Below, piece after piece: positions 1 through 64,000 of a stretch of 64,000 bases of DNA; within the stretch, counting starts at the first letter, position 1; every line of letters begins with the position of its first letter. The stretch covers positions 1 through 64,000 of the forward strand of contig JAQTYU010000017.1 of assembly GCA_028688145.1 (NCBI GenBank). Reading direction: 5' to 3'. The position numbers were made by a program, and so were the translations under genes. Source of the DNA: Thiotrichaceae bacterium (GTDB lineage Bacteria > Pseudomonadota > Gammaproteobacteria > Beggiatoales > Beggiatoaceae). The notes beneath the pieces are model-generated. The model was not told the DNA's origin, made no database searches, and saw nothing but the letters and a program-made list of their open reading frames with translations.

Positions 1-91
1 TGATAACGAGGGTAGGTGTCTGCTGATGACGAATACCTTTGGCTTTACGAGAGTCACTCAGTGTATTTAGGTATGGGATTAAACTGTTCAT
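1..91 (-). CDS. ISAs1-type transposase, N-terminal fragment (runs off window)
   Basis: Reading leftward from the ATG at 91, the open frame gives about 30 residues beginning MNSLIPYLNTLSDSRKAKG and continuing with an IRHQQ motif before the window edge. Proteins of the ISAs1 / H-repeat-associated family usually start this way, with a short helix, a D(P/S)R(K/R)xxGxRH motif and then the DDE domain. Only the N-terminus is visible, so it is unknown whether the element is intact. A 118-bp MITE sits about 60 bp upstream of the start. The family call rests on this short motif alone. Confidence 0.55.
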   Translation of the reverse strand, partial: MNSLIPYLNTLSDSRKAKGIRHQQTPTLVI

Positions 92-151
92 CTCTTATCA
101 GGATAATCAATTAGTTAAGGATTATGTGTGTTTAACTGCATATTATACCTA

Positions 152-269
152 TAGGAGTTACGCGGTTGAAATCATAATTCATTAATTTACAATGAGTTAG
201 TATTGTGCACTGCACAATAATATTTCCAGTAAAATCAACCAGTTACCGATTCAGCTGCGTAACTCCTAA
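152..269. repeat. 118-bp MITE, type A, copy 1
   Basis: The termini are inverted: the left end reads TAGGAGTTACGCGGTTGAA and the right end TTCAGCTGCGTAACTCCTAA. The interior carries a near-perfect palindrome around TATTGTGCACTGCACAATA. Copies of identical length lie at 28224-28341 (almost identical) and 55406-55523 (diverged). There is no coding capacity, so a transposase in trans is needed. The termini match the end of the IS701-like relic at 28.7 kb. Confidence 0.9.
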
Positions 270-366
270 CCTAATCTTTAGCTTCTTTGACGCAGCCCTC
301 CCCTTCAGGGGGTTGGGGCGCAGTAAACATTATTAAATCCCCAAACCCCTCAAAAAAAGAACCCCT
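270..366. repeat. GC-rich palindromic (REP-like) remnant
   Basis: A short segment with CAGCCCTCCCCTTCAGGGGG followed by TTGGGGCGCAGT resembles the C-rich/G-rich inverted repeats at 10.46, 31.39, 40.68 and 52.59 kb. An open frame runs through it into the downstream HAD phosphatase. The residues it would add look like translated repeat, so I leave them out of that gene. Confidence 0.5.
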
Positions 367-367
367 C

Positions 368-955
368 ATGAAACTCCTCAAACGAATTATTTACAGCCTC
401 AAAATGGGCTACATTTACCGCAACGCCTTGGCAAAATTATATTTACGCACGCCACCCCAGCAACGCACGCTAGATATTGTGCCGCAAGATTTAGTAAAAC
501 AAGGGGTTAAAATTTTAGTTTTGGACTTTGATGGCGTGCTGGCATCGCATGGCGAATTATTACCCGCCCCTGAAATAGAAGCTTGGCTGCAAAACTGTTT
601 ACAAGTTTTTCCCGCCGCCCAAATTTTTTTACTGTCCAACAAGCCTTTACCTGCGCGAGTCGCCTATTTTGAAAGCTATGGAATTCGTTGCATTGCAGGG
701 GTGCAGAAAAAGCCTTATCCTGAAGGACTGTTAAAAATTCAACAACTTGCCCAGTGCCAAGCTTCAGAAATTTTGCTGGTGGATGATCGGTTATTAACGG
801 GCGGACTGGCGGCATGTATTGCACAAACTCAAATTTATTACGTGACGCGCCCATTAATTGCATGGGGTAAACGCCCCCTCGCTGAAAGCTTTTTTATGCT
901 GGTGCGCTGGGTGGAACGGCGTATCATCGCGATATATAGCGCAACTGCGTTATAA
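368..955 (+). CDS. YqeG-like HAD-superfamily (IIIA) phosphatase
   Basis: This 195-residue soluble protein is predicted to be a phosphohydrolase using an aspartyl-phosphate intermediate. Motif I is LDFDGVLA (about residues 53-60). Motif II is LLSNK, a lysine follows in KKPYPEG, and the acidic motif III/IV is LLVDDR. Order and spacing match the small cap-less HAD IIIA family (YqeG type). The ATG at 368 is chosen because the 27 codons upstream are repeat-derived; the ribosome site is weak (AAGAA). The next gene starts 52 bp downstream on the same strand, suggesting co-transcription. The substrate cannot be told; relatives act on phosphoglycerol or similar small phosphates. Confidence 0.75.
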   Translation: MKLLKRIIYSLKMGYIYRNALAKLYLRTPPQQRTLDIVPQDLVKQGVKILVLDFDGVLASHGELLPAPEIEAWLQNCLQVFPAAQIFLLSNKPLPARVAYFESYGIRCIAGVQKKPYPEGLLKIQQLAQCQASEILLVDDRLLTGGLAACIAQTQIYYVTRPLIAWGKRPLAESFFMLVRWVERRIIAIYSATAL

Positions 956-1007
956 TTCCAGCACTTTCAGTGTTTCACGCAATTTTAACAGGTCTAAAAA
1001 CGTATTC

Positions 1008-1886
1008 ATGAGCACAGCGGCGATCCAACAAGCAAAACAATTACTCCGTTTGGCTTCCCAAAATCAACCCGATAAAATTTATAAAATTTTGAGCGCGCCG
1101 ATGGCGAAAAGCACCACCAAGTATAAAGGTGATGTGTTTGAATATTTTATTGCGGGTTTATACGAAGGTTTGGGCTATATTGCCGTGGTTGGGGGCGGAA
1201 AAAATGATAAGGGTGCAGATATTGTACTTTATAAAGGGCGTTCCCAAGTGCGTGCTGAGGCAGTAATTCAGGCAAAAAACTATAAAACGCCCGTTTCTAA
1301 AGATACGCTGCGCACCACCTATATTAAATTTTTTGGTGACCATTTTTCGGGTGAAGACGGCTGCACAAAAATTTATCAGTGCAAACATTTTATTATCATT
1401 ACGTTGAATGGTTTTATTCAAAATGCGGATAAATTTTCACCGCCTAAAGGTTGCACCATTGACCATTATGATTGGTCGCATGTCAGCAGTTTGATTGAAG
1501 AATATGCGAAGCAAAATCCGCCTGAACAGCACCCTTATTTGCGTTGGATAGGAATTGTAGCCTTATTGGGGCTGGTTATTTTTGGGGTGACGCGCTGTGC
1601 TAAGCCTGCTGCGCACCCTGTGGAAGACAAGGTAGAAACCCTAAGCGCAGATCAGGTTCGTCGCTTGCATAAAATTCCAAATAATCAAGCGGTTAAACGG
1701 GATTGTGACCGCTACAAATTTAAACAGGAAACCTGCCCAGAACAATTGGTTCATCTGTATCGGGATCAGTATGGAAACGGTGATTTATCAATCGGGGTAC
1801 AAGTTTATTTTTGCGGTGTGGGCAATTTCAAGAAAGGGCAGTGCGATAAATTGACGCAAAAAGCGGTCGAATATGTCTTTGAATGA
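1008..1886 (+). CDS. Membrane-anchored Mrr-like restriction endonuclease-fold protein
   Basis: This protein has 292 residues. The N-terminal third carries a PD-(D/E)XK pattern of the Mrr_cat type: a predicted helix with FEYFIAGLYEGLGY, then GGGKNDKGADIVLY (catalytic Asp) and AVIQAKNY (the QxK motif). One transmembrane helix follows at about residues 183-203 (WIGIVALLGLVIFGVT). The C-terminal region of about 85 residues has several cysteines and no family I recognise. Mrr-fold nucleases cleave DNA or, in some families, serve as membrane-tethered defence effectors. Here the nuclease domain would be cytoplasmic and the Cys-rich tail periplasmic or the reverse. The upstream part of the frame overlaps the phosphatase gene and is not used. 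Role in defence is inference. Confidence 0.65.
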   Translation: MSTAAIQQAKQLLRLASQNQPDKIYKILSAPMAKSTTKYKGDVFEYFIAGLYEGLGYIAVVGGGKNDKGADIVLYKGRSQVRAEAVIQAKNYKTPVSKDTLRTTYIKFFGDHFSGEDGCTKIYQCKHFIIITLNGFIQNADKFSPPKGCTIDHYDWSHVSSLIEEYAKQNPPEQHPYLRWIGIVALLGLVIFGVTRCAKPAAHPVEDKVETLSADQVRRLHKIPNNQAVKRDCDRYKFKQETCPEQLVHLYRDQYGNGDLSIGVQVYFCGVGNFKKGQCDKLTQKAVEYVFE

Positions 1887-1970
1887 GTTCAGCTTCTCGG
1901 AGGGCTACGAAGGCATCCCATCCAATAAGGCGTTAGTAAAAAGATAAAATACACGATTTGTAAAACCTGT

Positions 1971-2020
1971 GCTGATGTAGTTCAGTCGGCACAGCAACTG
2001 ATTCATAATCAGTGATTTCC
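1971..2020 (+). pseudogene. tRNA-Met(CAT)-like 5' half, possible tRNA relic
   Basis: The stretch contains TGTAGTTCAGTCGG, like a tRNA position 8-9 plus D-arm. Then comes a perfect five-base-pair anticodon stem ACTGA/TCAGT around a seven-base loop TTCATAA with anticodon CAT. No T-arm (GTTCRANY) or acceptor 3' strand follows, so it cannot be a functional tRNA. It may be a tRNA fragment left by integration or deletion, or chance. Confidence 0.35.
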
Positions 2021-2124
2021 CTGAATTTCTCGTTCCCCTATGTTCCCCTAGATATTTATAACTATCCCCAACCGCTCTTATTAACTTATCGAAATAATAG
2101 GAATTTTCAGTAATGGAAAAACTG

Positions 2125-2298
2125 TTATTTGGGCGGTTCAATCAGTTGCACAGTTAAACCTGTAAAACTTCCCTGTTGCATCATGTCTAATCGTAATTTA
2201 CCCACCCATGAAATCCTAGACCACAGCACACGTAATAAGCTGACAACATTTGCACGGTAAACTGCTAAAATATTCGCGAGAATAGTTGAGAATTCCAT
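2125..2298 (-). CDS. Short hypothetical ORF, 57 residues
   Basis: An uninterrupted frame runs from the ATG at 2298 to TAA at 2125. The product starts MEFSTILANILAVYRANVVS and is basic and amphipathic, with a hydrophobic first half followed by LLRVLWSRISWVGKL. I recognise no family. Its start lies inside a short palindromic repeat (CATAGAATCTATG) that also occurs at 38.55 kb. It may be the C-terminal relic of a larger decayed gene. Codon use looks protein-like, but there is no clear ribosome-binding site. Confidence 0.25.
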   Translation of the reverse strand: MEFSTILANILAVYRANVVSLLRVLWSRISWVGKLRLDMMQQGSFTGLTVQLIEPPK

Positions 2299-2330
2299 AG
2301 AATCTATGGCAGTGCTAAAAATATAAGGAT

Positions 2331-2462
2331 TAGGAGTTACGCAGTTGAAATTGCAAGCAGTTCGTAGGGTGTATAAGGCGTAGCCGCCATACAGCTTGCG
2401 ATTTGAAACGCTATAAAGTGTTTTAAATTGATAGCTTATTAAATCAACTGCGTAATTCCTAA
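2331..2462. repeat. 132-bp MITE, type B
   Basis: Termini TAGGAGTTACGCAGTTGAA and TCAACTGCGTAATTCCTAA are inverted copies of each other and match the type A MITEs. The interior differs: it carries GGTGTATAAGGCGTAGCCGC, itself a shorter palindromic repeat seen at 9.0-9.1, 10.4, 46.1 and 46.7 kb. The remaining 1.89-2.33 kb holds the tRNA-like relic and the short ORF; nothing else is recognised there. Confidence 0.85.
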
Positions 2463-2479
2463 GGATATTGCTTGTCTAA

Positions 2480-2602
2480 ATCAGGATTCACAGGATTAAA
2501 GGCTTTTCAGATTCAAGAAAAAACTTAACTTTCTCTCTTGTGTATTATTAGGGTGAGTCCTGCTTAATTCGGATAATCCTGTCAATCCTGATTCAGATAA
2601 TA
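2480..2602. repeat. Inverted repeat AATCAGGATTCACAGGATT
   Basis: The left arm, AATCAGGATTCACAGGATTA, is followed about 80 bp later by the near-complement AATCCTGTCAATCCTGATT. A related single arm occurs near 18.09 kb (AATCAGGATTTACAGGATTT). The arrangement is that of a non-coding palindromic repeat or MITE-like unit. Confidence 0.6.
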
Positions 2603-2654
2603 AGCGGGTTGACATCCTTGGGGCTTTAGCACTGATGCGATGACTTTAGTTTGA

Positions 2655-2767
2655 ATCATTTCACTCGCCTTTCGGAGCGGGTATGGATTGAAACAAAACC
2701 TTATAAAGCTTATCTTTAAAGTCGTTAAGTCATTTCACCAGCTTTTAGGGCTGGTATGGATTGAAAC
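2655..2767 (+). CRISPR. Two CRISPR-like repeats with one spacer, no cas genes
   Basis: Two units of 40 and 39 bp are separated by 34 bp. Both start (A/G)TCATTTCAC and end GTATGGATTGAAAC, the typical 3' end of many type I/III repeats. The middle is a hairpin whose stem differs between copies yet stays paired: ACTCGC/GCGGGT in the first and ACCAGC/GCTGGT in the second. A third solitary unit is at 31677-31715. The second unit ends 17 bp before the pilT start codon. No cas gene or leader is recognised, so this is either a relic array or a hairpin element that looks like one. Confidence 0.4.
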
Positions 2768-2784
2768 ATGAACAGGATGATGAC

Positions 2785-3822
2785 ATGGATATTGGTGAAT
2801 TATTAGCCTTTGGTGTAAAAAACGGTTCTTCTGACTTGCACCTTTCCGCAGGGGTGCAGCCGATGATTCGCGTCAGCGGGGATATGCGACGCATCAATTT
2901 ACCTGCCTTAACCCACAGCGAAGTACGTGACATGGTGTATGACATCATGAACGACAAACAACGCAAAGATTATGAAAAATATTTAGAAACTGACTTTTCC
3001 TTCGAGATTCCAGGGCTTGCACGGTTTCGGGTCAACGCCTTCAACCAAAATCGGGGCGCGGGCGCGGTATTTCGTACCATTCCGTCGGTAATTATGAGCC
3101 TTGATCAGCTCAAAGCCCCACCCTTATTTAAGCAATTGGCAGAAACCCCACGCGGCATCGTGCTGGTGACAGGCGGTACAGGTTCGGGGAAATCCACCAC
3201 GCTTGCGGGCATGATGGACTATCGCAATGAAACCGAATACGGTCACATTCTCACCATCGAAGACCCGATCGAATTCGTGCACACCAGCAAAAATTGCCTG
3301 ATTACTCAGCGTGAAGTGCACCGCGACACCTTGGGCTTTGACAACGCACTGCGTTCTGCACTGCGCCAAGACCCTGACGTTATTCTCGTCGGTGAAATGC
3401 GTGACTTGGAAACTATTCGTTTAGCATTGTCTGCCGCAGAAACCGGACACGTCGTGTTCGGCACGCTGCACACCAGTTCTGCTGCCAAAACTATCGACCG
3501 TTTGGTTGACGTATTCCCCACCGCTGAAAAAGACATGATTCGTGCAATGTTATCCGAATCATTAAAAGCGGTGGTTGCGCAAACCCTGCTGAAAAAAGTC
3601 GGCGGTGGACGGGTTGCCGCCCATGAAATTATGATCGGCACGCCCGCAATTCGGAACTTAATCCGTGAAAATAAAGTCGCACAAATGTACTCCGCGCTAC
3701 AAACGGGGATGAAATTCGGGATGCAAACGCTTGATCAATGCCTGACTAATTTGCTCAAAGCTGGCATGATCACCAAAGAAGCTGCCCGCGAAAAAGCTGC
3801 CAATAAAGATACTTTTTCCTAA
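2785..3822 (+). CDS. pilT: Type IV pilus retraction ATPase PilT
   Basis: PilT is the hexameric cytoplasmic motor that disassembles type IV pili and so drives twitching. The 345 residues start MDIGELLAFGVKNGSSDLHL as in enterobacterial and pseudomonad PilT. Visible motifs are Walker A GGTGSGKST (about 131-139), the Asp box TIEDPIEF, Walker B ILVGEMRD, the His box GHVVFGTLHT, and the PilT-specific C-terminal AIRNLIRE, which is needed for retraction. The ATG at 2785 is preferred over the upstream TTG at 2761 because of AGGA eight bases before it and homology of the N-terminus. It is first in a three-gene tandem of related ATPases on the same strand. Confidence 0.97.
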   Translation: MDIGELLAFGVKNGSSDLHLSAGVQPMIRVSGDMRRINLPALTHSEVRDMVYDIMNDKQRKDYEKYLETDFSFEIPGLARFRVNAFNQNRGAGAVFRTIPSVIMSLDQLKAPPLFKQLAETPRGIVLVTGGTGSGKSTTLAGMMDYRNETEYGHILTIEDPIEFVHTSKNCLITQREVHRDTLGFDNALRSALRQDPDVILVGEMRDLETIRLALSAAETGHVVFGTLHTSSAAKTIDRLVDVFPTAEKDMIRAMLSESLKAVVAQTLLKKVGGGRVAAHEIMIGTPAIRNLIRENKVAQMYSALQTGMKFGMQTLDQCLTNLLKAGMITKEAAREKAANKDTFS

Positions 3823-3874
3823 GCGACTCGTCCACACGTTTAAGCTGACCTAATTCAACAAAGAGAGATTGATC

Positions 3875-5026
3875 ATGGAAAGAGATGAAGCCACGCAACT
3901 GATGATTAAATTATTACGGGTTCTGGTGAAAGAAGGCGGTTCTGACTTATTCATAACCGCAGGCTTTCCCCCCGCGATGAAAGTCAAAGGGAAAATGACC
4001 CCAATGATGCAGAAAAAATTGTCGGGCGAAGATGCCAAAGCCATGACTCAATGCATCATGAATGACCGTCAACTTAAAGAGTTTGAAGAAACCAAAGAAT
4101 GTAATTTCGCAATCGCCCCGCCCGGCACAGGACGCTTTCGCTGCAACGCTTTCATTCAGCAAGGCTGCCAAGGCTTAATTGCACGGGTGATTAATGCCGA
4201 AGTGCCCAATTTTGACAAGCTCGGTTTACCCGAGGTGTTGAAAGAAGTCATCACCGCAAAAAATGGTTTAATCATCATGGTGGGCGGCACGGGTTCTGGT
4301 AAGTCCACCACGATGGCGGGGTTAATTGATCACCGTAATTCAACTTCTTACGGACATATCATCACCCTCGAAGACCCGATTGAATATGTGCATCCGCATA
4401 AAAACTGCGTGATTACGCAACGTGAAATTGGGGTGGATACCAAAAGCTGGGAAGCCGCCTTACATAATACCCTGCGCCAAGCCCCTGATGTGATTCTGCT
4501 CGGGGAAATTCGGGATGCGGAAATTATGAACTTCGCGCTTGAATTTGCACAAACCGGTCACTTAGCGATGGGCACCTTGCACGCCAATAACGCTAACCAA
4601 GCCATTGACCGCGTACTGGGCTTTTTCCCGATTGAAACACAAAAGAAATTACGGTCAGACATCGCCTTAAACTTGAGAGCGATTATTTCGCAACGCTTAG
4701 TGCGGACACTGGACGGCGGGCGCTGTGCTGCCATTGAAATTCTCCTCAACTCTCCCTTAATTGCAGAAATGATTGTCAATGGCGACATCGGCGGGATTAA
4801 AACCGTGATGTCAAAATCCAAAGAGTTGGGAATGCAAACCTTCGATCAGGCCTTATTCGATTTTTATGAAGACGGACGCATCAGTCTGGACGAAGCTTTG
4901 AAAAATGCCGACGGCATGAACGAATTACGGTTGCGGATTAAATTGGAAGGCAAGGCCGCCAAAGGACGCGACGCGTTGTCAGGCTTGGAACACATGAGCC
5001 TCGCCGCAAAAACGGAAGAGAAATAA
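3875..5026 (+). CDS. pilU: PilU-type pilus retraction ATPase
   Basis: A 383-residue PilT/PilU-family ATPase. It has Walker A GGTGSGKST, LEDPIEYVH (Asp box), Walker B VILLGEIRD and the His box GHLAMGTLHANN. The AIRNLIRE motif of PilT is replaced by SPLIAEMIVNG, which together with the extended C-terminal tail and position after pilT points to PilU, the accessory motor working with PilT. The ATG at 3875 follows AAGAGAGAT. The gene lies 52 bp after pilT and is probably co-transcribed. Neighbouring pilB, pilC and pilD are not in the window. Confidence 0.9.
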   Translation: MERDEATQLMIKLLRVLVKEGGSDLFITAGFPPAMKVKGKMTPMMQKKLSGEDAKAMTQCIMNDRQLKEFEETKECNFAIAPPGTGRFRCNAFIQQGCQGLIARVINAEVPNFDKLGLPEVLKEVITAKNGLIIMVGGTGSGKSTTMAGLIDHRNSTSYGHIITLEDPIEYVHPHKNCVITQREIGVDTKSWEAALHNTLRQAPDVILLGEIRDAEIMNFALEFAQTGHLAMGTLHANNANQAIDRVLGFFPIETQKKLRSDIALNLRAIISQRLVRTLDGGRCAAIEILLNSPLIAEMIVNGDIGGIKTVMSKSKELGMQTFDQALFDFYEDGRISLDEALKNADGMNELRLRIKLEGKAAKGRDALSGLEHMSLAAKTEEK

Positions 5027-5110
5027 ACGTTCTGCTATAGGGCGAGCGAGGCACTTCTTCTATCAGGAGAAGACGATTTTGTGAACGTGATGAAGGAAGC
5101 GTAATACCCT

Positions 5111-6568
5111 ATGGATGTTGTCCCTTACTTAAAATTAATGCTAGAAAAGAATGGTACGGAAATGTCGATGATGGTCGGCGCGCCGGTGCGGATGAAATTG
5201 GCAGGACAAGAAAAAGCCGTGCCCGTGGGCAAGGCGGTTTTAACTGCCGAAATGACGCAAGCCGCCGCCTATCGCATCATGACACAGGCACAGATTAAAC
5301 AATTCGAGCAACAAAAAAAGCTCGATTTCTTGCTAAAAATGCCCAGCGGCGGTGGACAATTTAAAGTTCAAGCACGTTTGGATGGGCAGCAACAGATTTT
5401 AATGATGTTTGGAATAGTGGCAGCCACAGGTGAGGATGCCCCTACCAAACCCGCGCCTGTCAGCGTCAGCAGCTCAGAACCCGCTGCCGATGGGGACATC
5501 ATCAGCAGTTATGATCTTTTGGATTATTTACGGATTATTATTCGACGCGAAGGTTCGGACTTATTCTTAACTTCAGGCTCACAAATTAAAGCCAAAATTC
5601 AGGGCACGGCAATTGCGCTGAGCACCTTCGTTGCCACGCCAGAAATCACGAAGAAAATGGCGTATTCGATCATGAATGATGAACAGATCGAACAATTTGA
5701 AAGAACCCGCGATCTCGACTTCGCAATTGCGATGCCTGATGGCAGTGCGCGGTTTCGGGCCAATGCGTTTTTCCAACGTCGCACCGTGGGCATGGTGTTC
5801 CGTTTCATTCCTTCAAAAATTCCAAACGCCCAAGAAATGAATTTGCCCGAAATTTTGCTAGAACTGATTATGGCAAAACGCGGCTTATTATTAATGGTGG
5901 GCGGTACAGGTTCGGGGAAATCAACCACTTTGGCGGCAATGATTAATCACCGCAATGCGAATTCTCCGGGGCATATTTTGACCATTGAAGACCCGGTGGA
6001 ATTTTCACATCCTAATCAAATGTCGATTGTGAATCAGCGCGAAGTTGGCGTGGATACTGCTTCTTATGCGGCAGCGATTAAAGCCTCGTTGCGTGAAGCT
6101 CCCGATGTGATTTTAATTGGGGAAATTCGGACAGAAGAAACGATGGAAGCGGCATTGGAATTGGCAAACACGGGGCATTTGTGCATTTCGACCATGCACG
6201 CCAACAACGCCAACCAAGCAATGGATCGTTGTATCAATATGTTCCCGACGGCAAAACATAAGCAATTATTTATGGATATGTCGGCAAATATTCGCGCGGT
6301 GATTTCGCAGCGACTCGTGCCTGATGTGCGCGGCAAGCGGGTGGCTGCCATTGAAATCATGATTAATACGCCGCATATTGCGCAGCTCATTATGAAAGGG
6401 CAGTTGAACGATATTAAAGAAGCGATGTCAAGTAGCGGCGCACGCGGGATGCAGCCGTTCGATAATGCACTTTTTCTTTTATATAAAGAGGGCAAAATCA
6501 GCCTTGAAGAAGCTTTGAAAAATGCGGACTCTCGGAATGACTTGGAAGGTAAGATTAATTTCGGTTAA
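5111..6568 (+). CDS. PilU-like ATPase with duplicated N-terminal domain
   Basis: 485 residues, about 100 more than PilU. Residues about 1-105 are a degenerate copy of the PilT/PilU N-terminal domain (YRIMTQAQIKQFEQQKKLDF, with FKVQARL). A Pro/Ser-rich linker follows (about 115-135). A second, regular copy then begins (YSIMNDEQIEQFERTRDLDF, RFRANAFFQRR) and leads into the RecA-like core. The core has Walker A GGTGSGKST, TIEDPVEF, Walker B ILIGEIRT and GHLCISTMHANN, so ATPase activity should be intact. TPHIAQLIMKG replaces AIRNLIRE, as in PilU. It is third in the operon, 84 bp after pilU. The extra domain may bind pilus platform proteins or regulate hexamer assembly; that is inference. Confidence 0.88.
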   Translation: MDVVPYLKLMLEKNGTEMSMMVGAPVRMKLAGQEKAVPVGKAVLTAEMTQAAAYRIMTQAQIKQFEQQKKLDFLLKMPSGGGQFKVQARLDGQQQILMMFGIVAATGEDAPTKPAPVSVSSSEPAADGDIISSYDLLDYLRIIIRREGSDLFLTSGSQIKAKIQGTAIALSTFVATPEITKKMAYSIMNDEQIEQFERTRDLDFAIAMPDGSARFRANAFFQRRTVGMVFRFIPSKIPNAQEMNLPEILLELIMAKRGLLLMVGGTGSGKSTTLAAMINHRNANSPGHILTIEDPVEFSHPNQMSIVNQREVGVDTASYAAAIKASLREAPDVILIGEIRTEETMEAALELANTGHLCISTMHANNANQAMDRCINMFPTAKHKQLFMDMSANIRAVISQRLVPDVRGKRVAAIEIMINTPHIAQLIMKGQLNDIKEAMSSSGARGMQPFDNALFLLYKEGKISLEEALKNADSRNDLEGKINFG

Positions 6569-6579
6569 GTCTGCATTGT

Positions 6580-6840
6580 AATATTCCGTAGGGTGGGCAT
6601 TGCCCACCGCAATATCAATTTATTAATGTTGGTGGGCTGCGCCCGAATCCCCTAAAAGGGGCTTTAAAGTCCGTACTTAGACTTTAATAAGATGTTCACC
6701 CCCTTTGAAAAAGGGGGCAGGGGGGATTTAAAAATCTCGGAATTAAGCACGATCTTAAATCCCCCTCAATCCCCCTTTTTCAAAGGGGGAGGCTAAAGAT
6801 TAAATATTTTTGAAAGCCGCTTTCTAAAGGGGCATAGTTA
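6580..6840. repeat. Large inverted GC-rich repeat (CCCCTTT / AAAGGGG family)
   Basis: Segments reading CCCCCTTTGAAAAAGGGGG, then CAGGGGGGATTTAAAAATCT, and later AATCCCCCTCAATCCCCC and TTTTTCAAAGGGGGA form nested inverted repeats. An almost identical unit lies at 52605-52710. It could fold into a long stem-loop and may act in transcription termination downstream of the pilus ATPases. No gene is seen in this gap. Confidence 0.7.
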
Positions 6841-6859
6841 ATTAAACCAAGGAGGCGAA

Positions 6860-7426
6860 ATGATGAAATTCATCACTTGGAAACACGGTGGATTATTAAG
6901 TTTGCTGCTATTGTCTGGCTGTGCAACTTTGTCGAAAGATGAATGTTTGCGTGGCGAATGGTCAACTGTGGGCTATCAAGACGGGGCGCAAGGTTATCCT
7001 GCAAAACAGTTTTATGAACATGTTGCCGCTTGTCGTGAACATGGAGTGATGCCGCGCCAAGATGTCTATTTGAAAGGGCGCGAGCAAGGTTTGAAACAGT
7101 ATTGCACCGCAGCACTGGGTCTTAAGGAAGGGCAGGCAATTCGCAGTTATCAACTGGTGTGTCCTGCCAACACGCAACCTGTATTTTTACAAGGCTATAT
7201 GCAGGGTTTAAACCGTGCTTTATTGGACAATGCGGCGCGTGTGGATGTGAAACGTAATGAACTTTCTTATAAACAAGGGCAGTTGTCGCGCACTAAGGAA
7301 GATAAGGAAGTTAAACGCTTGCAGGCAGAAATCAATAGCTTAAACAGTGAATTATCGCGCTTGACGGATGAATATTATAAAATTCAGGAATTCATCGCCC
7401 AAGCGAGAAGTTTAGGGGCTTATTAA
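6860..7426 (+). CDS. DUF2799-family lipoprotein
   Basis: A 188-residue exported lipoprotein. The signal peptide (WKHGGLLSLLLLSGC) ends in a lipobox LSGC with Cys at about residue 21. The mature part starts with DECLRGEWSTVGYQDGAQGY, the hallmark of the DUF2799 family found in gammaproteobacterial outer membranes. The last 60 residues form a coiled coil (KRNELSYKQGQLSRTKEDKE region). A strong AAGGAGG ribosome site lies just upstream; the tandem ATG at 6860/6863 leaves one residue of ambiguity. No function is established for the family. The tRNA-Pro gene follows in the opposite orientation. Confidence 0.8.
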   Translation: MMKFITWKHGGLLSLLLLSGCATLSKDECLRGEWSTVGYQDGAQGYPAKQFYEHVAACREHGVMPRQDVYLKGREQGLKQYCTAALGLKEGQAIRSYQLVCPANTQPVFLQGYMQGLNRALLDNAARVDVKRNELSYKQGQLSRTKEDKEVKRLQAEINSLNSELSRLTDEYYKIQEFIAQARSLGAY

Positions 7427-7430
7427 GAAG

Positions 7431-7507
7431 TGGTCGGGGAGAAAGGATTTGAACCTTCGGCCCTCGCCTCCCGAAGGCGATGCTCTACCAGACTGAGCTA
7501 CACCCCG
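7431..7507 (-). tRNA. tRNA-Pro(CGG)
   Basis: A complete cloverleaf: acceptor CGGGGTG/CTCCCCG with one T-T mismatch, D-arm GCTC/GAGC, anticodon stem TCGCC/GGCGA with loop TTCGGGA (anticodon CGG), and T-arm GAAGG-TTCAAAT-CCTTT. The gene encodes its own CCA end. It reads CCG codons. Confidence 0.95.
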
Positions 7508-7527
7508 ACATTGCGGTGATTAGACAA

Positions 7528-7556
7528 ATTTTACTGGATAATTGCTTGCTTGACAA
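7528..7556 (-). promoter_or_regulatory. Sigma-70 promoter for tRNA-Pro
   Basis: On the minus strand, TTGTCA (-35, 7551-7556) and TAAAAT (-10, 7528-7533) are spaced by exactly 17 bases and lie just upstream of the tRNA 5' end at 7507. Confidence 0.7.
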
Positions 7557-7661
7557 TCAAGCTGGCACTTCTAATCTACGACAACCGCCCCCTATTAAGT
7601 CCTGTTTAAGTCTATCATGTTACTCAGTGTCTCAATCTTTAGATTTTTACAGGATATTCTT

Positions 7662-8861
7662 ATGCCACCCACTGACTTACATCAACGTTTGTATGGCACG
7701 CGTCGCAGTAAAATTATTCAAGAATTATTTACCAATACTGCCCATTATCCACTGGCTAATATACTTCTGGAGTATTTATTAGCCCCTCGGTATTTCCAAG
7801 AAAGTGATTTTTATGTCTTAGTCACTGCCAGTCTAATTCAAGCCTATTTTTTAGGCAGTTGGCAATATCAAGGCACACCGCGCCCTTTGCTGGGGAATTT
7901 GATTGCGCCCTTGATTTACATCGGGGTGGAGCTGATGGGGCACACGAATGCCTTATCGACTAATCCGCATTATCTGGCGTATTTTGGTTTTGCCCTTGTG
8001 ATTGGTGGCTTGCAACAAGCGCGTCTCAACAGTCCGTTGCGGATGGCGGGTTATTTGATTTTGCTGGAAAGCATTGTTAGAACCAATATTTTATTTGTGA
8101 CATTTTTAATTTTGCACAGTTTGCTCGAAACTAAATACCAATTTAGCCATTTTTTCAACGACAAAACCCATATTTTTTTGATGTTAGTGACCAATTTAAT
8201 CGGGGTCATGATGGGGGTTGCCAATCGCAATGCGGAAATTTTCTTGGTGCTGTTAAACCATACCAACAAGCAATTACACCGTTATTCCGAATGGTTTTTA
8301 GGCAAAGATGTGTTAGAAATGGCAATTACTGATCCTGCGAGTTTAAGTCTGAGTCGGCGGGAACGCGCAGTGTTATTTATGGATATTCGGGGTTTTACCT
8401 ATTGGAGTGAATCGCAATCGCCTGAAAAGGTAGTGGAAATGTTAAATAATTATGGCGAAACTGCTGAAAAATGCTGGCTCAATTCGGATGCGATTAAGGT
8501 GAAATTCACGGGCGATGAAATCATGATTGTGTTTCAAAGCACCGAGCACGCTTTGAAAGTCGCGCAGTGTATGCAGCAATCGGTGAGTTTCTTATTGGAC
8601 AGTTATGGTTTGGGCGCGGGCATTGGGATTCATCACGGGGCACTGGTTGAGGGTTTAGTCGGCAGCCATAAAGTGAAAGCTTATGACATTATTGGCGACA
8701 CTGTGAACACGGCGAAGCGCATTTGTGATGCGGCGGCGCGGGGTGAATTATTAATTTCTGAACAAGCCTATGACACCTTGCTCACTCAACCCAAAAGTGA
8801 GGAATTACGCGCTTTGATGGTGAAAGGTAAAACTGAGGCGGTGGTGGTGCATGTGGTTTAG
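7662..8861 (+). CDS. Membrane-bound class III adenylate cyclase
   Basis: 399 residues. The N-terminal half is a membrane domain of about five or six hydrophobic helices (for example LIQAYFLGSW, LAYFGFALVIGGL, ILFVTFLILHSLL, IFLMLVTNLIGVMMGV). The C-terminal half is a class III cyclase catalytic domain. The metal aspartates are in LFMDIRGFT and KFTGDEIM. The adenine-selecting Lys is in IKVKFTGDE, its Asp partner in YDIIGDTVN, and the transition-state Asn/Arg in VNTAKR. It should therefore make cAMP from ATP at the inner membrane. The ATG at 7662 is preferred (AGGATA upstream) over 7617. It lies close to the pilus ATPase genes; in pseudomonads a CyaB/Vfr cAMP system controls twitching, so a link is plausible but unproven. 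Confidence 0.88.
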   Translation: MPPTDLHQRLYGTRRSKIIQELFTNTAHYPLANILLEYLLAPRYFQESDFYVLVTASLIQAYFLGSWQYQGTPRPLLGNLIAPLIYIGVELMGHTNALSTNPHYLAYFGFALVIGGLQQARLNSPLRMAGYLILLESIVRTNILFVTFLILHSLLETKYQFSHFFNDKTHIFLMLVTNLIGVMMGVANRNAEIFLVLLNHTNKQLHRYSEWFLGKDVLEMAITDPASLSLSRRERAVLFMDIRGFTYWSESQSPEKVVEMLNNYGETAEKCWLNSDAIKVKFTGDEIMIVFQSTEHALKVAQCMQQSVSFLLDSYGLGAGIGIHHGALVEGLVGSHKVKAYDIIGDTVNTAKRICDAAARGELLISEQAYDTLLTQPKSEELRALMVKGKTEAVVVHVV

Positions 8862-9110
8862 GGTTTTTAGGCTAAAGAACTTAGACTGGTATTCTTTGAG
8901 GGGACTTACCTGAACATTTTGGGGAATTTCCGTAGGAATTCGTTGTGTGACTCCCTTCAAGAAAAACGGTTTGAATATTGGTGAATTGGATAATGGCTAT
9001 AAGCACCGCGTCATACACCTTACAATTTAAGATTTATGCAGTCACAAAGAATGGAAAGAATGGAAGGAGTAGTTTTTTAAGTCTGCACGATTAAGGTGTA
9101 TGGAGGCTGC
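8862..9110. repeat. Non-coding gap with GGTGTAT-type palindrome
   Basis: No gene is seen. The segment holds GCGTCATACACCTTA at about 9008 and TAAGGTGTATGGAGGCTGCG at about 9095, arms of the small palindromic repeat also found at 10.4 kb and inside type B MITEs. Confidence 0.45.
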
Positions 9111-9112
9111 GC

Positions 9113-9792
9113 CTTATAGAACCGATTTGAAGTCTTGTGTAAGATGTAAAAGATGAGGGATAGAGAATTAAAGCGAGATAAAATGAGTCCTTATTCCAGT
9201 AGTCTGAACGATGCAGAGTGGGCAGAGCTCCCCAAAGACTTCCCAGCGTATTCAACAGTCTATTGGCATTACAAACTATGGGCGGGCTACGGGTGTCATC
9301 GATAAACTGATGCCGCGTTTACATGAAAGCCTCCGAGAACATTCAAAAAAAACGCTAAGTGGAAAGAGGCAAATCTTCAACAGGATGGTTTTATGGCTTC
9401 AAGCTACATCTCTTAGTCGATGATTGCGGACACATCCTATCCTTTCGGATTACGCGTGGTAATGTCGATGATAGAAAGCCTGTTCCGAATAGCTTGAAAA
9501 ACTTCATTGGTAAGGTGTTTGGGGATAGGGGTTATATCTCCAAAAAGCGGGCTGAGTTACTCGCTTTTGATAAGCTCTTGTTACGTAAGCGTTGTATTAT
9601 AGAAACTATTAATGACCAGTTGAAAAACATCTTTGACCTAGAACACTCGCGGCATCGTTCACTAAGCAATTATATGATTAATATTGTTGCAGGTTTGGTC
9701 GCTTATTCTTATCAGGATAACAAACCTTCCTTGAATATTGCTAAAAAGGATTTGATTCCTTTATTCCAATCGCTTATACCGAACTCAGGTTA
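9113..9792 (+). pseudogene. Chimeric transposase relic: IS5-family 5' end fused to IS982-family 3' end
   Basis: The left terminus TATAGAACCGATTTGAAGT and the first codons (SPYSSSLNDAEWA) match the IS5-family copies at 33.69 and 55.55 kb. An internal deletion joins the copies of TGGGCAG, so DAEWA runs straight into ELPKDFPAYSTVYWHYK. From about 9360 the sequence changes family. GFKLHLLVDDCGHILSFRI, GNVDDRKP, FGDRGYISKKR and ETINDQLKNIFDLEHSRHRS are classic IS982 transposase motifs, and the end at about 9776-9792 reads ATACCGAACTCAGGT, an IS982-type terminus. Frames shift between the parts, so no functional transposase is made. Confidence 0.75.
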
Positions 9793-9799
9793 TGTAGCG

Positions 9800-9875
9800 T
9801 AGTGTAATGCGGGGGGATTAAACTTGATTCTCAGGAAACTCCCCTGCATTACGCGCTGCTTTATACGGGCTAGTT
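9800..9875. repeat. Palindromic repeat (GTAATGCGGGG / CCCCTGCATTAC)
   Basis: GTAATGCGGGGGGATTAAAC is followed about 30 bp later by CTCCCCTGCATTACGCGCTG and TATACGGGCTAG. It resembles the GTAGCCCG-type palindromes at 15.71 and 61.58 kb. Confidence 0.5.
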
Positions 9876-9904
9876 ATTCTCAAACAGGCAGAATGGGAAA
9901 AATT

Positions 9905-10399
9905 ATGTCTCTTAAATTTATCAAAAACGTAATTTGTATACTATGTGTATGTTATTTGATTTTTTTGGGGATGCAACCACTGAAAATTGTTTGTTATGAT
10001 TATGATTCTGTTGCAGCCTATGTGGGGTTATTACAAAAAAAACTAATCGAATTTAAGCATGAAACTGGATATTTTCCAAAAACCTTGGAGGTAATGAAAT
10101 GTATGAAAACTGAGAACAGAACCTGCGTTAATTATATGGCTACCGATGGCTGGGAACATGAGTTTATTTATATTTATCCCGCTAAATATGGAAATTTAGA
10201 ATTTGATTTATATTCAAAGGGAGCTGATGGTAAGGATGATTTTGGAAAAAATGACGATATAAGTAATTGGAATGGTATTAGTTATTGGATTTATAATAAA
10301 AAACTCGTGATTGACAAAATTATTATAGAAATTATCTTGTTTTCTCTATTTATTTGTTTCTTGTCTTTGTTTATAGGTAAGAAACGAAAACCAGTGTAG
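9905..10399 (+). CDS. GspG-like (pseudopilin C-domain) protein with two membrane segments
   Basis: 164 residues from the ATG at 9905 (GGGAA upstream). The centre has the major-pseudopilin pattern: HETGYFPKTLE, then TDGWEHEFIYIYPAKYGNLEFDLYS-GADGKDD and NDDISNW. In GspG these residues build the calcium-binding C-terminal loop. The N-terminus has a membrane helix but not the prepilin peptidase motif GFTLIE. A second helix sits near the C-terminus (ILFSLFICFLSLFIG), ending in a basic tail. So this is a GspG-like soluble domain held by two anchors rather than a regular pseudopilin. It is more AT-rich than its neighbours and stands alone next to IS debris, suggesting transfer. Confidence 0.6.
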   Translation: MSLKFIKNVICILCVCYLIFLGMQPLKIVCYDYDSVAAYVGLLQKKLIEFKHETGYFPKTLEVMKCMKTENRTCVNYMATDGWEHEFIYIYPAKYGNLEFDLYSKGADGKDDFGKNDDISNWNGISYWIYNKKLVIDKIIIEIILFSLFICFLSLFIGKKRKPV

Positions 10400-10540
10400 G
10401 GTGTATAAGCGTAGCGTCATACACCTGACCCCACCAGTGAAAATTTAAAACCTTAACTGCGCCCCCAACCCCCTAAAGGGGGCTTTAAAGATAAAAATCT
10501 TTGATATTTAGCCCCCTTTAGGGGGTTAGGGCGCAGTTGT
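10400..10540. repeat. REP-like palindromes between gspG-like gene and tolB
   Basis: GGTGTATAAGCGTAGCGTCA is followed by a GC-rich inverted repeat: GCGCCCCCAACCCCCTAAAG, and about 50 bases later CCCCCTTTAGGGGGTTAGGG. The same unit recurs at 31.39 and 40.68 kb. The gap lies between convergent genes and could terminate both. The usual pal gene, expected downstream of tolB, is absent here. Confidence 0.65.
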
Positions 10541-10548
10541 TTTAGAAA

Positions 10549-11808
10549 TTAATTCGGAGACCACACAGGTTCACGCACCTCTTCGCCTGCTGCCATAATC
10601 CGCTGTCTTACCTTGCCATCAATCGACACCACCGCCAATTCACTGCCCGCGCCATAAATCACCATGCTGCCATTGGGCGCGAAACTCGGTGCTTCATCCA
10701 AAGTGGTTTGGCTTAATAAAGTCACTTGTCCAGATTCCACGCTTAACACCCCAATCCGATAACCGCCGCCGCCATGTAAAAACACAATTTTTGAGCCGTC
10801 GGGGGAGAATTTGCCGCTGGCGTTGTAATTGCCTTCAAAGGTCAGGCGTTGTGGAGAACCGCCATAAATTGAAATGCGGTAAAGCTGAGGGCTGCCTGTG
10901 CGGTCTGAAGTGAACACTAAAGATTGTCCGTCGGGCGACCAAGAAGGTTCAGTGTCAATCGCGGGATGGTTGGTGACGCGCACTAAACTGTGGGTGCTTA
11001 AATTCAGTACGTAAATTTCAGGGTTGCCGTCTTTTGACAAACTCATTGCTAAACGTGAGCCGTCGGGGGAAAAGGCGGGCGAACTGTTTGCGCCTTTATA
11101 ATCCGCAATTTTTTCACGGCTGGCGGAGGTAATATCTTGAATATAAATCGCCACCCGCTTGTTTTCATAGGAAACATAGGCAATGCGTTGACCGTCGGGT
11201 GACCATGTGGGCGATAAAATCGGTTCTTTCGATTGCAGCATAACATGTGCATTTGCACCGTCTGCATCGGCAACATATAAGGTATAAAGTCCCGCACGGC
11301 TACGGGTCACGTAAGAAATACGGGTGTGAAATACGCCTTTTTCGCCCGTCAAGGCTTGGTAAATGGCGTTGGAAATTTGGTGGGCGACATAACGCAAATT
11401 GCTGATTTTAGCGTTATAACTCAAACCAATAACTTGCGAATTTTTAAACACATCCAGCAGTTGAAATTCAATGGTGTAATTCGCAGGCGTGCCCATCATG
11501 CGCCCAATGACTAAATGCGGAATAGCCGCGCTTTGCCACATCGGGAACTGCACTTGATTCATTTCATAAGGGCGGGCAATTAAGGCGTTGGGCGCAACAG
11601 GGCTAAAACGTCCCGTGCGGTATAAATCATTGCTGATAATGGCAGCAATATCTTCATTCGGAACAACGCCTTGAATATTCGCAAAGGGCACAATCGCAAT
11701 CGGTTGCGCGCCTTCTTCACGCCCGCCGACAATGTCAAACGTCAGTTCAGCGTGGGCGGTGGGCAGTAAAACTAAACAACTGAGTAGAATTAGGATTAAG
11801 TTACGCAT
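10549..11808 (-). CDS. tolB: Tol-Pal system periplasmic beta-propeller TolB
   Basis: 419 residues with a cleavable signal peptide (LILILLSCLVLLPTAHA). An N-terminal alpha/beta domain (about 22-160) is followed by a six-bladed propeller with repeated PTWSPDGQRIAY, PAFSPDGSRLAM, PSWSPDGQSLVF and GKFSPDGSKIVF motifs. TolB binds Pal and the colicin-type TolB box, linking the inner-membrane Tol motor to the outer membrane. It starts 16 bp after tolA and is last in the tolQRAB run. Full length for the family. Confidence 0.97.
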   Translation of the reverse strand: MRNLILILLSCLVLLPTAHAELTFDIVGGREEGAQPIAIVPFANIQGVVPNEDIAAIISNDLYRTGRFSPVAPNALIARPYEMNQVQFPMWQSAAIPHLVIGRMMGTPANYTIEFQLLDVFKNSQVIGLSYNAKISNLRYVAHQISNAIYQALTGEKGVFHTRISYVTRSRAGLYTLYVADADGANAHVMLQSKEPILSPTWSPDGQRIAYVSYENKRVAIYIQDITSASREKIADYKGANSSPAFSPDGSRLAMSLSKDGNPEIYVLNLSTHSLVRVTNHPAIDTEPSWSPDGQSLVFTSDRTGSPQLYRISIYGGSPQRLTFEGNYNASGKFSPDGSKIVFLHGGGGYRIGVLSVESGQVTLLSQTTLDEAPSFAPNGSMVIYGAGSELAVVSIDGKVRQRIMAAGEEVREPVWSPN

Positions 11809-11824
11809 CGTCTTTGACTGGGGT

Positions 11825-13024
11825 TTAATTGTTAGAGGGAAGAGGTGTAGGACTCAATTTTGTACTAAAAGATCGAAACTCATCCATATCCGATGGGGTC
11901 GGCAAAGGGCTAGCTGCAAAAATTGCTTTCTCAGCCGATTTGTCAAATACGGCATATCCACTGCTTTTTACCAATTCTACACTGATCACAGAACCATCAG
12001 GCATTGTGCGAATTCTATAGGAACACCAGAGATTTTTAGGCAAACCCGCAGGATAAACCCAAAGACCTCGTACTTTTTGAGTAATTGCGTTAATAATTTG
12101 GGCTTTGCGAGAATTATCACCGCGTGAATTATGCGTGCCTTGTGCTTCGGGATCGCCATCGGGTCGCCCAATTTTAGTCGTGGCAGGCACTAAAGTTTCA
12201 GACTCTTCGGCTAACAAGCGTTTACGTTCTGCCTCTTCTTCTGCTTTTAATTTTTTCTCCGCCGCTTTGTCGCGTTGTGCCTGTTCTTTACGGGCTTTGT
12301 CAGCAAGCTTTTTCTCGGCACGTTTTTCATCTAATTCTTGTTGACGCGCTAAATCACGGGCTTTACGTGCTTCAGCAGCTTTTTGTTGGGCTTCATCACG
12401 CTGAATTTGCTTTTTAGCTTCTTGTTCTTGCTTTTCAAGTTCGCGACGTTTCTGTTCAGTATCAGTTTGTTGCTGAGCTAATCTTTCTTTTTCACGTCGC
12501 GCCTCATCTTCACGCTGTTCTAATTCTTGCTGGCGTTCGCGATTTTTTTCTTGTTGATGACGCGCTTCTTCTTCACGGCGTGCGATACGTTGCTCTTTTA
12601 ATTCAAGGGCTTCACGTTCTTTTTGCTGTTTTAATTGCGCGAGAGCTTCACGTTCTTGCTGTTGATGGCGCTTTAATTCTTCTAAATGTTGTTCACGCGC
12701 CTGCTTTTCGAGTTCTTGTTTTTTACGCAATTCCACCAATTCTAAAGCTTCTTTTTGCGCTTTTTCTTCTTTTTCACGAACTTCACGTTCACGCTTGGAT
12801 TCCGCTTCTTGCTTTTGGCGTTCTTCTAAAGCAAGGCGTTGTTCTTCCGCTTGAATTACGCTTTCATCAATGGTTTCCAATTCTTCCAGCTTTTCACTTT
12901 CACCCAGAGCCGCTTTACTTTCGATTGGAATTTCAGACGGTTGCCACTGCGCAAACCAAAAGCCTGCCAGCAAAATTAAATGCAGCAATAAGGCAAAAAT
13001 AAAACCCATCACACGATCTAGCAT
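11825..13024 (-). CDS. tolA: Tol-Pal system protein TolA
   Basis: 399 residues. An N-terminal membrane helix (FIFALLLHLILLAGFWFA) is followed by a very long charged coiled coil (about residues 45-280, dense in Glu, Lys, Arg, Gln, Ala). A C-terminal globular domain with WVYPAGLPKNLWCSYRIRTMPDG is the TolA III/TonB-like fold. TolA transmits motive force from TolQR to the outer membrane. It is one base from the end of tolR. The coiled coil is as long as in enterobacteria though its sequence is degenerate. Confidence 0.95.
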   Translation of the reverse strand: MLDRVMGFIFALLLHLILLAGFWFAQWQPSEIPIESKAALGESEKLEELETIDESVIQAEEQRLALEERQKQEAESKREREVREKEEKAQKEALELVELRKKQELEKQAREQHLEELKRHQQQEREALAQLKQQKEREALELKEQRIARREEEARHQQEKNRERQQELEQREDEARREKERLAQQQTDTEQKRRELEKQEQEAKKQIQRDEAQQKAAEARKARDLARQQELDEKRAEKKLADKARKEQAQRDKAAEKKLKAEEEAERKRLLAEESETLVPATTKIGRPDGDPEAQGTHNSRGDNSRKAQIINAITQKVRGLWVYPAGLPKNLWCSYRIRTMPDGSVISVELVKSSGYAVFDKSAEKAIFAASPLPTPSDMDEFRSFSTKLSPTPLPSNN

Positions 13025-13025
13025 A

Positions 13026-13460
13026 TTATTTTTTCTTGGTGACTAAGCTGACATCTAAACCTTCGTTTTTGAATTGCTCTTTCAGTTCCCACACTTTGCC
13101 ATACGCAATTTTGGGGCTGGCATTCAATAACACACGAAATTCTTGAGGATTTTTTGACTTGTTTTTTAAAGCTTTCAGCGTGGGCAGCATTTGTTCAAAA
13201 GAGGCGACGGGCTTTTCTTTGGCTTTACGCGATTCTTTCAGGGCGTAATTTCCCTGCTCGTCAATGTCGACACTGGGATTATCGGAAAGACTTTTGCCCG
13301 TGCTGGAAAAGGGCAGTTCTAATTTTTTCTCTTCAGAAATGAAAGTCGAAGTGGTCATGAAAATAATCAACAATACCAGCATCACGTCGATATACGGCAC
13401 GACATTCATTTCTGCGATGCGCTGTTTACGGCGGCGCACGCGCGCGGATGAATTTCTCAT
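13026..13460 (-). CDS. tolR: Tol-Pal system protein TolR (ExbD family)
   Basis: 144 residues with a single membrane helix that carries the essential aspartate (VVPYIDVMLVLLIIFM), then a periplasmic domain. TolR forms the proton-driven stator rotor unit with TolQ. Start overlaps the tolQ stop by four bases (13457-13460), indicating translational coupling. Confidence 0.95.
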   Translation of the reverse strand: MRNSSARVRRRKQRIAEMNVVPYIDVMLVLLIIFMTTSTFISEEKKLELPFSSTGKSLSDNPSVDIDEQGNYALKESRKAKEKPVASFEQMLPTLKALKNKSKNPQEFRVLLNASPKIAYGKVWELKEQFKNEGLDVSLVTKKK

Positions 13461-14203
13461 AAGGCAGTATTTAAGGAAGGAACGAGCGGAGAATTAGGCG
13501 TGGGATTAATCGCAGGCGAGGGGACAATCGCTTGACGCTGTAAAATTCCTAAAAATTCATCACTTAAATTTTCATAACGACCCATCAAACGGTCGAGGCT
13601 GTCAGTGTAAAGATTATACGCCACCACCGCAGGAATCGCGGTAAACAAGCCCATCGCCGTCGCAATTAATGCCTCGGAAATCCCCGGCGCAACCATCGCT
13701 AAAGTCACTTGTTGCACTCCGCCCAAAGCATGAAATGAATTCATAATCCCCCAGACCGTGCCGAATAAACCAATGTACGGACTCACTGAACCGACGGTGG
13801 CAAGCGTGGCTAAACCTTCATCTAAACGTGCTTGTTCACGTTGCAAAACCACCTGCATCGCCCGCGCCACACCATCTAAAAATCCCAAAGGATTGCTGCC
13901 TAAATGCTTGCGTAAGCGTCGTGATTCCTCATAGCCACGACTGAACAAGCCTTCTAAGCCCGTGGGATTTTCGCTGTCATTATTGTCAAGGCGGTTATAT
14001 AAATTATTCAGCTCGCGTAAATCTTTGGCTTTGCGGAAACGCTCTTCAAAATCGCGACAATTGCGTTCGACGCGCTTAAATTGGCGCGATTTGAATAAAA
14101 TTAAACTCCAAGAAATCAGAGAGATGACTAATAAAATCACCATTACGATTTGCACCAGTAAACTGGCGTTGAGCAAAATTTGTACAAATGATAAATCATT
14201 CAT
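13457..14203 (-). CDS. tolQ: Tol-Pal system protein TolQ (ExbB/MotA family)
   Basis: 248 residues with three membrane helices: one near the N-terminus (QIVMVILLVISLISWSLILF) and two in the C-terminal half (SPYIGLFGTVWGIMNSF region and EALIATAMGLFTAIPAVVAYN). These contain the conserved GLFGTVWGI and proton-channel residues of the MotA/TolQ/ExbB family. It overlaps ybgC by eight bases at its 5' end. The last 20 residues (Pro/Asn-rich) are longer than in E. coli. Confidence 0.95.
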   Translation of the reverse strand: MNDLSFVQILLNASLLVQIVMVILLVISLISWSLILFKSRQFKRVERNCRDFEERFRKAKDLRELNNLYNRLDNNDSENPTGLEGLFSRGYEESRRLRKHLGSNPLGFLDGVARAMQVVLQREQARLDEGLATLATVGSVSPYIGLFGTVWGIMNSFHALGGVQQVTLAMVAPGISEALIATAMGLFTAIPAVVAYNLYTDSLDRLMGRYENLSDEFLGILQRQAIVPSPAINPTPNSPLVPSLNTAL

Positions 14204-14609
14204 AGGCTTGTAATTCCTTCAATAACACCGCAGGAAAGGCTTTGGGGCGCATCGTGGTTGCGTCAATGCCTGCTAAACGGATTGTCCCTTGCGACAACAC
14301 CACAGAATCGCGTTGAATCGACTGAAACATGCTCATGCTCGCCTTGCCCAATTTGTGCAGGCGGGTTTTTATGCTTAATAAATCATCAAACAGCGCGGGC
14401 TTGTGATAATCCACGTTGATATGTCGCACCACGAATAAAAAATTATGTTCGGTTTTTAAACAGCTTTGTTCAAAACCCAAGGCGCGTAACCATTCAGTGC
14501 GTGCGCGCTCCATAAATTTCAAGTAATTAGCATAATAAACTACGCCCACTGCGTCGGTGTCTTCGTAGTAAACCCGGACATTAAATTCAAATTCATTCAT
14601 CTTCGCCAA
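14196..14609 (-). CDS. ybgC: Tol-Pal-associated acyl-CoA thioesterase YbgC
   Basis: 137-residue hot-dog thioesterase. The active-site motif [18 protein letters not shown], with the catalytic aspartate, is near the N-terminus, followed by [12 protein letters not shown]. YbgC hydrolyses short-chain or phospholipid-linked acyl-CoA and is almost always first in the tol-pal operon, as here. It overlaps ruvB by 17 bases upstream and tolQ downstream, so the whole set is probably one transcript. Confidence 0.95.
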
Positions 14610-15621
14610 TCCCTTGGGGCGGAGTTAAACCGAAATGTTGCCATGCCAAACGGGTGGCGATGCGTCCGCGTGGAGTTCGCATTAAAAAGCCTTGTTGCAA
14701 TAAAAACGGCTCGATGACTTCTTCAATCGTGCCGCGTTCTTCACCCATCGCAGCGGCAAGACTTTCCACGCCCACGGCTCTGCCTTCAAATTTCTGCATT
14801 AACGCAAGCAGCAATTTTCTGTCCATCATGTCTAAGCCGTAAGTGTCTACGCTGAGCAAATCAAGGGCGCGTTGGGCGACTTCTAAATTGATTAAACCTT
14901 GTGCTTTGACTTGGGCGTAATCGCGCACACGGCGCAATAAACGGTTAGCAATGCGTGGCGTGCCGCGTGAACGGCAGGCGATTTCCATGCCGCCTGCTTC
15001 GTCAATTTCGACATTCAGCAAATGCGCAGAACGTTTGACAATGCCCGCTAAATCTTCGCTGTTGTAAAATTCAAGGCGTTGGGTAATTCCGAAACGGTCG
15101 CGCAAGGGCGAAGTTAATAATCCTGCGCGGGTGGTTGCACCAATTAAAGTAAACGGTGGTAAATTTAATTTGATAGAACGGGCGGAAGGTCCTTCACCAA
15201 TCATAATATCTAATTGGTAATCTTCCATCGCAGGATACAAAATTTCTTCCACCACGGGACTTAGGCGATGAATTTCGTCAATAAACAGTACGTCGCGGGC
15301 TTCAAGTCGGGTGAGAATCGCGGCTAAATCGCCCGCCCGTTCTAACACAGGCCCTGAAGTTTGGTGTAAATGCACGCCCATTTCGTTGGCGATAATGTGG
15401 GAAAGCGTGGTTTTTCCTAAACCCGGTGGTCCAAAGATTAACACATGGTCTAGGGCTTCTTCACGGGCGCGGGCGGCGGGGATGAAAATTTCGAGTTGTT
15501 CACGCACGCGGGGTTGTCCCACGTATTCGCTAAGCCGTTGCGGGCGCAGGGCTTTATCAATCACTCGTTCGTCGGGTGTGCCCAGTTGCGGGCTAATGAG
15601 GCGGTCCGTTTCAATCGTCAC
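14593..15621 (-). CDS. ruvB: Holliday-junction branch-migration ATPase RuvB
   Basis: 342 residues, full length. Walker [10 protein letters not shown] (about 65-73), Walker [10 protein letters not shown], sensor 1 GATTRAG and arginine finger RDRFG are present. The C-terminal winged helix contains [19 protein letters not shown] and TPRGR. The start codon is GTG. RuvB works with RuvA and RuvC, which lie 29 kb away (44.2-45.3 kb). Here ruvB heads the ybgC-tol genes with overlapping ends, an arrangement seen in other gammaproteobacteria where ruvB neighbours the tol cluster. Confidence 0.97.
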
Positions 15622-15705
15622 AATCGCTGATACTATCCAAGAAGTTAAGTGTTCATTATAGAAGATATGCTTCTGGGGGACACGTTTTTCTGGAAGGGAT
15701 GAATA

Positions 15706-15740
15706 TTGTAGCCCGTATGTAGCGGAATGTGGGGGATAAC
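15706..15740. repeat. GTAGCCCGTATG repeat arm
   Basis: TGTAGCCCGTATGTAGCGGA followed by ATGTGGGGGA resembles the palindromic unit at 61575-61672. Nothing else is seen between ruvB and the terminator of the first PstS gene. Confidence 0.45.
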
Positions 15741-15800
15741 TGCAAACTTCTAATAGTGTCTATGGATAAAGGGGCAAATCATGATAACTTCCAGCAGACA

Positions 15801-15825
15801 TAAAAAAACCCCGCACAGCGGGGTG
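15801..15825 (-). terminator. Rho-independent terminator after first pstS-like gene
   Basis: On the minus strand, ACCCCGCTGTGCGGGGT is followed directly by a run of T. The stem is six GC-rich pairs plus an A-T. It lies about 35 bp after the stop codon. Confidence 0.9.
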
Positions 15826-15858
15826 AAAGACAGGTCTTTGACAAAAAACGTTAGAGAT

Positions 15859-16815
15859 TTACTTAAGCTTGACGATTTCTTTTTCTACAATCGCAGCAGG
15901 CACGGGAACATATCCGTCTTTAACCACGACAGCTTGCCCAGTCTTGGACAATACCATCTTAACAAACTCGCTTTCTAAAGGCGCTAAAGGTTTGTTAGGG
16001 GCTTTGTTGACGTAGATGTATAAGAAACGTGCTAAAGGAAATTTCCCAGAAATGGCATTGGCTTCGGTCGCTTCAATGAAGGGTTCGCCAGCTTTCTTGG
16101 ATAAAGGTACTAATTTCACCCCAGAAGTTTTGTAACCGATGCCTGAATAACCGATACCGTTGACGGAGCTGCCGACAGATTGCACCACAGAAGCAGAACC
16201 AGGTTGTTCGTTGACGTTGTTCTTGAAATCCCCTTTACACAAGGCGTGTTCTTTGAAATAGCCATAGGTTCCAGAAACTGAGTTGCGTCCGTATAATTGA
16301 ATCTTACGGCTGGCCCATTCGCCCGTTAAGCCTAATTGACCCCATTCGGTGACATCATCTTTTCCACCGCATTTACGGGTAGAAGAGAAAATCGCATCGA
16401 CTTGATCCATGCTTAAGCCTTTGATGGGATTGTCTTTGTGCACGTAAACTGCCAAAGCGTCAATCGCCACGCGAATCGCAGTGGGTTTGTAGCCAAATTT
16501 CTTTTCAAAGGCTTCAATTTCTTGATCCTTCATAGGACGGCTCATCGGTCCTAAATTGCTTGTTCCTTCGGTCAGTGCGGGAGGCGCAGTTGAAGAACCT
16601 GCGGCTTGCACTTGAATATTGACGTTAGGATATAAACGTTTGAATTCTTCAGTCCATAAGGTCATCAAGTTTGCTAAGGTGTCTGAACCCACGCTAGACA
16701 GGTTGCCAGAAATCCCACTCGCTTTTTTGTACTCGGGCATGTCACCTGAGGCAAATACTGAGCCACTCAATACAGTTGCAGCCACTAGGCTTGCAGCAGT
16801 CAATAACTTTTTCAT
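15859..16815 (-). CDS. PstS-like phosphate-binding protein, paralogue 1
   Basis: 318 residues with signal peptide ([19 protein letters not shown]). The phosphate-binding fingerprint of the PstS/PBP_2 family is visible: [33 protein letters not shown] and [23 protein letters not shown]. It should be a periplasmic substrate-binding protein for high-affinity phosphate uptake. The ATG at 16815 follows GGAGATACG. A second paralogue lies directly upstream. No pstC, pstA, pstB or phoU occurs in the window. It has no lipobox, so it is soluble. Confidence 0.88.
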
Positions 16816-16907
16816 CAAACGTATCTCCAGTAAAATCAACTTATCTCGAGAACCATTCTAAAAAGTGAATATGACAGCATCATGACAAGCGGTGATACTG
16901 GGTTGTG

Positions 16908-17861
16908 TTACTGCAATTTTTCAAGCTCTTTCATCAGCACGTTGTCAGGGATTAAGGTGTAACCATCTAATTTGACAAGAGCTTGTCCTTGTTTAGAAAA
17001 AATCAATTTAATAAATTCTGATTCTAAGGGCTGCAAGAGTTTATTCGGGGCTTTGTTGACGTAAAGATACAAATAACGCGACAACGGATAACTCCCTGAA
17101 AGGATATTTTCATCAGTCGGTTCGATAAAAGCCTCGCCTGTTTTCCGCGCCAAAGGCAGCATTTTTACCCCTGCTGTTTTGTAACCAATGCTCGAATAAC
17201 CAATACTATTCAGTGAATTATTCACCGATTGCACCACCGAAGATGAGCCAGGTTGTTCATTCACATTGACGCGAAAATCACCTTTACATAAGGCATGTTC
17301 TTTGAAATAGCCATAGCTGCCCGAAACAGCATTGCGCCCAAATAATTGAATCGGCAAACTTTCCCACGCGCCTGTCAAACCCAATTGTTTCCACTGGGTC
17401 ATTGCTTCTTTCCCACCACATTGGCGTGTTGCAGAAAAAATTGCATCCACTTGTTCGATACTTAATCCTCTGATGGGATTATCTTTGTGGGTGTAAACCA
17501 CCACCGCATCAATTGCAATTCGCAAGCGGGTGGGTTTATAACCAAATTTCTTTTCAAAAGCTTCCAGTTCTTGATCTTTCATCGCACGACTCATGGGCGC
17601 AAGATTACTCATACCATCAGTCAGTGAGGCGGGAGCTGTGGAAGAACCTGCTGCTTGAATTTGAATATTGACGTTAGGGTAGGAACGTTTAAATTGTGAT
17701 AACCAGCCTGTCATTAAAGTTGCTAAGGTATCTGAACCAACACTCGATAAAGTCCCAGAAATCCCACTGACGGGCTTATATTCCAGCAGTGTGCCACTGG
17801 CAAAACTTGAAAAACCACTTAACACCGTGGCTAGTAAAGCGTGTGATGCTAATTTTTTCAT
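16908..17861 (-). CDS. PstS-like phosphate-binding protein, paralogue 2
   Basis: 317 residues, clearly homologous over its length to paralogue 1 ([53 protein letters not shown]). It has its own signal peptide ([17 protein letters not shown]) and a perfect AAAGGAGG ribosome site. The 92-bp gap to paralogue 1 has no evident terminator, so the two are probably co-transcribed. Divergence between copies suggests an old duplication with possible difference in affinity. Partner permease genes are not visible. Confidence 0.88.
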
Positions 17862-18215
17862 AAAACCTCCTTTAGCTTCTCAACAGTTCTCCAAGCGATA
17901 TATCACTATAAATTTTCACACGCTCATTAGAAACTTACGTAACACATTGAAAATAAGACAGGATAAATACTGAGTTATAGAAAACTCGGGATTATTCGGT
18001 TTGAAGCACTGAATTTATTGATTTATGTTGTAGAGATCACAGTTTAGTTTATCTAAAGCACTATCTCCAGTGAGCAATGCTAAAGTAATCAGGATTTACA
18101 GGATTTTCAGAATTAAACATACATTCAAGATTTAGGAGAGTGCGCGGAGTCGACAGATTAAGCTATGAAGTGATTTTTAAAAATTGTGGAATGTACGGGA
18201 CAATAGGGTGAAAAC
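17862..18215. other. Intergenic region upstream of pstS paralogue 2
   Basis: This AT-rich gap of about 350 bp has no gene. It holds one arm of the AATCAGGATTTACAGGATTT repeat at about 18090. The promoter for the pstS pair should lie here, but I could not identify a convincing Pho box. Confidence 0.4.
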
Positions 18216-18244
18216 TTGACTCTCATAACTGCTTTGCGTATGAT
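18216..18244 (+). promoter_or_regulatory. Sigma-70 promoter for tRNA-Gly
   Basis: TTGACT (18216-18221) and TATGAT (18239-18244) are separated by exactly 17 bases. The tRNA begins 16 bases after the -10 element. Confidence 0.85.
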
Positions 18245-18259
18245 AATTAGCCTAGTTAA

Positions 18260-18333
18260 GCGGGTGTAGTTCAATGGTAGAACTTCAGCTTCCCAAGCTG
18301 ATAGCGTGGGTTCGATTCCCATCACCCGCTCCA
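18260..18333 (+). tRNA. tRNA-Gly(CCC)
   Basis: The cloverleaf is complete: acceptor GCGGGTG/CACCCGC, discriminator T, encoded CCA, D-arm GTTC/GAAC, and anticodon stem CAGC/GCTG with loop TTCCCAA (anticodon CCC). The T-arm is GTGGG-TTCGATT-CCCAT. It is close to E. coli glyU. It ends one base before the stop codon of the convergent REC-kinase gene. Confidence 0.96.
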
Positions 18334-18334
18334 C

Positions 18335-19558
18335 TCATTCTGCTTCAGGCAATGAAAAATAAAACGTATTGCCAACGCCCCGCTTACTTTCAATCCAGAC
18401 TTTCCCTCCCAATTTTTCCACAATTTGTCGCACGATTAATAAACCTAAACCGTGTCCTTTTGCAAATTTGTCTTGTAAGGGAATCGGTGGCGTAAACAAA
18501 GATTCACATTCTTTTGCACTGAGTTCTTTGCCTTGATCACGCACCCAGAAATGCACCATGCCCTCCTCTCCTCGAGTTGCCCCCACACGAATAGAATCGG
18601 GTTCACCACTGTATTTAAGTGCATTACTTAAATAATTTACCCAAACCTCTTCCACTAAGACAGAATGCCCTTTTGCAAGCGGTAAACTATCAGGTAAGGT
18701 AATTTTCCCCTGATGTCCTGAGATTAAATAAGCAAGACGAGTTTCAATTAAATTACGTAATATCAGCAGCATATCTAGCGGCAATACGCGAATATAATTA
18801 GCACGTAACACTGAAGCAAGCGACAGTAAGGCATCAATGCTGTCCAACATCGATTCTGCCTTATAGCTGATTTCGCGCAGAGATTCATTTAAGTGCCGAT
18901 TAAAAGCATAACTTGCGAGCAAAGTATCAATTTTAGTCACCACCCAGCCCAAAGGATCGCGCAATTCATGCGTCACCATACTGGAAAAACGATCCAGTTC
19001 ATCATTGCGGCGTTGTAATTCTATGCTGCGTTTCTCGAGCTGTGCGGTGCGTTCTGCCAGCAAGTTTGCGGTATTTTGAAGGGAGTGTTCGATCTGTTTG
19101 CGGTGTTCAATTTCAGTTTTTAAGAAATTATTTTGCTGCGTTAATTGTTGTTGTATACCGTGGAAATCAATTTGTGTACGGATACGAACCAGCACTTCTT
19201 CACGTTGCAAAGGTTTAGTAATGTAATCCACTGCACCTAATTTAAATCCATTGACCTTATCTATCGTTTCTGACAAGGCTGTCATAAAAATAATAGGAAT
19301 ATGTTTGGTATCTTTTTGAGATTTAAGATAACGACATACTTCAAAACCATCTAACTCAGGCATTAATACATCTAACAAAATGAGATCAGGTAACAGATGT
19401 TCGGTCATGGCGAGGGCTTGTTTACCATCGTAAGCAAGCAATATCTGAAAACCTTCATACTCTAGAAAATCGGTCAATACCACAAGGTTTTCAGGTAAAT
19501 CATCGACCACTAATAAAGTTCCTTTAGAAACTTTATGGGGACGCAAGGCTGCACTCAT
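18335..19558 (-). CDS. Response regulator receiver - histidine kinase hybrid
   Basis: 407 residues, no membrane segment. The receiver domain (about 14-130) has the acidic pair VDD, phospho-acceptor LLDVLMPELDG, MTA and KPL. A coiled coil follows (about 135-200). The HisKA dimerisation helix has MVTHELRDPLG, with its phospho-His. The HATPase_c domain has NYLSNALKYS (N box), VRDQGKE (G1) and GHGLGLLIVRQIVEKLGG (G2). Such REC-first kinases receive a phosphate or signal from a partner protein and pass it on. The cognate partner is not adjacent. The stop lies next to the tRNA-Gly 3' end. Confidence 0.9.
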   Translation of the reverse strand: MSAALRPHKVSKGTLLVVDDLPENLVVLTDFLEYEGFQILLAYDGKQALAMTEHLLPDLILLDVLMPELDGFEVCRYLKSQKDTKHIPIIFMTALSETIDKVNGFKLGAVDYITKPLQREEVLVRIRTQIDFHGIQQQLTQQNNFLKTEIEHRKQIEHSLQNTANLLAERTAQLEKRSIELQRRNDELDRFSSMVTHELRDPLGWVVTKIDTLLASYAFNRHLNESLREISYKAESMLDSIDALLSLASVLRANYIRVLPLDMLLILRNLIETRLAYLISGHQGKITLPDSLPLAKGHSVLVEEVWVNYLSNALKYSGEPDSIRVGATRGEEGMVHFWVRDQGKELSAKECESLFTPPIPLQDKFAKGHGLGLLIVRQIVEKLGGKVWIESKRGVGNTFYFSLPEAE

Positions 19559-19752
19559 AATAAGTTATCCACAAATGCGTACAATATAACCAGATGATTA
19601 AATTGTAATTTTTAGTTACAAAATCCATACAAAAAGCATCAGACTCTCAGAGGATAGGTGTTTTTTGCGAAATAACCCAGAAAATAGAGTTGGTTGCTAC
19701 TTTTATACGACTAAAGGTAAAAATTATAACTTTAGTCTTTAAAAATAAAAAG

Positions 19753-20808
19753 TTATTCTTTTTCAGCAGGCAAAAATAACTGCCATGGCTTTGATTTATA
19801 CCACCAACAACGTAATTTGTTCGGGGTTATTTTAAATACTTTATCTTGACAAGTATGAATCCATATACTATCCAGTTTGTGCTGTGTTAAGCAAGCTAAT
19901 AACGGATCAAACCAGTTTTGTTCAAGGCTAATTAGCCATTGTTCTCTATCAAGTAATTCTAGATGATTTGGCGTTATTATTGATAAATAATCCCCTGCGG
20001 GGAGCTTTTCTAAATAATCATGGATACTCTTGGGCAAGTCTAGATAAGGGGTTTGAGTATGTAATGCTAATCCCTGACTAATTTCCTCATTTCCCCAGAC
20101 TTGTTGCCAACGCGGCGCAACGGCTGTTGGCAATTGTCCCGCGCCCCAAAACCATAAACTATTAATCGGCAATTGGTGGCGTGCAACACGCGCGGCATTG
20201 ACAGGACTTTGATGCAGCAACATTTGAATTTCGTTAATACGATTACGCCAGCGCAATTGTTGCGCGCCTGTCGGCATATAATTCCGAATATCGTGTCCTA
20301 CGGCATCATTGACCGAATATAAAGTAATCTCGGGCTGTTCTAGCAATTGCACATACCAGCGTTTGGGATGCGGCGCGCTAAAAATTAAACCCTCTTCGGC
20401 ATAGAACGCATTTAGCTCACACATAATTTGTGCGGCTTCTTCCATGCTAATGGTTTCTGCATTGTGTGCGTCGAATAACACTAAACGGTCGCGGTCAGCC
20501 TGTAAATACACGGGGTCGGCGCGTAAATAAAATTTTCCGTCTGCTTCTTTATTATTCTCGTCTAGCAAACGGCTGAGGGCTGCAATGGGCAAAGTTTCGG
20601 GCGAGCTGGGGGGAAAGCCGAATAAATGAAATAAGCTGCTATGAAAGTGCGGATATTCCCAGGCTTCAACTTGGGCGCGGCTTAACAATTTGCCCAAAGC
20701 AGGTAGCGATAAGTCAGGGGAAACCACAGCGTGGGCTGCGAGCAAATCGGGGATAACTAGATGTAAAATACGTGAGCTTTTTTTAAACCAGTGCATGAAT
20801 GTTCTCAA
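19753..20808 (-). CDS. RpfE-like / phosphoglycerate-mutase-related protein
   Basis: 351 residues without signal peptide. It contains LHLVIPDLLA at the N-terminus, LRADPVYLQADRDRLVLFD, and the segment LPINSLWFWGAGQLPTA. These recall the family annotated as RPFE-type regulatory protein, distantly related to cofactor-independent phosphoglycerate mutase (alkaline-phosphatase superfamily). The catalytic metal residues of true mutases are not evident. Overlaps the end of the ABC ATPase gene by four bases, so it is translationally coupled to it. The biochemical role is unknown. Confidence 0.6.
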   Translation of the reverse strand: MRTFMHWFKKSSRILHLVIPDLLAAHAVVSPDLSLPALGKLLSRAQVEAWEYPHFHSSLFHLFGFPPSSPETLPIAALSRLLDENNKEADGKFYLRADPVYLQADRDRLVLFDAHNAETISMEEAAQIMCELNAFYAEEGLIFSAPHPKRWYVQLLEQPEITLYSVNDAVGHDIRNYMPTGAQQLRWRNRINEIQMLLHQSPVNAARVARHQLPINSLWFWGAGQLPTAVAPRWQQVWGNEEISQGLALHTQTPYLDLPKSIHDYLEKLPAGDYLSIITPNHLELLDREQWLISLEQNWFDPLLACLTQHKLDSIWIHTCQDKVFKITPNKLRCWWYKSKPWQLFLPAEKE

Positions 20809-21530
20809 ACCAGTGCGGCATCACAAGCCGTTTCACGAAAGGATTCGCTTAAAACATGTCCTGCGCCGAGTTTATAAATATGGTCGCAACGCTCGGCTAA
20901 ATCATGATCATGGGTCACTAAAACCAAGGCTGTGCCTGTTTTCTCACGCAGTTGAAATAATAATTCAATCACGCGCGTGCCCGTGGCTTCGTCTAAGTTA
21001 CCTGTGGGTTCATCAGCAAATAGCACTTGAGGTTGGCTGGCAAAGGCACGGGCTAAAGCAACCCGTTGTTGTTCGCCGCCTGAAAGCTGCTGTGGGGTGT
21101 GGTGTAGGCGTGCACTCAGACCCACTTGCTGCAATAAATCTTCGGCAACTTTATGGGCTTTGTTTTGTCCTGCCAATTCTAAAGGCAGCATGACATTTTC
21201 TAAGGCGGTTAAACTGGGCAGTAATTGAAAAGATTGAAACACAAAACCGACCTTTCCTGCCCGCAATTGGGCGCGTTCATCTTCACTCAGGGTTTGTAAA
21301 TTTTTCCCAAATAATTCAACATAGCCTTGTGTCGGATCATCCAAGCCCGCAAGTAAACCCAGCAAGGTTGATTTACCCGACCCTGATGCACCCACAATCG
21401 CGACCGCCTCGCCTGCGTGCAGTTCAAATTGAATATCGCTTAAAATAGTCAATGTTCCTTCGGGTGCGTGTACTTGTTTTCCCAAGTGCTGCGCCGTTAC
21501 TATTGCTGGAGTTGTCATGCAACGATTCAT
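20805..21530 (-). CDS. ybbA: ABC transporter ATPase YbbA/LolD-type
   Basis: 241 residues if the ATG at 21530 is used, 237 if the one at 21518. Walker A GASGSGKST, Q-loop FQSFQLLPSLTALENV, signature LSGGEQQRVALARA, Walker B VLFADEPTGNLD and H-loop VTHDHD are all intact. The MacB/LolD/YbbA subgroup pairs with an FtsX-like permease. No ybbP permease follows here; an RpfE-like gene does. It is divergent from a tesA-type gene, as in E. coli ybbA-tesA. Confidence 0.88.
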   Translation of the reverse strand: MNRCMTTPAIVTAQHLGKQVHAPEGTLTILSDIQFELHAGEAVAIVGASGSGKSTLLGLLAGLDDPTQGYVELFGKNLQTLSEDERAQLRAGKVGFVFQSFQLLPSLTALENVMLPLELAGQNKAHKVAEDLLQQVGLSARLHHTPQQLSGGEQQRVALARAFASQPQVLFADEPTGNLDEATGTRVIELLFQLREKTGTALVLVTHDHDLAERCDHIYKLGAGHVLSESFRETACDAALV

Positions 21531-22167
21531 TTTATTGTTCCTTTGTTTAACTTTATCGGGAGTCAGTTCATTGACCCAAGCTGAAACAGCGGCTGCTACG
21601 CCCCCTGTAATCCTAGTTTTTGGTGACAGTTTAAGTGCTGCTCATGGTATTTCTATGGTTGATGGATGGGTCACTTTGCTAAGCTCACGTCTCAAGATGC
21701 AAGCTTATCCTTATCAAGTGATCAATGAAAGTATCAGTGGTGAAACCACGAGTGGTGGCTTAGTCCGTTTTCCAAAAGCCTTGGCAACACATAAGCCCAA
21801 CGTGGTGATTTTGGAATTGGGGGCAAATGATGGTTTACGCGCCTTGAGTTTACAAGAGATGAGCAATAATTTGAGCAAAATGATCGAACTTTCGCAACAG
21901 GCAGGGGCAAAAGTTTTATTGTTGGGTATGAAAATTCCACCCAATTATGGAAAAACCTATACCGAAGGATTTCAACAAAGCTTTCAGCAACTTGCTACAA
22001 AATATCAAATTGGTTTTATTCCTTTCTTTCTTGAAAGGGTTGCAGGAAATCCAAGCTTGGTACTCAGCGACGGAATTCATCCAACTGCCAGTGCGCAAGG
22101 TCAATTATTAGACACTGTCTGGGAAAAGTTACCTGTTTTGTTGGAAAAAGTTTCTTTAACTCATTGA
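21517..22167 (+). CDS. tesA: Periplasmic GDSL lysophospholipase/arylesterase (TesA type)
   Basis: 216 residues with signal peptide (ILLFLCLTLSGVSSLTQA). SGNH hydrolase blocks: block I FGDSLSAAHGIS (nucleophile Ser), a Gly in SISGETTSGG, block III GANDGLRAL, and block V DGIHPTASAQG with catalytic Asp/His. Periplasmic thioesterase I/protease I/lysophospholipase L1 activity is expected. The ATG at 21517 shares bases with the minus-strand ATG of ybbA (CATG at 21516-21519); TGGAG lies ten bases upstream. Confidence 0.92.
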   Translation: MQRFILLFLCLTLSGVSSLTQAETAAATPPVILVFGDSLSAAHGISMVDGWVTLLSSRLKMQAYPYQVINESISGETTSGGLVRFPKALATHKPNVVILELGANDGLRALSLQEMSNNLSKMIELSQQAGAKVLLLGMKIPPNYGKTYTEGFQQSFQQLATKYQIGFIPFFLERVAGNPSLVLSDGIHPTASAQGQLLDTVWEKLPVLLEKVSLTH

Positions 22168-22340
22168 ATATGTAATATATCATGCTTAAGTTCAGTGGAG
22201 CTTAGAATCTGTCACAGTTTTTGCGTGTGAGTTGTGTAGTTTGAACCTCAGCCCGTTTATTTAATACGTGATTTTACGCACGCATACGTGTTAGTTTGTG
22301 GTTTTAATCCCCCGTATTATTCACTTATCTGGAGTTTTAT

Positions 22341-22715
22341 ATGACATTAAAGAAAAAGCTGGCAATACTTGCCTTGGGTTTATCTAGTTTATTTTTAACC
22401 GCTTGCGCCGAAATGGATACGCAAGATGAAAATCCCGAACTCGTTGAAACGACAGTTTCTCCTGTTGTCGATAACAGTCAAGTCGTGCCGCCCCCACCTC
22501 CTGTGGTGGAATATCATATTGTGAAACGCGGTGATACCGTTTTTAACATTGCGAAACGTTATGGGCGCAATGTCGCACAAATTACAGCATGGAATCGAGT
22601 CAAACATAATCGCATTCGTTTGGGGCAAAAATTACGTGTCGCGCCGCCCGTCGCAGGTATGTCAACTACAACACCGATGAAGAAAACGACACCCCCGAAA
22701 CGTAAAAAACGTTAA
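22341..22715 (+). CDS. LysM-domain lipoprotein
   Basis: 124 residues. The signal peptide ends in the lipobox LTAC (Cys at about 22). An acidic and proline-rich linker (VPPPPPVVEYH) leads into one LysM domain (about 57-103: YHIVKRGDTVFNIAKRYGRN, then WNRVKHNRIRLGQKL). LysM binds peptidoglycan glycan strands. The C-terminus is strongly basic (KKTTPPKRKKR). CTGGAG lies upstream. Probably an outer-membrane lipoprotein touching the wall; it lacks the M23 domain of NlpD. Confidence 0.88.
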   Translation: MTLKKKLAILALGLSSLFLTACAEMDTQDENPELVETTVSPVVDNSQVVPPPPPVVEYHIVKRGDTVFNIAKRYGRNVAQITAWNRVKHNRIRLGQKLRVAPPVAGMSTTTPMKKTTPPKRKKR

Positions 22716-22754
22716 AGCTATTGGTGTTAGCACGCAATCTTGTGCTAAATATTA

Positions 22755-22796
22755 AAAAAAGCCCCAACATTCATTTGAAATGTTGGGGCTTTTTTA
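22755..22796 (+). terminator. Rho-independent terminator after LysM lipoprotein gene
   Basis: GCCCCAACATT and AATGTTGGGGC form an 11-bp stem with a short loop, flanked by A and T runs on both sides, so it can act in both directions. Confidence 0.92.
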
Positions 22797-22842
22797 TGAG
22801 TTTTAAGCAAGCCTTAATCTTGTTCAAGCATATTAAACAGAT

Positions 22843-22938
22843 TGGGAGTTATCTAGTTAAAAATTAAAGTTTTTTGTGTTTTCAAATCCCCCTTTGAAAT
22901 GCAGTAAAGTGCTTACATTTTGGCTACGTAACTCCTAA
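22843..22938. repeat. MITE-like relic, 96 bp
   Basis: The left end GGGAGTTATCTAGTTAA and right end CTACGTAACTCCTAA are decayed versions of the MITE termini at 152 and 28224. The interior carries CAAATCCCCCTTTGAAATG, from the GC-rich repeat family. Confidence 0.6.
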
Positions 22939-23026
22939 TTGCGATCTTAGATTTCAAGTATTGCGCTATTTGATTTAAAATACGGCATGTAAACCTAATT
23001 TTTTTCAATAATTATAGAGAGTAAAA

Positions 23027-23563
23027 ATGTCGAGCCTTACACAACGTTATACGACAGTGGCGATTGTTTTGCACTGGGTAATTGCAGTGCTGATTTTGGG
23101 ACTCTTGGCAACGGGTTGGTATTCAGAAATCTTGCCAAAAGGTGATGCGCGAACCAATCTCGTGATGCTGCACAAATCCGTGGGTTTATTGGTTTTTGGC
23201 TTTATTATGATTCGTATTTTCTGGCGTTTATCTCATCAACCGCCCGCCTTGCCTGCCAGTGTGCCTGCATGGCAACAGACTTCGGCAGGCTTGTTACATT
23301 TTGCTTTGTACGCATTGATGTTTATTCAGCCTGTGAGTGGTTATTTATCCTCTTTGCTTGGCGCGAAACCTGTCACATTTTTTGGGATTCTTATTCCTCA
23401 ATGGCTTGAAAAAAATGATGCGATTCGTCCATTTTTCCACGATACCCATAAAGTTGCAGGGATTGTGTTCACGGTATTGGTGGTAATTCACATCGCCGCT
23501 GCAATTAAACATCAGCTTGCAAAAGATGGGATTGCACAACGGATGTTGTTGGGTGCACATTAA
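23027..23563 (+). CDS. Cytochrome b561
   Basis: 178 residues, four membrane helices with conserved haem-ligand histidines in VLHWVIAVLIL, MLHKSVGLLVFG, FHDTHKVAGIVFTVLVVIHI and the LLHFALYALMF segment. Bacterial b561 proteins pass electrons from ubiquinol, often to reduce superoxide or other acceptors. The gene stands alone, between a terminator and the convergent aceF. Confidence 0.9.
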   Translation: MSSLTQRYTTVAIVLHWVIAVLILGLLATGWYSEILPKGDARTNLVMLHKSVGLLVFGFIMIRIFWRLSHQPPALPASVPAWQQTSAGLLHFALYALMFIQPVSGYLSSLLGAKPVTFFGILIPQWLEKNDAIRPFFHDTHKVAGIVFTVLVVIHIAAAIKHQLAKDGIAQRMLLGAH

Positions 23564-23627
23564 TTTTTATGAAGTTGTAGCCTAATCCCCTATGTTGCAG
23601 CACTGTATTAAAAAGATTTAAGACAAT

Positions 23628-23668
23628 AAAAAAGCCCCGAGGTTGCCATTGAACCTCGGGGCTTTTTT
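23628..23668. terminator. Bidirectional terminator between cytochrome b561 and aceF
   Basis: GCCCCGAGGTT pairs with AACCTCGGGGC with a short loop; an A run precedes and a T run follows, so it serves both convergent genes. Confidence 0.92.
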
Positions 23669-23704
23669 CTAAACGCTAACTTAGCTTAAATTAAGCTTGA
23701 GCAC

Positions 23705-25039
23705 TCACAACAACAAACGTCTCACATCAGACAAAATAAAGCCTAAATAATTGGTGAAACGTGCCGCCGCCGCCCCATCAATTACGCGATGGTCATAGGA
23801 CAAAGACAAGGGCAGAATCAAGCGTGGCACAAATTGCCCATCTTGATAAACAGGCTTCATGCTGGATTTTGACACCCCTAAAATTGCCACTTCAGGCGCG
23901 TTCACAATCGGCGTGAATGCCGTGCCCCCAATCCCGCCCAAGCTCGAAATCGTAAACGAAGCCCCTTGCATGTCTGCGGCAGATAATTTCTTATCGCGGG
24001 CTTTTTTACTGATTTCTCCCAATTCCGCTGCTAAATCAAATAAACCCTTTTGATTGACATCGCGGATCACTGGCACAACCAAACCATCTGGCGTATCCAC
24101 AGCAACCCCGATATGAAAATACTTTTTCAAAATCAGGTTTTCTTTGCTGGGGTCGAGTGAAGCGTTGAAATCAGGATATTGCTTGAGTGCAGCCGCGCAA
24201 GCTTTCAATAAGAAGGTCAACATCGTGACTTTCACATTGTGCTTTTTACCTTCTTCAGCCAAATCCTTACGGAATTGTTCTAAATCAGTAATATCGGCAT
24301 CGTCAAATTGGGTGACATGCGGCACATTCAACCAACTGCGGTGTAAACTTGTGCCCGAAAGCTTTTTGATACGGCTTAACGGACGGGTTTCAATTTCACC
24401 AAACTTGCTGAAATCCACCGCAGGAATTTCAGGAATGCCAGAACCTGTACTCATAGGCGCAGAGCTTGCCGCCGCAGGCATACCCTCAGTTAACACTTTC
24501 TTAACAAAGGCTTGCACGTCTTGTTCTAAAATCCGTCCACTGCGTCCTGAGCCTGTGACTTTGCCCAAATCTACGCCCAAAATCCGCGCAAAACGACGCA
24601 CGGAAGGCGTGGCATAAGCACGTTTAAAACCGCCTTCATCTAAAACCAGAGGATCGGAAGAGGGGGCGGGCACAGGAATCGGTAATAATTCGCTGGGTTC
24701 AACTGCTTCGATGGATGAGGGCGTTAAGGTGGCTTCGGGGCGTTGTGCGGGCGCAGCAGGTGCGGGTGCAATAAGCACGGGCGCAGTTGCTGTTACAGTT
24801 TCTGCCACATCCAACAATAAAATTAACGAACCTTCGGAGATTTTATCGCCTAATTTCACCTTCAGTTCTTTGACCACCCCCGCCTTTGACGAAGGAATTT
24901 CCATCGTGGCTTTATCACTTTCCAAGGTCAGCAAAGACTGATCGACCGTGATGCTGTCGCCTACATTCACCAACAGTTCAATGATTGCAACATTCTTAAA
25001 ATCGCCAATGTCGGGGACTTTGATTTCTTCAATAGCCAT
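23705..25039 (-). CDS. aceF: Pyruvate dehydrogenase E2, dihydrolipoamide acetyltransferase
   Basis: 444 residues. A single lipoyl domain (about 1-75) has the lipoylated Lys in LESDKATMEIPSS. An Ala/Pro linker follows, then the E1/E3-binding domain (YATPSVRRFARILGV through SGRSGRILEQDV). The C-terminal acyltransferase has catalytic YDHRVIDGAAAARF and DFNASLD. E2 transfers acetyl groups to CoA and forms the complex core. The start has GGAGACGAG upstream, 14 bp after aceE. E. coli AceF has three lipoyl domains; one is common elsewhere. Confidence 0.96.
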   Translation of the reverse strand: MAIEEIKVPDIGDFKNVAIIELLVNVGDSITVDQSLLTLESDKATMEIPSSKAGVVKELKVKLGDKISEGSLILLLDVAETVTATAPVLIAPAPAAPAQRPEATLTPSSIEAVEPSELLPIPVPAPSSDPLVLDEGGFKRAYATPSVRRFARILGVDLGKVTGSGRSGRILEQDVQAFVKKVLTEGMPAAASSAPMSTGSGIPEIPAVDFSKFGEIETRPLSRIKKLSGTSLHRSWLNVPHVTQFDDADITDLEQFRKDLAEEGKKHNVKVTMLTFLLKACAAALKQYPDFNASLDPSKENLILKKYFHIGVAVDTPDGLVVPVIRDVNQKGLFDLAAELGEISKKARDKKLSAADMQGASFTISSLGGIGGTAFTPIVNAPEVAILGVSKSSMKPVYQDGQFVPRLILPLSLSYDHRVIDGAAAARFTNYLGFILSDVRRLLL

Positions 25040-25053
25040 GTTCTCGTCTCCGC

Positions 25054-27711
25054 TTAAACCGTAGTAGGATTGGGTTTTTCAGGATCAATGCCATATTTCA
25101 GGATCGCTTCGCTCACCTTACTTGCTGGAATTGCGCCATTGTCTGCCAAACCTTTCAAGGCGGCGATCACGATATAATAGCGATCCACTTCAAAGAACTT
25201 GCGTAATTGCTTACGCACATCGCTGCGCCCAAACCCGTCCGTTCCCAGCACATAATACGCTTGGGGCACAAATTGACGAATCTGATCAGCAAAAGCTTTC
25301 ATGTAATCGGTGGCAGCAATCACCACTTCGCCACGCCCTGCCAAACATTCAGCGACATAGCTGACACGGGGTTCTGCTTCAGGATGCAACAAATTCCAAC
25401 GATCCACGTCCAAACCTTCACGACGCAGTAAAGTGAAACTGGGTGCACTCCAAATATCGGCTTTAATCCCGAAATCATCGGCTAACAAGCTGCTGGCAGC
25501 AATCACTTCACGCAGAATTGCGCCGCTGCCTAATAATTGCACACGGATACCTTCACCCACACTTTCCTTGAATAAATACATGCCCTTAAGAATTCCTGCT
25601 TCTACGCCTTCAGGCATCGCAGGATGTTGATAATTTTCATTCAAAGAAGTGATGTAATAGAACACATTTTCTTGTTCTTTATACATGCGGCGTAAACCGT
25701 CTTGCACAATTACCGCCATTTCATACGCAAACGTCGGGTCATAAGACAAGCAGTTTGGAATGGTTGCGGATTGCAGATGACTGTGTCCGTCTTGATGTTG
25801 CAAGCCTTCGCCTGCCAAGGTAGTGCGTCCCGAAGTGCCGCCGATTAAGAAACCGCGTGCCCGCATATCACCCGCAGCCCAAGCTAAATCGCCAATACGT
25901 TGGAAGCCGAACATGGAATAATAAATGTAGAACGGAATCATGTTCACGCCATGATTGCTATAGGCGGTTGCCGCTGCAATCCATGAAGAGAACGCGCCTG
26001 CTTCATTAATTCCTTCTTCGAGAATTTGCCCTTTGATGTCTTCGCGATAATACATCACTTGGTCAGCATCTTGAGGTTCGTACAATTGCCCGACGGAAGA
26101 GTAAATCCCTAATTGACGGAACATGCCTTCCATCCCGAAAGTACGGGCTTCGTCAGGAATAATCGGGACGACGTTTTGCCCAATTTTCTTATCTTTCACC
26201 AGCACATTCAGCATTCGCACCAATGCCATAGTCGTAGACATTTCGCGCTCGCCAGAACCATGCAGCAAGCTGTCAAACGCGCTGAGTTCAGGCACGTCTA
26301 AAGGCACAGCATTTAAATTGCGTTTTGGCAAATAACCGCCCAAAGCTTGACGGCGTTCGTGCAAATATTTGGCTTCAGGGCTGTCTTCGGCAGGTTTGAA
26401 GAACGGCGCGTCGGCAATCACATCATCGCCAATCGGAATATGAAAGCGATCACGGAAAGCCTTGAGCGAATCTTCACCCATTTTCTTTTGTTGATGGGTA
26501 ATATTTTGCCCTTCGCCCGCAACGCCCATGCCGTAACCTTTCACAGTTTTGGCAAGAATCACCGTGGGTTGTCCCGTATGTTTTACCGCAGCGGCATAGG
26601 CTGCGTAAACTTTGTGCGGGTCATGTCCACCGCGATTGAGCCGCCAAATATCGTCATCGCTGAGATTGGCAACCAAGGCTTTTAATTCGGGGTATTTGCC
26701 AAAGAAGTGTTCACGGGTATACGCGCCGCCTTTGGCTTTGAAGTTTTGGTATTCACCATCGACACATTCTTCCATGCGTTTCCGCAGCAAGCCTGTGGTG
26801 TCCATCGCTAATAAAGAATCCCAATAAGAACCCCAAATCACTTTAATAACATTCCAACCCGCGCCACGGAAATCAGCTTCTAATTCTTGAATAATTTTGC
26901 CGTTGCCGCGTACAGGACCGTCAAGGCGTTGTAAATTGCAGTTGACTACAAAAACTAAATTATCCAATTTTTCGCGGGCAGCAAGCGCAATCGCGCCTAA
27001 AGATTCTGGCTCATCCATTTCGCCATCGCCCATGAACGCCCACACTTTGCGCGGTTCATTATTGACAATGCCACGGTGATGTAAGTATTTCATGAAACGG
27101 GCTTGATAAATTGCCATCAACGGCCCTAAGCCCATAGAAACGGTGGGGAACTGCCAGAAATCAGGGAGCAACCACGGGTGAGGATAGGAGGGTAAACCGC
27201 CACCATTCACTTCTTGACGGAATTTGTGCAATTGGTCTTCAGTAATTCGCCCTTCTAAGAAGGCGCGAGCATAAATACCGGGGGCGGAATGTCCTTGGAA
27301 ATAGATTAAATCGCCGCCGTGCTCGCTGTTGCGTCCGTGGAAAAAGTGGTTAAAACCGACTTCATACAGGGTTGCAGAGGAGGCAAAGCTTGCGATATGT
27401 CCCCCTAATTCGGTACTGATACGATTTGCCTGCACCACCATTGCCATCGCATTCCAGCGCACTAATGAACGGATATGCCATTCAAGTTCGGCATTACCGG
27501 GACTGTGTTCTTCTTTGCTGGGGGGGATGGTATTGAGATAGGCGGTGTTGGCACTGTAGGGGAGATAAGCCCCAGAACGGCGTGCTTTTTCAATCAAACT
27601 TTCTAATAGAAAATGGGCACGATCTACACCCTCATGCGCTAAGACGGCCTCCAGAGCCTCCAACCATTCTTGCGTTTCTTGGGGGTCAATATCTTCATAT
27701 TTATCAGTCAT
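25054..27711 (-). CDS. aceE: Pyruvate dehydrogenase E1, homodimeric type
   Basis: 885 residues, full length for AceE. Thiamine diphosphate site GDGEMDEPESLGA with a following NCNLQRLDGPVRGN. Phosphorylation-loop-like region GQNITHQQKKMGED, and C-terminal YYVLGTDGFGRSD. Decarboxylates pyruvate and acetylates E2. The ATG at 27711 is chosen for AAGGAG at a good distance and because the 21 codons upstream have no homology. First gene of aceE-aceF; lpd is 4 kb away on the other strand. Confidence 0.97.
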   Translation of the reverse strand: MTDKYEDIDPQETQEWLEALEAVLAHEGVDRAHFLLESLIEKARRSGAYLPYSANTAYLNTIPPSKEEHSPGNAELEWHIRSLVRWNAMAMVVQANRISTELGGHIASFASSATLYEVGFNHFFHGRNSEHGGDLIYFQGHSAPGIYARAFLEGRITEDQLHKFRQEVNGGGLPSYPHPWLLPDFWQFPTVSMGLGPLMAIYQARFMKYLHHRGIVNNEPRKVWAFMGDGEMDEPESLGAIALAAREKLDNLVFVVNCNLQRLDGPVRGNGKIIQELEADFRGAGWNVIKVIWGSYWDSLLAMDTTGLLRKRMEECVDGEYQNFKAKGGAYTREHFFGKYPELKALVANLSDDDIWRLNRGGHDPHKVYAAYAAAVKHTGQPTVILAKTVKGYGMGVAGEGQNITHQQKKMGEDSLKAFRDRFHIPIGDDVIADAPFFKPAEDSPEAKYLHERRQALGGYLPKRNLNAVPLDVPELSAFDSLLHGSGEREMSTTMALVRMLNVLVKDKKIGQNVVPIIPDEARTFGMEGMFRQLGIYSSVGQLYEPQDADQVMYYREDIKGQILEEGINEAGAFSSWIAAATAYSNHGVNMIPFYIYYSMFGFQRIGDLAWAAGDMRARGFLIGGTSGRTTLAGEGLQHQDGHSHLQSATIPNCLSYDPTFAYEMAVIVQDGLRRMYKEQENVFYYITSLNENYQHPAMPEGVEAGILKGMYLFKESVGEGIRVQLLGSGAILREVIAASSLLADDFGIKADIWSAPSFTLLRREGLDVDRWNLLHPEAEPRVSYVAECLAGRGEVVIAATDYMKAFADQIRQFVPQAYYVLGTDGFGRSDVRKQLRKFFEVDRYYIVIAALKGLADNGAIPASKVSEAILKYGIDPEKPNPTTV

Positions 27712-28030
27712 GACTACTCCTTGTGGGGGATGACGATTTATTTTTTGTTTCTTATGTAAGATGCCATGACACAAGCCACCTTTTGGGCAGTTTGCGCATG
27801 ACAGTTTATGAGCAGCTCACACGGTTAAGTGAACTGCGTAATAAGTAACATTTATGTTGTTAATATGTCAAGCGAGGAAGCATTGAATAATTTAATACTG
27901 AAATTACTGGAATTAAATATTCTGATATGCAAGGAACTTAGAGAATGTTGAGTAATGCCGTTGACTTACTTTTGTTAAGCATAGACGAGCACAGGGGAGA
28001 TGCCAAGATTGGGGAGAGAAGATTTTTACA
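27712..28030. other. aceE upstream region
   Basis: About 320 bp of AT-rich sequence with no ORF that I can support. It should contain the aceEF promoter. A PdhR-type operator (ATTGGTnnnACCAAT) was looked for and not found. Confidence 0.4.
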
Positions 28031-28032
28031 GG

Positions 28033-28065
28033 AGAGCTGCTAGGTTTTAAAAACCTAGCAGCTCT
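28033..28065. repeat. Perfect 33-bp palindrome (CTGCTAGGTTTT core)
   Basis: Arms of 16 bp pair perfectly: AGAGCTGCTAGGTTTT and AAAACCTAGCAGCTCT around one A. Relatives lie at 33649-33684 and 34078-34108. A smaller one, GTGCAGGTTTATAACCTGCAC, is at about 28079-28099. Confidence 0.85.
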
Positions 28066-28146
28066 TGAGTCGAAGCTGGTGCAGGTTTATAACCTGCACC
28101 GTAACGTTTCAGCTCATTCTAACGTTCTCAAATATTCCCGTCGGGG

Positions 28147-28432
28147 TTAGGCTGGTTTTAATAGTTGTAACTCAACCGCTTTTCTAATATCCGCATCAGT
28201 TAAACGGTATTGGCTCATATTCGTAGGAGTTACGCGGTTGAAATCATAATTCATTAATTTACAAGGAGTTAGTATTGTGCACTGCACAATAATATTTCCA
28301 GTAAAATCAACCAGTTACCGATTCAACTGCGTAACTCCTAATCCGTCAAAGTTTTACATAACTGGCGAATCACCTCTTCAGACAGCAACGCAGTTAGTAA
28401 GTTTTCACGTAACACTGGGAATGTGCCGATAG
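28147..28432 (-). pseudogene. Unidentified gene remnant split by a MITE
   Basis: On the minus strand, codons from about 28432 to 28342 read AIGTFPVLRENLLTALLSEE and on through VIRQLCKTLT. The 118-bp MITE interrupts, and the frame then continues from 28218 as MSQYRLTDADIRKAVELQLL-KPA to TAA at 28147. The two pieces look like the C-terminal end of one host gene. Its 5' part is cut by the IS701-like fragment at 28.43 kb. I do not recognise the family. Confidence 0.4.
28224..28341. repeat. 118-bp MITE, type A, copy 2
   Basis: Almost identical to the copy at 152-269 and of exactly the same length, with the same internal TATTGTGCACTGCACAATA palindrome. Few differences suggest recent movement. Inserted in a gene remnant. 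Confidence 0.92.
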
Positions 28433-28710
28433 CACGGTTAGCTATCAGTGATAAGGGCAGTGTTGTTCATCTCATGGGCTATGGATTTGTTAAAGTGTTC
28501 AGAACAATCGCTACAAACGGTGATGCTGAACATTGGGCGATTGAGAATTACCATCGCGGTATTAAACAGTTCTGTGGTGTAGATAAATGTCAGGCTCGCT
28601 CTGCAACCGCCCAGCGTAATCACATTGCAATGGCTCTGCGTGCTTTCCTGCGCTTAGAGACTATCTTGTCTCTCCAAGATACAACCTAATTTCAACTGCG
28701 TAATTCCTAA
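28433..28710 (+). pseudogene. IS701-like transposase C-terminal fragment with right terminus
   Basis: The frame to TAA at 28689 encodes ISDKGSVVHLMGYGFVKVFR followed by TIATNGDAEHW, then AIENYHRGIKQFCGVDKCQA and QRNHIAMALRAFLRLE. These are C-terminal motifs of the IS701/DDE endonuclease family (the glutamate of DDE lies in the WAIENYHRG helix). The join EHW-AIENY suggests an internal deletion of a few tens of residues. Just after the stop, TTTCAACTGCGTAATTCCTAA is the right terminus and matches the MITE ends, making this the likely source family of the MITEs. Confidence 0.7.
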
Positions 28711-28768
28711 AATCTGTTAGCTTTAACGACAGTTTCACGCGCGCTAAATTTTTGGGCAAGACATCAGG

Positions 28769-28774
28769 TATAAT
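28769..28774 (+). promoter_or_regulatory. Putative -10 element of glmS
   Basis: TATAAT preceded by AGG lies 30 bases before the start codon. The -35 element is not convincing (AAATTT at about 17 bases). No glmS ribozyme-like leader fits into the short untranslated region. Confidence 0.5.
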
Positions 28775-28803
28775 GAAAATTTGGCTTACTCGGGGAAAGA
28801 ATT

Positions 28804-30639
28804 ATGTGCGGCATTATTGGTGCAGCGGCAGAACGTGATGTAGTTCCGATTTTAATCGAAGGATTGAAACGCTTAGAATACCGTGGCTATGATTCTGCGG
28901 GCTTGGCAGTGATTGATTATCCCAGTCACACTTTGGAACGCTTACGGGTTATCGGCAAAGTCGAAGTGCTGGAAAAATCGCTGAAACAAACTTCATTGTG
29001 CTCACCAATTGGCATTGCTCACACCCGCTGGGCAACTCACGGCAAACCCAGCCAAGAAAATGCACATCCTCATATTTCCCGCGACACTATCGCCGTGGTG
29101 CACAATGGCATTGTTGAAAACTATGCGCCATTGAGAAGCTTGCTCGAACAACGCGGCTATGAATTCACCTCCGAAACCGATACTGAAGTCATCGCACATT
29201 TGATTCATTATTACAGTCAGCAAGGCATGAAACTCACGCAAGCCGTGCAAACCAGTTTGCAAGAGCTGAGAGGCAGCTATGCGATTGCAGTGATTAGCAT
29301 GTTAGAACCCAATTCTGTGGTTGCGGCACGGCGCGGCAGTCCTTTGGTGATTGGAGTTGGGATTGGTGAAAACTTTGTGGCTTCTGATGTGGCGGCGTTA
29401 ATTCCTGTCACGCAGCGCGTGATTTTTTTAGAAGAGGGCGATTTAGTCACCCTGCAACGCGATAATTATCAAATTCTTGATTTTTCAGGAACGCCCGTTA
29501 CTCGTCCAATTCATGTCAGCCAATTACAAGCCGATGCAGTGGAACGCGGCACCTATCGCCATTACATGAAAAAAGAAATTTTTGAGCAGCCCCGCGCTTT
29601 AGCAGAAACTTTGGGCAATCGGATTCATAATGGCAAAGTTTTAGAAGCTTCTTTCGGACATCATGCACAACACTTATTTGATAAAGTCGAAAGTGTGCAA
29701 ATCATTGCCTGTGGCACCAGTTATCATGCGGGTTTGGTGGCGCGTTATTGGTTGGAAAGCATTGCGAAAATTCCCTGTACGGTCGAAGTTGCCAGCGAAT
29801 TCCGTTATCGCCAACCCTTACCCAATCCCAAAGCTTTGGTGGTGACGATTTCACAATCAGGTGAAACAGCGGACACCTTAGCTGCCTTACTTGAAGCCAA
29901 GCGTTTGGGTTTTGGTCCAAGTTTGAGCATTTGTAATGTGCCTGAAAGTTCCTTAGTGCGTGCCTCGGATATGGTGTTAATGACCCATGCAGGCCCCGAA
30001 ATTGGCGTGGCTTCGACGAAAGCATTTACCACTCAATTATTAGCTTTATTGCTGCTGTGCGTGGTTTTAGGCAGACGGCACGGACTCAGTGCGGCACAAG
30101 AAGCTGAGATTGTTCATGCAATGGAAACCTTGCCCGGCGCGATAGAAAAAGCACTCGGACTGGATAAGCAGCTTCAAGTGTTAGCCGAACGTTTTGCGGA
30201 TAAACATCACACTTTATTTTTAGGGCGCGGGATTCATTACCCCATTGCAATGGAAGGCGCGTTAAAGCTTAAGGAAATTTCTTATATTCATGCGGAAGCT
30301 TATCCTGCGGGCGAACTTAAGCATGGACCTTTGGCATTAATTGATAATGATATGCCTGTGATTGCAGTCGCGCCAAATGATGCTTTACAGGAAAAATTAA
30401 AATCGAATCTGCAAGAAGTTCATGCACGCGGCGGACAATTATTTGTGTTTGCAAATCATCGGGCAGTGCTGCCCGCTTCGGAATTTTTAGAAATTATCGA
30501 ACTTGGCGAAGTCAATGAAATAATTTCCCCAATTGTCTATGCCGTCCCGCTACAATTATTAGCTTATTACGTCGCTTTGATTAAAGGCACAGATGTCGAT
30601 AAACCCAGAAACTTGGCAAAATCGGTGACGGTAGAATAA
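28804..30639 (+). CDS. glmS: Glutamine-fructose-6-phosphate aminotransferase
   Basis: 611 residues, full length. The N-terminal glutaminase starts MCGIIGAA, with catalytic Cys right after the removed Met, and has [11 protein letters not shown] and HTRWATHG. Two SIS isomerase domains follow ([29 protein letters not shown]), with C-terminal [13 protein letters not shown]. It makes glucosamine-6-phosphate, the entry to peptidoglycan and LPS precursors. GGGGAAAG precedes the start. glmU is not in the window. Confidence 0.98.
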
Positions 30640-30774
30640 CAGGGTGTCAACTTCTCTTGCAGGACGCTGGAATTATTATTAGTTTAGTATTTGATTAAAA
30701 AGCAGTTTTTAGGAGCGATAAATTGAGTACAATTTTTGCTGCAACTGTGGTGTCAGATAATTAGGAAAATAATA

Positions 30775-31392
30775 ATGAATAAGTTACAGGCAACTTTGTA
30801 TAGAGAGTTAGATATTTTGAAAAAACACTCGGTTAAACATGAATTAGCGAGTTTAGAAGATATGACCGAAACCTGGTTTATGGTACGTCTGAGTAAAGTT
30901 GCATTAGTCGGCGTGTTGGGTTTTATGTTTTTGTTGGTGGCTTTCAACAATATTACCGACTACAACGCTAACTTTAAATTTGTGCGTAATATCATGTCGA
31001 TGACAGCGATTCTCTCTGATAATCCCAACACTTGGCGTGCGATTCCATTTCCCGTAATACATCATTTGCTGTATTGGTTTGTGATTTTATGGGAATCTTT
31101 ATCAGCGGCACTGTGTTTATGGGGCGCGTGGCGGTGTTTCAGTTTAATTGGTGCACCAGCTAAAGTATTTAATCGCTCCAAAGGACTTGCGGTAGCGGGA
31201 CTCTTATTAGCCACTTTATTATGGTTAGTGCCGTTTATCATCATGGGCGGCGAGTGGTTTTTGATGTGGCAATCGCAAGTGTGGAATGTGTCAAATTCAG
31301 CGTTTCGCTTTTTCACAATTAGTTTGCTGGTGTTGATTTATTTCACCCAGCCTGATGCGGAACAAACAGCTGACGAATCGTCTGGACTTTAA
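30775..31392 (+). CDS. DUF2165 small integral membrane protein
   Basis: 205 residues from the ATG at 30775 (TAGGAAAA upstream). Four membrane helices: LVGVLGFMFLLVAF, HLLYWFVILWESLSAALCLWG, GLAVAGLLLATLLWLVPFI and FRFFTISLLVLIYF. The motifs FNNITDYNANFKFVRNIMSM and WRAIPFPVIHHLLYWFVILWE are typical of DUF2165, a family of unknown function. The N-terminal 40 residues are polar and longer than usual. Confidence 0.85.
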   Translation: MNKLQATLYRELDILKKHSVKHELASLEDMTETWFMVRLSKVALVGVLGFMFLLVAFNNITDYNANFKFVRNIMSMTAILSDNPNTWRAIPFPVIHHLLYWFVILWESLSAALCLWGAWRCFSLIGAPAKVFNRSKGLAVAGLLLATLLWLVPFIIMGGEWFLMWQSQVWNVSNSAFRFFTISLLVLIYFTQPDAEQTADESSGL

Positions 31393-31480
31393 AAACAGCC
31401 TCCAACCCCTGAAAGGGGACAAAAAAATAGTGTTTTTTAGTCTTTAACCCCCTTATAGGGGGTTGGGGGCGCAGTTAGTT
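31393..31480. repeat. GC-rich REP-like inverted repeat
   Basis: AACCCCTGAAAGGGG and TTAACCCCCTTATAGGGGGTTG GGGGCGCAG form nested inverted repeats, of the same family as 10.46 and 40.68 kb. It directly follows the DUF2165 gene and may terminate it. Confidence 0.65.
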
Positions 31481-31800
31481 CAAGCAAACACAGTTTTAAA
31501 AATTTGCTTATACGACTACAATCTCAGGTTCATCAAATTTCCTTACGGGTCTGAAACTTTTCCTTTCGGGGGAAAAGCTTGACTAGACGGCGATGCGTTA
31601 GTATCGTTATCGTTTCGATAAATTCCTCGTCTCTGGGGAGATAATCCATCGCTCCCTATGTCGGTGACTATCGCTAAAAAATCACTGGACTGATAAAGTC
31701 CAGTATGGATTGAAATAAACATAAGCGATCACGAGTTGCTTAGATCACCAAAATTTTCCCACAACTAAGCCAGTGGGATACCCCTAAGGAAGGAGTCAAC
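31481..31800. other. lpd upstream region with hairpins and one CRISPR-like unit
   Basis: No gene. CTTTTCCTTTCGGGGGAAAAG (about 31556-31577) can form a hairpin. At 31677-31715 a solitary unit has AATCAC, stem TGGACT/AGTCCA and the tail GTATGGATTGAAAT, matching the repeats at 2.65-2.77 kb in layout. A strong ribosome site (AAGGAAGGAG) closes the region. Confidence 0.5.
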
Positions 31801-33552
31801 ATGAGTAAAACGTTAGAAGTTAAAGTGCCCGACATCGGGGATTTTAAAAATGTCGCTATTATTGAATTACACGTAGCCGTTGGCGATGTCATCAAACAAG
31901 AACAATCGATTATCACGATAGAAAGTGACAAAGCCGCGATGGAAATCCCATCGCCCGCCGCAGGTGTGATTAAATCTTTACAGGTCAAACTCGGCGACAA
32001 AGTTTCCGAAGGTTCAGCGTTGCTAGTGCTGGAATTGGCAGAATCTGCCGCCGCAGCCTCTGCCCCCGCAGCAAGTCCCATTCCTCCCCCCGTTCAACAA
32101 TCTGCTCCACAAGCCGCCGCAATTCCTGCGGGTTCAGATATGCACGCCGAAGTTTTAGTGTTAGGTGCAGGACCTGGTGGTTACAGTGCTGCGTTTCGTG
32201 CCGCTGACTTGGGTAAAAAAGTCACGCTGGTCGAACGCTACAGCAGTTTAGGTGGGGTTTGTCTCAATGTGGGCTGTATTCCCTCAAAAGCTTTATTACA
32301 CACGGCGCAGATTATTAATGAAGCCGAGGAAATGAGCGAACACGGCGTTAAGTTCACCAAGCCTAAAATCAATCTTAAAAAATTATTGGAATATAAACAA
32401 GGCATTATTAAACGTTTAACGGGCGGTTTAGCTGGTTTGGCTAAACAGCGTAAAGTTGACGTGGTGAATGGTGTCGGTGAATTTACCTCGCCCAAAACCC
32501 TGAAAGTGACCACGCCCGACGGCGTAAAAGTGATTTCGTTTGATTCCTGCATCATTGCCGCAGGTTCACAAGCAGTAAAAATCCCCAGCTTCCCCAATGA
32601 CGATCCGCGTTTAATGGATTCCACCGACGCGCTGGAATTGGAAGAAGTGCCCAAGAAACTGCTGGTAATTGGCGGCGGCATTATCGGGCTGGAAATGGCG
32701 ACGGTTTATGACGCGCTGGGTTCAGAAATCACCATTGTTGAATTGATGGATGGTTTAATTCCCGGTTGCGATAAAGACATCGTCAAGCCTTTACACAAGC
32801 GCATTGAAAAACGCTACGCTAACATTTATCTGGGTACGAAAGTCACCAAAATCGAAGCCAAAAAAGATGGTTTACACGTCTCTTTTGAAGGCAAAGACGC
32901 GCCAGAATCTGCACTATTTGACCGCGTTTTAGTTGCCGTGGGACGCAGACCGAATGGGAAATTAATCGGTGCAGATAAAGCGGGCGTAATTGTCAACGAG
33001 CAAGGTTTTATCCCTGTGGATAATCAATTGCGTACCAATGTGCCGCATATTTTTGCAATTGGGGATGTGGTCGGGCAACCGATGTTAGCGCACAAAGCGG
33101 TGCATGAAGCCAAAGTCGCCGCCGAAGTGATTGCAGGACATAAGAGCTATTTCGACGCGCGCACGATTCCTTCCGTGGCGTACACCGATCCTGAAATTGC
33201 GTGGATGGGCATCACCGAAACCGAAGCCAAAGCACAAGGCATTGCGTATGAAAAAGGCGCGTTCCCTTGGGCAGCCAGCGGACGTTCTTTGAGCATTGGG
33301 CGCGACGAAGGCATTACTAAAGTTTTATTTGACCACAAAACCAAACGCATTATCGGGGCTGCGATTGTGGGCACCAATGCGGGCGAGTTGATTGCAGAAA
33401 CCGTGTTGGCGTATGAAATGGGCGCAGATGTGCATGATTTAAGCTTAACCATTCATCCGCATCCGACTTTGTCAGAAACCGTGGGTTTTGCGGCAGAAAT
33501 GGCAGAAGGCAGCATTACCGATTTATATGCACCGCGTAAGAAACCTTGGTAA
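31801..33552 (+). CDS. lpd: Dihydrolipoamide dehydrogenase (E3) with N-terminal lipoyl domain
   Basis: 583 residues. An N-terminal lipoyl domain (about 1-78, lipoyl Lys in IESDKAAMEIPSP) and an Ala/Pro linker precede a full E3. E3 has FAD GAGPGGYSAA, the redox disulfide GGVCLNVGCIPSKALL, NAD VIGGGIIGLEMA and catalytic HPHPTLSE. It reoxidises E2 dihydrolipoamide with NAD+. The lipoyl domain closely resembles that of AceF (PDIGDFKNVAIIEL in both), suggesting service in the pyruvate complex. Lipoyl-E3 fusions are known in several beta- and gammaproteobacteria. Confidence 0.97.
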   Translation: MSKTLEVKVPDIGDFKNVAIIELHVAVGDVIKQEQSIITIESDKAAMEIPSPAAGVIKSLQVKLGDKVSEGSALLVLELAESAAAASAPAASPIPPPVQQSAPQAAAIPAGSDMHAEVLVLGAGPGGYSAAFRAADLGKKVTLVERYSSLGGVCLNVGCIPSKALLHTAQIINEAEEMSEHGVKFTKPKINLKKLLEYKQGIIKRLTGGLAGLAKQRKVDVVNGVGEFTSPKTLKVTTPDGVKVISFDSCIIAAGSQAVKIPSFPNDDPRLMDSTDALELEEVPKKLLVIGGGIIGLEMATVYDALGSEITIVELMDGLIPGCDKDIVKPLHKRIEKRYANIYLGTKVTKIEAKKDGLHVSFEGKDAPESALFDRVLVAVGRRPNGKLIGADKAGVIVNEQGFIPVDNQLRTNVPHIFAIGDVVGQPMLAHKAVHEAKVAAEVIAGHKSYFDARTIPSVAYTDPEIAWMGITETEAKAQGIAYEKGAFPWAASGRSLSIGRDEGITKVLFDHKTKRIIGAAIVGTNAGELIAETVLAYEMGADVHDLSLTIHPHPTLSETVGFAAEMAEGSITDLYAPRKKPW

Positions 33553-33648
33553 GAAATTGGATAGTGCTAAACTGGGTTGTAGCTTTTCACCTCCTTTGAA
33601 AAAAGGGAAAGCTAAAACATAAGCACGAGAAAATCGAATCCGATAAAA

Positions 33649-33684
33649 AAGACCCAGCAGGTTTTTAAAAACCTGCTGGGTCTT
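33649..33684. repeat. Perfect 36-bp palindrome (CAGCAGGTTTTT core)
   Basis: AAGACCCAGCAGGTTTTT pairs fully with AAAAACCTGCTGGGTCTT. Flanked by an A run, it may double as the lpd terminator. Same family as 28033-28065 and 34078-34108. Confidence 0.85.
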
Positions 33685-34014
33685 AATATAGAAGCGATTT
33701 GAAGTCTTGTGTAAGATGTAAAAAATAAGGGATAGAGAATCAAAGCGAGATAAAATGAGTTCTTATTCCAGTAGTCTGAACGATGCAGAGTGGGCAGTCG
33801 TTGAAATCTTGTTAAATGAATTATTACCCAAGAAAAAACAAACTTGTCCTCAGAAATGGGGCTATCGTCTCCTGTTCGATGCCATGCTTTATCAACTCAA
33901 AAATGGCTGCAACTGGGCAGAGCTCCCCAAAGACTTCCCACCGTATTCAACAGTCTATTGGCATTACAAACAATGGCGGGCTACGGGTGTCATCGATAAA
34001 CTGATGCCGCTCTA
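33685..34014 (+). pseudogene. IS5-family transposase, N-terminal fragment
   Basis: A left terminus like TATAGAAGCGATTTGAAGT is followed by an ATG at 33755 and a frame of 86 residues (SSYSSSLNDAEWAVVEILLN, then NGCNWAELPKDFPPYSTVYW). This is the IS5/IS1031-type N-terminal DUF4096 region. The frame stops at LMPL where homology to the element ends; the catalytic DDE part is missing. It preserves the segment deleted in the copies at 9.2 and 55.6 kb. Confidence 0.85.
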
Positions 34015-34077
34015 AATGACATTTGGGAACGAGAAATAAAAAAGCACTGCCAGTCCTAAGTGGAGATTCACGATAAA

Positions 34078-34108
34078 GACCTGCTAGGTTTTAAAAACCT
34101 AGCAGGTC
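34078..34108. repeat. Perfect 31-bp palindrome after cysN
   Basis: GACCTGCTAGGTTTT and AAAACCTAGCAGGTC pair perfectly around one A. On the minus strand it lies 17 bp after the cysN stop, a likely terminator position. Confidence 0.85.
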
Positions 34109-34124
34109 TCATGTAAAAATTAAA

Positions 34125-35408
34125 CTACGCCAATTCAGGACGCTGAATCAAACCAGCCGCCACCGTATTATTCGTATCGGCATCAATCAAAATAAAACTA
34201 CCCGTCGCCCGATTATCCACATACGCATCGAAAATTAAAGGCTGTTGCACTTTAATTCTGACCCGCCCAATTTCATTGGTGTGTAACTCATGCACTTCGG
34301 AATTGTGTTCCAAGGTATTAATATCAACCTGATACTGCAATTCAGTGACCACCGCTTTCACCGTATTCGTGGTATGCTTCAAGAAATATTTCTTCTGCAA
34401 TTGCAACGACGCTTTATCCAACCAACACAAACGCGCCTCAAATTCCCGCGCCACTTGGGCAGGCTGATTGCTTGCCACCAACATTTCACCGCGTGGAATA
34501 TCAATTTCATCTTTTAGGGTCAAAGTCACCGATTGCGGCGCAAACGCATGGTCTAAATTGCCATCAAAAGTCACAATTTCTTTAATCTTGGAACGCAAGC
34601 CCGACGGCAACACCGTGACTTCATCGCCCACGCGCACTTCACCTGATTCAATCTTGCCCATGTAGCCACGAAAATCATGTAAATCTTCGCTTTGTGGACG
34701 ATTCACTAATTGAACGGGAAAACGTAAAGGTTTTTCAACTAACCCATTGTCAACAGAGATAGATTCCAAAGTACCGAGTAAAGTTTCACCCGTATACCAA
34801 TTCATCTTATCGCCGCGTGTCACCACCATATCCCCTTCTAAAGCAGAAATCGGGATAAAGTAGAGATTAGGAATATTCAAGCTTTCAGTAAATTTCAAGA
34901 AATTCGTGCGAATAGTTTCGTAAACTTCTTGAGAATAATCAACCAAATCCATTTTATTAATTGCCACCACCACATGCGGAATTTGCAATAAATGGGCGAT
35001 ATAGGCATGGCGGCGCGACTGGGTCAAAATGCCTTTACGCGCATCAATCAACACAATCGTCAACGCGGCAGTGCTTGCGCCCGTGACCATGTTGCGGGTG
35101 TATTGTTCATGTCCGGGGGTGTCGGCAATGATAAATTTACGCTTGGGCGTGGCAAAATAACGATACGCCACATCAATGGTAATCCCTTGTTCACGTTCCG
35201 CTTGCAGCCCGTCGGTGAGCAGGGCTAAATCCACCCCTTTCCCACCTTTGCGCTCGTGATAATTTTGCACAGATTGTAATTGATCTTCAAAAACGCCCTT
35301 ACAATCGACTAACAAACGCCCGATTAAAGTGGATTTTCCATCGTCAACGCTGCCTGCGGTGGCAAAACGTAATAATTCGGAGCTGGAATTAAACAGTACG
35401 GAATTCAT
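34125..35408 (-). CDS. cysN: Sulfate adenylyltransferase subunit 1 (GTPase)
   Basis: 427 residues. EF-Tu-like GTPase motifs: G1 GSVDDGKST, G3 DTPGHEQ, G4 NKMD, and switch segment REQGITIDVAYRYF. Two beta-barrel domains follow. There is no C-terminal APS kinase, so it is the CysN and not the NodQ form. GTP hydrolysis drives APS synthesis by CysD. The start codon overlaps the cysD stop (TAATG), indicating coupling. Confidence 0.96.
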   Translation of the reverse strand: MNSVLFNSSSELLRFATAGSVDDGKSTLIGRLLVDCKGVFEDQLQSVQNYHERKGGKGVDLALLTDGLQAEREQGITIDVAYRYFATPKRKFIIADTPGHEQYTRNMVTGASTAALTIVLIDARKGILTQSRRHAYIAHLLQIPHVVVAINKMDLVDYSQEVYETIRTNFLKFTESLNIPNLYFIPISALEGDMVVTRGDKMNWYTGETLLGTLESISVDNGLVEKPLRFPVQLVNRPQSEDLHDFRGYMGKIESGEVRVGDEVTVLPSGLRSKIKEIVTFDGNLDHAFAPQSVTLTLKDEIDIPRGEMLVASNQPAQVAREFEARLCWLDKASLQLQKKYFLKHTTNTVKAVVTELQYQVDINTLEHNSEVHELHTNEIGRVRIKVQQPLIFDAYVDNRATGSFILIDADTNNTVAAGLIQRPELA

Positions 35409-36307
35409 TAGAAATACCCTTCTTTCTTCTTATCTTCCATCGAAGACGCGCCATGATCGATGATACGGGTTTCACGCTCGCTGCGGGTTGCCAAGGCAGA
35501 TTCACGCACGATTTCTTCCAAAGTGGTGGCATCGGAATATACCGCGCCCGTGCAAGGCGAGCAGCCCAAAGTACGGAAACGACAAGTCACAGTTTCGACT
35601 TTTTCGCCTTCCAAAGCTTGTGCACCTTCCGCAGGAATCAACATATTTCCGCGTTTAATCACTTCACGAGGCTTGGCGAAATATAAAGGCACAATCGGAA
35701 TTTTTTGCTCCAGAATATATTCCCACACGTCCATTTCTGTCCAATTCGACAAGGGGAATACCCGCACCGATTCGCCTTCATGAATGCGTCCGTTATACAA
35801 ATTCCACAATTCAGGACGCTGATTACGCGGGTCCCATTGTCCGAATTCATCACGGAAGGAGAAAATACGTTCTTTAGCACGCGAGCGTTCTTCATCGCGA
35901 CGCGCGCCCCCAAAAGCGGCATCAAACCCGTATTTTTCTAAAGCTTGCAATAAAGCCGTGGTTTTCAATGCGCCACAGCAACGCCCAACGCCCAATTTAA
36001 TCGGATGTGCGCCTTGTGCGATGGCTTCTTCATTACGGTGCACGATTAAACGCGCCCCAATACTTTTCGTGTATTCATCGCGAAAAGTAATCATTTCTTG
36101 AAATTTATAGCCTGTATCTACATGCAACAACGGAAACGGCAAAGGGCTAGGATAAAACGCTTTACGGGCAAGATGCAGCATCACGCTGGAATCTTTGCCG
36201 ATTGAATAAAGCATTACAGGATTACGAAATTCTGCCACCACTTCACGAATGATATGAATCGATTCACTTTCCAAGGCGGCAAGGTGAGAAAGTCTGTGCT
36301 GAGTCAC
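35408..36307 (-). CDS. cysD: Sulfate adenylyltransferase subunit 2
   Basis: 299 residues of the PAPS reductase/ATP pyrophosphatase fold. PP-loop [13 protein letters not shown], then [27 protein letters not shown] and the C-terminal [16 protein letters not shown]. Makes APS and pyrophosphate from sulfate and ATP with CysN. No cysH, cysI or cysJ is present in the window. Directly divergent from a cysB-type regulator. Confidence 0.97.
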
Positions 36308-37531
<1,224 letters not shown>

Positions 37532-37538
37532 TAGGGTT

Positions 37539-37640
37539 GCAGGGTTGGTGGCTTATTCTTGATCAGGATAAAAAAACTTTTTTGGATATTGTCAGAAAGG
37601 ATTACTGACTTTATCCTACTAGCCTATACTGAAAACTGAA
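37539..37640 (+). pseudogene. IS982-family 3' end remnant
   Basis: GCAGGGTTGGTGGCTTATTC, then TGATCAGGATAAAAAAACTT and AAAGGATTACTGACTTTATC, align with the last 100 bp of the IS982-like part of the 9.4-9.8 kb relic (AGLVAYSYQDN region). Strongly decayed, no coding capacity. Confidence 0.6.
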
Positions 37641-37675
37641 ATCAGCTTAGTTAAAACATCCACAGGACACCACTC

Positions 37676-37876
37676 ATGCAATTAAAATGGACTGATACTT
37701 TAGAAATCGCAATCGCTTTGGCAGAAAAATATCCCAATTGCGATCCGCGTTATATTAATTTTGTAGATTTGCATCTGTGGGTATGTGAGCTGGAAGAATT
37801 TGCAGATGAACCGCAACGCTCAGGGGAAAAGATTTTAGAAGCAATCCAAGCGGCGTGGATTGCAGAAGTTGTCTAA
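37676..37876 (+). CDS. iscX: Iron-sulfur assembly protein IscX
   Basis: 66 residues, the usual length. MQLKWTDTLEIAIALAEKYP, then FVDLHLWVCELEEF and QRSGEKILEAIQAAW match IscX (YfhJ) closely, including the acidic face that binds IscS and frataxin-site iron. IscX adjusts the rate of cysteine desulfurase. Normally last in the isc operon; here it is isolated between cysB and ppa. Confidence 0.95.
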   Translation: MQLKWTDTLEIAIALAEKYPNCDPRYINFVDLHLWVCELEEFADEPQRSGEKILEAIQAAWIAEVV

Positions 37877-37885
37877 TTAAAACGC

Positions 37886-37915
37886 ACAACCCCTCTCCCC
37901 AAGGGAGAAGGGTTT
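37886..37915. terminator. Bidirectional hairpin between iscX and ppa
   Basis: AACCCCTCTCCCCAAGGGAG AAGGGTTT can fold into a stem (AACCC-TCTCCC with GGGAGA-AGGGTT). It lies between two convergent genes. T runs are short, so strength is uncertain. Confidence 0.55.
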
Positions 37916-37927
37916 CCCGATTTCGAC

Positions 37928-38476
37928 TTAGAAATTGGGCTTTTCTTGAGCCGCATTGTAACGTGCGACACCGTCAAGAATTTCTTGCTTGGCAGCTTCA
38001 ACACCATCCCAACCATCAACCTTAACCCACTTATTGCTATCTAAATCTTTGTAATGTTCAAAGAAGTGCGCAATTTGTTGCAACATAATTGGGGGTAATT
38101 CGTCTTTGCTTTGAATTTTTCCGTATAAAGCAGACAGCTTTTCATTGGGAACGGCCAATACTTTTGCATCAACACCAGCTTCGTCGGTCATGCGTAACAC
38201 ACCGATTGGATGGCAACGAATCACAGCACCGCTAATCACGGGTACGGAGGTAATCACTAACACGTCAACGGGGTCACCATCTTCGGATAAAGTATGAGGA
38301 ACATAACCATAGTTGCAAGGATAGTGCATAGCGGTGTTCATAAAACGGTCAACGAACAATGCGCCCGTTTCTTTATCAACTTCATATTTTACGGGGTCAC
38401 CGTGCGCGGGAATTTCGATGATGACGTTAATATCATCAGGTAAATTTTTGCCTGAACTTACATTATTTAAAGCCAT
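37928..38476 (-). CDS. ppa: Inorganic pyrophosphatase, family I
   Basis: 182 residues. Active-site run [20 protein letters not shown] with [12 protein letters not shown] (metal-binding aspartates), then [10 protein letters not shown] and FFEHYKDL. It hydrolyses pyrophosphate, pulling forward reactions such as sulfate activation by CysDN encoded nearby. ACAGGATAAAA precedes the start. Confidence 0.97.
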
Positions 38477-38570
38477 AATTTTATCCTGTGGGTTGTTGTG
38501 GTTATTCTAAGAATATTTCGCCAGAAGGCAGACGAAAGACAGTTGTGAATTCCATAGAATCTATGTTCAT

Positions 38571-38735
38571 CTAAACGCTTCCACGCTCATTATTATCTCG
38601 AATGAACGACAGGTCTTGCATAAGCGTTCGTATAGCATTGTCAACTCCCAATGCTCCTTTCACCATTAAACCGAAAGTGCCCGAAAGTATAATTGAAAAG
38701 CGCATTTTCTCAAACACGTTTACAGCGGGATTCAT
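38571..38735 (-). CDS. Short hypothetical ORF, 54 residues
   Basis: The frame runs from an ATG at 38735 (AGAGAT just upstream) to TAG at 38571. The product begins MNPAVNVFEKMRFSIILSG and has a hydrophobic middle (FGLMVKGALGV) and a polar C-terminus (QDLSFIRDNNERGSV). The start recalls the N-termini of methyl-accepting chemotaxis or GGDEF receptors (short amphipathic head, then a membrane segment). It could be a truncated relic of one or a small membrane-associated protein. It sits in a gap of 710 bp that otherwise has no gene. Confidence 0.35.
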   Translation of the reverse strand: MNPAVNVFEKMRFSIILSGTFGLMVKGALGVDNAIRTLMQDLSFIRDNNERGSV

Positions 38736-39186
38736 AAAATCTCTATTTTTGGAATCAGCATTAATTTAATATTTACATAGATTACTAAGTCTTATGAGAA
38801 GTGCACAATACCTGTCTCAGTAAATGCGTTATAAGTTTTCGCTAAAGAAAAATTTAAAATATTAGAATTTTATAATATACAAAAATACTTGCTTTGTGGT
38901 TTGAGCCTGCTATGATAGCCTTTAAGAAAACCCGCTTATTTTAATGATTAAGTCTTACGCAATTAAAATTAAAAAAATGCGTCCCCTCTCCGAAACCTCA
39001 CTTTCAAGCTGGGTTATCATAAAGCCTTTTGAAGTGTAAAGTCTTAATCTCGGGTATTTTGAAGAAGCAGTGATGCTTTATTTTACACTGCAGACTTCCT
39101 AAAATTGATTCCGTTTTAATACCTATTCTCTGAACATCCTGTTCAAAAATACTGCACTGTAGCAGCATTAAAATTAGGAGATTTTC
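38736..39186. other. AT-rich gap upstream of Met/His-rich protein
   Basis: About 450 bp with no supportable ORF or RNA gene. A CATAGAATCTATG palindrome occurs nearby at about 38551-38565. A promoter for the next gene should be here. Confidence 0.4.
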
Positions 39187-39822
39187 ATGCGTTATCTATT
39201 GCCTAGTCTGATTAGCCTTGTCTTAAGTACCTCATTTGCAATGGCGGCTGATTTACCCGCAGACAGCACCAAGCCTGCGACTCCCACCCCGCCAACGGCT
39301 GCCGTGCCTGTGAATCCTGCGATGATGCACCAACAACATCAGCAAAAAATGCAAGAAAAGATGCAAGCTGATATGCAAAAAATCCAAGAGGTCAAAGACC
39401 CCGCCGAACGTCAACGTCTGATGCAAGAACAAATGCAAGAAATGCGTAAAATGATGATGGCAGAGCGGGCTAATAGCTATCCTACACCCGCACCGATGAT
39501 GCAGCCTTATCCTTCTTATGGTTATGGCGCACCGATGATGCCTCCTCAACAACAATTTATGCCTTATCCACCACCCCATGCCCCACAGTTTGCAGGGCGC
39601 GGTCAAGGACCTCAAGGTTGGGGCGATGAACGACGTGGCGGTTGTGGCGAAGATCGTCATCAAAGTCGGCATGAAGGTCGCGGCGATGATCGGCGTGAAC
39701 ACATGCAAGAACGTCATGAGCAAATGGAAGAGCACCACGAACAGATGGAACAGCACTTCACCAAGATCGAGCAATTGCTAGAAAAATTGGTGGAATTAGC
39801 TTCTAAGCAAGTCGCTAAATAA
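39187..39822 (+). CDS. Exported Met/Gln/His-rich protein
   Basis: 211 residues with a signal peptide cleaved after AMA (LLPSLISLVLSTSFAMA). The mature part has a Pro/Thr segment, then a Met/Gln-rich helix (PAMMHQQHQQKMQEKMQADM, MRKMMMAERA) and a Pro/Tyr/Met stretch (PMMQPYPSYGYGAPMMPPQQ). A Gly/Arg/Asp patch and a His/Glu/Met-rich coiled coil at the end follow (HMQERHEQMEEHHEQMEQHF). Repeated Met-x-x-Met and His clusters suggest periplasmic copper or other metal binding; that is inference. TAGGAG precedes the start. I recognise no named family. Confidence 0.75.
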   Translation: MRYLLPSLISLVLSTSFAMAADLPADSTKPATPTPPTAAVPVNPAMMHQQHQQKMQEKMQADMQKIQEVKDPAERQRLMQEQMQEMRKMMMAERANSYPTPAPMMQPYPSYGYGAPMMPPQQQFMPYPPPHAPQFAGRGQGPQGWGDERRGGCGEDRHQSRHEGRGDDRREHMQERHEQMEEHHEQMEQHFTKIEQLLEKLVELASKQVAK

Positions 39823-40030
39823 TCCTCACTGTTATGAACCCTGTAAATTTAATAAGTTACTAAAATTTACAGGGTATCCCGCTTTTCCTGTCTACAAATC
39901 ATCATTATCCGCGCTTTCCCAGTAAAACTCGCAGGTAAAAATAGACTAAATCTAAATGAGGAGTTGAAAAGCGTTCAATAGATTCATACTATGTGACTTC
40001 GTGGCTTACTTCACATTTAAGGATTTTAAT

Positions 40031-40609
40031 ATGGAACACACTTTACCTGCTCTGCCCTACGCGCTTGATGCTTTAGCTCCTCATATTTCTAAAGAAACTT
40101 TAGAATTCCATTATGGCAAACATCACCAAACCTACGTGACCAACTTGAACAATTTGATCAAGGGCACCGAGTTTGAAGACTTGTCTTTAGAAGAAATCGT
40201 GAAGAAGTCCGCAGCAGGGATTTTCAATAATTCTGCTCAAGTGTGGAACCACACCTTCTACTGGAACAGCTTAAGCCCCAATGGTGGCGGTGCACCCACG
40301 GGTAAACTTGCCGATGCGATCAACAGCAGTTTCGGTTCTTTTGACAAGTTCAAAGAAGAATTCACCAAAACAGCTATCGGTACTTTTGGTTCTGGTTGGG
40401 CTTGGTTGGTGAAAAAGAGCGATGGTAGCTTAGCTTTAGTGAGCACCAGCAATGCCGCAACGCCTTTAACCACCAGCGATGTGCCTTTGTTGACCTGTGA
40501 CGTGTGGGAACATGCGTATTATGTGGACTACCGCAATGCACGTCCTAAGTATGTTGAAGCTTTCTGGAATTTAGTGAATTGGGAATTTGCTGCTAAGAAT
40601 TTTGGCTAA
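40031..40609 (+). CDS. sodB: Iron superoxide dismutase
   Basis: 192 residues, cytoplasmic. Metal ligands: His27 (EFHYGKHH), His in [11 protein letters not shown], Asp and His in [25 protein letters not shown] carries the active-site Gln of the iron form. Converts superoxide to peroxide and oxygen. AAGGATTTTAAT precedes the ATG at 40031, so the ten extra upstream codons are not used. Confidence 0.97.
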
Positions 40610-40628
40610 AATTCGCGGCATGTTGCCA

Positions 40629-40671
40629 TAAAAAAAGACCTCTCGGATGTTGTCTGAGAGGTCTTTTTTAT
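40629..40671 (+). terminator. Rho-independent terminator after sodB
   Basis: GACCTCTC and GAGAGGTC form a stem around GGATGTTGTCT, preceded by A and followed by T runs. Confidence 0.92.
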
Positions 40672-40675
40672 TGCT

Positions 40676-40762
40676 ACTGCGCCCCCAATCCCCTAAAGGG
40701 GGCTAAACATAAACAATTATTTAATGTTTAAAGTCCCCTTTAGGGGATTTAGGGGCGCAGTT
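40676..40762. repeat. GC-rich REP-like inverted repeat
   Basis: CTGCGCCCCCAATCCCCTAA AGGGGGC at the left and CCCCTTTAGGGGATTTAGGGGCGCAG at the right are inverted, of the same family as 10.46 and 31.39 kb. Lies just after the thiolase stop on the minus strand. Confidence 0.7.
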
Positions 40763-40775
40763 AAGAATTTAATGC

Positions 40776-41960
40776 TTACAAACGTTCAATAATCGCAGCA
40801 ATCCCTTGACCGCCACCGATACACATAGAAATCAATGCGTAACGTCCGCCCGTGCGTTGTAATTCATACAAAGCTTTCACGGTGACAATCGTGCCCGTTG
40901 CGCCGATAGGATGTCCTAAGGAAATCCCACTGCCGTTAGGATTGACTTTGTCCATAGGCAGATTTAAATCACGCACCACGGCTAAAGCTTGCGCTGCAAA
41001 AGCTTCGTTTAATTCGATCACGTCCATATCAGCGATGGTTAAGTTCGCTTTTTCCAGCACCGCTTTAATCGCAGGCACAGGACCGATACCCATATACTTG
41101 GGTTCGACACCTGAATGTGCATAGGCAACAAAACGCGCCATCGGCTTTAAGCCTTGCTTATCAGCCGCCGCACGATCCATCAACACCACCGCAGCCGCCG
41201 CATCATTGATGCCTGAAGCATTACCGGGGGTGACAGAACCTTGCTTATTGAACACGGGCTTTAATTTAGCCAAAGCTTCCACGGTGATGTCGCCGCGAAT
41301 GTGTTCGTCTTTATCAAAAATCGTCGTGCCTTTACGGGTCACTAATTCAATCGGCAGAATTTGGTCTTTAAAATTGCCGTTAGCAGTGGCGGCGGCAGCG
41401 CGTTGATGACTCATCACTGCTAATGCGTCTTGGTCTTCACGAGAAATACCCCATTTTTCAGCGATATTTTCAGCAGTCACGCCCATGTGGCAATCATCAA
41501 ACGGATCGGTTAATGCACCAACCATCGCATCAACAACTTGACCGTCGTTCATGCGTTGACCCCAACGCAGACCAGGGATCCAATATTGTCCACGGCTCAT
41601 AGATTCCACACCGCCTGCAACTGCGGCAGTCGCATCGCCTAAAGCGATACATTGGGCGGCATTCACAATAGATTGTAAACCACTACCGCACAGACGGTTT
41701 AAGGTGTAAGCGGCAGTTTCGATGGGTAAGCCGCCTTGAATGGCAGCTACGCGAGAAATATACATGTCGCGGCGGTCGGTGTGAATGACGTTACCGAAAA
41801 CCACTTGTCCTACGTCTTTGGGGTCAACTTTGGCGCGGCTGACAGCTTCACGCACCACGGCGGAGGCTAATTCAGTGGTGGGCTTGTCTTTTAAAGAGCC
41901 GCCGTAATCACCGATTGCCGTTCTAACGCCACTGAGAATGACCACTTCACGATTAGACAT
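40776..41960 (-). CDS. Acetyl-CoA C-acetyltransferase (thiolase)
   Basis: 394 residues. Nucleophilic Cys in TLNRLCGSGLQSI (about 89), NEAFAAQA, GHPIGATGT (His) and CIGGGQGIA (general acid Cys). A biosynthetic type thiolase condensing two acetyl-CoA, as for polyhydroxybutyrate or ketone metabolism. phaB and phaC are not adjacent, so the specific pathway is open. CTGGAGGATTT precedes the start. Confidence 0.93.
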   Translation of the reverse strand: MSNREVVILSGVRTAIGDYGGSLKDKPTTELASAVVREAVSRAKVDPKDVGQVVFGNVIHTDRRDMYISRVAAIQGGLPIETAAYTLNRLCGSGLQSIVNAAQCIALGDATAAVAGGVESMSRGQYWIPGLRWGQRMNDGQVVDAMVGALTDPFDDCHMGVTAENIAEKWGISREDQDALAVMSHQRAAAATANGNFKDQILPIELVTRKGTTIFDKDEHIRGDITVEALAKLKPVFNKQGSVTPGNASGINDAAAAVVLMDRAAADKQGLKPMARFVAYAHSGVEPKYMGIGPVPAIKAVLEKANLTIADMDVIELNEAFAAQALAVVRDLNLPMDKVNPNGSGISLGHPIGATGTIVTVKALYELQRTGGRYALISMCIGGGQGIAAIIERL

Positions 41961-42127
41961 AAATCCTCCAGTTTTATAATAATTGATTATTTTCAGAAAA
42001 TCTGCATTTTGCGGATGCAGTGCCTATCTTAACAGCGTGGTGGGGCTGACAGGCGAGAATAGGGTAAAGCAGAATAACGGATTCGTCTACAGGGAAATCT
42101 CAAAACACTTCTAAAATAACACCCCCC

Positions 42128-42160
42128 TCAAAACTTGAGGAGAGTGTCGCACTTAACAAC
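42128..42160 (-). terminator. Probable terminator after gltA
   Basis: On the minus strand, ACACTCTCCTCAAGTTTTGA and GGGGGGTGTT form a hairpin with one or two mismatches, followed by TTATTTTAG. Moderate quality. Confidence 0.5.
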
Positions 42161-42171
42161 AGCTCAATGAA

Positions 42172-43473
42172 TTAGCGTTTGTCAGTGGGGATAAAGTCGC
42201 GCTTGGCTGCGCCAACGTATAATTGACGAGGACGACCAATCTTGGTGCTGGGGTCTTCAATCATTTCCATCCATTGGGCAATCCAGCCTACAGTACGTGC
42301 CATCGCGAACATCACGGTGAACATGTTCATAGGAATGCCTAAGGCACTGAGGATGATGCCTGAGTAGAAATCGACGTTAGGATAGAGTTTACGTTGGATG
42401 AAGTAATCATCTTTCAACGCGATGTCTTCTAAACGCATAGCGATTTCAAACATATCTTGTTGTTGACCTGATGTGTCCATTTCTTCCAACAATTTATGGC
42501 AGATGCCACGAATGATGGTAGCGCGAGGATCAAAGTTTTTGTAAACGCGGTGACCAAAGCCCATGAGGCGTGCACTGTTGTCTTTGTCTTTGATTTTTGC
42601 GATGTAGTCTTCAACATTTGCAGGAGATTTGATTTCTTGCAACATGCGAATCACAGCTTCGTTTGCGCCACCGTGTGCAGGTCCCCAGAGGGTTGCAATG
42701 CCTGCTGCGATACAAGCAAAAGGATTGGCGTTAGAGCTGCCTGCTAAACGTACCGTGGAGGTACTGGCATTTTGTTCGTGGTCAGCGTGAAGAATTAACA
42801 TGGTTTCTAATGCTTTCACAGCAGTAGGATTGAACTTGTAATCTTCAGCGGGCACGGAGAACATCATGTGCAGGAAGTTTTCGACGTAGCCTAAATCATT
42901 ACGAGGATAAACTGCAGGTTGACCAATCAGATATTTGTAGCTGCTGGCTGCAATCGTGGGCATCTTAGCAATTAAGCGTAAAGCGCACAGGTTGCGGTGT
43001 TCGGGGTTTCTAATGTCCATAGAATCATGATAATAACTGGACATTGCGCCGACCACGCCGACTAACATGGACATCGGATGAGCGTCATGTTTGAAACCGT
43101 TGTAAAACTTTAACAGACCTTCATTTAACATCGTGTGACTATAAATGTCGTTCGTAAAGTTTTCCATCTCCGTCTTGGTGGGTAATTCACCGTAGAGCAT
43201 CAAATAACAGACTTCTAAATAGCTGCTTTGTTCTGCCAATTGGTCAATTGGGTAGCCACGATGTAATAAAATACCCTTGTCACCATCAATGAAGGTGATC
43301 TTGCTTTCACAACTTGCAGTGGTCATGAAGGCGGGATCGAAGGTGAACATGTCTAATTCTTTGGCTAAAGCTTGGCATTCAATAACTGACTGACCGTGAA
43401 CGCCATCTCTAACTGGGCATTCAAAAGATTTACCCGTTTTATTATCGGTAATCGTGACCGTATGAGTGCTCAT
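42172..43473 (-). CDS. gltA: Citrate synthase, type II
   Basis: 433 residues, the long hexameric NADH-sensitive form of gammaproteobacteria. Catalytic His in [12 protein letters not shown], second in [26 protein letters not shown], and Asp in [10 protein letters not shown]. The N-terminal beta domain has [17 protein letters not shown]. It joins acetyl-CoA and oxaloacetate. GAGGAAAATCT precedes the ATG. Confidence 0.97.
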
Positions 43474-43735
43474 AGATTTTCCTCATTAGGTTCGCTAAAG
43501 CGAAGGGTTGAACGACTGTTACTTCTTAGGTAACGGTGGAGTGTTTGGCAACAAACCTCGCCCGTGAAGCCCTGAGACTTCACGCTACAACATGCGCGTC
43601 CACAGCGCACTTTGGCAGTGTATAACAGTGGCGCGTGTCTTGGTAGAGATTTTACAATCCATATCCTCCCCTTAACTAAGGAATACCACGCGCACAGCCA
43701 ACACTGTTAGCTCTGTTTGAGACACGCTCTATTTT
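43474..43735 (-). promoter_or_regulatory. Structured leader candidate of gltA
   Basis: Read on the minus strand, four small hairpins follow each other before the gltA start: GTGAAG/CTTCAC, GTTTG-TTGC-CAAAC, GTTAC-CTAAGAA-GTAAC and TTCGCTTTAGCGAA. Further upstream is a GC-rich tract with possible pairing (GCGCGTGGTATTCC and ACACGCGCC). I know no family that fits (6S RNA, tmRNA and SRP RNA were considered). Confidence 0.4.
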
Positions 43736-43810
43736 ACCTAAACTTGGACTGCTAATACTAGGTTGTATTGACATTTATCGTGATCTTGGCTTTAAGCCTC
43801 TATACTAACC

Positions 43811-43925
43811 TGAGTTCGGTATAAGCGATTGGAATAAAGGAATCAAATCCTTTTTAGCAATATTCAAGGAAGGTAATTTATCCTGATAAGAATAAGCGAC
43901 CAAACCTGCAACAATATTAATCATA
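43811..43925 (-). pseudogene. IS982-family 3' end remnant
   Basis: ACCTGAGTTCGGTATAAGCG opens the element as its terminus. The following sequence, on the minus strand, gives SNYMINIVAGLVAYSYQDKL and the end of an IS982 transposase as in the 9.4-9.8 kb relic. It abuts the modA remnant, so insertion and deletion here probably removed the 5' part of that gene. Confidence 0.75.
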
Positions 43926-44059
43926 TTGAGCAGGCAGTCTTGTTAAAATTTGCTGAAAATAAACTAGCCGCACGCGCATTTGTTAATTTTTTAAAAATGC
44001 CACAAGCACAAAATACTATCGAGAAATACAGTTATAGCGTGCCTGCGCATAAGCAATAA
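43926..44059 (+). pseudogene. modA remnant (molybdate-binding protein C-terminus)
   Basis: Codons from about 43939 give LLKFAENKLAARAF. After one extra T in a T run the frame continues VNFLKMPQAQNTIEKYSYSV-PAHKQ to TAA at 44059. This is the C-terminal helix pattern of ModA (ARAF-xx-FLxxPxAQxxIEKYGYSxP). The 5' part is missing at the IS982 remnant. No modB or modC is nearby. Confidence 0.6.
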
Positions 44060-44199
44060 ATTTGCTTGAAATGGCTTAATGATATCGTTCTGCAAGGACT
44101 ATGATACGGGTGACGGAAAACGGGCTGTTGCTTTGGAAAGAAAAAATATTTGGGATTGTGAACATCGCTGTTTAAAGATGAGCATTTTCCCAAATAAAC

Positions 44200-44808
44200 C
44201 TAGCCCTGCAATGCCTTCCGAATCAGCATTTCACTGCTCAAACCTTTTTCTTCAATCGCATGAACCCGCCGACTGGCTTCTTGGGGTTTATAACCCAGCG
44301 CAATTAAGGCACTGATGGCATCTTCTACAGGTGTGACCAAACCCTGCGTTAAAGCCGCTTTTCCTGTGCTCGCTAAACTAAATTCACTTTCTGCCACATC
44401 CCCAAATTCTGCCAGTTTATCCTGCATTTCGACCACTAGACGTTCAGCAGTTTTTTTGCCCACGCCCGAAATCCGCGTGAGTTGGGTAATATTATGTTCA
44501 TGCACGCATTGCACAAAAGTCTGTAAATCCATCGCTGACAAAATGCTCAGCGCGAGTTTAGGGCCTACCCCATTAACTTTAATCAAGGTTTTAAACAAAC
44601 GCCGTTCTGCTTCACTGCTGAAACCGTACAAAATTTGCGCATCTTCACGCACCACAAAATAGGTGAGAATTTTCACTTCGGTTTGTGCATCGGGCAAAGT
44701 AGCAAACGTTGACAACGGAGCTTCCACTTCGTAGCCCACGCCTTGCACTTCAATCACTAAAAACGGCGGATTTTTGTTGATTAATATCCCGCGCAAATGA
44801 TGAATCAT
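44200..44808 (-). CDS. ruvA: Holliday-junction recognition protein RuvA
   Basis: 202 residues. N-terminal OB domain ([20 protein letters not shown]), two helix-hairpin-helix motifs ([16 protein letters not shown] and [17 protein letters not shown]), flexible linker and C-terminal UBA-like domain ([16 protein letters not shown]). RuvA binds four-way junctions and loads RuvB. The ATG at 44808 is chosen; it overlaps the ruvC stop. Confidence 0.97.
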
Positions 44809-45284
44809 AAGCCTACAAACCCCTGTTGTTGTGCATGACATAAGGCAATCGCCAAAGCATCCGCCGCATCAGCCTGCGGACATGCCGCCAAATTTAATAA
44901 CACCCGAACCATGTGTTGTACTTGGGCTTTTTGGGCGTGACCGTGCCCCACAATCGCTTGTTTCACTTGGGTGGCGGTGTATTCATGCACGCTTAAATTT
45001 TGCTGCATGGCGGCAACAATTGCCGCGCCGCGTGCCTGCCCCAATTTCAAAGCAGAATCCACGTTACGGCACACAAACACTTGTTCGATGGCGAGAATAC
45101 TGGGCTGGTGCAGGCGAATAATTTCGGTGAGACCGGTGAAAATTTCTTGCAGGCGTTCTGGAAAGGGAAGATTTCCCATGCGAATGCAGCCGCTGGTGAT
45201 GTAAGTCGTATTGCGTCCTTGTACTGCAATCACCCCAAACCCCGTGATCCGCGATCCGGGGTCGATGCCGACAATCCTTGTCAT
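44805..45284 (-). CDS. ruvC: Holliday-junction resolvase RuvC
   Basis: 159 residues. RNase-H fold with catalytic acidic residues in [10 protein letters not shown] (Asp7), LAIEQVF (Glu) and [14 protein letters not shown] (two Asp). Cleaves junctions symmetrically. Overlaps ruvA by four bases and follows yebC by nine, so yebC-ruvC-ruvA is an operon, as in E. coli except that ruvB is elsewhere. Confidence 0.97.
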
Positions 45285-45293
45285 GAGGGGAAA

Positions 45294-46040
45294 TTAGCCA
45301 AGCTGCGCAAGCACTTCTTCGCTGATGTCGGCATTGGAATGCACTTCTTGCACGTCGTCCAAATCTTCGAGCACGTCTTGCAAACGTAGCATTTTTTGCG
45401 CGTCGTCTAAATCTAAAGACACGTAGGTATCGGGACGCTGCATAATGTCCGCTTCTTCAGGCTTGAGATTGGCTTTTTCCAGCGCGGTTCTCACATCGAG
45501 AAAATCGTCAGGACTGGTCAATACGTCAAAACTGCCGTCGTCATTGGTGACAATATCTTGTGCACCCGCCTCCAAAGCCGCTTCGACTAAATCATCTTCA
45601 TTGCAGCTTGCGGGATAACTCAACACTCCCAACTTTTTGAATAAATAAGCCACTGAACCATCCGTGCCTAAATTGCCGCCTGCTTTATTGAACGCATGGC
45701 GCACTTCTGCCACGGTGCGATTGCGGTTGTCGGTCATACATTCGACCATCACCGCCACACCGTTGGGGCCGTAACCTTCATAACGAATTTCTTCGTAATT
45801 ATCCGCATCCAAGGCTCCACAACCGCGCTTAATCGCACGTTCGATAGTGTCTTTCTGCATATTCGCGCTGAGGGCTTTATCCATCACTGCCCGCAAGCGA
45901 GGATTTGAATTCGCATCACCGCCGCCAATCCGTGCCGAAACCGTGATTTCCCGAATAAACTTGGTGAATAATTTTCCGCGTTTGGCATCTTGAGCACCCT
46001 TGCGGTGCTGAATATTTGCCCATTTACTGTGTCCAGCCAT
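45294..46040 (-). CDS. yebC: YebC/PmpR-family translation or transcription regulator
   Basis: 248 residues, full length. [33 protein letters not shown] and [24 protein letters not shown] are the family signature (YebC, TACO1). Members are described as DNA-binding regulators and, more recently, as helpers of ribosomes stalled at proline runs. First gene of the ruvCA operon. Confidence 0.96.
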
Positions 46041-46080
46041 ATTTCTCTTTCTTTAACTTTAGGTTATCAAATTTTATGTT

Positions 46081-46204
46081 TAGGAGTTACGCAGTTAAAT
46101 TTATAAGCAGTTCACAAGGTGTATGGCGGCTATGCCTTATGCACCCTACGCTTGATAAATCTCTTTGCATTAACACGTTATTAATTCAACTGCGTAACTC
46201 TTAA
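46081..46204. repeat. 124-bp MITE, type B, copy 2
   Basis: Termini TAGGAGTTACGCAGTTAAA and TTCAACTGCGTAACTCTTAA; interior with AAGGTGTATGGCGGCTATGC. Same organisation as 2331-2462 but inverted in part. Lies just upstream of the yebC start and may affect its promoter. Confidence 0.85.
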
Positions 46205-46309
46205 GGTTTTAAATTGCTAACCTGAAATCATCTTAGATAGCGTGCACTAAGTCAAGTCTGTTGACAGACTAAAAAACTCAGTCAAACGGTCAGACACTGA
46301 TGCTTTTAT

Positions 46310-46700
46310 AGAACCGATTTGGAATCATTAAAGAGAAGCGAGTTGTTTAATGATAAGCCTGATAAAGCACAGTTTGGTATTAGCGTTCTCAAGACTGCGC
46401 TCAAAGTTCTTAACTAACGACTTACATCTCTCTACCCAAGCATTGGAACGTTCGATTACCGACCTTGCCTTGACGGGCACAAAACCTGTTTTACCTTGGG
46501 CTGCCTTCTTTTGAGGGTTTAGCTGATAGCTCAAATTGGAGTTTATCCCTGATTTCAGGGTAAAACTTCTCTAATTCTTTAGCGGTTTGTCCCTGAAATA
46601 ATCGAGATTCTGCTTGAACATCTCTATCAAACCTACGTCATCGCTGATATTAGTTTTTGTACAGTGAGTGAACAAGGGAAAGCCTAAACTATCCACTCGG
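46310..46700 (-). pseudogene. IS5-family transposase, C-terminal fragment
   Basis: Minus strand. From the right, GLPLFTHCTKTNISDDVGLI-like codons, then a gap and frameshifts, then SYQLNPQKKAAQGKTGFVPV, KARSVIERSNAWVERCKSLV and KNFERSLENANTKL. These are C-terminal motifs of IS5-family transposases (the DDE glutamate is in VIERSNAW). The terminus TATAGAACCGATTTGGAAT at about 46310 matches the IS5 ends at 9113 and 56012. Confidence 0.8.
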
Positions 46701-46704
46701 TTCT

Positions 46705-46760
46705 GTAAGGCGTAGCCGCGATACACCTTTGACCGCTAAATTCAACTGCGTAACTCCTAA
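46705..46760. repeat. Right end of a type B MITE
   Basis: TGTAAGGCGTAGCCGCGATA and the terminus TTCAACTGCGTAACTCCTAA. The left end is missing, replaced by the IS5 fragment. Confidence 0.7.
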
Positions 46761-46779
46761 AAATACTGAACCCCCAACT

Positions 46780-46910
46780 TCATAAAGTTTTCTTTTAAAG
46801 AAGCCGCTAAAGGGGACTTTAAAGATTAAATCTGTGTCTTTCCCCTTCAAAGAGGTTGAAAGTTAAATCCCCCTCATTCCCTCTTTTCCAAGAGAGCGGC
46901 TAAACATCCG
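46780..46910. repeat. GC-rich inverted repeat, decayed
   Basis: CTAAAGGGGACTTTAAAGAT, AATCCCCCTCATTCCCTC and CCAAGAGAGCGGCTAAA belong to the family at 6.58-6.84 and 52.6 kb. No gene is seen up to the start at 47024. Confidence 0.55.
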
Positions 46911-47023
46911 CATTAATCCCAATAAAATCATTAAATTACTGAGACTCCCCTTGAGTTCTGCTGTATTTTTTTCCTGATCCTACCTAGAATAGACACAAGA
47001 CCAACATTCTTAGGAAAAATAAC

Positions 47024-50000
47024 ATGTATAAAATCAAGCTGTTAGGCATCTTGCTTTGTTGCGGATGTCTAAATATGGCTCAGGCTGCGACGTATTACGT
47101 CAGCAATGTCGGCAATGACAGTAACGACGGTTTAAGCGTCAATACTTCATGGGCAAGCCTTGCCAAAGTCAACAGCACCACTTTTCAAGCAGGGGATTCG
47201 GTGCTGTTTCGGCGCGGTGACACTTGGCGAGGACACGTAGAAATCAGTGATTCGGGCAAAGCAGGCGCACCCTTAGTATTTGACGCATTTGGGGAAAGCA
47301 ATTTACCCCGTCCCACGATTAACGGCAGCGAACTGCTCACGGGCTGGCAACGTTGCAGCGCGACTACTTGCGGCAATTTGCCCAATGTGCAGAATATTTT
47401 CTTCACCAAAGTGAATCTACCCCAACTGCTGTACAAGAAAAATCCTGCTGACAAGGGTACATATTACAATCAAGGCGTTAGCCAGTTATTTGTGAATGGC
47501 GCGCCTGCCTTGTATGCGCGTCACCCCAACAGCGGTTACTTGTTCAATGAACAAGCCGTTGACAGCAACACCATGAAAATCAAGCTTGCTGATTGGGACG
47601 CTTTACCGACTAAAAACTTAATTGGCGCGTATGCACACACCAAATCTGCACGTTGGACTTTGGGCACGCAAACTATCAGCGCGGTGAATTACACCAACCG
47701 CACCATCGATTTATTTGGTTCGCCGCTGATTGCCTCAGGCTGGGGCTATTTTCTGAATAACAAATTAGAAATGCTCGACAGCGCGGGCGAGTGGTTTTTT
47801 GATGATAAAAAACTCACCGTGTATTTCTGGCCGCCTGCGGGTGTCGATTTGAATACCGCCGTGGTAGAGGGTTCAGGTTACGCGCTGGATGTGCCCAGCA
47901 CTGACGGCACTTCAACCTTGAAAGATATTACCTTAAATGGTTTTAACGTGTTGAATACGGACAGCAATATTGCCGTGAGCTATGTGACGGTACGTAATTT
48001 TCACATCGTCCAACACTCGGGAATCGGCGTGAACGCGCTCGCAGATAACTTGGTGATTGATAATAACTTTATTGAATATATCGATGGTCCAGGGATTTTC
48101 GTCAGCCGTAGCAATATGGGGCAAAACGCAGTTTCGATTCGCAATAATCGCATTAATTATTCCAATAATCTTGGGATTCACCTGAAAGCTGAAGATTCCG
48201 AAGTGGTCAATAACACCATTACCAACATTGGGCGTTTTGAAAGCTTGGGTAAATTGGGGATGTCGGGCACGCCGCCTAAAAATAACCAATATGTCGGCAA
48301 TCCGAATGATGATGGCGTTGGGGTACGTTTTTATGGACAAAACCTGTCGCTGAAAGGCAATCATCTGGATTATATCGGGCATAACGGCTTTTTCTTTAAA
48401 GCGAAAAATTTCCGTCTTGAGGAAAATATCATCAATCATCCTTGTTACACCAAGGCAGATTGCGGCGGGATTTATACCTATTTTGCGAATACCTATTTAT
48501 CCGAAAATGCGAATTTAAATATCGTGTTACGGCGCAATATCGTGTTGAATAGCATCGGGAATACTGATGGAGCACGACGTTATGCCGCTACCGATACGGG
48601 CATTCATTATGAAATTCCATTCGGAATGGGAGTTTATATTGATGGACATGGCAAAGGTATTACTTTAGAAGAAAATGCCGCAGTCAACAGCTCTGCTTCA
48701 GGCTTGATTATTCAAGACAGTAGCGATATTACCCTAACGGGCAATGTTGCGATTAATAACAAGAGTGTACAGCTCGATATACCGCTACAAGAAGCCCCCT
48801 ACATGGAAAACTTCTATTTGAAGCAAAACATGCTGTATTCTTTGGATAAGACCCAGAAAACGGTTTCTGTGCCTTCGCTGACCAATAGCAACAGTAAAAA
48901 TAGCAGTAACTTGCTGAAATCTTCGGATAACAATTATTTGTTCAATCCGTATTCGCGAAATACGCCAAGCACTTTCCTTGATCCCTCTTACTACCTTATT
49001 TTACGCGGCGGCACGGGCACAAACGCGTATTCACTGGCGACGTGGCAAAAGGAATTGGGTTTAGATTTACATTCGGCAACTAATTGGTTTTACTTGAAAC
49101 CTTATACGATTGCTAATGTTCTAGGAAGCAATCTGCTGAAAAATCCAGACTTTAGCAGTGGCATTAGTTCTTGGGATAATAATTTCGGGGTGACGGATTG
49201 GGATGCGAAATATTCAGGCGGCAGTATGGCGCTGGATCGCGGCACGCAAACCTTTGGAACAACGGCGACTTATGGGGAAACGCTAAATTTAGTGCCTGGT
49301 AAGCAATATCGCATTCAATTTACGGCGGCAACGCGGGATAAAATCGCGCCCGTGGCAGTGTCCATTCAGCGCACAGGCAGCGGCACCACCACCGAACGCA
49401 CGATTTTACGTAGCGCATTTACTTTAAGCACGCAAATGCAAGAATTCTATGAAGTGTTTACCGTGCCTGATACTACGCCCGTGCAGTTGATTTTCAGCAC
49501 CACCAAGGATGAAATCGACCATTACTGGTTAGATAACATCAGTTTGCAAGAAGTGGTTGCTTATGATTTGCCCGTGGCGGATGCATTTGTGGTCGATATT
49601 AACGGCAGTTTACCGTTTAATTTCCGCACTGCTTTGTTCCCACAAAAGGCGATTTTCTTCTATAACTCTGCGAGCACTGCGAAAGATTTCGATTTGCAAA
49701 ACGTTAGCTATCGCACTTTAAATAATTTGCCTTTTGGTCAAGACAGCAAATTTGCTAAATATTATGCGAATGGCAAGTTGCATTTAGAAGCCGCCAGTTC
49801 GGTGATTTTGGTGGTCGATAGTTTCGCACCCTTGGCAGCCAGTAAGTTAAGCCTGAATTCAGGGGCAACGAATGGGCAATTGGTGGATGGCACTTTATTC
49901 AGTCTTAAAACCGACGGCACTTTGAACTATACCGTGAATAACACCGCGCAAAGCTTGCCTTTGCAAAACACGGGCTTTGGTTTACCCGTGGGCGGATTTA

Positions 50001-50383
50001 AAGGGGAAGTGACGGGGGTTTTATACCTGACGCAAGGACATGTACGTTATCCGATGGGCACTTTATTAGTGACCACCAGCGCGGGTAAGTTGTATGCTTG
50101 GAATCCGTATTTACAAACTTGGCAAAGCAGTGATATTACGCCATTGAAAGGATTGTTCTCAATTCCGAGCGCAGAAGGTGAATTATTGGCGGCGTTGGAT
50201 AATAACAATGTGGTGTTATTAGATACGGGCGCGAAAATTCCTTTATCGAGCATTGGTTATCCCAGTCAAGAAGCGGTGAAGTATATCACCCGTGACGATG
50301 CAGGGATTTTCTACTATGTCGTTACCGCCACTAATCAAGTGCATGTGTTTAATGCGCTGGCAAGTGTGTGGAGTAAGCAGTAA
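47024..50383 (+). CDS. Secreted right-handed beta-helix protein with a carbohydrate-binding-like domain
   Basis: 1119 residues with signal peptide ending AQA. ATYYVSNVGNDSNDGLSVNT and SWASLAKVNSTTFQAGDSVL open a pectate-lyase-like beta-helix (about 22-600) with many N-x-I/V repeats (VIDNNFIEYIDGPGIFVS, IRNNRINYSNNLGIHLKA, LKGNHLDYIGHNGFFFKA). A jelly-roll domain follows at about 700-850 (LLKNPDFSSGISSWDNN, ending HYWLDNISLQEV), like CBM4/9 modules. The C-terminal 250 residues resemble beta-sheet repeats without a clear family. Probably a polysaccharide lyase, epimerase or binding protein acting outside the cell. Substrate and catalytic residues are unknown. It stands alone. Confidence 0.8.
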   Translation: MYKIKLLGILLCCGCLNMAQAATYYVSNVGNDSNDGLSVNTSWASLAKVNSTTFQAGDSVLFRRGDTWRGHVEISDSGKAGAPLVFDAFGESNLPRPTINGSELLTGWQRCSATTCGNLPNVQNIFFTKVNLPQLLYKKNPADKGTYYNQGVSQLFVNGAPALYARHPNSGYLFNEQAVDSNTMKIKLADWDALPTKNLIGAYAHTKSARWTLGTQTISAVNYTNRTIDLFGSPLIASGWGYFLNNKLEMLDSAGEWFFDDKKLTVYFWPPAGVDLNTAVVEGSGYALDVPSTDGTSTLKDITLNGFNVLNTDSNIAVSYVTVRNFHIVQHSGIGVNALADNLVIDNNFIEYIDGPGIFVSRSNMGQNAVSIRNNRINYSNNLGIHLKAEDSEVVNNTITNIGRFESLGKLGMSGTPPKNNQYVGNPNDDGVGVRFYGQNLSLKGNHLDYIGHNGFFFKAKNFRLEENIINHPCYTKADCGGIYTYFANTYLSENANLNIVLRRNIVLNSIGNTDGARRYAATDTGIHYEIPFGMGVYIDGHGKGITLEENAAVNSSASGLIIQDSSDITLTGNVAINNKSVQLDIPLQEAPYMENFYLKQNMLYSLDKTQKTVSVPSLTNSNSKNSSNLLKSSDNNYLFNPYSRNTPSTFLDPSYYLILRGGTGTNAYSLATWQKELGLDLHSATNWFYLKPYTIANVLGSNLLKNPDFSSGISSWDNNFGVTDWDAKYSGGSMALDRGTQTFGTTATYGETLNLVPGKQYRIQFTAATRDKIAPVAVSIQRTGSGTTTERTILRSAFTLSTQMQEFYEVFTVPDTTPVQLIFSTTKDEIDHYWLDNISLQEVVAYDLPVADAFVVDINGSLPFNFRTALFPQKAIFFYNSASTAKDFDLQNVSYRTLNNLPFGQDSKFAKYYANGKLHLEAASSVILVVDSFAPLAASKLSLNSGATNGQLVDGTLFSLKTDGTLNYTVNNTAQSLPLQNTGFGLPVGGFKGEVTGVLYLTQGHVRYPMGTLLVTTSAGKLYAWNPYLQTWQSSDITPLKGLFSIPSAEGELLAALDNNNVVLLDTGAKIPLSSIGYPSQEAVKYITRDDAGIFYYVVTATNQVHVFNALASVWSKQ

Positions 50384-50430
50384 GTTTGGTGAAAGCAGCC
50401 CGATTTTAATCAAGTCGGGCGGTGTTTGAA

Positions 50431-50468
50431 AAAAAGGCGTGTAATCTACAGTGATTACACGCCTTTTT
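50431..50468. terminator. Bidirectional terminator after beta-helix gene
   Basis: AAGGCGTGTAATC and GATTACACGCCTT form a 13-bp stem around TACAGT, flanked by A and T runs. It stops the beta-helix gene and perhaps rpoD from the other side. Confidence 0.92.
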
Positions 50469-50571
50469 ATTATCTGAACCACAATTCACACAATTTTCTT
50501 GATTAGCATAATTCGTTATTTATTATGGTAATTATGTTAATTAAGTGAATTATGGTTCAGACAATCTCGGT

Positions 50572-52419
50572 TTAATCCAAGAAACTCCGCAACTGTTCCG
50601 AACGGCTCGGATGGCGCAATTTACGCAACGCCTTGGCTTCTATTTGACGAATGCGTTCCCGCGTCACATCAAATTGTTTGCCGACTTCTTCCAGCGTGTG
50701 GTCGGTGTTCATATCAATCCCAAAGCGCATCCGTAATACCTTGGCTTCACGAGGAGTCAGGCTTTGCAGCATGTCTTGTGTGGCGCGGCGCAAGCCTTCA
50801 AACGTCGCAGATTCAATCGGGGATTGAATGCTGGTATCTTCAATGAAATCGCCTAAATGCGAGTCTTCATCATCGCCAATCGGGGTTTCCATCGAGATAG
50901 GCTCTTTTGCGATTTTCAGCACTTTACGCACTTTGTCTTCAGGCATTTCCATGCGTTCTGCCAATTCTTCAGGCGTGGCTTCGCGCCCTTTTTCTTGCAG
51001 AATTTGACGTGAAACCCGATTAAGTTTATTAATGGTTTCAATCATGTGCACAGGAATACGAATGGTGCGCGCTTGGTCTGCAATCGAGCGGGTTATCGCT
51101 TGACGAATCCACCATGTCGCATAAGTCGAGAATTTATAACCGCGCTTGTATTCAAATTTATCCACCGCTTTCATCAAGCCGATGTTGCCTTCTTGAATTA
51201 AATCAAGGAATTGCAAGCCGCGATTGGTGTATTTTTTCGCGATAGAAATCACCAAACGTAAGTTGGCTTCAATCATTTCCTTTTTCGCACGGCGAGCTTT
51301 GGCTTCCCCAATCGACATGCGGCGATTAATTTCTTTGATTTCAGCAATGCACAGACGGCTTTGCTTTTCCATTTCTATCAAACATTGTTGGGCTTGGTGA
51401 ATTTCGGGGCTATATTTTTTCAAGGATTCGACAAAAGGTTTGCCACTCTTGATTAAATTTTCCAGCCACACGGGATTGGTCATGTTATTTTTGAAAGAGG
51501 CGAGAAATTCTTTTTTATTCATGCCGACTTTCAACACGCACAAATCACGAATTAAATTTTCTTGTTCACGAATCGAGGCAACGGCTTGCGCTAAATTGCC
51601 CGTGAGTTCATCAATGAGACGTGGCACTAATTTAAATTGTAAGAAACATTCTGCGAGTTCTTTACGGGCGAGATCGTAGGCGGGTGAATCTGAACCTGCG
51701 GTGGTTTGGGCGTGGTTAAGTTGTTGATATAAATCACGCAAATGTCCAAAGCGTTTGCTGGCTTCTTCTAAATCGACATTGGCTTCTTCAAGCAAACCAC
51801 CTTCTTCATCTTCTTCGCCACCAGAAGATAATAACAACATTTCGTCATCAAGTTCTTCGGCTTGATTCAACAATTCATGGGGAACTTCGTCGTCTTCAGA
51901 ATCGGTAAAGCCTGAAATAATATCCGAAAGTTTCAGCTCTTCGGTTTGCACCATGTCATATTGCGCTAAAAATGCTTCAATCACATCGGGGTGCATCGCC
52001 AACGCGGATAAGGCTTGAGATAAGCCTTCTTCAATGCGTTTGGCAATTTTAATTTCGCCTTCACGGGTCAATAAATCGACCGTGCCCATTTCACGCATAT
52101 ACATGCGCACAGGATCGGTGGTGCGCCCAAATTCGCTGTCAGCATTGACCAAAGCCGCTGCCGCTTCTTCAGCCGCATCTTCATCAGTGTCAGGCACAGC
52201 AACATCAGACATGAGTAACGCATCGGTATCGGGTGCAAATTCATGCACCGCAATTCCCATGTCATTGATCATTCCCACAATACTTTCGATTTGTTCAGGA
52301 TCAACAATATCATCGGGCAAGTGATCGTTGACTTCATGATAGGTCAAGAAACCTTGCTCTTTGCCTTTGGCAATCAATAGCTTGAGTTGAGATTTCTGAT
52401 GCTCTTGGTTCATTATCAT
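50572..52419 (-). CDS. rpoD: RNA polymerase primary sigma factor RpoD
   Basis: 615 residues. Region 1.1 ([20 protein letters not shown]), 1.2 ([21 protein letters not shown]), an acidic non-conserved region, 2.1-2.4 ([36 protein letters not shown]), 3 ([14 protein letters not shown]) and 4.2 ([20 protein letters not shown]). Directs housekeeping promoters. Start is 52419 or, two codons later, 52413. Last gene of rpsU-yqeY-dnaG-rpoD. Confidence 0.98.
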
Positions 52420-52570
52420 TATGAATGTACCTGTGCTAAAAGGGTTGCGTATTTACAACAAACTTTGAAAGTATAGTTTAAGAAAACCACAAGTATAGTT
52501 TTCAGATCATTCTTTTTCTCGGTTGCATAGATGAGAATGGCATAAGCGGTTCGGTTTTTCCTGTGAACGC

Positions 52571-52722
52571 CTTAAAACTTAACTGCGCCCCCCCCCTAAA
52601 GGGGACTTTTAACTCCCCCTTTGAAAAAGGGGGCAGGGGGGATTTAAAAATCTCAAAATTTTCCACGATCTTAAATCCCCCTCAATCCCCCTTTTTCAAA
52701 GGGGGAAGCTAAGCGCAGTTCG
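52571..52722. repeat. Large inverted GC-rich repeat between dnaG and rpoD
   Basis: CTCCCCCTTTGAAAAAGGGG, GCAGGGGGGATTTAAAAATC and AATCCCCCTCAATCCCCC with TTTTTCAAAGGGGGAAGC. Nearly the same as 6.68-6.80 kb. It lies where the operon would need read-through from dnaG to rpoD, or an internal promoter for rpoD (52420-52570). Confidence 0.75.
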
Positions 52723-52723
52723 T

Positions 52724-54469
52724 TTAAACCTTCTGCTGCAACAAAGATTTCAATTCCTCTTTCTCTGACATCGTGAGATCACGTTGATGTAACAGCACTT
52801 CGATGCGGGCTTCGATTGCCTGCTGAGATAATCGCTTAAGTGCGTCTTGGAACTCTGCAATGAGGTGACTGTCCTCACTATTCAAGGGCAACGCCGCTTT
52901 TAAGGCGTAATGTTTTAACAAGCCAGCATACGGACTGCCGCGCCAATGCTCATAAATTGCCCCTAAAGTATTTAATTCGGGGTGATTTTTTAAAAGCCGC
53001 ACCAATTCCAGCAGTAAGGGCAACTCTGCTGAATTAATGTTTTGCAAAATATCTATAGCTGAGATGTAATTAACTAAATCAGGTTTACGTAATAAACACT
53101 GAATAATGCTCCCCACTAATGAAGGATTTGCATGATTAATCGGGGTGATCAAAATGGGATTAACAGTTACTTCCTGACTTTTTATAAGTGTAGTCAATTT
53201 TTTCAAATCCACATGACTTAAACGACTTAATTCCCGTAACATCAAATCGCGATACGCGCCCGAGGGCAATTTGCTTAATAGGGGTTTTGCCAATTCGATC
53301 AAGCGGGCTTTGCCTTCAATATTTTTCAAATCCACTTGTGGCATTAGTTGATTAAAGAAAAACTCGGGCAAGGAAGGGGCTTGGGCAAGGCGTTGTAAAA
53401 ATCCCGTTTTACCTTCGCGACGCACTAAACTGTCAGGGTCGTCTTCACGCGGTAAAAACATGAATTTGACTTGTCGCCCCGCTTCCATAAACGGCAATGC
53501 CAGCTCTAAAGCCCGCCACGCAGCTTTTTGTCCTGCGTTGTCACCGTCGAAACAGAACACAATTTCACTCAGCGAACGAAATAAACGGCTCAAATGCTCG
53601 GCGGTGGTGGCAGTGCCTAAAGTCGCGACCACGTTGGGAATATCATGTTGCGCCAGTGCAATCACGTCCATATAACCTTCAACCACAATCACTTGTTCCG
53701 TATTGAGCTTGCGTACCCAATACCAGCCATAAAGTTCTTTGCCTTTTTGAAACAAGGGGGTTTCAGGAGAATTTAAATATTTCGGTTCACTGTTATCCAA
53801 CACGCGCCCGCCGAAACCAATCACGCGCCCGCGCTGATCATGAATCGGAAACATCACACGGTTGCGAAAACGGTCGTAAACCTGCCCGCGTTCATTGCTG
53901 ATCAATAAACCGAGAATTGATAATTCGTTTTGTTGCTGGGAATTGGTGACTAAGGCTTTATGCAAGTTATCCCAACCTGAGGGGGCATAACCGATGCCGA
54001 AAGTCTGGGCGATTTTGCCCGTTAAGCCGCGTTGTTTGAGATAGGTAACTGCCTCGCTGGCAAGCGGTTGGCGTAATTGCTGTTGGTAATAATGCGCCGC
54101 GTCTGCCATGAGGGTATAAAGTGATTGTCGTTGAGAAAAATCGGTGTGCGTTTGGGGGGCAGTGCCTTCTTCATATTCGACACTCACCCCAACCCGTGAA
54201 GCTAACTCTTCGACAGCTTCCACAAAATCTAAATGTGCATAACTCATCAAAAAGCTCAATGCGTTACCGCTTGCGCCACACCCAAAGCAATGATAAAACT
54301 GCTTTTCAGCACTGACGCTGAACGAGGGTGTCTTTTCTTGATGAAAAGGACAACACGCCACATAATTGCGTCCCGCTTTGCGCAATTTTAAGTAGCTATC
54401 AATGAGTTCTACAATGTCCGCACGCGACAGTAAACTCTCAATAAAATTACGTGCAACGCGTCCCGCCAT
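52724..54469 (-). CDS. dnaG: DNA primase DnaG
   Basis: 581 residues. Zinc ribbon CCPFHQEKTPSFSV with YHCFGCGASGNAL, catalytic core with RNA-polymerase motif DQRGRVIGFGGRVL, TOPRIM VIVVEGYMDVIALAQ and FDGDNAGQKAAWRAL. A C-terminal helicase-binding domain of about 150 residues is diverged. It makes RNA primers with DnaB. Starts 15 bp after yqeY. Confidence 0.97.
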   Translation of the reverse strand: MAGRVARNFIESLLSRADIVELIDSYLKLRKAGRNYVACCPFHQEKTPSFSVSAEKQFYHCFGCGASGNALSFLMSYAHLDFVEAVEELASRVGVSVEYEEGTAPQTHTDFSQRQSLYTLMADAAHYYQQQLRQPLASEAVTYLKQRGLTGKIAQTFGIGYAPSGWDNLHKALVTNSQQQNELSILGLLISNERGQVYDRFRNRVMFPIHDQRGRVIGFGGRVLDNSEPKYLNSPETPLFQKGKELYGWYWVRKLNTEQVIVVEGYMDVIALAQHDIPNVVATLGTATTAEHLSRLFRSLSEIVFCFDGDNAGQKAAWRALELALPFMEAGRQVKFMFLPREDDPDSLVRREGKTGFLQRLAQAPSLPEFFFNQLMPQVDLKNIEGKARLIELAKPLLSKLPSGAYRDLMLRELSRLSHVDLKKLTTLIKSQEVTVNPILITPINHANPSLVGSIIQCLLRKPDLVNYISAIDILQNINSAELPLLLELVRLLKNHPELNTLGAIYEHWRGSPYAGLLKHYALKAALPLNSEDSHLIAEFQDALKRLSQQAIEARIEVLLHQRDLTMSEKEELKSLLQQKV

Positions 54470-54484
54470 CGTGGTGGGTATCGT

Positions 54485-54937
54485 CTAATTCAGACTTTGC
54501 TTGACTCGCGCACTGACCACAGTCATGTCTGTACGCCCTTGCACACGGGGCTTGAGCACAGCCATTACTTTGCCTAAATCTTTCACTGAAGTTGCCCCTG
54601 TTTCTGTCAACACCGAAGTGATGATTTCCGCAAGTTCTTCGTCAGTAAAAGGGGTAGGCAGATATTCTTGAATAACACCCACTTCATAGGATTCTTGATC
54701 TGCCAAATCTAGGCGCTTCGCTTGCGTATATTGGGCAATAGAATCGCGACGTTGCTTGATCATCTTATCTAAAATGAGCAATACGCGAGCATCATCAACC
54801 ATAATACGTTCGTCAACTTCGATTTGTTTAATCGCCGCAGTGATCAGACGAATAACCCCCAAACGGCGTTTATCTTGTGACCGCATTGCGGCTTTCATTT
54901 CGTCTAAAATACGGAGCTTAAGAGCATCAGACATCAA
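54485..54937 (-). CDS. yqeY: YqeY/GatB-like protein
   Basis: 150 residues, helical. LRVIRLITAAIKQIEVD-like opening, MIKQRRDSIAQYTQAKRLDL, EEVGVIQEYLP-like segment and C-terminal DLGKVMAVLKPRVQGRTDM with VSARVKQSL. These are YqeY family marks, related to the tRNA-binding tail of GatB. Function unproven; the position between rpsU and dnaG is conserved in many proteobacteria. Confidence 0.92.
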   Translation of the reverse strand: MMSDALKLRILDEMKAAMRSQDKRRLGVIRLITAAIKQIEVDERIMVDDARVLLILDKMIKQRRDSIAQYTQAKRLDLADQESYEVGVIQEYLPTPFTDEELAEIITSVLTETGATSVKDLGKVMAVLKPRVQGRTDMTVVSARVKQSLN

Positions 54938-55005
54938 AATCCATCCTACCCGCCAGCAAAGGCGGGAATCAGCGCAATAAATAAAGGCAGCAGGCGAGCT
55001 TGGGA

Positions 55006-55212
55006 TTAATACAAACGTTCGCGACGGACTTTAAGCTTTTTGAGATGGCGTTTGACGGCAGCAGCGGCTTTACGTTTACGCACGGAGGTGGGCTTTTCGT
55101 AGAATTCACGGCGATGGATTTCAGCTAAGATACCTGCTTTTTCGCAGGAGCGTTTGAAGCGGCGAATGGCGACTTCAAAGGGTTCATTTTCTTTAACACG
55201 AATATTAGGCAA
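55006..55212 (-). CDS. rpsU: Ribosomal protein S21
   Basis: 68 residues: [40 protein letters not shown] and a basic helix ([19 protein letters not shown]). The start codon is TTG at 55212, seven bases after AGGAGG; no ATG is available nearby in frame. First gene of the macromolecular synthesis operon. Confidence 0.97.
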
Positions 55213-55405
55213 AGTGCAGCCTCCTCATTTAGTATAGACAAGTATAAACTTTTAATTGTACGCTAAATTTTTGAGGATGGCAAAACTTTAAAAGCTGTTT
55301 AATTTGAGATGGGAACAGCGGAGAGTTTTTAAATTTGTAAGCACTACAATTCGGCTATTGTATCCTTTAAGCAGGATTAAATACTATGGCTTAATTTAAA
55401 ATCTT
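55213..55405. other. rpsU upstream region
   Basis: About 190 bp, AT-rich, carrying the promoter of the rpsU-dnaG-rpoD operon. I do not identify a specific element with confidence. Confidence 0.35.
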
Positions 55406-55523
55406 TAGGAGTTAGGCAGTTGAAACACTAATCCTTTTATTTAAAATGAGTTAGTATTGTGCATTGTACAATCATATTTCCATAAAAATAAAATAGTTAC
55501 AGATTAAACTGCGTAACTACTAA
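55406..55523. repeat. 118-bp MITE, type A, copy 3 (diverged)
   Basis: Left terminus TAGGAGTTAGGCAGTTGAA, right TAAACTGCGTAACTACTAA. The internal palindrome reads TATTGTGCATTGTACAAT; changes relative to copy 1 keep most pairing (one G-T pair). Length is identical to the other two copies. Confidence 0.85.
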
Positions 55524-55552
55524 ACTTTAAAAGATGAGAAAAACGCAAGCGT

Positions 55553-56013
55553 AGCTAAATAAAATAAGTCCTTATTCAAGCAGCCTAAACGATGCAGAGT
55601 GGGCTATCGCATCCTGTTCGATGCCATGCTTTACCAGCTCAAAAATGGCTGCAACTGGGCTGACCTTCCCAAAGACTTCCCACCCTATTCAAGCGTGTAC
55701 TGGCATTATAAATAATGGCGAGCTATCATCGATAAACTGATGTCGCGTTTACATGAAAGCCTCAGAGAGCACTCAAAAAAACGCTAAACGGACAAGCTTG
55801 ATTATGGTGGATTCCCAAGCGGTGAAGAATACCTGTCTCGCCAGTCTTCAAAACAAGGGCTTTTGTTTTTACAAAGCCCCCAGAAGTTTTACCCTGAAAT
55901 CAGGGATAAAATCCAATTTGAGTTATCGCCCAAATCCTCACTCAAACTGTGTTTTATCAGGCTTATCATTAAACAACTCGCTTTATTTTAAAAACTTCAA
56001 ATCGGTTCTATAC
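55553..56013 (+). pseudogene. IS5-family element with internal deletions
   Basis: Starts with codons for SPYSSSLNDAEWA, then joins directly to YRILFDAMLYQLKNGCNWAD: a deletion at GGGC repeats, beginning at the same site as in the 9.2-kb copy but ending elsewhere. A stop in the ATG-proximal frame, then MVDSQAVKNTCLASLQNKGF and FYKAP. A second deletion removes the core, and the remaining 3' end reaches the terminus ACTTCAAATCGGTTCTATA at about 55995-56013. No functional transposase. Confidence 0.8.
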
Positions 56014-56042
56014 GATGAAACTTGTTGACTATTCAAAGTGGA

Positions 56043-58187
56043 TTACGCACTACGCGCCACCCGCCCACTACTCAATGCCTGAATCACCGCGTCTTTCGGA
56101 CCATCTGCCACAATTTGCCCGTTGTCCACCACGATTAAACGATCTACCAAACTTAACAATGAGGTGCGGTGCGTAATTAACAATAAAGTTTTGCCTTCCA
56201 AATAGGGCAACAAGCGCGTTTTAAACTGCTCTTCGCTGCTATTATCCATCGCATTGCTCGGCTCATCCATCAATAAAATCGGGGGGTTATGCAACAAGGC
56301 CCGCGCCAACGCAATCGCTTGCCGTTGCCCACCCGACAAGCCTTCACCGCGCTCGCCAATTGGTAAATCAAAACCCAAAGGATGTTGGTTGACGAACTCG
56401 TCCACGCCCGCCAAATGTGCCGCCTGCACTAAAGCCGCATCATCCAGATACGGCGCACCCATCACAATATTTTCTTTGACCGTGCCATAAAATAACACGC
56501 TGTCCTGCGGCACATAACCCATATTGCGGCGCAAATCCGCAGGGTCGAGCTGACGGCTGTCGATGCCATCCAACAACACGCTGCCCTCACCCACTTGGTA
56601 CAAATTCAACAGCAATTTCGCAAGGCTACTTTTTCCTGAAGCCACGCGCCCAATAATCCCAACCCGTTCACCTGCTTGAATTTTAAAAGAAATATTTTGC
56701 AAAGTTTTCAGCGGTTGGGTGGGGTATTGAAACTGCACATTTTTGAATTCGACCGCGCCCTGCAATTCGGGACGGTGCACAAAATCCTGTCCTTCGGGAC
56801 GTTCCAAAGGCAAACTCATGATGTGATTGAGTGCCTTCAATGCCGCCCGCGATTGGTGATAACGCATCATCAAACCCGCAACCTGTCCCAAGGGAGCTAA
56901 GGCGCGTCCTGTCAAAATCGTGCTCGCAATCAATGCGCCCGTGCTCAATTCGCCCGCCTTGATTAAATACACCCCAAAAATTACGATGGCAATTGTCGCA
57001 ACCTGCTGTACTAAAAGTGTTAAATTCACCGCCAAGGCAGAAATCAAACGTGAGCGTAAACTGCTTTTTGCAATTTCCCCCAGCAATTGTTCCCAACGCC
57101 GTTGCAACACGCCTTCCGCTTGCAAAGTTTTAATATTTTCAATCGCAGCAAGGGCTTCCACTAACACCCCGTGCTTTTGGGCGCTGGCGCGAAAACTTTG
57201 TTCGACGGCTTTGCGCAAGGGAAATTGCAATGCAAAACTGATTAATAAAACCACGGGCACGGCAAAAATCGGCACAAATACCAAATTGCCGCCAATCGCC
57301 CAAATCACTAATAAAAATAGTAGCGTGAACGGTAAATCAACCACGGTGGTTAAAGTTGCCGAGGTGAAAAAATCCCGAAAGCTTTCAAATTCCAGCAAAT
57401 GATTGGCAAACGCGCCCACAGAACGCGGATGTGAGATTAAACGCGTGCCCATCACTTGTTCAAAAATCATGCTGGCTAAAATGATGTCGGATTTTTTGCC
57501 CGCGAGATCAATAAAATAACCGCGTAAGCTGCGCATCACAAATTCAAAGGCGAACACGATGCCCGCGCCAATTGCCAACACCCATAAAGTTTCCAGCGCG
57601 TGATTAGGCACGACGCGATCATAAACATTCATTACAAATAGCGGTGAGGCAAGGGCAAATACGTTGATTAACAATGAGGCGAGCAAGACTTCTAAATATA
57701 CATGCCAGGACTTTGCCAACGTGCCCCAAAACCAATTACGTGGGCGAGGAATTGCGCCCGCTTCGGAACGCGCATCAAAACGATAGGCTTGACGCACACA
57801 GAGCGCGTAACCCGTGTACTGTTCTTCCAGGCTTGTCACACTGATTTCAGCAAAGCCTTCACCACTTTCAGGCTGAATAATTTGCGCAGTAGTTGGCGTG
57901 GCGTATGCATTCAAAACGCAAGCTTGATTATCTTTGAGCAGTAATACCGCAGGGAGTTGTAATTTGGTGAGTTTTTCTAGCGGACGCTTAATCAGGCGCG
58001 CACTTAAACCTGCACGGGCGGCGGCGCGAATAAATAATTCTGGGGTTAAACCCTGCTCGGTCAGCGGTAAACCCGCATGTAAGGCTTCAGGGGAAAAAGG
58101 GCGGTGATGTAGCTTAGTTAAAATCACTAAACAGTATAGCAAGGGGTCATCAATACGCGGGGTTTCAAGCGGAATTGCAGTTGTCAT
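56043..58187 (-). CDS. Type I secretion ABC transporter (LapB/LssB type)
   Basis: 714 residues from the ATG at 58187. N-terminal C39-like domain without the catalytic Cys (about 10-135), then six membrane helices (about 150-430: LEVLLASLLINVFALASPLF, LLFLLVIWAIGGNLVFVPIF, VQQVATIAIVIFGVYLI). The ATPase domain has Walker A GRVASGKSS, LSGGQRQAIALARALL, Walker B LMDEPSNAMD and ITHRTS. It should export a large RTX or adhesin protein with an HlyD-type adaptor and TolC. Neither partner nor a substrate is in the window. The upstream extension through the tRNA-Ser gene is rejected. Confidence 0.93.
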   Translation of the reverse strand: MTTAIPLETPRIDDPLLYCLVILTKLHHRPFSPEALHAGLPLTEQGLTPELFIRAAARAGLSARLIKRPLEKLTKLQLPAVLLLKDNQACVLNAYATPTTAQIIQPESGEGFAEISVTSLEEQYTGYALCVRQAYRFDARSEAGAIPRPRNWFWGTLAKSWHVYLEVLLASLLINVFALASPLFVMNVYDRVVPNHALETLWVLAIGAGIVFAFEFVMRSLRGYFIDLAGKKSDIILASMIFEQVMGTRLISHPRSVGAFANHLLEFESFRDFFTSATLTTVVDLPFTLLFLLVIWAIGGNLVFVPIFAVPVVLLISFALQFPLRKAVEQSFRASAQKHGVLVEALAAIENIKTLQAEGVLQRRWEQLLGEIAKSSLRSRLISALAVNLTLLVQQVATIAIVIFGVYLIKAGELSTGALIASTILTGRALAPLGQVAGLMMRYHQSRAALKALNHIMSLPLERPEGQDFVHRPELQGAVEFKNVQFQYPTQPLKTLQNISFKIQAGERVGIIGRVASGKSSLAKLLLNLYQVGEGSVLLDGIDSRQLDPADLRRNMGYVPQDSVLFYGTVKENIVMGAPYLDDAALVQAAHLAGVDEFVNQHPLGFDLPIGERGEGLSGGQRQAIALARALLHNPPILLMDEPSNAMDNSSEEQFKTRLLPYLEGKTLLLITHRTSLLSLVDRLIVVDNGQIVADGPKDAVIQALSSGRVARSA

Positions 58188-58261
58188 GGGATTGCACGCA
58201 GCGAAAATCATGCAAGATAGCTTAGAATAAGCAGGACAGACACGCAAGGAAAGAATAAGGC

Positions 58262-58351
58262 TGGCGGAGAGGGCGGGATTCGAACCCGCGTGGGGTTTCC
58301 CCCCAACCGATTTCGAGTCGGTGCCGTTATGACCGCTTCGAGTACCTCTCC
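58262..58351 (-). tRNA. tRNA-Ser(CGA)
   Basis: 90 bases including encoded CCA. Acceptor GGAGAGG/CCTCTCC, discriminator G, anticodon stem ACCGA/TCGGT with loop CTCGAAA (anticodon CGA), long variable arm TTGGGGGGAAACCCCAC, T-arm GCGGG-TTCGAAT-CCCGC. Reads UCG codons. Confidence 0.95.
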
Positions 58352-58422
58352 GTGTCGAATGCGGCATAATATAACATTGCTAACACGTTTTTAACAGCCT
58401 TTAATCAGAGAACCCGCCCACC

Positions 58423-59841
58423 GTGCTGACTTATATCATTGCAATTCCTGCGCTTTGGGCAGCTTATTTAGCCTTTGTTTATTCCCCACAACGCGCTTTT
58501 CTCACTGCGTATATTCCCATTTTATTATTGTTACCTGATTATTATTACTGGGTGTTGCCCGTGTTACCTGACCCCAGTTTCAATCAGGCGGTGATCATGG
58601 CAATTTTTGGGGTGTGGCTGATGCGGGGTCGTCCGCATTGGAAATCCAGCTCTACAGATTACTTGGTCTATGGCTATTGTATTTCAACGACTTATTCTGA
58701 ATACAGCAATGCGGGTTTTGATGAGGCGTTAAACATAGGATTTGATGCAGTGGCTTCAATTCTCGTGCCCTACATCATGGCAAAAGCTTTGATTGAACCC
58801 TGTGGTTTGCGCTTTGAATTTGCCAAAAGCGTGGTGTGGTCTTTGTTCATTATCTCTGTGCTTTCTGTGTATCAATTTTTCAGCGGCGCACCCGAAACCC
58901 TGTGGCAAATTGTCCTAGCTCCGTTTTTTCCCGGACAAGGCTGGCAATGGGTGACTAGCTTTCGCTGGGGTTTAGCGCGAGTTTCAGGTCCTTATGGACA
59001 TGCGATTTTAGCGGGCATCATCATGGTCGTGGGCTACCGCATTCAACGCTGGCTACATTGGAGCGGTGCTTGGAAGGAACGCATTAAATGGATTGCATGG
59101 ATTCCGCTGAAAACTGACACCATACTCAGCATTGGCTTATTTGCGGGCGCATTCATGACCTTGGTGCGCGGGCCTTTAATTGGTGGGGTGTTTGGGGCAA
59201 TTATCGTGATGATTGGACGCTCTAAACAACGCTGGCTGATTTTATATCTCACCATCGCTGCTGTCATTATCATCGGCATTCCCTTCATGAATTGGTTTAT
59301 TGGTTATGCCTCCGTCGGGCGCGAGGCGGCGGCGACGGAATCACAAGAAACCATTGCCTATCGTTGGGAGTTAATCGGAACTTATCTTAACGATGGCATG
59401 GCGCGGATGTGGTTTGGTTGGGGGCGTAATGGTTGGCCGAGAAATCCTTATCAGCCTTCAATTGATAATTTTTATCTACTGTTATTTTTAATGCACGGTT
59501 TGATCAGCATTCTGTTTTTGTTGGCGATTATTTTAGGCATGATGCTGCGCTTGTTTATTCATGACATGTTGCGCCCCGTGGCAAAACCTAAAGGCAGTGC
59601 TTTAGGATTTACCCTGATGGGTTTGTATATTGTGTTTGGGTGGTCGATTGCGACCGTATACATGGGTGAACAAACCATTCCCTTGCTATTTTTATTGGTG
59701 GGTTGGAGTGAAGGCTATTTAATGTATTCCAAACAAGAACATTTACTTTATCCAGAGCAATTTGGAGGGACAGAGATAAACCTTGAAAATAATACGCCTA
59801 GTTCTCCAAGTCGTTTTAAATTCAAGCGTTATTTAGAATAA
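58423..59841 (+). CDS. O-antigen ligase/polymerase-like membrane protein
   Basis: 472 residues, about eleven to twelve membrane helices. The start codon is GTG at 58423. A large periplasmic loop precedes FGWGRNGWPRNP, and the segment ARVSGPYGHAILAGIIMVVG with RGPLIGGVFGAIIVM fits the Wzy_C/O-antigen ligase family (RG in a helix end; Arg and His catalytic in WaaL/Wzy). Probably polymerises or ligates a surface glycan. A Wzx-like flippase follows 100 bp downstream. Confidence 0.82.
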   Translation: MLTYIIAIPALWAAYLAFVYSPQRAFLTAYIPILLLLPDYYYWVLPVLPDPSFNQAVIMAIFGVWLMRGRPHWKSSSTDYLVYGYCISTTYSEYSNAGFDEALNIGFDAVASILVPYIMAKALIEPCGLRFEFAKSVVWSLFIISVLSVYQFFSGAPETLWQIVLAPFFPGQGWQWVTSFRWGLARVSGPYGHAILAGIIMVVGYRIQRWLHWSGAWKERIKWIAWIPLKTDTILSIGLFAGAFMTLVRGPLIGGVFGAIIVMIGRSKQRWLILYLTIAAVIIIGIPFMNWFIGYASVGREAAATESQETIAYRWELIGTYLNDGMARMWFGWGRNGWPRNPYQPSIDNFYLLLFLMHGLISILFLLAIILGMMLRLFIHDMLRPVAKPKGSALGFTLMGLYIVFGWSIATVYMGEQTIPLLFLLVGWSEGYLMYSKQEHLLYPEQFGGTEINLENNTPSSPSRFKFKRYLE

Positions 59842-59940
59842 AAAAACAGTTTTAAGAAAGTGGTTTTTAAAAACGTTTGCATGGATAGCTTGTTTTAAGC
59901 ACAATTCTCACATTCTCTTTAAAATCGTGTTGGCTCAAAT

Positions 59941-61560
59941 ATGGAAAAATCTCCTATATCCCCAAATTCTAGAATAGAAAGCCGAGAAATGCGGAATTTG
60001 GTCGTGAAAAATATGGTTATTGCCGTGTTGGCAAAACTATTTTATTTAGGTTCACGTTTATTTTTACCTCCTATCACCCTTGCCTATGTCAGTTTGGAAG
60101 AATACGGTATTTGGGCAGTTTGCTTTATTTTAATTGGTTATTTAGGCATGGGGGCGTTCGGCGTTTCTAATGTTTATATCCGTTACATTGCCGAATACCA
60201 CGCCAACCATCAAATTCAACGTATTAATGGTCTAATGTCCACAGGCATTGTTTTTGTATCTGGTATTTGTGTCGTGTTAATGGTGGCATTATGGTTCATC
60301 TTGCCTGACTTGATTTCTGGAGCTTTCCACATTTCTCCTCATCTCCAGCACACGGCATTTTATTTAATTTACGGGGCTGCCAGTATTTTCATACTGGAGT
60401 TAGTGATGGGGGCATTTATTTATCTTTTGGAAGGTTTACAACGTTTTGCAGTCACTTCCTTGGCTTTTACCATAGCATCCTTACTCGAAACTTGTTTAGC
60501 CATTCTGTTATTGTTTTTAGGCGTGGGCATTTATTCTTTGTTGTATGCGTTTATCGCCCGTTATATTTTTTATATTACTGCCTGTGTTCGTGCCAGTTAT
60601 CGCGAATTACCAGGACTTTCGGTGAATATAAACAACTTTAGTACCCGTTATTTACCCTTATTTTTAAAGTTTGGCGCAATTGCTCAAGCAATGGGCTTTT
60701 TATCAATTTTTGTTCAATCCTTAGAAAAATTAATCGCTAGCGTAACTTTGGGAGTCGTCGCCACAGGTTTATTAGATGTCGGCTCAAAATTAGCCACCAC
60801 CGCCACCACCATTCCTGCCGCAATGACCAGTGCGTTTCTACCCGCCAGTTCTTATTTACACACCCAAAACCGCAAAGAAGAGTTGAGCGATATGTATTTA
60901 CAAGGCTCACGCTCCATGAATTTAATCACAGGATTATTAATGGGTTTTTTGGTCGCTTTTGCCCATCAAATCATGATGCTGTGGTTAGGAAATGATCCAA
61001 AATATTTAATTGCAGTCCAAATTATGATGTTATTCACGCTGCCCCAACAAACCCATATTTTAACGGGTTTAGGTTCTGCGATTTTTTACGGCATTGAAAA
61101 GCCAATTCTAACCTTGTCTTATCCCTTGCTTAGAATTGGATTATTGTTGCCCTTTGGGGTGTTGTATGGGCTTGAGTTAATCGAACTAACTTTGTTGAAC
61201 TTGGTGGCGGCGGTGACTTTTACCACGATTATCAGCGCGTTAATTTATCTGGCACAAATTAATCGTTATATGGAGGTGTCGCAACTGAAGTTTATCTGGA
61301 CAGTGTTACTTCCCGGTGCATTCCCTTATTTCTCTGGTTTTATCAGTCTTTGGATATTGAATGCACTGTGGTCAACTCCCGTGGTAGATCGTTTTTCGGC
61401 ATTTTCATTTTTAAGTGCGGGCGGTCTTTTATACGTATTGACCACGCTCCCTGGGATTTATTGGGGCATTTATGACTCTCATGAGCGCGCTGAATTACGG
61501 GTATTGATTTTGCGGGGCTTGATGTTTATCGGGAAATTTATTCCTACGTTGCGGCGTTGA
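59941..61560 (+). CDS. Wzx-like polysaccharide flippase
   Basis: 539 residues with about twelve to fourteen membrane helices. MVIAVLAKLFYLGSRLFLPP, LEEYGIWAVCFILIGYLGMG, and VSNVYIRYIAEYHANHQ resemble the Polysacc_synt MATE-like superfamily (Wzx/MurJ). It should flip undecaprenyl-linked sugar repeats across the inner membrane. Same strand as the O-antigen polymerase-like gene and probably co-transcribed. No glycosyltransferase is in the window. Confidence 0.85.
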   Translation: MEKSPISPNSRIESREMRNLVVKNMVIAVLAKLFYLGSRLFLPPITLAYVSLEEYGIWAVCFILIGYLGMGAFGVSNVYIRYIAEYHANHQIQRINGLMSTGIVFVSGICVVLMVALWFILPDLISGAFHISPHLQHTAFYLIYGAASIFILELVMGAFIYLLEGLQRFAVTSLAFTIASLLETCLAILLLFLGVGIYSLLYAFIARYIFYITACVRASYRELPGLSVNINNFSTRYLPLFLKFGAIAQAMGFLSIFVQSLEKLIASVTLGVVATGLLDVGSKLATTATTIPAAMTSAFLPASSYLHTQNRKEELSDMYLQGSRSMNLITGLLMGFLVAFAHQIMMLWLGNDPKYLIAVQIMMLFTLPQQTHILTGLGSAIFYGIEKPILTLSYPLLRIGLLLPFGVLYGLELIELTLLNLVAAVTFTTIISALIYLAQINRYMEVSQLKFIWTVLLPGAFPYFSGFISLWILNALWSTPVVDRFSAFSFLSAGGLLYVLTTLPGIYWGIYDSHERAELRVLILRGLMFIGKFIPTLRR

Positions 61561-61574
61561 TAAATTCCAGAAAA

Positions 61575-61675
61575 GTGTAGCCCGCATGGAGCATCGCGGA
61601 ATGCGGGAAGATTTTTAAATCATCGCCTAAATTCCTCGCATTTCGCGATGCTCCATACGGGCTACAAACTACAAA
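61575..61675. repeat. GTAGCCCG palindromic repeat
   Basis: GTAGCCCGCATGGAGCATCG with CGGAATGCGGGAAG is inverted at CCTCGCATTTCGCGATGCTC and CATACGGGCTAC. Long stem-loop between two convergent genes; relatives at 15.71 and 9.80 kb. Confidence 0.8.
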
Positions 61676-61688
61676 CTTAATTTGAATT

Positions 61689-64000
61689 TTATGCCTTGCC
61701 GCCACTCAATTTAACCCGCAGCGCATCAATAAAGGTAAACACCACAGGCACAATCAACAAACTCAACGCGGTTGAAGTGATTAAGCCGCCAATCACCGCA
61801 ATGGCCATCGGTTGGCGAAAACTCGGATCACCGCCCAAACCCAAAGCCAAGGGCAACATTCCCGCCACCATTGCCACCGTAGTCATCATGATAGGACGGG
61901 CGCGTTTACGACAAGCATCAATCAGCGCGTCAGTTTGTGACATGCCATGTTCTTTAATGCCCATCACCGCAAAATCCACCAGCAGAATTGAGTTTTTCGT
62001 CACAATCCCAAGCAGCATCACCAAACCGATTAACACGGGCAAGCCTAATTCCCCATGTGCACTGACCAGTAACGCGACAAACGCGCCGCCAATCGACAAG
62101 GGCACAGCGGATAAAATCGTAATCGGCAAAAACCAATCTTTAAACAACAGCACCAACACGCAGTAAACACATAAAATGCCTGTGAATAATGCCATGGCAA
62201 AGCCTGTGAATAATTCGAGCATCACTTCCGCATCACCCGACTCGATGAAACGCACAGAAGAGGGCATGGTTTGCACGCTGGGTAAAGTTTTTGTGGCTTG
62301 CAACGCCGCACTCAAAGAATAGCCGCCTAAATCAGTGGTTAAAGTCACGCGGCGTTCTCGGTCGTAACGGTCGATTTGTGAAGGTCCACTGCTGATAAAC
62401 ACTTCAGCAATACTTTCCAGAGGTACTAGCCCATTTTTCCCTGGCACGCGCAAATTGGAAACCGCTTGAATATCTTGGCGCACGCTGTCAGGCATTTGCA
62501 CCCGAATATCAATCTGACGTTTGTCCAAATTCAACTTCGCAAGCGCAGCATCAAAATCTCCACTCAAGGCAATGCGTAAAGTTTCCCCAATCGCTTCCGT
62601 GGTCACGCCACGTTCCGCTGCAAGACTGGCATTCGGGCGCACGGTAATTTCCCCGCGCTCTAAACTGGCGGTTGAAGTGACGTTGCCCAAATAACCCAAG
62701 CCACGAATATCATGCTCTAAAGCTTGGGCGCTGACTTTTAAAGCGGCGGCATCGGGGCTGGCTAAAATAATCGTCATTTTTTCCCCCGGTCCACCCCCGC
62801 CCAAAGAAAAGCGTGCCCCCGCAACTTTTTGCAATCGGGTGCGTAACTTATTTTCAATCACTTGTTGTTTCGGGCGCGTGCCGCGTGGACTCATAATCAC
62901 CATAATCGAAGCTTTGCGCACTTCGCCCGCCGTGGTGGGGGATTTACCCGCTTGTTGTGCCGCGCCTGCTGTGACAAACACGGTTCGTACGCCTTCCGTG
63001 CCCACGATGGCTTTACGGGCTTCTTCGGCAATCGCTAAAGTGGTGTTCAAGCGCGTGCTTGGCGGCAATTCCATACTAATTGTGGTGAAACCTTCGTCTG
63101 AGGCAGGAATAAAACCTATGGGCAACAGCGGCACTAAAGCCAAGGAACCGATAAAAAACGCAATCCCCATGAACAAAGTAAATTTGCGATAGTGCAAACA
63201 CCAAGCCGCCAGTCGCAAATAAGCCCGCATCAGCCAGCCTTCTTTTTCTTCATGCGGACTGACTTTCACTAAAGCGACTGCCATCATTGGGGTGATTAAA
63301 CGTGCAACTAATAAAGAAACTAAGACCGCAATCACCAGCGTCCAGCCAAATTGTTTGAATATCATGCCGGGGATGCCGCTCATTAACGCTGTGGGCAAAA
63401 ATACCACCACTAAAGTTGCGGTGGTTGCAATCACTGCCAAAGCAATTTCATTGACTGCGTCAATCGTGGCTTGTCGCGCGGTTTTACCCAAACGTAAATG
63501 CCGGGCGATATTTTCAACTTCGACAATCGCATCATCCACCAAAATCCCTACCACCACTGCCAAGGCAAGCAAGGTAATGGTATTTAAGGAATAATTTGCC
63601 CATGCCATAAACGCAAAGGTCGGAATAATCGACAAGGGCAAAGCCACTGCGCCTATTAACATGGCACGGGTATCGCGTAAAAATAGCCAAATCACCAGCA
63701 CTGCTAAAATCGCGCCTTCGTACAACATTTCCATCGAGCCTTCGTATTGCTCATTGGTTTTGGCGACGCTGGAACGAATTAATTGCACCCGTAAATCAGG
63801 ATTACTGGCTTGTAATTTTGCCAATACCTGCACCGCGCCTTGGGCAATGCGACCTTCATCAAAACCCCGCGACCGTGACACTTGAAAACCCACGGCGGGT
63901 TTGCCGTCTAAGAGTGCGCCTTGCGAAGGCTCGGTGATAGTATCTTTCACAGTGGCAATTTGATCCAAACGCACGGAACGCCCATTCGCCAAAGCAATCG
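61689..64000 (-). CDS. RND efflux transporter, C-terminal part (5' end beyond window)
   Basis: About 770 residues visible; the frame stays open to the edge (AIALANGRSVRLDQIA), so the true start lies outside. Motifs: FLRDTRAMLIGAVALPLSII (TM2-3), VVVGILVDDAIVEVENIARH with proton-relay aspartates, large periplasmic loop, then second repeat FAMALFTGILCVYCVLVLLF, LGIVTKNSILLVDFAV and RARPIMMTTVAMVAGMLPLA. HAE-type tripartite efflux pump with a membrane-fusion partner presumably upstream. A TTG at 63992 is not a start. Confidence 0.93.
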   Translation of the reverse strand, partial: IALANGRSVRLDQIATVKDTITEPSQGALLDGKPAVGFQVSRSRGFDEGRIAQGAVQVLAKLQASNPDLRVQLIRSSVAKTNEQYEGSMEMLYEGAILAVLVIWLFLRDTRAMLIGAVALPLSIIPTFAFMAWANYSLNTITLLALAVVVGILVDDAIVEVENIARHLRLGKTARQATIDAVNEIALAVIATTATLVVVFLPTALMSGIPGMIFKQFGWTLVIAVLVSLLVARLITPMMAVALVKVSPHEEKEGWLMRAYLRLAAWCLHYRKFTLFMGIAFFIGSLALVPLLPIGFIPASDEGFTTISMELPPSTRLNTTLAIAEEARKAIVGTEGVRTVFVTAGAAQQAGKSPTTAGEVRKASIMVIMSPRGTRPKQQVIENKLRTRLQKVAGARFSLGGGGPGEKMTIILASPDAAALKVSAQALEHDIRGLGYLGNVTSTASLERGEITVRPNASLAAERGVTTEAIGETLRIALSGDFDAALAKLNLDKRQIDIRVQMPDSVRQDIQAVSNLRVPGKNGLVPLESIAEVFISSGPSQIDRYDRERRVTLTTDLGGYSLSAALQATKTLPSVQTMPSSVRFIESGDAEVMLELFTGFAMALFTGILCVYCVLVLLFKDWFLPITILSAVPLSIGGAFVALLVSAHGELGLPVLIGLVMLLGIVTKNSILLVDFAVMGIKEHGMSQTDALIDACRKRARPIMMTTVAMVAGMLPLALGLGGDPSFRQPMAIAVIGGLITSTALSLLIVPVVFTFIDALRVKLSGGKA

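Follow-up and report, generated by a model that had tools for sequence, protein, structure and literature searches.

Two diverged type I-C CRISPR repeats upstream of a pilT-like gene in a Thiotrichaceae bacterium: a probable ectopic mini-CRISPR

CRISPR repeats outside arrays have been described in several forms. Ectopic repeats that have diverged are a typical feature of CreTA (excerpts of PMC9458426), CreR has been reported from type I systems (parts of a review, PMC12737573), and a type I-C Racr, one of the solitary repeat units or RNA anti-CRISPRs that mimic repeats, is known (excerpts of PMC10651486). In type I-C systems Cas5c processes the crRNA and holds its 5′ handle, which is 11 nt long (U1-C11; excerpts of PMC7684278), and TTC is a PAM tested for type I-C in Xanthomonas (excerpts of PMC8406640). 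Here, we compare with these systems two CRISPR-like hairpin units that an earlier note had pointed out in DNA of a Thiotrichaceae bacterium. They lie in the window, the whole stretch of 64,000 nt analysed here, which represents contig C30 of a genome of 3.63 Mb. The locus comprises the following features:

2658..2694, plus strand: unit 1 (psi-repeat 1), 37 nt, with 4 substitutions relative to the array repeat, all within the hairpin, and an intact handle TGGATTGAAAC
2695..2731, plus strand: spacer of 37 nt (array spacers 32-39 nt)
2732..2767, plus strand: unit 2 (psi-repeat 2), 36 nt, 1 base shorter, with the array-like stem ACCAGC/GCTGGT and an intact handle
2785..3822, plus strand: gene which we take, from its sequence, to encode a pilT-like ATPase, its frame extending without a stop back to TTG 2761, which lies in unit 2

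Both units were confirmed where the earlier note had placed them and the last one indeed ends 17 nt before the pilT start (ATG 2785), but array-style borders lead to 37 and 36 nt and to a spacer of 37 instead of 34 nt. Unit 1 (ATTTCACTCGCCTTTCGGAGCGGGTATGGATTGAAAC, 2658-2694) and unit 2 (ATTTCACCAGCTTTTAGGGCTGGTATGGATTGAAAC, 2732-2767) keep the array flanks ATTTCAC and GTATGGATTGAAAC, follow each other with a period of 73-74 as in arrays, and have the loops CTTTCGG and TTTTAGG. Of the 7 stem positions of the array, 6 are paired in unit 1 (ACTCGC/GCGGGT) and all in unit 2, there with one wobble, and the folding z values are −2.0 and −3.2, respectively. In both units the hairpin is followed by the 11-nt handle UGGAUUGAAAC, as expected for a type I-C repeat; the handle letters of I-C repeats in other species are general background to this assignment. 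A scan of the window for ungapped 37-nt repeat matches, with templates that included both pilT units themselves, gave these units as the best places (37/37 and 35/37), the next unrelated place reaching 22, and the window has exactly two occurrences of GGTATGGATTGAAAC. No match at the gathering score was obtained for the units in Rfam, and an Rfam identity for 10 loci was discarded as only miRNA and snoRNA matches at chance level appeared. Two palindromic repeats with the ends TAGGAGTTACGC(A/G)GTTGAAAT are found at 152-269 and 2330-2462 of the window, one of them shortly upstream of the units, and are likely a small mobile element. Downstream, three pilT/pilU-like ATPase genes are arranged in tandem (2785-6568).

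The genome encodes a type I-C system of its own. On contig C31, cas3, cas5c, cas8c, cas7c, cas4 and cas1 form a locus, with Cas1c, Cas4, Cas7c, Cas8c, Cas5c and Cas3 each scoring above the cut-off in one or more NCBIfam models, and are followed by an array in which ATTTCACCAGCCTTTCGGGGCTGGTATGGATTGAAAC is repeated exactly 77 times; a second array, in two parts, is located on C14. The array parts examined contain 123 distinct spacers of 32-39 nt. The flank GTATGGATTGAAAC is present in 328 exact copies in the genome vs 0 for a reversed control pattern; places are known for 100 of the 328, and mini-units may exist among roughly 146 reverse-strand copies without a known place (223 in total, less the 77 of the C31 array). 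Therefore, the CRISPR kinship proposed before is borne out by the same flanks in the long arrays of this genome, and the term 'orphan' has to be abandoned. Related units elsewhere and paired stems, on both of which the earlier note had made its claim depend, are present, as these 328 copies, the cas-side array and the pairing of the stems show. Judged by flanks, loop type, spacer length and handle, all as in the arrays, the pilT units are members of the CRISPR-repeat class; the 'new hairpin element' considered as an alternative fits a separate dispersed family whose 3′ end has this hairpin and handle too (see below).

The units resemble a type I-C array in handle, hairpin, spacer length and the presence of I-C cas genes in the genome, but differ from it as they consist of only two repeats, unlike each other and unlike the array repeat, lie away from the cas locus and lack similarity to a leader (score 12 vs a shuffled mean of 11.2). 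Promoter signals at the units were not above chance (1 found, 2.5 expected). From these sequence features, the pilT units are probably an ectopic, leaderless mini-CRISPR of the bacterium's own I-C system that acts, or once acted, as a guide, a reading to which we give a probability of about 0.52. A guide job outside arrays is favoured because handle and hairpin are intact although the repeats are no longer identical. If the units are transcribed, Cas5c would be expected to cleave both hairpins at their base, which would yield one crRNA-like RNA carrying the 11-nt handle and the 37-nt spacer, a guide that would work outside arrays like those of CreA and CreR; transcription, cutting and use are all predictions in this scheme. 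The mini-CRISPR belongs to an already known kind, and any link to pilT is hypothetical.

A genome-wide search for the spacer seed next to a TTC PAM, allowing up to 2 mismatches in 16 bases, led to 0 matches at 0 or 1 mismatch and to 11 at 2 mismatches, including the spacer itself, vs 14 for the reversed pattern. The spacer was also not recovered among the 123 distinct spacers of the examined array parts, the best score of 10 being equalled by 180 of 200 shuffles. The comparison with phages that had been suggested gave no hit at E < 0.1 and no exact match in IMG/VR, and the pilT-like stem pattern had 0 matches in viral contigs. A plasmid search with the unit region returned one short match of 32 nt to a Malaciobacter plasmid (E 0.01). 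Like CreA and CreR guides, which consist of one or two diverged repeats outside arrays (excerpts of PMC9458426 and PMC12737573), the pilT units stand apart from the arrays, but differ from them in that neither a seed-plus-PAM target, be it only a partial one in a cas promoter or a promoter close by, nor a toxin was found. Only tiny ATG ORFs of 25-57 aa occur near the units (1887-2760), none recognised as a toxin gene, and creT has no searchable sequence signature. Unlike in CreTA, neither psi-repeat is clearly more diverged (4 substitutions in unit 1, about 3 changes in unit 2). As repeat mimics the pilT units would recall Racr, from which they differ in having two repeats instead of one and in their surroundings, where inspection by eye noted no phage genes.

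The CreR-like case of this genome is found at cas3 instead. Between cas3 and cas5c (C31:361490-361655), a unit with a 5-bp stem, one base and TGGATTGAAAC has its handle at C31:361609-361619, followed by a guide starting with ACGTTATGTTT. TTC-ACGTTATGTTT recurs on the opposite strand at 361526, 94 nt away and still within this intergenic region, with 11/11 bases and the TTC matched. For 14 fixed bases in a region of about 600 bp, counted on both strands, simple arithmetic leads to a chance expectation of about 5e-6, with the match spotted before the scan. By its sequence, this unit is a candidate CreR-like guide.

Pattern searches omitting the array stem revealed few units of this class: besides the pilT pair, a single one on C15 and another in a prophage on C14; the patterns required TCAC, or in one search a non-T base, and other variants may escape them. 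The C15 unit (29907-29943) has the stem ACCCATC/GATGGGT with three double-changed pairs, and 15 of the 16 first bases of its 'spacer' recur 87 nt upstream behind CTT. At C15:29857-29965 this lone I-C-like unit is flanked on either side by a near-copy (about 18 of 21 bases) of the end of the glyoxalase-like gene, which may reflect a guide target or a local duplication. On the minus strand of the prophage, C14:284517-284623 carries two I-C-like repeats separated by a 33-nt spacer, the second hairpin, GTTCACCCACC...GGTGGGT, following 33 nt after the first unit and having a broken tail. This pair, which was not seen in the compared part of the IMG/VR phage, is a candidate mini-CRISPR or RNA anti-CRISPR, and fits Racr better than the pilT units do. 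Two further matches were dropped, C14:285458 because phage coding sequence continues through it and C14:313390 because it is a prophage/repeat junction. The prophage itself (C14, approximately 277.4-313.4 kb) is Mu-like, with a transposase and a DNA transposition protein assigned by PHROGs, and is inserted inside a CRISPR repeat with GGTATG at both sides. When searched by the phage ends alone, only the contig IMGVR_UViG_3300009419_000038 was found. There, identical phage ends stand inside this repeat sequence at a different position, bordered on either side by CTTTCG, and the array is a different one with other spacers, indicating a second, independent insertion; both known sites (2/2) are thus in CRISPR repeats.

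The relic already mentioned in the earlier note is retained as a live rival. The units would then be what is left, decayed and now functionless, of an array that this system once had, and their differences drift, which we regard as possible but doubtful, with the guide slightly favoured over it. The array-like period and spacer length are what a remnant would show, and target, leader and promoter signal were not found; on the other side, both handles are intact, the changes of unit 1 are confined to the hairpin with 0 in the 17 flanking positions, and the upstream region is without further degraded repeats. A suspected third repeat 73 nt upstream (GCGGGT at 2604-2609) was rejected, as the best upstream place reaches 18/37 and a rank of about 528. 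The statement that the stems differ and yet remain paired holds as a description, but random substitutions in the 20-nt hairpin retain as many pairs as unit 1 in 26% of trials, and in 7% when a double change is also required. The corresponding P values for pairs kept plus double changes are 0.07 for unit 1, 0.0001 for the C15 unit, and 0.02 and 0.002 for the prophage pair, so that stem preservation is weak for unit 1 alone (P 0.07-0.26) and stronger in the other ectopic units. Pair 4 is C-G in all four ectopic units compared (unit 1, the C15 unit and the prophage pair) and A-T in the array; the array A-T may therefore be derived, and the changes are not independent events. This also speaks for the relic, as the four units may share one older repeat, and with such descent unit 1 loses its only double change.

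It is improbable that a unit serves as a Cas5c cut site in the pilT 5′ UTR, setting mRNA level or translation. Unit 2 does lie on the coding strand close to the ATG and the I-C processing enzyme is encoded in the genome, but such a site needs no repeat-spacer-repeat layout, the other ectopic units are placed otherwise (the C15 unit roughly 200 nt upstream of typA and the prophage pair behind a stop codon), and the motif GGTATGGATTGAAAC was found in 0 of 56 relatives, all from outside the genus. Nothing found favours the control or processing site at pilT that the earlier note had raised.

A dispersed hairpin element of another class than the pilT units has one degenerate copy in the window:

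31632..31716, plus strand: degenerate copy of the dispersed element (model R1, E 6.2e-6), local hairpin 7/7, long hairpin 6/14, with a CRISPR-repeat-like 3′ end, separate from the pilT units

The element is about 180 nt long, extends from TTCATC to GAAAC and contains serial hairpins. Its long hairpin is closed by AATCCA/TGGATT, and the right arm of the latter in turn forms a small hairpin bearing the I-C tail, a handle that the family may have borrowed or may meet by chance. Model R1 matched 36 places in the genome (for example C17:67401-67478) and 17 in a Methylovulum MAG, compared with 0 of 56 relatives and 0 of 41 other family members, overlapping sets under strict filters; the tail pattern had 0 matches in viral contigs. 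The Methylovulum copies have an identical tail and, by reading, most show a mismatch close to the base of the stem. The small hairpin keeps at least 5 of its 7 pairs in 38 of 38 copies compared, while the long hairpin is down to 10 of 14 pairs or fewer in 13 of 38; because the search patterns behind most of these copies demanded the tail, its constancy is partly a selection of copies. Double changes in the two small hairpins were not in excess of shuffles (2 pairs vs 3.6; covariation equalled by 26 of 500), and the long hairpin fared better (0 of 500, with shuffles that ignore relatedness). An ORF of at least 90 aa starts within 160 nt of one element end in 32 of 35 cases, a bias that is weak because random window sites reach 208 of 300; the location outside ORFs of at least 150 aa is clearer (27 of 30 vs 65 of 300). 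A purely sense 5′-UTR role is contradicted by antisense copies before divergent genes. AAAC tandem runs follow some copies, and start codons often adjoin either end.

From the roughly 40 intergenic elements with hairpin and handle at their 3′ end, one might suppose that this module is in wide chromosomal use and Cas5c a general RNA processor at many sites, pilT included, which we likewise consider improbable. That the pilT units are members of the dispersed family is most unlikely: they have the tail GTNTGGATTGAAAC and the TCAC-stem design in common with it, but model R1 matches the window at 31632-31716 only, their loops and tandem layout are array-like, and the AATCCA left arm is missing.

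Stray repeats show that CRISPR systems are put to non-defence uses. In this one genome, the long arrays, a candidate CreR-like guide at cas3, the probable pilT mini-CRISPR, the repeats of the prophage and a dispersed family that shares their handle occur together, and such co-occurrence would let a single organism tell which hairpins the I-C nuclease cuts, and what their role is.

Follow-up and report, generated by a model that had tools for sequence, protein, structure and literature searches.

MITEs are abundant in Candidatus Thiomargarita nelsonii; some have a 19-bp inverted repeat and a 10-bp duplication, others have direct repeats of TATAG, and the authors could identify no parent for them in ISfinder (PMC4853749). 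Other non-autonomous bacterial elements, such as MITEAba12 and the Correia elements, are described as IS-derived or hairpin-forming (PMC6382973, PMC10969869, PMC4853749). Within the IS701 elements, ISAba11 has a 'characteristic 5-bp direct repeat' (PMC7885321), and an HHEK signature of the ISAba11 group is named in the title of Rieck et al. 2012 (cited in PMC7326120). As read from an Acinetobacter plasmid, ISAba11 is 1,101 bp long, with tips TAGGACTTACGCA and a 5-bp duplication (CATAT in L250). Classical members of the IS701 family generate a 4-bp YTAR target duplication, and the parents of MITEAba12 and the Correia elements are not known to be related to the IS considered below. Literature searches on the tip sequence described here, and on IS701 with YTAR, returned nothing relevant.

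The window (the whole 64,000-nucleotide stretch of DNA analysed here) is contig C30 of G000, a 3.63-Mb draft genome of 31 contigs that is 99.9% complete. Its dispersed short repeats are very probably MITEs of an ISAba11-like, IS701-type DDE IS, fresh copies of which are missing from the assembly and whose transposase would move the MITEs in trans. The MITE/IS pair is a well-resolved, ordinary kind of mobile-element system. It ties an abundant MITE population of the Beggiatoaceae to a parental IS; the earlier Thiomargarita MITEs, which come from the same bacterial family as G000 but have other duplications and repeats than the 5-bp type seen here, had no assigned parent. The features of the window are:

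152-268, unstranded: MITE of family A, 117 bp; target duplication ACCTA/ACCTA
2331-2461, unstranded: MITE of family B, 131 bp, with a GTAGGGTGTATAAGGCGTAGCC hairpin inside; target duplication AGGAT/AGGAT
28224-28340, unstranded: MITE of family A, 117 bp; target duplication ATTCG/ATCCG (1 mismatch)
28410-28709, plus strand: IS701/ISAba11-like IS relic, comprising the 3' part of the transposase gene and the right terminal repeat
28693-28709, plus strand: right terminal inverted repeat of the relic (CAACTGCGTAATTCCTA)
46081-46203, unstranded: MITE of family B, 123 bp; target duplication ATGTT/AGGTT (1 mismatch)
46705-46759, unstranded: family B-like half MITE that has only the right end; its left boundary is approximate
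55406-55522, unstranded: MITE of family A, 117 bp; target duplication ATCTT/AACTT (1 mismatch)

The 21-mer TTTCAACTGCGTAATTCCTAA at 28690-28710 is the relic's right terminal repeat, and it recurs 11 times in the window at up to 3 mismatches (0 expected). The preliminary description had placed this tip at 269, 2462, 28341, 46204, 46760 and 55523, and it is present at all six; the right tip at 55523 lies just beyond the 3-mismatch cut-off and was recovered with a shorter core. The tip had also been said to follow directly after the transposase stop codon. A TAA does precede it in the relic, but in a shifted frame; in the IS family the transposase frame enters the right tip and stops within it (...SerThrAla-TAA = TCAACTGCGTAA). 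The relic is a three-times-deleted copy of an IS701-type transposase, as its left part is missing and, compared with better relics, it has lost two internal segments of about 60 bp each. Its 88-aa frame matches the last quarter of the NCBIfam profile IS701_2 (NF049921).

Each of the five complete MITEs in the window carries the tip at both ends, inverted, and is flanked by a 5-bp target duplication that is perfect or has 1 mismatch. As previously stated, they lack coding capacity; they are short, have terminal inverted repeats and a duplication, and exist in many copies, as MITEs do. Four are intergenic. The fifth (28224-28340) does lie inside a broken gene, interrupting an ORF remnant that reads through once the MITE and one target duplication are removed. 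The two copies first reported as near-identical (152-268 and 28224-28340) agree at 115 of 117 positions, their length being 117 bp rather than 118. In family B and others, a GTAGGGTG...CACCCTAC hairpin lies between the same tips. Hairpins of the GTAGGGTGTATAAGGCGTAGCC... type are found within family B MITEs at 2364-2380 and 46133-46149 of the window and also at L003, L007, L014 and L076, and MITEs of another genus (G035) contain a variant; it looks as though the tips had enclosed a second dispersed repeat.

Across G000, 134 tips were found at up to 2 mismatches, and a reversed-pattern control gave 0. Paired elements were counted in the stretches around tip matches, and the loci taken contain 50 of them. 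Family A accounts for 24, which are 113-117 bp long, and family B with its relatives for 12, which are 121-131 bp long; 3 measure about 185 bp, 6 measure 53-92 bp, and the other 5 are paired IS relics that span 363-892 bp. Target duplication was scored in seven genomes of the family, on 94 paired elements bounded by TAGGAG...CTCCTA. Identical 5-bp flanks were present in 41 of the 94, against 0.9 expected from shuffled flanks; 4-bp flanks were identical in 1 of 94, lengths of 3, 4, 7 and 8 bp stayed at chance level, and 6-bp flanks were identical in 5 cases. At L016 (TTCTGT), L135 (CCCACT) and L212 (TTTAAT) the flanking repeat is 6 bp rather than 5 bp. A TA dinucleotide duplication of the IS630/mariner-like kind, suggested by the TA that flanks the tips, was rejected because this TA is part of the element and it is the adjoining 5 bp that are duplicated. 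Within G000, a perfect 5-bp duplication accompanies 22 of the 39 MITEs longer than 100 bp and none of the 5 paired IS relics, and identical MITE copies occupy separate sites, each with its own perfect duplication. Three elements of 53 bp, which amount to about two terminal repeats (L144 269-321, L177 247-299 and L029 1502-1554), show no perfect 5-bp duplication (0 of 3).

A transposase search of the G000 assembly returned 24 fragments, all truncated or frameshifted, and among them no intact transposase and no score above the NF049921 cut-off. Two near-complete relics, L047 (892 bp) and L048 (861 bp), retain tips at both ends, with 17 bp common to the two IS ends and GCGCAAAAGT next, inside the left end of L047. 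The right end of the IS matches the MITEs for two bases more (19 bp); 17 bp match at both ends. An intact IS is present in a Thiomargarita cave MAG (G016). It is 1,043 bp long, has perfect tips and a 5-bp duplication (ACCTA on the transposase strand, TAGGT on the other), and encodes a transposase of 331 aa that scores 386 bits against NF049921 (cut-off 250). The preliminary description had proposed comparing IS ends with MITE ends over 15 bp or more; 17 bp agree on both sides, at the contig ends of G000, in L047 and L048 and in the G016 IS, with an equal 5-bp duplication. Tips and duplication in common suggest that the MITEs are, as first proposed, non-autonomous derivatives of this IS family. 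Seven contigs of G016 (C7, C56, C76, C83, C84, C98 and C133) stop within or just past a half family A MITE; these stops are repeat-induced assembly breaks.

The parent had been called IS701-like, and the G016 IS does pass the IS701 model; the assignment can be narrowed to an ISAba11-like branch with a 5-bp duplication. ISAba11 and the G016 IS both score above the NF049921 cut-off (394 and 386 bits), are alike in size (about 1.05-1.1 kb) and have comparable tips (TAGGACTTACGCA in ISAba11, TAGGAGTTACGCA in the present family) and the 5-bp duplication in common, and the terminal repeat TAGGAC/GTTACGCA of the ISAba11 group is found in the IS here, as is that group's 5-bp duplication. The 4-bp duplication of classical IS701 elements is not the rule here (5 bp in 41 of 94, 4 bp in 1 of 94). 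However, protein identity is 34%, and, unlike in ISAba11, the transposase frame ends inside the right tip. With the HHEK spacing taken from the ISAba11 protein (HSSHWKIE..K), the signature is absent from G016 (SEKVWTIE..K) and from L047/L048 (ATAEKTWAIE..K). Since the ends, duplication and NF049921 match agree, yet identity is only 34% and HHEK in that spacing is absent, the parent is, on sequence comparison, an ISAba11-related branch of IS701. Relatives with 54-60% protein identity to the G016 transposase occur in Gloeocapsa PCC 7428, Chromatium okenii and Methanothrix. These are uncharacterised elements of other phyla or families; those of Chromatium and Gloeocapsa have tips TAGGAGTTACGCAGTTG or CAGGAGTTACGCAGTTG, and 5-bp duplications flank the Gloeocapsa relatives and one Methanothrix copy. 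Within the family of G000, the nameable relatives are Thiomargarita and Beggiatoa MAGs, and the branch is common to Gloeocapsa, Chromatium, Methanothrix and other Beggiatoaceae. Other IS701_2-type elements of the family (L086, L087, L088 and L089) have tips CTGATGTTACGCA and CTCACGTTACGC and flanking repeats of 6-7 bp; thus, duplication length is variable within the NCBIfam model.

The contig ends of G000 hold further copies of the IS. Contigs C8, C19, C20 and C21 stop 126-127 bp into an identical, undecayed right end that codes ...LETYSYTTGYSWFEAKMQIIRDAIRHYLVSPRYNLTSTA-stop and whose stop codon lies within the tip; C4, C5, C10 and C14 stop 126-127 bp into an identical left end that codes MNPKRCDEYDYINFLVAAQKSYSCLEAS. 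The transposase frame is open on both sides, giving the first 28 and the last 39 residues of the protein. The 5-mers next to these ends pair one-to-one (C4-C8 TGAAT, C5-C19 AAGCA, C10-C20 CATCC and C14-C21 TATCT); as a rough estimate that takes base use as even, the chance of a full one-to-one pairing is ~24/1024^4, or about 2e-11. Because the eight ends are identical and undecayed and their duplications pair one-to-one, at least four recent IS insertions exist in G000, with interiors absent from the assembly, and the matching duplications order the contigs as C4-C8, C5-C19, C10-C20 and C14-C21, which can be used to order the draft. Divergence between the fresh ends and those relics that align along most of the end is about 2 to 16%. 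The simplest reading of the four gaps is that they hold near-identical IS copies whose length exceeds the assembly overlap and whose interior was collapsed in assembly. Since the interiors lie outside the assembled contigs, we infer rather than read that the four copies are intact internally; an internal deletion could be present. None of the viral contigs scanned carries the fresh right end.

G000 holds three layers. One consists of old, decayed IS copies, 28410-28709 among them; the next, of some 45 short non-autonomous elements with paired tips, together with solo ends; and the third, of four or more fresh IS copies. For movement of these elements, a DDE transposase of the ISAba11-like branch would recognise the 17-19-bp tips TAGGAGTTACGCAGTTG(AA), bind them and cut. 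The DNA between two inverted tips would then be moved and joined to a target staggered by 5 bp, so that 5 bp are duplicated. The transposase may act in trans on the MITEs in the same way.

That the MITEs are instead fossils, with the parental IS extinct in G000 and every copy old, would accord with the state of the assembled transposase fragments, 24 of 24 of which are truncated or frameshifted and none of which passes the family cut-off, and with the lack of perfect duplications in the 5 IS relics. The eight contig ends, in frame, identical and with one-to-one duplications, make this reading very unlikely, as do identical MITE copies with perfect duplications; these copies and the four IS insertions with identical ends also uphold the first suggestion of recent activity. 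Thus, the assembly accounts at least in part for the seeming lack of an intact transposase in G000. An active mobile element can look extinct in a draft, and its missing insertions can be recovered from matching target duplications where contigs end. It is less credible still that the MITEs are moved by some unrelated transposase that has the same tips, with the IS701-like gene nearby by coincidence. Where intact interiors are missing from the G000 assembly, cargo of another kind is formally conceivable, but NF049921-type proteins lie between the same or very similar tips in the five paired relics, the G016 IS, Gloeocapsa, Chromatium, Methanothrix and Acinetobacter, and the eight contig ends code both termini of such a protein; this alternative is largely refuted.

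The family A body, 116-117 bp, can be aligned at 73-78% identity in five genomes (G000, G015, G016, G040 and G041) of four genera, G040 and G041 being of the same genus; in these two, most copies have TAGGACTTACGCAGTTG tips, with both ends altered together. In a draw of 369 genomes from the class, the family gave body matches, among them fragments from one more genus (G014), and a match in another family (G157) has mainly the tips in common. Origin of the bodies by internal deletion of the IS was rejected, as they show no match of at least 26 bp to the IS or its relics and nothing beyond the tips is alike. The body might be a long-lived non-autonomous lineage, held at a fixed length in at least four genera by an interior (the blocks GTTAgTATT and TAAAATCAA, of which the second resembles an IHF core) needed for ISAba11-like transposition or for a host function, but this is doubtful. 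Somewhat less probable is a palindromic element used by the host (e.g., as a binding or transcript-processing site), under selection and merely spread by transposition. Equal length and an alignable body in four genera speak for such use, together with the conserved inner blocks GTTAgTATT and TAAAATCAA and a strong hairpin (z about -4 to -8); however, the terminal repeats themselves supply part of the hairpin score, the inner conservation is clustered only weakly beyond chance (shuffle p about 0.04), and the copies are mostly intergenic, at unrelated sites.
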